A stretch of DNA of 20,630 nucleotides from a virus, in the IMG/VR virus record IMGVR_UViG_3300032731_001083, positions 1-20,630 of that record, one strand, 5' to 3'. Positions 1-20,630 of this stretch are shown in pieces. The translations under genes and the position numbers were made by a program. Under the pieces are notes generated by a model. That model made no database searches. It saw nothing but the letters and a program-made list of their open reading frames with translations, and was not told where the DNA came from. Numbering within the stretch: the stretch's first letter is position 1; each line of letters begins with the position of its first letter.

Positions 1-332
1 ATGTTATACAGATGCTCATTGACCGGTATCAACTGCCCAGGAAGAAGGTGTTCATGCCTTAAAAGCCAGCACGCAGCATCGTGGAAACAGGCACCCCACA
101 TGTATTTTTTTAAATATTTTTGCCAAAGCCATTTGTTTGTAAGTTCTAAAACTCTGGCAACCATTTTGATAGGGCCGCTGGCACCGTCGTATGGAAACCC
201 GGATAAGACGCACATATTTCCGTTTGTGTCCAGGGTTATGTATTTTGTTACAATATTTTTCAACGGTCGGAGTGGCGTTGAAAAGTGTTCATCTTCTTTC
301 ACTACAAATTTAAAACCTGCTTGATATTTCAT
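1..332 (-). CDS. DUF1353-like phage protein (partial, C-terminus outside window)
   Basis: An open minus-strand frame starts with ATG at 332 and runs off the left edge after 110 codons. The visible protein has the motif FPYDGASGP at about residues 46-54 and GACFHDAACWLLRHE at about 80-94. This order, a DGAS motif followed by a buried HDA helix, is the hallmark of the DUF1353 family found in tailed phages; its biochemical role is not established. The start overlaps the stop of the upstream zinc-ribbon ORF as ATGA, which suggests translational coupling. The protein lacks a signal peptide. The family call rests on motif memory, not on a search. Confidence 0.75.
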   Translation of the reverse strand, partial: MKYQAGFKFVVKEDEHFSTPLRPLKNIVTKYITLDTNGNMCVLSGFPYDGASGPIKMVARVLELTNKWLWQKYLKKYMWGACFHDAACWLLRHEHLLPGQLIPVNEHLYN

Positions 333-427
333 TTTTTAGCCTTTTCCATTTTAGCACCGCACCAAAAGCAATAAGTAGCGCCAATATCAGAATACCATCC
401 GCATTCGGGGCACCATCGCCGTGACAT
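329..427 (-). CDS. 32-residue zinc-ribbon-like microprotein
   Basis: This short ORF encodes 32 residues with two CxxC knuckles, CPEC at residues 6-9 and CFWC at 20-23, separated by ten residues. That is the shape of a minimal zinc ribbon. The start ATG follows five bases after the stop codon of the lipoprotein gene, and its TGA stop overlaps the ATG of the next gene (ATGA), so it fits the operon exactly. The C-terminus is lysine-rich. The function is unknown; such ribbons can bind nucleic acid or only stabilise the fold. No strong Shine-Dalgarno sequence is visible, so translation may depend on coupling. Confidence 0.65.
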   Translation of the reverse strand: MSRRWCPECGWYSDIGATYCFWCGAKMEKAKK

Positions 428-432
428 TCATT

Positions 433-846
433 TTAAATTCCATGCTTTGGCTGATTGCTTAAATTACGCGCTTCGAGAAATACATAATTTCCGTTGTCGA
501 GAATATAGGTTTCAAGCCTGCCGTCAGCATTTACGATTGAAAATATTACAATCGTATCTGATACCGTTCCCGATTCGTCTATCGGAAAACCGATCGACCC
601 CTGTGTCCATTCCGCTGACTCATCCGGGTTAAAGAGTAGGCAGGCAATCACCGACATTCCGCCCAGCTCCTCAACACCGAAAACATCACAATCAAAGGCA
701 GGCCAATCCGCTTCCATAACATACGGATCAATCGGCGCCTCATTGCCATAACCCTTTGACTTTATTTCCGGAAGGGTTAGAACAGGAACGGATGCACACG
801 AAATCAAAAACGCTACAATCAAAAAAGAAAATAATAGCCCTTTCAT
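433..846 (-). CDS. phage-encoded lipoprotein of unknown function
   Basis: The 137-residue product begins MKGLLFSFLIVAFLIS followed by Cys, a short charged start, a hydrophobic core and a lipobox LIS-C at about residues 14-17. This predicts cleavage by signal peptidase II and lipidation, so the protein should sit on the inner or outer membrane facing the periplasm. The start is set at the ATG at 846, not the in-frame TTG at 852, because AGGAG lies eight bases before the ATG but only two before the TTG. The mature part is acidic with no motif I recognise. It lies two bases downstream of the head-tail joining gene. Phage lipoproteins can act as superinfection-exclusion factors or outer spanins, but at about 120 mature residues it does not look like a typical short Rz1 spanin. 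Confidence 0.75.
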   Translation of the reverse strand: MKGLLFSFLIVAFLISCASVPVLTLPEIKSKGYGNEAPIDPYVMEADWPAFDCDVFGVEELGGMSVIACLLFNPDESAEWTQGSIGFPIDESGTVSDTIVIFSIVNADGRLETYILDNGNYVFLEARNLSNQPKHGI

Positions 847-848
847 TT

Positions 849-1175
849 TCAATACTCCTTTGCCAAAATGTCTAAAACAACATTTCTTTCTTCAATGTTA
901 ATTATTGACACAATCTCAAAGGCCCGCGTCCCGTGGTAGATTTTCATGGTTGACAAAATTCCGGTTTGCCAATCGATTCTGATTCTATGTGTAGTTTGCA
1001 TTTCAAGTTGATCTGATTGTATCAACTCCCTTGCCGATACCGGCCAAATCGCTGCCCGGCATGTTAAAAAGGTTGTCTCCGTTTCGGTTAATCCGCCGAT
1101 GCCGTCCGCAACGGTCGTGGTCGTTTTGATCACGATTTGATGTCTAAGGTCGCTCCGGCGGATGATGGGTATCAT
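849..1175 (-). CDS. head-tail joining protein (stopper/adaptor, Phage_H_T_join-like)
   Basis: The 108-residue protein has the layout of the SPP1 gp16 / Phage_H_T_join family: an N-terminal LRHQIVIK strand, a GIGG turn, a central WPVSARELIQSD segment, THRIRIDW, and a C-terminal YEI-like strand (FEIVSIINIEERN) ending in a hydrophobic strand. Members form a ring that closes the portal channel after packaging and receives the tail. It directly follows the gp6-like connector, with the stop codon and the ATG adjacent, which is the usual order in HK97-like phages. The start at 1175 gives the family's normal length of 100-115 residues. Function is inferred from pattern and position. Confidence 0.8.
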   Translation of the reverse strand: MIPIIRRSDLRHQIVIKTTTTVADGIGGLTETETTFLTCRAAIWPVSARELIQSDQLEMQTTHRIRIDWQTGILSTMKIYHGTRAFEIVSIINIEERNVVLDILAKEY

Positions 1176-1973
1176 TTAAAATTCCCAAAGTTTAGACTTG
1201 ATCAAAAGATTTTCAACGGTCTTCAACGTGTTAATTGTCACACCTTGACCGATAATATTGGTTTCCCTCAGTTCGTACATATCCGTTATCATCAAAAAGA
1301 TTGCTTGTTTAATTATATACGGCACCGTCCGCCCAACGCATGTCCACGTGATATCGTTGTCAACCACAGTGCCATCAATCAGTGTGGGCCAGGTCGGTTC
1401 GGCTGTGTGTGATGTGCCCGATGTTTCATCCTCGGTACTGGACTGATAGACAAACCCGTTTCCGGTGGTCGGCACCACATAATCATCTTCTGAATATTCG
1501 GTTGACACGACATACAAGCTGCCCTGATACCAGCCGCACACGAATTGAACCTCAATCGGATTCGTAGGGTATAAAACAGCCGTCGGAAAAGACTTGTCAT
1601 AAGCGAGCACAGCGGCCCCAGGTTCGGCGTATGTGTCGACATCATACTCAGTATCGGCCCATGTCGTTTGATCCTCGTCAGTGTCCGTATATTTGATATG
1701 GGTCACGGATTGCAGTTGCCCATATGGGAGATAAAACCCGCCGGAGAGATACCGATTCGGATCACAGCCGGTCCAGCCGTCGAGATACAGGTTCCACGTT
1801 TGCCTGACCAGCCGGCGGAAAAGAATTTTTTCGGCCAATTCGGTAGCCGTCAGGATTTTGTTATTGATCAGAGCGTCATCGGTCGTGAAAGTAGACAAAA
1901 GATTCAAATGCGCCTTGGCTTCCACCAATGACACCGGATTCAACGCCGGTCCTGATATGGGGATGGTTTTCAT
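1176..1973 (-). CDS. head-tail connector (HK97 gp6-like) with an inserted domain
   Basis: The N-terminus (VSLVEAKAHLNL at 15-26, DDALINNKILTATELAEKIL at 32-51) and C-terminus (VPYIIKQAIFLMITDMYELRE at about 217-237) match the helical gp6-like connector family, which forms a ring under the portal. Family members are usually about 100-200 residues. This one has 265 because some 65 residues are inserted between CGW (146-148) and VPY (217). The insert contains GFVYQSS and EPTWPTLIDGTVVDNDITWTCVG, a module I associate with phage structural and adhesin proteins. The gene overlaps the small membrane protein upstream by four bases and abuts the joining protein downstream. Confidence 0.75.
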   Translation of the reverse strand: MKTIPISGPALNPVSLVEAKAHLNLLSTFTTDDALINNKILTATELAEKILFRRLVRQTWNLYLDGWTGCDPNRYLSGGFYLPYGQLQSVTHIKYTDTDEDQTTWADTEYDVDTYAEPGAAVLAYDKSFPTAVLYPTNPIEVQFVCGWYQGSLYVVSTEYSEDDYVVPTTGNGFVYQSSTEDETSGTSHTAEPTWPTLIDGTVVDNDITWTCVGRTVPYIIKQAIFLMITDMYELRETNIIGQGVTINTLKTVENLLIKSKLWEF

Positions 1974-2140
1974 TTAGGTATCCACTGACTTAGGCCCACG
2001 GACCCGATAAAAATTAGAAATAATATCCGCAGCCAGAAGATTGATTTTTTATTGACAGCAACATCGACTTTAAGCCCGTTGATTTGATCAACCTTTTTTT
2101 CAATCCTTAATAATATCTCGGTCAACGCCTCGTTCTCCAT
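1970..2140 (-). CDS. small single-pass membrane protein
   Basis: The 56-residue product has an amphipathic charged N-terminal half (MENEALTEILLRIEKKVDQI) resembling a short coiled coil. A hydrophobic C-terminal segment follows (FWLRILFLIFIGSVGL, about residues 35-50), and it ends in a short tail. AAGGA lies nine bases before the ATG. The stop overlaps the next gene's start as ATGA. Similar helix-plus-TM proteins occur in many phages near tail or lysis genes, some as holin-like proteins, but nothing here proves that role. The gene sits between an exported lectin-like protein and the connector genes. Confidence 0.7.
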   Translation of the reverse strand: MENEALTEILLRIEKKVDQINGLKVDVAVNKKSIFWLRILFLIFIGSVGLSQWIPK

Positions 2141-2152
2141 TGCATTTTTTCC

Positions 2153-3706
2153 TTATCTGCTCGTCAACCCTTCTTCAAGCAACCGTAAATATATTTGTTG
2201 CATCTCTGCTGCCGTTAAAGCACGTTGCCAAAACAGATCGCCGGCATCTTGCCCATTAAGATACGCGCTACCCTCTGCGCTGGCTCCAAGAGTCAGGGGG
2301 AAATATGTGTCATAAACCGTAGCCCCCGGAGCGCCACCGCCAAGATTTGAGGATGCCAAGGCAACTCCGTCTTTGTAAAATGTATAGGTCGGTCCGGTCT
2401 GGTCATAGACCCCACCAATTACCGCAAACGTAGCCATTGCACCATCTGTAAATGCTGCGGCATCGGTTACCTCCCCTTCTTCTGTAGCCCCATCACTTGA
2501 CACGGTTGCCTCTAATTTTCCAGTTGTTTTGACTGTAACACCGAGGGAAAAGATATCATTTGCATAATCCGTGTTACTCCATAAAACTTCATCGCCAGCA
2601 GGTTGACCATCATCCAGTTTAACTATTTTCATAAAACTATGAGATCCGGTCAGATTTCCGTCACCGATGGTTTTAAACACTTCCATCGTGACAATCCCAT
2701 TTGGATTAAATGTCGCGGCCTCTCCCGTCAGGTTGCGATTGCTTCCTGCGGGGTCGTCGTAGAGGTGGACTGCGGTTTCCCCAAGGGCGGTGACTTCTTC
2801 AAATATTACATCATCAATCCATCTATCCCCGCTAGTTTCTTCACCTGCATATATTGCAACTTTTACATTTATCTCTCGAGACGTAAAATAAAGCTCTACT
2901 TTTTGATATGATCCTGTCGTTATAGATCCCACCTTATGATCCAAATAGGAATCATCACTGGCTTTTCGAATACCGGCACGAATATCCGTGGTGCCAGTAG
3001 CGTATACCCAGAATGTTAATTTATATAACTTTCCGACCACTGTGGCAAAACTATCTGAGAGAATACCATCCCCATCGCTATTGATAGTAAATTTTCTCGC
3101 CCAAACACCACCATGTACATGCGTGTTATCTTGAATATTTACTGCTGGAGTAGTAAAATTAGCCCAGTTAGCGTCGGCTTCCATTGTGCCGTTTGGCGGT
3201 CCAATAGAAGCATTTAAAGCCTCCGCAGCATCAGCCTCGCCTATGTAGACCCACGCATAATCAGGGGTTACATCTCCGAGCCTAACACGATAAGGGAGAG
3301 CGCTGGCGCTTGAACCATAAAGAGCAGCTACGTCAATACCAGTAACAAGGAAGGCGGCTTCCCCATCTTTTGTAATAATGGCAAATGCCGTTGCTCCGGT
3401 CTCATCGTCGATTTCTTCCTGCTGGACAAAATCCGAACCGTCAGCATCCCATATCGGAAAGGAAGCATTCATAGAACTGACGAAAGCAAATTGATTGCCC
3501 GCGGTTAGTTGATGAAAATCGTTATCCTGCCGGGATCTATCTCTGATATCTTGCACTGTGGAGTGCAGGGGATTAATTGCAATAACTAATCCGGTGGGAT
3601 CAACCCCGGCCCTGGAGCTAAATGCTATGCCGTCCCAGGCATAGGCAACAACTGGATTGAAAAGAATTAAATATGTTAGAAGGTATACAAAAAATCGTTT
3701 CATCAT
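2153..3706 (-). CDS. exported lectin-like protein (CBM-like plus LamG/concanavalin-like domains)
   Basis: The 517-residue protein starts with a strong Sec signal peptide: MMKR, a hydrophobic core at about 5-19 and a VVAYA cleavage site near 23. Residues about 170-305 look like a jelly-roll carbohydrate-binding module; they include GGVWARKFTINSDGDGI, KLYKLTFWVYATG and a closing DRWIDDVIFEEV. Residues about 330-510 look like a LamG/concanavalin A-like lectin domain, with the characteristic ending DLFWQRALTAAEMQQIY. No catalytic motif is evident. An ATGA overlap couples it to the preceding exported protein. Lectin domains of this type often decorate virions or form adhesins; the signal peptide on such a protein inside a head operon is unexpected. 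Confidence 0.7.
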   Translation of the reverse strand: MMKRFFVYLLTYLILFNPVVAYAWDGIAFSSRAGVDPTGLVIAINPLHSTVQDIRDRSRQDNDFHQLTAGNQFAFVSSMNASFPIWDADGSDFVQQEEIDDETGATAFAIITKDGEAAFLVTGIDVAALYGSSASALPYRVRLGDVTPDYAWVYIGEADAAEALNASIGPPNGTMEADANWANFTTPAVNIQDNTHVHGGVWARKFTINSDGDGILSDSFATVVGKLYKLTFWVYATGTTDIRAGIRKASDDSYLDHKVGSITTGSYQKVELYFTSREINVKVAIYAGEETSGDRWIDDVIFEEVTALGETAVHLYDDPAGSNRNLTGEAATFNPNGIVTMEVFKTIGDGNLTGSHSFMKIVKLDDGQPAGDEVLWSNTDYANDIFSLGVTVKTTGKLEATVSSDGATEEGEVTDAAAFTDGAMATFAVIGGVYDQTGPTYTFYKDGVALASSNLGGGAPGATVYDTYFPLTLGASAEGSAYLNGQDAGDLFWQRALTAAEMQQIYLRLLEEGLTSR

Positions 3707-4620
3707 TTCACCGTAACCGCCATCGTAATTCCGATTGCATCCCCAGGATCGGCAAGCGAAGTGAGCTTTGCATGGATTTCGCCGGAACTATCGGCGTCGG
3801 CAAACGGGAAACCATCGACGATACGGATCTCTCTTGATATGCCCTCATCAACCGCGTGATCGCCAACAAGAGTCGTAACAACAACGGTGTCGCTATCCGT
3901 TATGGCCGCCAGGTTGACTGACTCAGCCGTACCCCCCATAAGCCGAATCCAGTCATACACAAGCAGTCCGGCGGACGAATCCAGATCGCCGCCAGTGCCG
4001 GCCGCCGACCATGTGCCGGTTTTGACTTCCGTGTATGTCAGACTGAAGTAAATCAGTTTGCCAATTCGGTCTTGCCCGAGTTTCGTATCCTTTGTAAAAA
4101 ACTCAAGGCGAAAGTTGACATTCATATCCGCGCCCGGATCGTTTACACCGTCAGCAAGATATATCCGGATCAAGGTTGACTGGACGTAGTTTCCAGGGAG
4201 TCCGGTTATGTCGAGTTCAACCGTTTCTGCCGCGTCGATATCGGGGAAATCATCGGATACGGTCGTGCCAACATCGGTCAATCGCGCCGTTAAATTCGCC
4301 GGAGTCAAGACAACGCCGGTCGCCGTGCCTGTTACGGCTTCGGAGTCAATCGCAAGCTCGACAACGCCCTCTGCGCTTGCTGTGGCTGTGGACACGCCCA
4401 GCGTCAAGGTGTCAGCATCGGCCCCGGGAAATATATCATTGACGCCGCCGGTGATCGGCGACGTAGTTACCACGTCGCCGAGTTTCAAGCCGGATCCGGT
4501 CCCGCCATTTTCAACTGCAAGCGGCAAATCAGGCGGTAAAACGGTTGGGGTGAACGCGCCAACGATCCCCGCGATCGATAAAACCGCCAGAATTAATATA
4601 AAAAATTGTGATCGTTTCAT
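3703..4620 (-). CDS. exported protein with a tail-fibre-type repeat
   Basis: The 305-residue product begins with a signal peptide (MKRSQFF, a hydrophobic stretch at 6-20, cleavage near VGA at 20-22). After VENGGTGSG (36-44) comes SAEGVVELAIDSEAV at 82-96 and VVLTPANLTARL at 103-114. This matches the short repeat typical of phage tail fibres, a G-V-V-E/Q-L-A...E-A...T-P-A-N-L pattern. The remainder (about 120-305) appears beta-rich and ends TMAVTVK. GAGG lies about six bases before the ATG. The gene is eight bases downstream of one exported protein and overlaps the next by four bases. It is probably a surface or fibre component; the cellular location after export is unknown. Confidence 0.65.
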   Translation of the reverse strand: MKRSQFFILILAVLSIAGIVGAFTPTVLPPDLPLAVENGGTGSGLKLGDVVTTSPITGGVNDIFPGADADTLTLGVSTATASAEGVVELAIDSEAVTGTATGVVLTPANLTARLTDVGTTVSDDFPDIDAAETVELDITGLPGNYVQSTLIRIYLADGVNDPGADMNVNFRLEFFTKDTKLGQDRIGKLIYFSLTYTEVKTGTWSAAGTGGDLDSSAGLLVYDWIRLMGGTAESVNLAAITDSDTVVVTTLVGDHAVDEGISREIRIVDGFPFADADSSGEIHAKLTSLADPGDAIGITMAVTVK

Positions 4621-4627
4621 AGCTGCC

Positions 4628-5146
4628 TCACTTAACGAAAGTCAAAACGATTGTCCAGGTTGCCGAAGCCGTAATCTGATCATCGACATCAAGGGTTAAT
4701 GTCCCGGTAATCACAGGGTAATATAGTTGATGCGTCCCGGCCCTGGTCAAGTACATATCCGGCAGACAGATTTTTGTCAGAGATGCATGGATTAAATTTA
4801 ACCCCTGGTATGCCGTGGAATTGTCAATTGATCCAAGCAAATCAAGTCCAGACGCATCATAAATAAGCACACTCGCCGCATCGGGCGATGTCCCGCCAAC
4901 CGTTTTGAACGCCTTGATTTCGACCAGTCGCAAACCCTTTATGAATGCCGTGTTTGCCGTATTGGTAACCGTGTTTGATATGGTTCCGGTTTCAGCAGCA
5001 GTTCCGCCCACACATACAAAAGTGAGTGTCCGCGTATGGGTATCGATCTCAAGCGGCGTTTGCGTGACTGTTCCGACCGCACCAAAAACCACCGCCGGAA
5101 AAAGTAAAAGCAATATTAATATTGAAGTGATAAATAATTTTTTCAT
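4628..5146 (-). CDS. exported small beta-sandwich protein, virion-accessory-like
   Basis: The start is placed at the ATG at 5146, giving 172 residues. It has AAGGG about nine bases upstream and yields a clean signal peptide (MKKLFITSILILLLLFPAVVFGA). The upstream in-frame ATG would add twelve residues read from the hairpin at 5163-5192. The mature part has SVLIYDASGLDLLG (about residues 91-104) and TLTLDVDDQITASATWTIVLTFVK at the C-terminus, a pattern I associate with phage head accessory proteins that normally lack a signal peptide. It lies between two other exported proteins. The exact family is not certain. Confidence 0.65.
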   Translation of the reverse strand: MKKLFITSILILLLLFPAVVFGAVGTVTQTPLEIDTHTRTLTFVCVGGTAAETGTISNTVTNTANTAFIKGLRLVEIKAFKTVGGTSPDAASVLIYDASGLDLLGSIDNSTAYQGLNLIHASLTKICLPDMYLTRAGTHQLYYPVITGTLTLDVDDQITASATWTIVLTFVK

Positions 5147-5162
5147 TTTTAGACCCTTTAAG

Positions 5163-5192
5163 AACGGAACCGGTTTCGGCACCGGTTCCGTT
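5163..5192 (-). terminator. perfect 12-bp hairpin between exported-protein genes (possible attenuator)
   Basis: A perfect inverted repeat, AACGGAACCGGT at 5163-5174 and ACCGGTTCCGTT at 5181-5192, has a six-base loop. On the minus-strand transcript it is followed by only a short T-containing run (CTTAAAG). It sits 11 bases after the stop of the 1149-residue gene and just before the ribosome-binding site of the next one. It could be a weak intrinsic terminator that lowers downstream expression, or an mRNA 3'-end stabiliser. The weak T run argues against full termination. Confidence 0.55.
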
Positions 5193-5202
5193 ATCTCAGT
5201 TT

Positions 5203-8200
5203 CTAGTTCGCCACCACCGAAGCGCTTTCCTCAAGCGGTCGCCAATAACAATGAATTCCGATTGCACCATCGTTTAGGTTTTCGCCTGATTCGGTGATCC
5301 CGATATCGTCATCCGCCATAATGACTTTTGACGGAGAAGACGCGGAGCTTGCCGACGTCGCGCTTGTCCAGACATCCCCGATTGACAGAGGGGCATTTCC
5401 GCCGGTAGCCGCGATCAATAAAACGGTGTTACCGTCAATACCACCAAGCGCGACCGTTCCGGCGTCGGAGGTAAGGGTTTCTGTAACTTCGCCGTAAGCC
5501 AGCACCTCGACCGTTCCGGTAACCGTGAAAAGCGCCGTGGTTCCAGCCGTACCTAACAGATCATAGAGTTTATAGGAATAATACCAGCCATCCTCCATCA
5601 TAGCATGGTCAGGAGCGTCCGTCATGTCGCTTTCAACGATCTTATTATCAAAAGCCATGCATGACCCAGGATCTAAGATCGCACCCGGCACCGTGGCGGA
5701 CAGGATGTTATTATGGATATATCCGGTCGATGCTCCTGAAAGCTGAACCGCGTGCTGACCAGCGTTCACGTTGTTTACGGTATTACCCTTAATCACCGTG
5801 TTTAAATTTGCAGCATCGCTATGAATCCCCGCGTCATCGTAATCACCCCAAATCCGGTTATTCTGAATCACCAGATTTGTTTGAGCGCCCGCCGTGGCAT
5901 TAATGAAGGCGTCACCATCGGTATCAAGATCATAGACAAAGTTATCCTCGATAACGATATCCTTCAAAGTCGTTGCCAGGTCGATACCGAGCACATGGCC
6001 CGCAGCGGTGCCAGTGAATTGACACCCTCGAACCACAAGCCCACTCGCGTCCGCATCGATCGTCACAACGTTGTCGGTAGTCGTGGAATAAAAATGAATG
6101 CCCTCGATCGTAACGTCCGCCGCAGTAACATTAATTTTTGACGCACCGGCAGTCATCGTAATCATGGGCATTTTCTCGCCCGTACCCAGGCCAACAATCG
6201 TTACCCCGGCCTCATCCAGTGTAGTCGTTGCCGCTGCCAGAGTTTCTTCATGATCCGGAGCAACAAAAACGATATCGCCCTTATCATCAGCGGTCAGATC
6301 GTAGCCCTGAACAATTAAAGCCTTGGCAAGCGCCCATGTTAATCCACTATAGCTTGTGTTTCCGCCCGCGTCGTCAACGTAATACACATTTCCGATACTA
6401 CGTCCGGAGGCCCGCATTCCCGCAAGCACCTGTTCAGACATTTGAGCCAGGTATTCCAGCCGCTCGACATTCGAGCCGTCGGCATCGGCCAATACAGACG
6501 TGGTTATCATCATCGCGGACCCGAGATCCGCCGTTCTAACGAGCATGATAATATCGCCCGTTGCCGCACCAGCGGAAGCAAGCGCCGCGTGAGTCAAGGC
6601 GCCCGTTGCCGTCACGTTTGCCGTCACGTCAACTATTTCACCTTCAGGAGCTGCTTTTCCCGCCGCTTGATCGAACAAGACGACCATTGACCAGTCACCT
6701 GCAAAATATCCAGTCGGATACTGACCAAGCGCGAGCGCCGTTGTGTGAGTCGTATCAATCACCGCAGCAGTTACCGGTACAATAATTTTGTCGCCGCCAA
6801 TGCCCTGAATAAATTCCAACCGCTCAAACACCGAGCCGTCGTCATTCGCAACCACCGAAGTCGTGGCCATAGTATTATCGGAATCATCGACACCGAGCAT
6901 ACCGGCAATACTATCATTGGTGTCCTGGATCGTGTTTCCGTCCGTGCCGATGATATCAACTAATGATTTGCTGCCATATAATTGAGTCCCTTGGCCAGCA
7001 GCCCCGCCCGCCACAAACGTAGCCAATGATCCGGCCAGCGGAGTTGTATCCAAAAGAGCGCTATCAATCGCCATGTCTTCACGACGTTTGATCATTATAA
7101 CGTCATCGGTGCCAGTTGTCGTAAAAGCCACCGCGACTGTGAACTGGCCAGTGCCCGTAACATATCCCGTAATATCTTGGCACTCACCTTCAGGGGCAAC
7201 GTTGCCACCCCCAGCGTCCCAGATAACGCAAGCCATCCAATTAGTTTTGAAATAATTGGTGCCATACCCTATCATGGCCGTATCAATAAACGTGGTTGTT
7301 CCACCGGTCGTAACAGTCGCTAAATAATACGGCCCCATGGCCGCAGTCAGTGTGTCAAGGTCTGTTTGGATTAGATCCAAATCGGAAAATACGCTATCGT
7401 CCTGATCGGTTCCCTCATCAGCCGTAAAAGCACCCAGCTTGTCAGAAAGCGCCTCAAGCGCATCGGTCGTGTTTACATAGCTCGTATTAACCGGAGGATC
7501 GTCTTTAGAAATCATATGAGCTATAACAGAATCCTGGACCACCGACGTTGGAGACGCGCCCGTTCCTGAAGCCACCTTAAGTAAAGTGTCCAGTTCATCC
7601 GCGTCAATCGCTGCGGTCATCGATGTTTGTACGGCTGTCAATGTGGTCGCGTTAAGCTGAGTCCAACCGGTGTCATGAACCGGGTATGGCGCTCCAGATT
7701 TGGCCGTTGTCGTTGTAGTCAGGTTTTCCCCGAGGTACATCGTGCCAAAAGTCGCACTTGTCGCTTCGGCATTGGTGAAAACCCGGTTACCATCAGCGAA
7801 ACCGGTCGCGTTCCCGGCAAACTCGATTGCAAATTCGCCGGAGGTCATTTGCACGACACGGTTATTTAGGATTTTACACCGAAGATCCGCGTCATTCGAC
7901 CAGATTGCCGCAACCGAAAATTCACCCTGGATATCGTTGTTAATGATCTGCAAACCATCGTTCGCGCCGTTTCCGGCCTCAATAAAATGTTCCGGCCCGA
8001 CCGCGGCGGTATGATAATACTCATTACCGATAATCCGCACGCCGTTTGCATCATCCTCAAGGTCAATGCCGTCAATGAAATCATAGGTACCGTCTGACGG
8101 TTCAGGAAATACAGAGTTTAGCAGTGTGAAATTATCGCCGGCATCCTCAACCGCAATTCCAAGAACTATGGCATGCACCCCGGCGATGAATTGAAAATTC

Positions 8201-8652
8201 TCAATTGTCACGTTTGCCGCGCCGATTGCCACCGTCGAAGCGGTTTCGTCAAAGGTAAATGCCGGTCGGTCTCCGCCTTCACCCAGACCCACAATGCGCA
8301 ACCCAGCGATCGTGATATCAAAACCGTCAGCGGCGGAGATGGTTTCGGCATGACCCGCAGCGACATAAACAATATCGCCGTTGTTTGCCGTGGCCATGGC
8401 AGCGCAATAATCCAGCGTTAGACACGGACTGATCGGATTCCGGCCATGCCCAGCGGTATCGCCGCCGGTCACCGTCATGCCGGAGTCAACGTACCATATG
8501 TCCCCGGTCGTTTGACTGGTATCCAGCACGCCAAATATACCGCCTGGCGATTGCTTGATAAATAATGGAGACCACTGCCCGTCCGCAGCCGCAAGGCCCG
8601 CAAAAAGGAGAAGGATCCCCAGTGTAATTGATAAGAATTTGAGTTTCTTCAT
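5203..8652 (-). CDS. large exported right-handed beta-helix protein with duplicated domains
   Basis: The 1149-residue product starts with a signal peptide (MKKLKFLSITLGILLLFAGLAAA) behind a strong GGAGGA Shine-Dalgarno. Residues about 50-300 form a pectate-lyase-like parallel beta-helix: WYVDSG, GDIVYVAAGHAETIS at 92-106, ITIAGLRIVGLGEGGDRP at 113-130. Residues about 755-1005 repeat it: YYVDDAG, GDIVFVAPDHEETL at 792-805, VTIVGLGTG at 817-825. Between them lie two copies of another domain, about 440-530 and 620-710, each with an APEGE motif, and repeated linkers with DGS..ERLE. Residues about 1024-1149 form a separate beta-rich C-terminal domain. No lyase catalytic residues are evident, so a structural or adhesive role is likelier than enzyme activity. 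The start of the head accessory operon segment fits a virion decoration or fibre protein. Confidence 0.75.
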   Translation of the reverse strand: MKKLKFLSITLGILLLFAGLAAADGQWSPLFIKQSPGGIFGVLDTSQTTGDIWYVDSGMTVTGGDTAGHGRNPISPCLTLDYCAAMATANNGDIVYVAAGHAETISAADGFDITIAGLRIVGLGEGGDRPAFTFDETASTVAIGAANVTIENFQFIAGVHAIVLGIAVEDAGDNFTLLNSVFPEPSDGTYDFIDGIDLEDDANGVRIIGNEYYHTAAVGPEHFIEAGNGANDGLQIINNDIQGEFSVAAIWSNDADLRCKILNNRVVQMTSGEFAIEFAGNATGFADGNRVFTNAEATSATFGTMYLGENLTTTTTAKSGAPYPVHDTGWTQLNATTLTAVQTSMTAAIDADELDTLLKVASGTGASPTSVVQDSVIAHMISKDDPPVNTSYVNTTDALEALSDKLGAFTADEGTDQDDSVFSDLDLIQTDLDTLTAAMGPYYLATVTTGGTTTFIDTAMIGYGTNYFKTNWMACVIWDAGGGNVAPEGECQDITGYVTGTGQFTVAVAFTTTGTDDVIMIKRREDMAIDSALLDTTPLAGSLATFVAGGAAGQGTQLYGSKSLVDIIGTDGNTIQDTNDSIAGMLGVDDSDNTMATTSVVANDDGSVFERLEFIQGIGGDKIIVPVTAAVIDTTHTTALALGQYPTGYFAGDWSMVVLFDQAAGKAAPEGEIVDVTANVTATGALTHAALASAGAATGDIIMLVRTADLGSAMMITTSVLADADGSNVERLEYLAQMSEQVLAGMRASGRSIGNVYYVDDAGGNTSYSGLTWALAKALIVQGYDLTADDKGDIVFVAPDHEETLAAATTTLDEAGVTIVGLGTGEKMPMITMTAGASKINVTAADVTIEGIHFYSTTTDNVVTIDADASGLVVRGCQFTGTAAGHVLGIDLATTLKDIVIEDNFVYDLDTDGDAFINATAGAQTNLVIQNNRIWGDYDDAGIHSDAANLNTVIKGNTVNNVNAGQHAVQLSGASTGYIHNNILSATVPGAILDPGSCMAFDNKIVESDMTDAPDHAMMEDGWYYSYKLYDLLGTAGTTALFTVTGTVEVLAYGEVTETLTSDAGTVALGGIDGNTVLLIAATGGNAPLSIGDVWTSATSASSASSPSKVIMADDDIGITESGENLNDGAIGIHCYWRPLEESASVVAN

Positions 8653-8667
8653 TTTAGTCCTCCGTCA

Positions 8668-8700
8668 TAAAATTATTATGCCGTGTTAAAATTGTTATGC
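8668..8700. repeat. 14-bp imperfect direct repeat
   Basis: TAAAATTATTATGC (8668-8681) and TAAAATTGTTATGC (8687-8700) differ at one base. The second copy contains the stop codon of the 159-residue head protein; the first lies in the short gap before the large exported gene. It may be a remnant of a local duplication or of recombination at this gene boundary. No function is evident. Confidence 0.5.
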
Positions 8701-9174
8701 AAGCGCCGATACTGACAAGTTTTTGGTGTAACGGGGCTCAAGAATCGCGTGAACCTGGATATTGCCAGTTGCCGACCCACAAACGCATCGCAATGACAAC
8801 CAATTTTCGGCGTTATCCATGTCCATCACAACGGCCTCAAGTTCGACAATCAGCATAAAATTTGATTTAGTCAAATAACCAACCGTCAACGCTGCGCTGG
8901 TAGCATCAGCGGCCAAAACATCAGCGTTGGCAGTTCCCTGAGCAGCACCGCCAAACGCATAATGAAACGTCAGGGGCGATGTCAAAGTTCCTTGAGCCGC
9001 GCCGCTATAGGCATATAATACAAAATCTGCCCCGCCCATGGTCTGAATACCGATGATAAACATGGCGCGATGATAGTTTTTCATATTGATGCCTTTGGTA
9101 TCTAAGTTTGCGCCGGCGTTTAAATCGCCGTCACTTAGAACCGGGACAACCTTAAAAATCTCTGGAAATCTCAT
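8695..9174 (-). CDS. putative head decoration/accessory protein
   Basis: The 159-residue protein has no signal peptide, unlike the four gene products that follow it. Its N-terminal half contains DLNAGANLDTKGINMKNYHRAMFII (about 17-41) and its C-terminus ends in a strand followed by AILEPRY (about 143-149). This 'NMKNYHRA...LEPRY' layout is what I associate with a family of small phage structural proteins encoded just after the capsid gene. AAAGGAG lies seven bases before the ATG. The position immediately downstream of the capsid gene supports a capsid-associated role. No experimental function is known to me for this family. Confidence 0.65.
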   Translation of the reverse strand: MRFPEIFKVVPVLSDGDLNAGANLDTKGINMKNYHRAMFIIGIQTMGGADFVLYAYSGAAQGTLTSPLTFHYAFGGAAQGTANADVLAADATSAALTVGYLTKSNFMLIVELEAVVMDMDNAENWLSLRCVCGSATGNIQVHAILEPRYTKNLSVSALA

Positions 9175-9192
9175 TTTGATACTCCTTTATAT

Positions 9193-9213
9193 CCGGGGAA
9201 CTATGGCCCCCGG
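9193..9213 (-). other. small GC-rich hairpin after the capsid gene
   Basis: CCGGGG (9193-9198) and CCCCGG (9208-9213) can pair around a nine-base loop in the gap between the capsid gene and the next gene. It is followed in the minus-strand transcript by ATATAAAGGAG, without a T run, so it is not an intrinsic terminator. A stabilising or processing element downstream of the most highly expressed gene is plausible. Confidence 0.4.
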
Positions 9214-9227
9214 CGATTTGATTTTAA

Positions 9228-10625
9228 TTATCTTGCCGCTGTCACCAGAAACGGCCCGACTGTGTCAGAACCCTTGTAAGGCGTCAGTTTATTCGCCCAC
9301 CGCGGTTGTCCGTCAAAATACCACAGAAACCGGAACGTATCTTGATCGTAAATGAAATTCACATGGATGGACATTGCTTCGTTGATGTCGCCCTTATTCG
9401 CCGTGATATACTGCGAAAGATCGGCAAGGATTATATCGCCCTTATCGCCGAGTGCCGCCGCCTGCTCGATGGTGATACAGGGAAAACCGTTCAGGGTCGC
9501 CACGCGTTTGCCTCCATAGAAATCAGCTTTGTATAAGGGTATCAGCACACCACCGGACCCGATCGCGTGTGACAACAGGGAAAGCTGAGGTTTGGTTTCA
9601 CGATTCACCAGATAAACCACGCTCGGATTTTCGGCCCATAAACGAGCCTCCATCTTCAGGATATTATTTGTTAAGATGGTATCCGCTGCCTGGCCGGTTT
9701 CTTTTGTGATAGAAATCAGGCAATCGGCATTCAAAATACCCAGGGCTTCGCCGCCGCCGGAACCGTTAATGACAAGATCCTGACCTTTAAACGCAAATTC
9801 TTTTCCGAACAGATCGCGCATTTCTTGACCCAGGAATGTGACATTCCGGATTATTTCGCCGGAAGCATAATACAGCCCGGTCAATTTTGTGGGTTCGATC
9901 CGGATTTTCTTGAACTTGGTTTTTGATACGGTAAAGGAAGCAAGTTCGGCGGTCGTGTAAACCCTTACACCGCCCCCGCGGGAACCGTTTGCCCGGCTTT
10001 CCTCATCGATACCGTAAATTTCGACAAATTGCGTACCTTCGCCGAGTGTCCGATTCGATGTGCGCGAAAGAACTTCGGAATTATTGAAACCGTGCGTCAT
10101 AAGCTCAACGGCGGATTCACCCTGCAAAAAAAATCCACCGTCAGTCGGGACGCCAACCGTGAAACCGCCGGTCGCCGCAACTCGATTTTCTTTTCTGAGC
10201 CGCTTTTCTTGTTTCTCTGAGTTGCGCTTTTCGGTTTCCATCAGCCGCGTCCGCGCTTCAACAACCTCTTTGTCTTCAAATGCGACCGGCTGCGACATGG
10301 TCCGAATGTCCAGCAGTTGCTGACCGAGCACCGATGCTGAAGACCCGCGATAAATCGGCTGATCCTGCACGGCGATGTTGCTCGAATCATCATCGCCCGG
10401 ATCGTCAGCCGGAGGCGGATCGTTGATCGATCGACCCATGCGCGCCTCAAGCGCCGCTTCTTCCTCAAGCTCCCGGATTTCGGTTTCGATGGTTATGGAT
10501 TCCGCCATATCCGCTTTGCGCTGAGTCTGCAACTCTTCCGTCCGCTTATCCGCATCAAGCGCCCGGAATGCTTTCAGCCGCTTTAAAATTTCTTGCAATT
10601 TTTTTCGTAATTCTGCGAGATTCAT
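9228..10625 (-). CDS. HK97-family major capsid protein
   Basis: The 465-residue protein has the classic layout. An N-terminal coiled-coil scaffolding (delta) domain at about 1-60, rich in Glu, Lys and Leu, is followed by a flexible Pro/Asp-rich linker at about 70-90 and a second charged helix (about 115-145). The HK97 capsid fold follows, with GGFFLQGE (about 162-169), a long E-loop region, and DLVINGSGGGEALGIL (about 282-297), which is a family landmark. It ends KGSDTVGPFLVTAAR. The delta domain is expected to be removed by the protease encoded upstream; the exact cleavage site is not read here. The ATG overlaps the protease stop codon, and GGGGG precedes it by seven bases. Confidence 0.92.
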   Translation of the reverse strand: MNLAELRKKLQEILKRLKAFRALDADKRTEELQTQRKADMAESITIETEIRELEEEAALEARMGRSINDPPPADDPGDDDSSNIAVQDQPIYRGSSASVLGQQLLDIRTMSQPVAFEDKEVVEARTRLMETEKRNSEKQEKRLRKENRVAATGGFTVGVPTDGGFFLQGESAVELMTHGFNNSEVLSRTSNRTLGEGTQFVEIYGIDEESRANGSRGGGVRVYTTAELASFTVSKTKFKKIRIEPTKLTGLYYASGEIIRNVTFLGQEMRDLFGKEFAFKGQDLVINGSGGGEALGILNADCLISITKETGQAADTILTNNILKMEARLWAENPSVVYLVNRETKPQLSLLSHAIGSGGVLIPLYKADFYGGKRVATLNGFPCITIEQAAALGDKGDIILADLSQYITANKGDINEAMSIHVNFIYDQDTFRFLWYFDGQPRWANKLTPYKGSDTVGPFLVTAAR

Positions 10626-11290
10626 AATTCAACCCCCGTATTAATTCTCATTAAGTGTTCGTCAATTTCTTGGTTTTCATCCTCAATGCGGTTCGCCGCA
10701 TCGTTATTGTCAGCGCGGTTCGCCGCGTTGAATGCGTCTTTTGATCGTGTCGCAACGGTCGTGTCCGGGTATGCCGGAAATGTAACCGGAGAAACATCGA
10801 AAACTTCTTTTACTTCGATAACGGTTCTTATTTCTCTGTCCTTATTTTCAGGATCAGACTCCCAGATATCTTTGGCAATCGAAAAAGCAAAAGACATTTG
10901 AGTTATAAGTCTATTTTGAATTTTGCTAAGAACTTTTCTAAACGTTTCATCGTCAATCTCATCAGCTTCCATAAAAAGACCCTTAGTCCTTTCACGGACT
11001 GATAGATTCTCCCCGGATCTGGCAAAAATGTCGCTCGGTTCATGATTAAATAATCCCCGAATATCCGATATTTTCAAGGCTTTTTTAAATGCGCCGGGTT
11101 TTATTTTTTCCCGAAACCAACCAAGGTCATCGGAAAGCGTATTGAACAAGGCAGGATACCCGATAATTTTAGGTGGCTCATCTTTGGCCCGTTGTATCCA
11201 TTTAACCGTCATCGGCACAACTCGGACCTCGGTAGTTTCGCCATAAAGCTCTATGGCTCTTTTTGTAATATTATATTTATCTCTTTTCAT
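10622..11290 (-). CDS. HK97-family prohead protease (Peptidase S78)
   Basis: The 222-residue protein shows the prohead protease pattern: a substrate-cleft strand IIGYPALFNTLSDDLGWFREKI at about 42-63, KPGAF, the catalytic His in GLFNHEPSDIFARS (His83) and the catalytic Ser in LITQMSFAFSI (Ser133). A conserved strand VFDVSPVTFPAYPDT follows at about 163-177. It is a serine protease of the herpesvirus-assemblin type that cleaves the capsid delta domain, matures the prohead and is then degraded or lost. The charged C-terminus from about 185 has no clear function. Its place between portal and capsid genes is canonical. Confidence 0.9.
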   Translation of the reverse strand: MKRDKYNITKRAIELYGETTEVRVVPMTVKWIQRAKDEPPKIIGYPALFNTLSDDLGWFREKIKPGAFKKALKISDIRGLFNHEPSDIFARSGENLSVRERTKGLFMEADEIDDETFRKVLSKIQNRLITQMSFAFSIAKDIWESDPENKDREIRTVIEVKEVFDVSPVTFPAYPDTTVATRSKDAFNAANRADNNDAANRIEDENQEIDEHLMRINTGVEL

Positions 11291-11399
11291 AGTCCGGCCT
11301 TTTTTCCTTATCCATCATGGCGTTTTCCCGTTTCCGGTCATTCGCCGCCTGAATCTTTTCGCGCCTGGTCGGTTTCCGTCGCTCCGCTCGCTTTCCCAT
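11277..11399 (-). CDS. very basic 40-residue protein between portal and protease
   Basis: This short ORF encodes MGKRAERRKPTRREKI... ending DYEKR, with about half its residues charged and mostly Arg/Lys. It begins 29 bases after the portal stop and overlaps the protease start by 14 bases. Small basic ORFs are often present here in head operons, but no family is recognised and there is no strong ribosome-binding site. It may be a DNA- or RNA-contacting microprotein, or a translational bridge to the protease gene. It may also be fortuitous. Confidence 0.45.
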   Translation of the reverse strand: MGKRAERRKPTRREKIQAANDRKRENAMMDKEKRPDYEKR

Positions 11400-11427
11400 T
11401 ATTCATCCGTCCATTCTTGATTCATTT

Positions 11428-13437
11428 TTACCCCGCAGTTATAAAACAATCACATCCACTATGTAACTGTGGATATTTCGTCAAACCCCTGATCGGCATC
11501 GGATCTTGACCCTCGACTTCTATCTTGGTCCCTGCCTGCACAAATGCTTCGCCCTTAGCAACCGTTCTGCCAGCAAGCGATTGGCAATAAGGACAAGTAG
11601 TAGGCCCACGGATAGCCCAAACAGACCGAAACCCGCCCGCAAAGAAGGTGGAAGCCGCGACCATATTCGCCATCGAAACCGTTTGCCGATTGGCAACTTT
11701 GTCCGCCCGTTTTTCGTGCCACTCATCAACTCGTACCTCCAGATCCGTCAATTCGCCCTCAAGCAGCGCCACAAGCTGCCCGCGCGAGGATCCAATATAT
11801 TGTGCCGAGAAACCCTCGGTGTATTCCCGGATCTCATCTTCAAGCTCAGCCGTCAAGCCGACATCAGTCCCGATTTCGCCCGCAGCCGCTTCCTGAATCG
11901 ACTCCGCAAAGGACCGCATAGTCGGCGCGATCGTATCGATCACATAGGTCGGCATGTCCCGGTAAAAATCATCCAGCCATTTTTCCATATTCCGCTGCGC
12001 CCTGGATTTTGCTTGCTTACCGACTTCTTTTTTAACGGCGATGCTTTCCCGATTGACGATCTTCTGAGCCGCGTCATGGAAAAGCGGATAGTATCTCTTG
12101 GCAACCCGGTCCCGGCCCCGGACAGACTGTAAAGCCGATGCACGATACTCAATCGCTCGGGTATTTGTCTGGACCGGGACCGGGACCGGTTGCCTCGGTT
12201 CATTGACTGGAACGAAGTTTAACGGCACCATACCGACATCGCCACCGTCGACCGGATTAATATCATCCCGATCAAGCATCCGGTTTAACGGCATTCCCAT
12301 CTGCCAATATCTTTGATCGATTTCAGATCGTGATTTCGCATCCGGACGAAGGAGGCCGTCAAAATTGTATTTAATAAAAAACCCGGCACGCCGCTGCTCA
12401 GATGTCAACAACTTGGCATTCATTGCCTGCTCATCGCGCACAAGCCAGGTCAGCATACAGTTATCCAAGTGCGCCTTGTTCTGTTGCTCAGTATTGTTAT
12501 ATGACGCGCCCTTTTGGAAAACGCTGAGTTTTGCGGGTTGAACACGAAAAAGACCAAAAATATCCTCTTTCGTCGTTTTCATTAATTCGAGCAACTGAGC
12601 ATCGGCCAGTTTGATATTGAATGGAATAAATTTGCCATCATCCTCAAGCACCATTGGCCTGCGTGATCCGGTTGAACCGGTGCCCATAAATTTTTTGTCA
12701 ACGGCTTTTATAAAAGCTTTTTTATTCTCTCCAAGATCTCCTGGAAATGTGAAAAACCCGCTCGGTGAAAAACCTTGTTTGAAATACAGGCTTTCAAACT
12801 CGACCTGGCTCAATCCGATCCCGATGGATTCACGCGCAAAGTTCTGGATCATTGATTCACCCAATAGACCATTAAAGCCGAAACCCGGAATATGCAGGAT
12901 ATCACGAGCTGGTCGTGGGTCAGGTTCGCCCTGGATTTGATAAACAATTTTTCCGCGCCCATATAGCCGGCCGCCACCGAACTTGTCCAAATCGCCTGTG
13001 AGATATTTGGTCCGCTTTGGAGTAATCAGCTCCGGTCTGACCGGCCAAATCGCTTTAACTCCTTTGCCAGACCGTTCGATCACGGAATATTGATTCCCGC
13101 CCAACAATATTTGCCCTTGGCCGGTTTCGCGCCAGGTGAATGATGTCATCTCCGGATTGGGTTCGTCGTGTAACAGGAAATATAAATCTTCATCCCTTGC
13201 CGGATCAGTACCGCCGCTTTTTCTTTCCTTAAGCAGTTTTAGCGGTAACTTTGCCTTGTCTGAAGAAATCAACATCACACAGGCAGCAACCGCCGATAGC
13301 CGCATGGCCGTCTGTTTATTGATAGCCTTTCCGCTATCGGAAACACCACCAGTCAACGAATACCAAAAATCATCGTATGCGGTTAAGCTGCCGCCGCCTA
13401 TGACTTGTGATCGGCACGTTTTAGAATATAGACCCAT
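11428..13437 (-). CDS. portal protein fused to a MuF-like head morphogenesis domain
   Basis: The 669-residue protein is much longer than a typical HK97 portal (about 400-450). Residues about 30-400 match the HK97 portal family: SAVAACVMLISSDKAKLPLKL (48-68), LLHDEPNPEMTSFTWRE (about 88-104), the DILHIPGFGFNGLLGES segment, and the late helix FGLFRVQPAKLSVFQKGASYNN. After a Pro/Val-rich linker (VPVNEPRQPVPVPVQ), residues about 430-669 resemble the Mu gpF head-morphogenesis domain. It ends with CPYC at 615-618 and HSGCDC at 659-664, likely a metal site. The portal forms the dodecameric DNA gate at one capsid vertex; MuF domains are minor capsid components. The start is coupled to the upstream small membrane protein, whose 3' end it overlaps by 40 bases. 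Confidence 0.88.
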   Translation of the reverse strand: MGLYSKTCRSQVIGGGSLTAYDDFWYSLTGGVSDSGKAINKQTAMRLSAVAACVMLISSDKAKLPLKLLKERKSGGTDPARDEDLYFLLHDEPNPEMTSFTWRETGQGQILLGGNQYSVIERSGKGVKAIWPVRPELITPKRTKYLTGDLDKFGGGRLYGRGKIVYQIQGEPDPRPARDILHIPGFGFNGLLGESMIQNFARESIGIGLSQVEFESLYFKQGFSPSGFFTFPGDLGENKKAFIKAVDKKFMGTGSTGSRRPMVLEDDGKFIPFNIKLADAQLLELMKTTKEDIFGLFRVQPAKLSVFQKGASYNNTEQQNKAHLDNCMLTWLVRDEQAMNAKLLTSEQRRAGFFIKYNFDGLLRPDAKSRSEIDQRYWQMGMPLNRMLDRDDINPVDGGDVGMVPLNFVPVNEPRQPVPVPVQTNTRAIEYRASALQSVRGRDRVAKRYYPLFHDAAQKIVNRESIAVKKEVGKQAKSRAQRNMEKWLDDFYRDMPTYVIDTIAPTMRSFAESIQEAAAGEIGTDVGLTAELEDEIREYTEGFSAQYIGSSRGQLVALLEGELTDLEVRVDEWHEKRADKVANRQTVSMANMVAASTFFAGGFRSVWAIRGPTTCPYCQSLAGRTVAKGEAFVQAGTKIEVEGQDPMPIRGLTKYPQLHSGCDCFITAG

Positions 13438-13577
13438 TCAGGCACAATCCCCATAAGCCACACCAAGGCACCGACCACAATCAGCGCAATCGGAAGCCCA
13501 AACAATAAAAAAAGGCCCACCCCTAACAAGGATAGGCCCACAAATAGCAATACGTCCGAAAAATCGATGTTTTTCAC
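13398..13577 (-). CDS. small membrane protein with GTG start
   Basis: A 59-residue ORF starts at a GTG with GAGG nine bases upstream and is the first gene of the promoter at 13631-13659. Residues about 9-48 are almost continuously hydrophobic (LLFVGLSLLGVGLFLLFG, then IALIVVGALVWLMGIV), consistent with two membrane helices joined by a short GLP turn. The tail (YILKRADHKS) is basic. Its last 40 bases overlap the portal start in another frame. A membrane protein as first gene of a head operon is unusual; holin, membrane-docking and regulatory roles are all conceivable. Confidence 0.65.
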   Translation of the reverse strand: MKNIDFSDVLLFVGLSLLGVGLFLLFGLPIALIVVGALVWLMGIVPEWVYILKRADHKS

Positions 13578-13630
13578 ATCCTGAAGCCTCGGATAAATAT
13601 TAAAAAATCTTAATTACATTCAATGCCCCC

Positions 13631-13648
13631 TTTTTAACAGGTTAAAAA
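13631..13648. promoter_or_regulatory. perfect 18-bp palindrome over the -10 box (operator candidate)
   Basis: TTTTTAAC-AG-GTTAAAAA is an exact 8-2-8 inverted repeat covering the -10 region of the portal promoter. A related word, TTTTAACCTTGT, occurs in the plus-strand promoter at 19938-19949. Binding of a dimeric repressor here would block RNA polymerase. Confidence 0.55.
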
Positions 13649-13659
13649 TAGTGTGTCAA
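13631..13659 (-). promoter_or_regulatory. putative promoter for the portal-capsid operon
   Basis: On the minus strand TTGACA (13659-13654) is a perfect -35 box. Seventeen bases later lies TAAAAA (13636-13631), a four-of-six match to TATAAT. Transcription would start near 13624, before the GTG at 13577. It lies just after the terminator of the terminase transcript, so portal and later genes would be transcribed separately. The -10 box lies inside a perfect palindrome, which implies repression or activation by a bound protein. Confidence 0.6.
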
Positions 13660-13672
13660 GTGTTTGTTTTCA

Positions 13673-13690
13673 TTGTGTAATCTTACACAA
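13673..13690. promoter_or_regulatory. perfect 18-bp palindrome upstream of the -35 box (operator candidate)
   Basis: TTGTGTAA-TC-TTACACAA is an exact 8-2-8 inverted repeat 13 bases upstream of the -35 box on the minus strand. That position suits an activator or an upstream repressor site. The half-site TTGTGTA recurs at 19946-19952 within the plus-strand promoter and, inverted, at 19903-19909. Confidence 0.55.
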
Positions 13691-13741
13691 GAGGTTTTTG
13701 GTAATAGGTCAATATTATTTGATTTTTCGTGCGGATAGGAT

Positions 13742-13773
13742 AAAAAAAGCCCGACTCGGTTAAGAATCGGGCT
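13742..13773 (-). terminator. Rho-independent terminator of the terminase transcript
   Basis: On the minus strand a 10-bp stem (AGCCCGATTC pairing with GAGTCGGGCT, with one G-T wobble) encloses a six-base loop. It is followed at once by seven T residues, counting the last T of the stem. It lies 27 bases after the stop of the 92-residue gene. The GC-rich stem and the uninterrupted T run make this a strong intrinsic terminator. Confidence 0.88.
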
Positions 13774-13799
13774 GAATTCGTGCGGATTTTTTAGTTAAG

Positions 13800-14078
13800 T
13801 TATCGCAACATTTCGTCAATCATGATAATCTTATGTTGTAATTCGGCCCTTTTAATCCGTAACACGGCTCGATCCACCATCGCCGTGACGTCGATACCTT
13901 CCGGCATAAACTCGATATTGGCCGTCACGATTTCGCCGAGGCTCATTCTGATATCGGCTTTACGCACACCACCGATTATTTCACCGGTTTTAGGGTTAAA
14001 GACTCTGACCTTATGACCCAAAGCGTGCCTGCCTTCATCCCCAATTGCCTCAATCCTTACTGGTATTCTGTTTTTCAT
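13800..14078 (-). CDS. small conserved-looking phage protein between terminase and portal
   Basis: The 92-residue protein contains VRVFNPKTGEIIGGVRKADIRMSLGEIVTANIEF (about 24-57), an alternating strand pattern typical of a small beta-rich phage protein often found in this position. The C-terminus is helical and charged (RAVLRIKRAELQHKIIMIDEM). It overlaps the large terminase by four bases (ATGA) and is the last gene before the terminator at 13742-13773. I know of no established function; a head or packaging accessory role is inferred only from context. Confidence 0.65.
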   Translation of the reverse strand: MKNRIPVRIEAIGDEGRHALGHKVRVFNPKTGEIIGGVRKADIRMSLGEIVTANIEFMPEGIDVTAMVDRAVLRIKRAELQHKIIMIDEMLR

Positions 14079-15910
14079 ATCAAACTCCCATCATTCCCCG
14101 TAAGTTTAATGCCCGCCCTCATAAGCCTATCCAGGGCAAGCAGGATGCCGATTATACCGTCGATCTTGCCTTGGCTGGTAGACTTGTCAGGCTTTGTCTT
14201 TCCAGCCGGTCCCTCGGTCACTGACACGTTATCAGCCATCCATCTCAAGATCGGATTGCCGCCATGGTTTAGGAAGTTGCCAAGTAAACGCTTTTCAATT
14301 TCCAACATCGGCCCGGCCATCGATTCGTAACCCATGCCACACGGAAACACTTTCGGCTTTTTTTCAGTTCCGCCAAGGCGTTTATCTAACTTCTGTGCAA
14401 ACTCATAGCCTTGAAATAAACGATCCACCGCGATTGAATCAATTTTAAACCGTGAAACATCTTTATAAATCTGCTCCCTAACAAAATCATAATCCATCGC
14501 ATCGCCCGGAGTGGTCAATAGGTAGCCTTCTTTCTCCCAGGCTTGGTATTGGTCGGCATATTTGTTTTGCTTGTCATACAGCTTCGCGCGCGGGCACCAG
14601 GCACGGATTAAGATATCAACCAGATCCGGTATTTTAAGATCCGGAAACAGCATCACCCACACGGTTAGGTCTGATACCGCCGATAAATCAATTCCACCGG
14701 TACACCGCCGGCCTTTTAATTTCGATTCGTCAACTTCCCGGATATAATTCCGGTCCCATAATTCAAGATCGATCCAGCGGGAAAATTGCTGTGTCCAGAT
14801 GTTCATTCGTTTCGTTAAAAAATTGTTCTGAGCACTGACGATCTCTTTTGCAACCTTGCATTTATCCCGGACATCCTCAATCTTTGTCATGTAGCCGGTC
14901 GGTCGCCCGTTTTCGTCAAGACTATTTGGCAAACCCGGTTCGTTTGTGCCACAAAGCCCCGGCATAGCTTTCGACCAATTCTTTTCATCGGCCCAGTCGT
15001 CTTCGACCGCACCTTTCTTGCCCGCTTCAGCTTCCTTGACAGATATCAGTTCCGGCCAATCTTTTTTAGTATCCAGCGTGTAAATGATCCCGAAAAACGA
15101 ATCATCCCGAAATGGGCTAGGGCCCGGATCAATAACGCCCTTTAAAATCTTTGTCAGATATTCGCGCCGGCTATAACAGATCCCGGATTGATCGAAGCCG
15201 GCGGTCGTGATAATTCCTACATGCGGCTGTAAACGTGCGCCGATTGAATCCACCACTAAATCATAAACCAGGGGTTTTGGATGCGCGTGTAATTCATCAA
15301 GACTGGCAAAATGAGTATCCGCCCCGTCCATCGATTTCGGATCGCTCGGAATAGCCTCACATTTCGACCATGTGGATTCAATCGATAGGTTATAAACCTT
15401 GTCAGACTTTGGATATTTAATTAACGGAGCAAATATTGATTTTTTTGTAAGGTTTTTAATATTTTCCCAAACTATTTTTGCCTGTTCGATCTTTACCGCG
15501 CAACAGTATACCTCCGCACCATACTCACCATCAGCGATGAAGAAATAAGCACCTAAGCCGCCTTCCCAGGTAGACTTGGCGCCCTTTCTCGCCATCTCGT
15601 TATACGACATCCGAAATCGGCGCGTTCCATCATTCTCGCGCTTCCACCCCGTGATACAAGACGTGATAAACTGATAATGCGGAGCAAGAACAAATTCTTT
15701 ATCTTTATAATCACGCCCCTTCCACAGCCTTAAATGAGAAAAGAACTTAAGCGCATGATTCGCTGCATCGTAATCGAAATACAATCCACGCTCATGGCCG
15801 TGCTCGAGGTCGTCAAGTTGCCGCTGACATGCCAGCTTGACCCATTTACAGGCAAGGATCTTGCCTGACAGAACGTCGTTTGCGTATCTGGTGGATGGAT
15901 GATCGGTCAT
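14075..15910 (-). CDS. terL: terminase large subunit (ATPase and nuclease)
   Basis: The 611-residue protein is the DNA-packaging motor. The N-terminal ATPase has an adenine-binding region (FVLAPHYQFITSCITGW, about 73-89), a Walker A-like loop ARKGAKST at 107-114 and a Walker B FASLDE at 201-206, with a coupling motif (IITTAGF, 233-239). The C-terminal RNase H-like nuclease shows GGIDLSAVSDLTVW (Asp408), SIAVDRLFQGYEF (Asp496) and KIDGIIGILLALDRL (Asp584), three acidic residues fit for two-metal cleavage. The length and motif order match the Terminase_1 family that pairs with P27-type small terminases. It translates DNA into proheads through the portal. Confidence 0.93.
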   Translation of the reverse strand: MTDHPSTRYANDVLSGKILACKWVKLACQRQLDDLEHGHERGLYFDYDAANHALKFFSHLRLWKGRDYKDKEFVLAPHYQFITSCITGWKRENDGTRRFRMSYNEMARKGAKSTWEGGLGAYFFIADGEYGAEVYCCAVKIEQAKIVWENIKNLTKKSIFAPLIKYPKSDKVYNLSIESTWSKCEAIPSDPKSMDGADTHFASLDELHAHPKPLVYDLVVDSIGARLQPHVGIITTAGFDQSGICYSRREYLTKILKGVIDPGPSPFRDDSFFGIIYTLDTKKDWPELISVKEAEAGKKGAVEDDWADEKNWSKAMPGLCGTNEPGLPNSLDENGRPTGYMTKIEDVRDKCKVAKEIVSAQNNFLTKRMNIWTQQFSRWIDLELWDRNYIREVDESKLKGRRCTGGIDLSAVSDLTVWVMLFPDLKIPDLVDILIRAWCPRAKLYDKQNKYADQYQAWEKEGYLLTTPGDAMDYDFVREQIYKDVSRFKIDSIAVDRLFQGYEFAQKLDKRLGGTEKKPKVFPCGMGYESMAGPMLEIEKRLLGNFLNHGGNPILRWMADNVSVTEGPAGKTKPDKSTSQGKIDGIIGILLALDRLMRAGIKLTGNDGSLI

Positions 15911-15966
15911 GAATTTAAAATCACTTTTAAAATCGTGATAATTATTTCAAGGATGAATAATTCCAT
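15907..15966 (-). CDS. possible 19-codon hydrophobic coupling ORF between small and large terminase
   Basis: This tiny ORF encodes MELFILEIIITILKVILNS. Its ATG overlaps the stop codon of the small terminase (TAATG) and its TGA overlaps the ATG of the large terminase (ATGA), so it bridges the 55-base gap exactly. The peptide would be a short hydrophobic helix. The double overlap suggests a role in translational coupling, but chance cannot be excluded at this length. Confidence 0.3.
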   Translation of the reverse strand: MELFILEIIITILKVILNS

Positions 15967-16514
15967 TATTTTTTCACCAACCTTGGCCCGCCGCGACCGT
16001 CCATAAATTCGGCAAGCGGATTTTTCTTTTCACCCTCCGGTCGCGTCTTAACCCCGGTCCTTGACGATGCGGTTAAACCGTATTGTTTTAATCCGTCCAT
16101 ACATCGGCGCCAAGCATCCGAAGCGATCTTAACTTGCGGATAGATTTTCCATGTCGTTTCATCCGGCTCGACGTGGACTTTTCCAAACTCATCAACCGAC
16201 ACCTTACCCTTTTTAATTTTCTGAATATAGGATTGACCATGCTCTTTAATAAACGCGCGCGCTTCCCGATATTCGGAATATGCATCAGCCATCAGTTCCA
16301 GCGCCTTCTTGTCAGCTTTGGTCAAGACCTTCATTTCGTCAAGAACGATACCAACCTCCTTGAAAAAATACTTGGCCGTCCCGTTCAGCCATCTCGGAGT
16401 TGACGGAATGCCGGTTTCCGGTTTCGGCTCTTTCTTGTTCGGCTTGCGCTTACCTGGATTGCCATGGAGCTTCTCAAGTGCACTTGGTTTTTTAGCTGGA
16501 CCTCGTTTTCCCAT
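15966..16514 (-). CDS. terS: terminase small subunit, P27 family
   Basis: The 182-residue protein starts MGKRGPAKKPSALEKLHGNPGKRKPN, the signature N-terminus of P27/Terminase_4 small terminases (RGPxPKPxxLxxLxGNPGKR). EPKPETGIPSTPRWL follows at about 30-44, then a helical body with TKADKKALELMADAYSEYREA. It recognises the packaging start site on the phage concatemer and recruits the large subunit. The unusually Lys-rich and Pro-rich flexible N- and C-termini are normal for this family. It starts three bases after the stop of the HNH-like gene. Confidence 0.9.
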   Translation of the reverse strand: MGKRGPAKKPSALEKLHGNPGKRKPNKKEPKPETGIPSTPRWLNGTAKYFFKEVGIVLDEMKVLTKADKKALELMADAYSEYREARAFIKEHGQSYIQKIKKGKVSVDEFGKVHVEPDETTWKIYPQVKIASDAWRRCMDGLKQYGLTASSRTGVKTRPEGEKKNPLAEFMDGRGGPRLVKK

Positions 16515-16517
16515 TTT

Positions 16518-17144
16518 TTATCCAATCATTAATTTTGGTTGAAAGTGTTTTGAAAGTTTGGCATGTTTAATTTGATTTTCATTTGCCCATAAGGGACGCA
16601 AATTCTTCAAAGCCCAACACCTTTTAAAATCTTCATGTTCCGGCTTTGTGAAATTAAAAGCTGATATCGGTATATCATGGTCAATATGCCATTCTCCGTA
16701 ATTTTCCCAGGACATACCCGGTTGAAATTGCTTTTCAAGATGGAGTTTTAATTCGTCAACACCATACCCAATAAGCTCTTTCCATTTTCTATAATTTTTA
16801 GTCCCGTTTAATGAATGGTGGATACTGCGACGCATATTTCTATTGAGCTTAAATTTAGGATCATTTTTAGCCGCGTTTCTTTCAAGTATATTCCTTCGTT
16901 CTTTTTTGGTAAGAATCGATCCTTTATTTTTTGTAACAGTCTCTTTTATTTTGGCACATTCTCTTGAACAACACTTTTGCCTCCTATAACTTGGAACAAA
17001 ATTTTCAAGACAAACAGCGCATACTTTTTCTTTCCATCTATATTCGAGCCTTGTTGATAAATGAAAACAAGTATTGGTACAAAATTTTTGTTTTGATCCA
17101 TATGCATCGTAACATATAAAACACTGTTCGCATTGTTTTATCAT
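16518..17144 (-). CDS. HNH-like endonuclease with zinc-knuckle N-terminus
   Basis: The start is set at the ATG at 17144, with AGGAG five bases upstream; the longer frame to 17213 has no such site and reads GC-rich leader sequence. The 208-residue protein has several Cys pairs at its N-terminus (CEQCFICYD, CTNTC, CAVCLENF, CCSREC), likely zinc knuckles. A distinctive C-terminal nuclease motif is GEWHIDHDIPISAFNF, followed by the late NLRPLWANENQIKHAK. This WHIDH...NLxPLW layout is an HNH variant common in phage genomes. Being AT-rich next to a GC-rich leader and lying beside the small terminase, it may be a free-standing homing-type nuclease or a packaging-site nuclease. Confidence 0.8.
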   Translation of the reverse strand: MIKQCEQCFICYDAYGSKQKFCTNTCFHLSTRLEYRWKEKVCAVCLENFVPSYRRQKCCSRECAKIKETVTKNKGSILTKKERRNILERNAAKNDPKFKLNRNMRRSIHHSLNGTKNYRKWKELIGYGVDELKLHLEKQFQPGMSWENYGEWHIDHDIPISAFNFTKPEHEDFKRCWALKNLRPLWANENQIKHAKLSKHFQPKLMIG

Positions 17145-17242
17145 AATTCTCCTAAAAAATCCAAAACTTGCGGCCCTAGCTCTTTCCCTGCTGCCCGGTC
17201 TACGCCATGGCACCCCAAAACAATTTCGACCCGCCCCCTGTC
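17145..17242. other. GC-rich intergenic segment upstream of the packaging genes
   Basis: Ninety-eight bases separate the 133-residue gene from the HNH-like gene and are clearly richer in G on the minus strand than either neighbour. They contain the palindrome GCCATGGC at about 17206-17213. The frame of the upstream gene continues open past its TAA for 33 codons to a TGA overlapping the HNH start, but without a credible start codon. In many cos phages the cohesive-end site lies in this region beside the HNH and small-terminase genes, so a cos site is possible but unproven. Confidence 0.3.
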
Positions 17243-17644
17243 TTAACTATTCCAGATATCATTCAACTCTTTAACTTTTTGGGATAACATCATGTGCCAT
17301 GTCGATAATCCTGGGTGTGGATCATTCAACAACTCCGACAAACCATTAACAGCATCTTTAAAGTCATTAAGACCAGCAGATCTTTGACGTATCGGTGGTT
17401 CATCCTTCGGTGGGCAATGGGCGTTATCCTCCAAAGCCTCGATACGCTTCAACAGCGCATGTAGTGTAAATTTATCTATATCAGTCTTCGGTTGTCTCAA
17501 TAGTTCCGTTGAAATGCGTTGTTTAATTTCAATCTCAGCATCCTCAAACTTAACCCATTCACCTTGATCGGTTTCAGTTGGAACGATATCCATCCTATCA
17601 TAGTTCCCATTATTGATAACTTTGACCATCTCATACCTTTTCAT
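17243..17644 (-). CDS. hypothetical phage protein with two conserved-looking segments
   Basis: The start at 17644 (MKRYEMVKVINNG) is preferred because GGGAG lies eight bases upstream; the ATG at 17671 has no such site. The 133-residue product has an N-terminal strand region, a central helix LHALLKRIEALEDNA, and a C-terminal LNDFKDAVNGLSELLNDPHPGLSTWHMML. The latter 'LLxDPxPGLxTW' segment looks like a recurring motif of small phage proteins, but I cannot attach a function. It overlaps the HNH gene upstream by 14 bases. Confidence 0.6.
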   Translation of the reverse strand: MKRYEMVKVINNGNYDRMDIVPTETDQGEWVKFEDAEIEIKQRISTELLRQPKTDIDKFTLHALLKRIEALEDNAHCPPKDEPPIRQRSAGLNDFKDAVNGLSELLNDPHPGLSTWHMMLSQKVKELNDIWNS

Positions 17645-17969
17645 CAATCTTTCTCCCTTCCACAATATCATGGCAATTATCAGACAATGACATTAGGTTG
17701 CTCATCACCAGCCTTAACTCAGGATGTGTCTCAACCGGCTTGATATGATGCACCATTTCAGCCGCTTCTGTTTTGCCCTGCTCAAGACAACGTTCACACA
17801 GCGGATCATTCGCTAACTTAACTTTTCGGATAAACTGCCATCGCCTATCATATCCCCTGGAAGAAGCTGAGCCACGTCGCTTATCGTATTCTTTATCCTC
17901 CGGATGATCGGGACATGGTTGAGCGTTACCGCATCCTCTATTTCGGCATGGTCGGTTTATTGTTGGCAT
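17631..17969 (-). CDS. HNH endonuclease of the packaging type
   Basis: The 112-residue protein is a compact HNH nuclease. It shows SSRGYDRRWQFIRKVKLANDPLCERC (36-61), the catalytic VHHIKP (His74-His75), HPELRLVMSNLMSL with Asn91, and CHD (Cys99-His100). Members like HK97 gp74 are needed for efficient terminase action in cos phages. The zinc site is usually formed by two CxxC pairs, but here the first Cys of the second pair is Ser96 (SLSDNC instead of SLCxxC), so metal binding may be altered. An extra N-terminal Cys cluster (CRNRGCGNAQPC, 8-19) is also present. The ATG overlaps the upstream stop as TAATG. Confidence 0.85.
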   Translation of the reverse strand: MPTINRPCRNRGCGNAQPCPDHPEDKEYDKRRGSASSRGYDRRWQFIRKVKLANDPLCERCLEQGKTEAAEMVHHIKPVETHPELRLVMSNLMSLSDNCHDIVEGRKIDEKV

Positions 17970-18145
17970 TACGATTCAACCTCTATTTTTAATTTTCGGT
18001 TTGAAGTTATCGCCATTTTCATAATTTCAAAAATATATTGATCACCATCAATGGTGGATCCTTTTGAGATTTCGCCATTATTAAAATCTTCAAGATTGAG
18101 ACATTGCCATCTTAACCAGTTCCAAAACATTCCCGAATATTTCAT
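17969..18145 (-). CDS. hypothetical 58-residue protein
   Basis: This ORF starts at an ATG with AAGGGG eight bases upstream and its stop overlaps the HNH start (TAATG). The protein begins MKYSGMFWNWLRWQCLNLED and ends KLKIEVES. It is Trp-rich at the N-terminus (three Trp within twelve residues of each other). No domain is recognised. The ribosome-binding site and coupling make it a convincing gene despite its size. Confidence 0.65.
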   Translation of the reverse strand: MKYSGMFWNWLRWQCLNLEDFNNGEISKGSTIDGDQYIFEIMKMAITSNRKLKIEVES

Positions 18146-18207
18146 TTTAAGTTTCCCCTTTAGAGACTATAGATAATATTATAATATATACCTTTTCTTT
18201 TAGGCAT

Positions 18208-18240
18208 CTGTCTCTGTCTCTGTCTCTGTCTCTGTCTCTG
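18208..18240. repeat. CTGTCT hexanucleotide microsatellite (5.5 copies)
   Basis: The plus strand reads (CTGTCT)x5 plus CTG. On the minus strand one frame encodes alternating Glu-Thr (GAG ACA). The unit is a multiple of three, so copy changes alter length but not frame. It lies just beyond the present stop codon of the ORF at 18246-18554 and would be its C-terminal tail if that ORF were in the other frame. Confidence 0.9.
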
Positions 18241-18245
18241 GTGCA

Positions 18246-18554
18246 TCATCTGCTTGCGGATGCTTGCGGATGCTTGCATTCTTTCAATAAACCCTTATTT
18301 ATCAAAAGGTTAAGATCCTCTTGTTCTATACCATCATCCCTTAGTCGATATTTTAGTTCATCAATGTTATTTGGAACAAATCCGTCATATTCAGAAGCAA
18401 TAACCCATAATTGCATAAGCAAGCCTCTGCTTGCACATGATAGCGACGTAAAACACCTGTCGTTTAATATTTTAACATGAAGCTTTATCCATGGCGGACA
18501 CCTGTTTTTATAGTGTTGATATTCTTCCCAATTTTTGACTTTAAGGGTTTTCAT
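18246..18554 (-). CDS. phage replication-protein-like ORF, C-terminus shifted by a 10-bp repeat
   Basis: The 102-residue product (MKTLKVKNWEEYQHYKNRCPPWIKLH) matches the N-terminal winged-helix type domain of phage replisome-organiser-like proteins, with ASRGLLMQLWVIASEYDGFVPN (about 42-63) and LNLLINKGLLKEC (about 81-93). The current frame ends abruptly as KHPQASASR at a TGA. Just before that stop is a 10-bp tandem repeat (18251-18277). Removing one unit, or adding two, would join the frame to one reading ADDAPETETETETETDA and ending at 18200. Glu-Thr tails are common in this family as I remember it. The ORF is therefore either truncated by slippage or switchable. ATGA couples it to the upstream HNH gene. 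Confidence 0.7.
   Translation of the reverse strand: MKTLKVKNWEEYQHYKNRCPPWIKLHVKILNDRCFTSLSCASRGLLMQLWVIASEYDGFVPNNIDELKYRLRDDGIEQEDLNLLINKGLLKECKHPQASASR
18251..18277. repeat. 10-bp tandem repeat that sets the reading frame
   Basis: TGCTTGCGGA occurs twice in tandem followed by a third partial copy TGCTTGC (2.7 copies). As ten is not a multiple of three, each gain or loss of a unit changes the frame of the replication-like ORF that crosses it. This is the architecture of slipped-strand contingency loci. Confidence 0.85.
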
Positions 18555-18844
18555 AGTTTAACCTCTTGGGAAGAATGACAACCCTCACAACAGAGCTTTA
18601 AATTTGATAAATCGTTTTGCCCGCCTCTTGAAATAGAAACAACATGGTGAACATTCCCAACCCTGTCAGAAAAACAATAAATCAATGGTTTAAAATAAAC
18701 TACATTATCGCCGCATATGGTACATGTAAAGTTATCGCGTTTAAAAACTTTTTCTCGAGTATGGTAATCAATCGGACGCGCCCTTTTGAGAATGGCACCA
18801 TTTGGAAAGCAAAAAAAATCAGCTCTTAATTTTACCTTGCTCAT
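18551..18844 (-). CDS. HNH endonuclease
   Basis: The start is placed at the ATG at 18844 (MSKVKLRADFF), with AAGG six bases upstream; the track from 18862 would begin inside the terminator-like hairpin. The 97-residue protein contains KVFKRDNFTCTICGDN (zinc knuckle CTIC), VHHVVSISRGGQNDLSNLKLCCEGCHSSQ, giving the His-His, Asn and His of the HNH motif with a second CEGC knuckle intact. It is a metal-dependent nuclease of the homing or phage-packaging type. It overlaps the next gene by four bases and lies downstream of a structured leader. Confidence 0.85.
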   Translation of the reverse strand: MSKVKLRADFFCFPNGAILKRARPIDYHTREKVFKRDNFTCTICGDNVVYFKPLIYCFSDRVGNVHHVVSISRGGQNDLSNLKLCCEGCHSSQEVKL

Positions 18845-18862
18845 AATAGACCTTAAAAACAC

Positions 18863-18928
18863 AAAAGCCCGTCCAACAGGGATACAGGCCCCAGACGCAA
18901 GGGTGCGCCTGTTGTTAGACGGGCTTTT
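18863..18928 (-). terminator. long stem-loop in the HNH leader, terminator-like or small RNA
   Basis: AAAAGCCCGTC (18863-18873) pairs with GACGGGCTTTT (18918-18928), and the adjoining CAACAGG (18874-18880) pairs with CCTGTTG (18908-18914). This gives an 18-bp stem with a three-base bulge. The loop holds a further CGCA/TGCG mini-hairpin. CAGGC at 18885-18889 can instead pair with GCCTG at 18907-18911, offering an alternative fold. On the minus strand the stem ends TTTTGTGTTTTT, a broken T run. It lies about 20 bases before the HNH start, so it may attenuate that gene or end a short RNA. Confidence 0.7.
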
Positions 18929-18976
18929 CTATATTTAAAGATTATTATTTGAGATCCTGTATATCCCATACTGAAA

Positions 18977-19005
18977 CACATATCACCACTTTTAAAGATT
19001 GTCAA
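18977..19005 (-). promoter_or_regulatory. putative leftward promoter upstream of the structured leader
   Basis: On the minus strand TTGACA (19005-19000) is followed after 17 bases by TATGTG (18982-18977), a weak -10 box. A transcript would start near 18970 and run into the stem-loop at 18863-18928. The element from here to about 18959 is homologous to the one at 19849-19893, sharing AAAAGTGGTG, a GTTTTC/GTTTC word and GTATGRGATAT. GTATATCCCATAC at 18959-18971 is itself a short inverted repeat. Confidence 0.5.
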
Positions 19006-19024
19006 GCCCGACCCCCTCCCCCCA

Positions 19025-19183
19025 CTATTTTTTAAGATCCTTTTCCTCGACATCCTCACCAGGGCAATCCTCTGGAAAACCATCCCCTTCACATCGGCCC
19101 GCAGGCCCTTCGGGATGATTACAATAATCACCCGGCAACAGGTATGGACATAAAAACCGTTTGTTAACCATGAATTTTTTCAA
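19025..19183 (-). CDS. Cys-rich small protein
   Basis: A TTG at 19183 has AGGGAG eight bases upstream and gives 52 residues; an ATG at 19171 would give 48. The product has four Cys spaced unevenly (LCPYLLPGDYC, RCEGDG, EDCPGED) with Pro and Gly between them, as in small metal-binding or disulphide-stabilised proteins, and an acidic then basic tail (DVEEKDLKK). It lies 12 bases after the lipoprotein gene. The overlapping frame at 18853-19131 is judged a shadow. Confidence 0.6.
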   Translation of the reverse strand: MKKFMVNKRFLCPYLLPGDYCNHPEGPAGRCEGDGFPEDCPGEDVEEKDLKK

Positions 19184-19195
19184 TATTCGATCTCC

Positions 19196-19534
19196 CTATT
19201 CACAAAGCGTATCCGGATTAACAATATCCCGATTTTCCCAATTCAGCAAATGCATAAGCTCATGGCCCAGGATTGCCTGATTAACGATGATCTGGCCCTT
19301 GTGCCGATACCCGATCACATAAATGTCCCCACCGCTCGCACAGCCAACCGCAGCCGGTCCACACGGCATATCTTGAGTACCTGGAACAATATGAATCATG
19401 ACCCGAATTGGTATCATGATATTTTCATCGATTCGCTCAAGCCCGGATACCGAATGCTGGAATGATTTATAGCCATCTTTGATATCGGTAGCCATGCAGC
19501 CGGTTAGGATTATTAGGATTAAAAAGTATTTCAT
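19196..19534 (-). CDS. lipoprotein with an HExxH metallopeptidase-like motif
   Basis: The 112-residue product starts MKYFLILIILTGC, a signal sequence with lipobox LTG-C, so it should be lipidated at Cys13 and face the periplasm. Near the C-terminus is GHELMHLLNWENRD: HELMH matches the zinc-binding HExxH signature with preceding hydrophobic VNQAIL, as in metzincin-like and other small metallopeptidases. Cys residues in CGPAAVGC may form a disulphide. The start at 19534 is supported by AGGTGG five bases upstream; the GTG at 19543 is not. It starts two bases after the stop of the preceding membrane protein. Activity is not proven. Confidence 0.7.
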   Translation of the reverse strand: MKYFLILIILTGCMATDIKDGYKSFQHSVSGLERIDENIMIPIRVMIHIVPGTQDMPCGPAAVGCASGGDIYVIGYRHKGQIIVNQAILGHELMHLLNWENRDIVNPDTLCE

Positions 19535-19536
19535 AA

Positions 19537-19821
19537 TTACCACCTGTCAATCCATGCCCGTTTTGCCGGTGAAAAGGGATGAACCCTAAAAGAGAATGAT
19601 TTCATTATTACTGGGGGATCGATTTTGTCAAACCAGATTCCACCGTCCTCACCCCACCAGCCGGCTAAAGGAATGACCCAATATTCACCATTAACCTTAA
19701 TCCCAACACTGACCCCGGGTTCATCAAACAACGGCATAGGCGGCTTCAAAAACCCGTTGAGTACAATAACCGAAACGATCAAACAGACAATTAACAAATA
19801 AACTGCAATTCGTTCTTTCAT
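19537..19821 (-). CDS. membrane-anchored protein of unknown function
   Basis: The 94-residue protein has an N-terminal hydrophobic helix (AVYLLIVCLIVSVIVLNGF, about residues 6-24) after a short charged start, with no clear cleavage site. It is probably an inner-membrane anchor with a periplasmic domain. That domain is rich in Pro and aromatic residues (WVIPLAGWWGEDGGIWF, RVHPFSPAKRAWIDRW). It is the first gene of the leftward transcript and is adjacent to the HELMH lipoprotein. A pair of envelope proteins encoded beside an early control region resembles lysogenic-conversion or exclusion genes, which is only inference. Confidence 0.65.
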   Translation of the reverse strand: MKERIAVYLLIVCLIVSVIVLNGFLKPPMPLFDEPGVSVGIKVNGEYWVIPLAGWWGEDGGIWFDKIDPPVIMKSFSFRVHPFSPAKRAWIDRW

Positions 19822-19864
19822 ATCAACACCCCATTTTTAAAGTTAAAAGATATCTCATACGTGA

Positions 19865-19893
19865 AAACTATCACACCACTTTTTTAATGTCAA
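19865..19893 (-). promoter_or_regulatory. leftward promoter of the divergent control region
   Basis: TTGACA (19893-19888, minus strand) is followed after 17 bases by TAGTTT (19870-19865), a weak -10. It would drive the membrane-protein gene starting at 19821. The sequence downstream (to 19849) is homologous to the element near 18959-19005. The weak -10 suggests activation or tight control. Confidence 0.5.
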
Positions 19894-19927
19894 GTGAAAA
19901 AATACACAAAAAAAATAAAAAAAAGAC

Positions 19928-19956
19928 TTGACAAGGGTTTTAACCTTGTGTATATT
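19928..19956 (+). promoter_or_regulatory. rightward promoter with overlapping operator
   Basis: TTGACA (19928-19933), a 17-base spacer and TATATT (19951-19956) form a near-consensus sigma70 promoter, preceded by an A-rich tract like an UP element. The spacer holds an inverted repeat, ACAAGG...CCTTGT (19931-19949), so a dimeric repressor could block the promoter. The start of transcription would be about 19963, one base before the ATG at 19964. Confidence 0.75.
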
Positions 19957-19963
19957 GTCACTC

Positions 19964-20308
19964 ATGGAAACTAAACCCAAACCTAAACCATTAAAGAATT
20001 TTATAATAGAATCGCTTTTAGATTATCTGGAAACAATTCCTGAGGGACACATTAAAGATTTAGAGTTTATTAGAAAAGACGGGTTGTCACCCATGAAAAC
20101 AAAACATTTAAAAAAAGGAGCATCTAAAATGGATCATATCGAAAAGGTTGAAACGATAGACACCGGCGGAAACATGATGGTTGACCTCTTAACCTTGGAA
20201 TCCGGCAAGGTTGTCGGCATCGGTGAAGATTTCATTATCCTTTATGATAATATGGATGATGCGCTCAACTGTCAGGATTTAGACGAACGCCCGATTATTT
20301 ATACATGA
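19964..20308 (+). CDS. unknown early protein with possible nested second start
   Basis: The first ATG after the promoter gives 114 residues: an N-terminal Lys/Pro segment (METKPKPKPLKNF), an acidic helical part (LLDYLETIPEGHIKDLEFIRKDG) and a C-terminal part with IDTGGNMMVDLLTLESGKVVGIG. No ribosome-binding site precedes 19964, and the predicted transcript starts almost at the ATG, so it may be leaderless. An internal in-frame ATG at 20129 has AAAGGAG eight bases upstream and would yield a 59-residue C-terminal product (MDHIEKVE...). Which product is made, or whether both are, cannot be decided here. The stop overlaps an ATG of the next frame as ATGA. Confidence 0.55.
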   Translation: METKPKPKPLKNFIIESLLDYLETIPEGHIKDLEFIRKDGLSPMKTKHLKKGASKMDHIEKVETIDTGGNMMVDLLTLESGKVVGIGEDFIILYDNMDDALNCQDLDERPIIYT

Positions 20309-20328
20309 AACAGATTACAAAGGTTACC

Positions 20329-20535
20329 ATGAAAACAAAAATAGATAACTCAAGACTCCGCAAACAGATCAAACACCTAATGATCGACAAGGATCTCGAA
20401 TGGTCCAGGGGCTTTTTGGCGTCTGAAATCGGCTGCAATCAACGGTCGATGTCAATGGCCCTATCCGGTCTTCGCACCGGCCCTGCATCGATGCGGATTC
20501 TTAAAAATCTGAAAGGCTATTTAAAATCATTATAA
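20329..20535 (+). CDS. small Cro-like helix-turn-helix protein
   Basis: The ATG at 20329 has AAAGG about six bases upstream; the ATG at 20305 has no such site. The 68-residue product contains LASEIGCNQRSMSMALSGLRTG, which fits a helix-turn-helix with Gly in the turn and a recognition helix from Asn/Gln to Leu. RILKNLKGYL follows, as in small Cro/CI-type regulators. The basic N-terminus (MKTKIDNSRLRKQIKHL) fits a DNA-binding helix. It is a plausible binder of the inverted repeats at 13631-13690 and 19931-19949, since it is expressed from the operator-bearing promoter. This is inference. Confidence 0.65.
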   Translation: MKTKIDNSRLRKQIKHLMIDKDLEWSRGFLASEIGCNQRSMSMALSGLRTGPASMRILKNLKGYLKSL

Positions 20536-20545
20536 AGGAGCCGTC

Positions 20546-20630
20546 ATGCAATTTGAAATTAAACACCGTTTTTCAGGAAAAATTCTTTTCAAATGTGAAA
20601 CAGAATCTTTAAAAATCGCTGTTGAGCTGG
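20546..20630 (+). CDS. probable pentapeptide-repeat protein, N-terminus only
   Basis: A strong AAAGGAG lies five bases before the ATG. The 28 visible codons read MQFEIKHRFSGKILFKCETESLKIAVEL and run off the right edge. This N-terminal cap, an IKHR strand followed by SLKLAVE, is what I recall preceding the repeat region of phage pentapeptide-repeat proteins. None of the repeats is inside the window, so the call depends on the cap alone. It follows the HTH gene by ten bases. Confidence 0.55.
   Translation, partial: MQFEIKHRFSGKILFKCETESLKIAVEL

Follow-up and report, generated by a model that had tools for sequence, protein, structure and literature searches.

Predicted Sec signal peptides on four adjacent virion-type genes in the head operon of an IMG/VR virus

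Four adjoining genes (P1 to P4) in a viral late head operon encode virion-type adhesins that begin with predicted Sec signal peptides (SPs), and the clustering of export signals on such proteins suggests a site of maturation or action beyond the cytoplasm. The accepted view places the whole assembly of tailed phages in the cytoplasm. In the phages described here, export signals occur on several virion-type families, are clustered, and follow two routes (SPI and SPII), while they are missing from close relatives. This leaves two readings: virion completion takes place outside the cytoplasm, or phages have redeployed adhesins of their own as secreted factors. Either would change the annotation of such genes and the view of phage adhesion to hosts, debris, and matrices. 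In our judgment, the block is a novel variation on virion adhesins that are already known. Mostly narrow queries of the open-access literature turned up no description of virion proteins that bear SPs.

The four-gene block and its signal peptides

The window, that is, the whole stretch of DNA analyzed, corresponds to an IMG/VR virus record of 20.6 kb, whose minus strand encodes an HK97-type late operon. The operon runs in the order terminase genes, portal, protease, MCP, decoration-like gene, P1 to P4, mini-protein, connector, and head completion. P1 to P4 (positions 8652 to 2153, minus strand) fill most of a slot whose upstream edge is the decoration-like gene (8695 to 9174, minus strand), of a family conserved after the MCP, and whose downstream edge is a gp6-like head-tail connector gene (1176 to 1973, minus strand; phrog_442, E = 6e-14). 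Read from the sequence, the mini-protein (1970 to 2140, minus strand) has 56 amino acids and a single C-terminal membrane segment and overlaps the connector start. The head completion gene lies at 849 to 1175 (minus strand; PF05521, E = 3e-21).

All four genes are on the minus strand. P1 (5203 to 8652; 1,149 amino acids) comprises an SP, two beta-helix regions, and a predicted C-terminal jelly-roll domain; P2 (4628 to 5146; 172 amino acids), an SP and a beta-sandwich-like domain; P3 (3703 to 4620; 305 amino acids), an SP, fibre-like repeats, and a C-terminal domain that is exchanged in contig L128; and P4 (2153 to 3706; 517 amino acids), an SP and a LamG-like lectin domain. The preliminary description of this DNA held that the four starts are backed by ribosome-binding sites or overlaps, and this stands: P1 has a strong site (GGAGG), P3 has GAGG, P2 has a weak AAAGGG, and P4 starts in an ATGA overlap. 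The P2 start is the ATG at 5146; a GTG at 5182 lacks orthologue support.

Genes were called with our own scripts, as were SPs, for which a rule-based scorer was used rather than SignalP. The scorer was positive on seven textbook Escherichia coli signals (OmpA, PhoA, MalE, LamB, Bla, DsbA, and Lpp) and on 0.9% of shuffled proteins. It scored P1, P2, P3, and P4 all as Sec/SPase-I SPs, with a positive n-region, a hydrophobic core, and an AXA-type cleavage site. The P1 SP (8584 to 8652, minus strand; MKKLKFLSITLGILLLFAGLAAA/DG) has its predicted cleavage at ..FAGLAAA/DG. The corresponding minus-strand features are 5078 to 5146 for P2 (MKKLFITSILILLLLFPAVVFGA/V; predicted cleavage ..AVVFGA/V), 4555 to 4620 for P3 (MKRSQFFILILAVLSIAGIVGA/F; ..GIVGA/F), and 3638 to 3706 for P4 (MMKRFFVYLLTYLILFNPVVAYA/W; ..VVAYA/W). 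The mature proteins are acidic (pI 4.0 to 5.1) and of soluble type. Sequence analysis found no further strong membrane segment in them, and a scan of P1 to P4 found no lipobox or other recognisable anchor; none is a small lipoprotein of the T5 Llp type.

Three other minus-strand features of the window were recorded. A lipoprotein-like gene (433 to 852; ..FLISC) directly past the head completion gene is an extra exported candidate outside the slot. The portal protein (11428 to 13437) apparently has a fused C-terminal head-morphogenesis (MuF-like) domain (weak phrog_24918 match, residues 612 to 666). At 19196 to 19543 and 19537 to 19821, a lipoprotein-like ORF (..LTGC) with a HELMH zinc-protease-like motif overlaps a short gene whose product has a membrane segment at its N terminus. 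The early region of the L127 contig also contains a lipoprotein-like gene.

Recurrence and enrichment of signal peptides in relatives

A search with P3 recovered contigs L125 to L128. The whole block with its SPs, which the preliminary description had proposed to look for in related phage contigs, recurs in L125 to L127 and mostly in L128: SPs are kept in the syntenic orthologues of all four genes in L125 to L127 and of P1 to P3 in L128. The order in L127 is P1, an additional SP gene, P2, P3, P4 (all with SPs), a small membrane protein, and the connector; in L128 it is P1, P2, P3, another SP gene, a small membrane protein, and the connector. Both small membrane proteins occupy the place of the 56-amino-acid mini-protein. 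Beyond these contigs, SPs are kept in P1 of L090 and in P2 of L072, L008, and L019, so that P1 orthologues with SPs are found in L127, L128, and L090, and P2 orthologues with SPs in L127, L128, L072, L008, and L019. The P1 relatives of L059, L048, and L025 lack the SP.

Relatives were gathered through the decoration gene, not through SPs, and the resulting sample of 78 distinct contigs is therefore free of SP selection. Among genes of the slot (those between decoration and connector), 29/216 were SP positive, versus 0/310 conserved head genes (terL, portal, MCP, decoration, connector, and HCP) and 5/394 other plus-strand genes (Fisher p of about 2e-12 and 1e-9, respectively). These counts include both L015 and L016, which are near-identical; without L016, there are 27 SP genes. 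The SP genes of the slot are confined to 15 contigs versus 22.3 expected (0/5000 permutations), which points to clustering by phage. Arrays contain five SP genes in L019, four in the window, three in L090, and two each in L013, L015, and L103, and SP-bearing and SP-less proteins are mixed within the slots of L008, L009, L015, and L072. With the positive score of all four N-termini, the retention of SPs in syntenic orthologues, and this enrichment, the earlier claim that four adjacent genes begin with Sec SPs is borne out.

The choice of start codon does matter for P2 and for the gene at L127:4157, and chance hydrophobic N-termini or wrong starts could in principle produce such calls. We reject this explanation as very improbable, given the syntenic SP-bearing orthologues: SPs and gene order are conserved in independent contigs, ribosome-binding sites are present, and the enrichment (p of about 1e-9) stands against a shuffled rate of 0.9%. 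In some phages, head genes encode targeting peptides that are removed by cleavage, and the P3 signals of L127 and L128 lack a good cleavage site, theirs being less canonical. Both points favor a different explanation, in which the hydrophobic N-termini are membrane-assembly anchors or capsid-targeting peptides cut by the phage head protease rather than Sec signals. It appears improbable to us, though less so than chance, because the N-termini follow the Sec plan (K/R, hydrophobic core, and AXA), an AXA-type motif closes the hydrophobic core in 27/29 SP-bearing slot proteins, and a slot protein of L045 has a lipobox.

Export for disulfide formation was also considered and is unsupported, since cysteines are fewer, not more numerous, in SP-bearing proteins (0.55 versus 1.08 per 100 amino acids). 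Lysozyme-like and papain-like (YiiX-type) genes were read from the sequence in or near the slot (L019:6211-7942 and L127:10770-11273), and L127 has a trypsin-like gene and a peptidase-like gene close to the connector.

Mature domains and homologues without signal peptides

P1 matches PF16318 (DUF4957; E = 2e-9, residues 809 to 935), indicating a beta-helix. Its C-terminal domain (5203 to 5604, minus strand) is related to the A6 family, a stand-alone SP-less protein found in the same slot in >30 contigs. The A6 profile matches the P1 C terminus of L128 (1.5e-27) and an SP-bearing protein of L085 (1.7e-29); the domain of the window is more diverged (phmmer, 1.4e-6 to L085; hhalign, 2.3e-4) and falls below the 1e-3 limit of the profile search. 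A model of this domain (pLDDT 71.7) is nearest, with marginal scores, to jelly-rolls of viruses, trimeric phage cement proteins among them: its PDB matches include 7dou (E = 2.5e-3), 7dn2 (E = 6e-3), and 7eel (E = 1.5e-2), cement proteins of KHP40/KHP30 and Pam1. The domain may thus resemble capsid cement proteins in fold, a likeness that the model makes marginal. Several of the predicted viral proteins closest to the model are named just virion or structural proteins. A PDB sequence search with the domain gave no match.

For P2, the best match of a model against the PDB was no better than E = 0.029. A homologue without an SP is present in the Methanosarcina virus MetMV (hhalign, 4.7e-14; BLASTP, 6e-10), and a looser P2-like family without SPs precedes the connector in both L035 and L037 (by alignment and a weak hhalign link of 5e-4).

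P3 of the window matches tail families weakly (phrog_910 and phrog_972, E = 0.006 and 0.008) and shares 72% identity with P3 of L127. In L128, the SP and N terminus of P3 are conserved, and the C terminus is replaced by a phrog_5302 "tail protein" domain (E = 2.4e-84). MetMV encodes its P2 homologue directly upstream of a homologue of this replacement domain (MK170447.1, 42771 to 44768; L134), both without SPs; the adhesin pair of P2 and L128-type P3 therefore crosses the divide between bacteria and archaea. The L128 domain (L128:5986-7947) is also homologous to a phage Perkons protein (L137; ORF176/175). Because the gene of the Perkons homologue adjoins a reverse transcriptase gene, the domain may be a target of a diversity-generating retroelement. 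SPs were absent from the homologues of the L128 domain in the four named viruses checked.

P4 has a LamG-like match just under the family cut-off (PF13385, E = 6e-6), and its L127 orthologue, with its own SP, has one above the cut-off (E = 2e-9). PDB sequence searches with P4, A10, and L128 P3 gave nothing useful, and no relatives of P4 were found in named phages. The mature parts had been described as virion-type and adhesin-like, and both descriptions agree with these results: P1 has a DUF4957 beta-helix, P2 is beta-sandwich-like, P4 is LamG-like, and P3 combines weak tail-fibre repeats with, in L128, a tail-protein domain.

Homologues of P1, P2, and a DGNLVFYD family, the last present in the slot of relatives and not in the window, lack SPs in most relatives and begin at the mature N terminus. 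The P1 relatives of L059, L048, and the named record MW202647 begin at the mature P1 start, and that of MW202647 directly follows the capsid gene. The earlier statement that the usual relatives have no SP thus holds for direct homologues in the same slot and for named phage records. Gene position, family names, and fold are the grounds on which these homologues are regarded as putative virion proteins. The DGNLVFYD family is SP-less in twelve contigs, has SPI signals in L015, L019, and L050, and is a lipoprotein in L045. Its occurrence in SP-less, SPI, and lipoprotein forms implies that SP addition is a recurrent modification of virion-type proteins and not a property of one gene. The lipoprotein-signal form (LLVS/C) lies at L045:1386-2102, and a P2-like gene without an SP comes next within that slot. 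No relatives of the L019 DGNLVFYD protein or of the L037 protein were found in named phages.

The longer SP-bearing contigs, which are fragments, were searched for a further copy of P2 or P3 without an SP; none that convinces was found, and the one weak profile match lies in the contig of L008. On this ground, we rejected the idea of an exported decoy encoded alongside a virion copy that lacks an SP. The SP-bearing copy seems to stand in for the SP-less one rather than to supplement it.

Possible destinations of the proteins and comparison with known systems

The reading that we tentatively prefer, at somewhat less than even odds, is that P1 to P4 are Sec-exported virion-type adhesins that join virions at lysis as capsid decorations. 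The proteins would be made late, translated together with the other head genes, and exported by Sec, with their SPs cleaved by signal peptidase I. The mature proteins would be kept outside the cytoplasm (in the periplasm of a diderm host), away from capsid assembly, until lysis brings them to the released virions, where they would attach to the capsid exterior as decorations of the cement or fibre type. The P1 jelly-roll is a candidate dock, and P3 and P4 may serve as glycan- or receptor-binding tips. If true, post-lysis decoration would be a new way in which virions mature.

In a competing account, to which we give a little less credence, the proteins are exported adhesins derived from virion proteins but are not virion parts. 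Their site of action would be the host envelope or debris, where they would mask receptors or glycans and so spare progeny from loss on lysed cells, exclude superinfection, or alter the lysogen surface. This account draws on the export signals themselves (SPI and, in L045, SPII), on the lectin-type P4, on the apparently temperate nature of L019 (an integrase-like gene was read from its sequence), and on the precedent of T5 Llp (PMC9586334). It is opposed by the apparent substitution of the SP-bearing copy for the SP-less one, the location of the block within the late head operon, and the lack of an anchor in P1 to P4. Display on the host surface, addition to virions after lysis, and binding to the host matrix, as put forward in the preliminary description, are all conjectural destinations. 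Because these proteins have no lipobox or anchor, display outside a diderm host would need an extra step absent from the sequences; the L045 form, as a lipoprotein, would be tethered to a membrane. A search for the host with the MCP returned only short or distant MAG contigs. Post-lysis decoration is favored because the SP-bearing copy apparently replaces the SP-less one and because P1 may end in a cement-like fold. The difference between the two is small, and the mixed slots and the L045 lipoprotein fit envelope or debris action at least equally well.

A broader and more doubtful proposal is that virion maturation might be split across the membrane: capsids would be cytoplasmic, Sec-exported capsid fibres would mature outside and be added when lysis mixes the two pools, and SP gain or loss would switch between internal and external assembly.

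Known systems resemble the block in part. The jelly-roll cement proteins of Helicobacter phages KHP40/KHP30 and cyanophage Pam1 are encoded in the head gene region, and the model of the P1 C-terminal domain resembles their fold at marginal scores. Their addition is assumed to occur in the cytoplasm, and they lack SPs, whereas in P1 the domain ends a 1,149-amino-acid protein with an export signal. The phrog_5302 tail receptor-binding proteins (MetMV, Perkons, Freya, and crAss-like phages) include the C-terminal domain of L128 P3, and MetMV has the P2-P3 pair; however, the four homologues checked lack SPs, and P3 of the window has a different C terminus. Lambda Lom and Bor are moron or lysogenic-conversion proteins with SPs and, as is predicted for P1 to P4, are exported proteins encoded in phage late regions. 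Morons are single genes with no SP-less homologues in the same capsid slot, whereas P1 to P4 form a multigene array of virion-type domains. Phage T5 exports the lipoprotein Llp, which blocks the receptor as well as adsorption to fragments of cells (PMC9586334). Llp is a phage protein sent to the envelope and is thought to prevent progeny loss on cell fragments (PMC9586334). Llp and superinfection-exclusion lipoproteins are small, early, of the SPII type, and not from a virion adhesin family, whereas P1 to P4 carry SPI signals.
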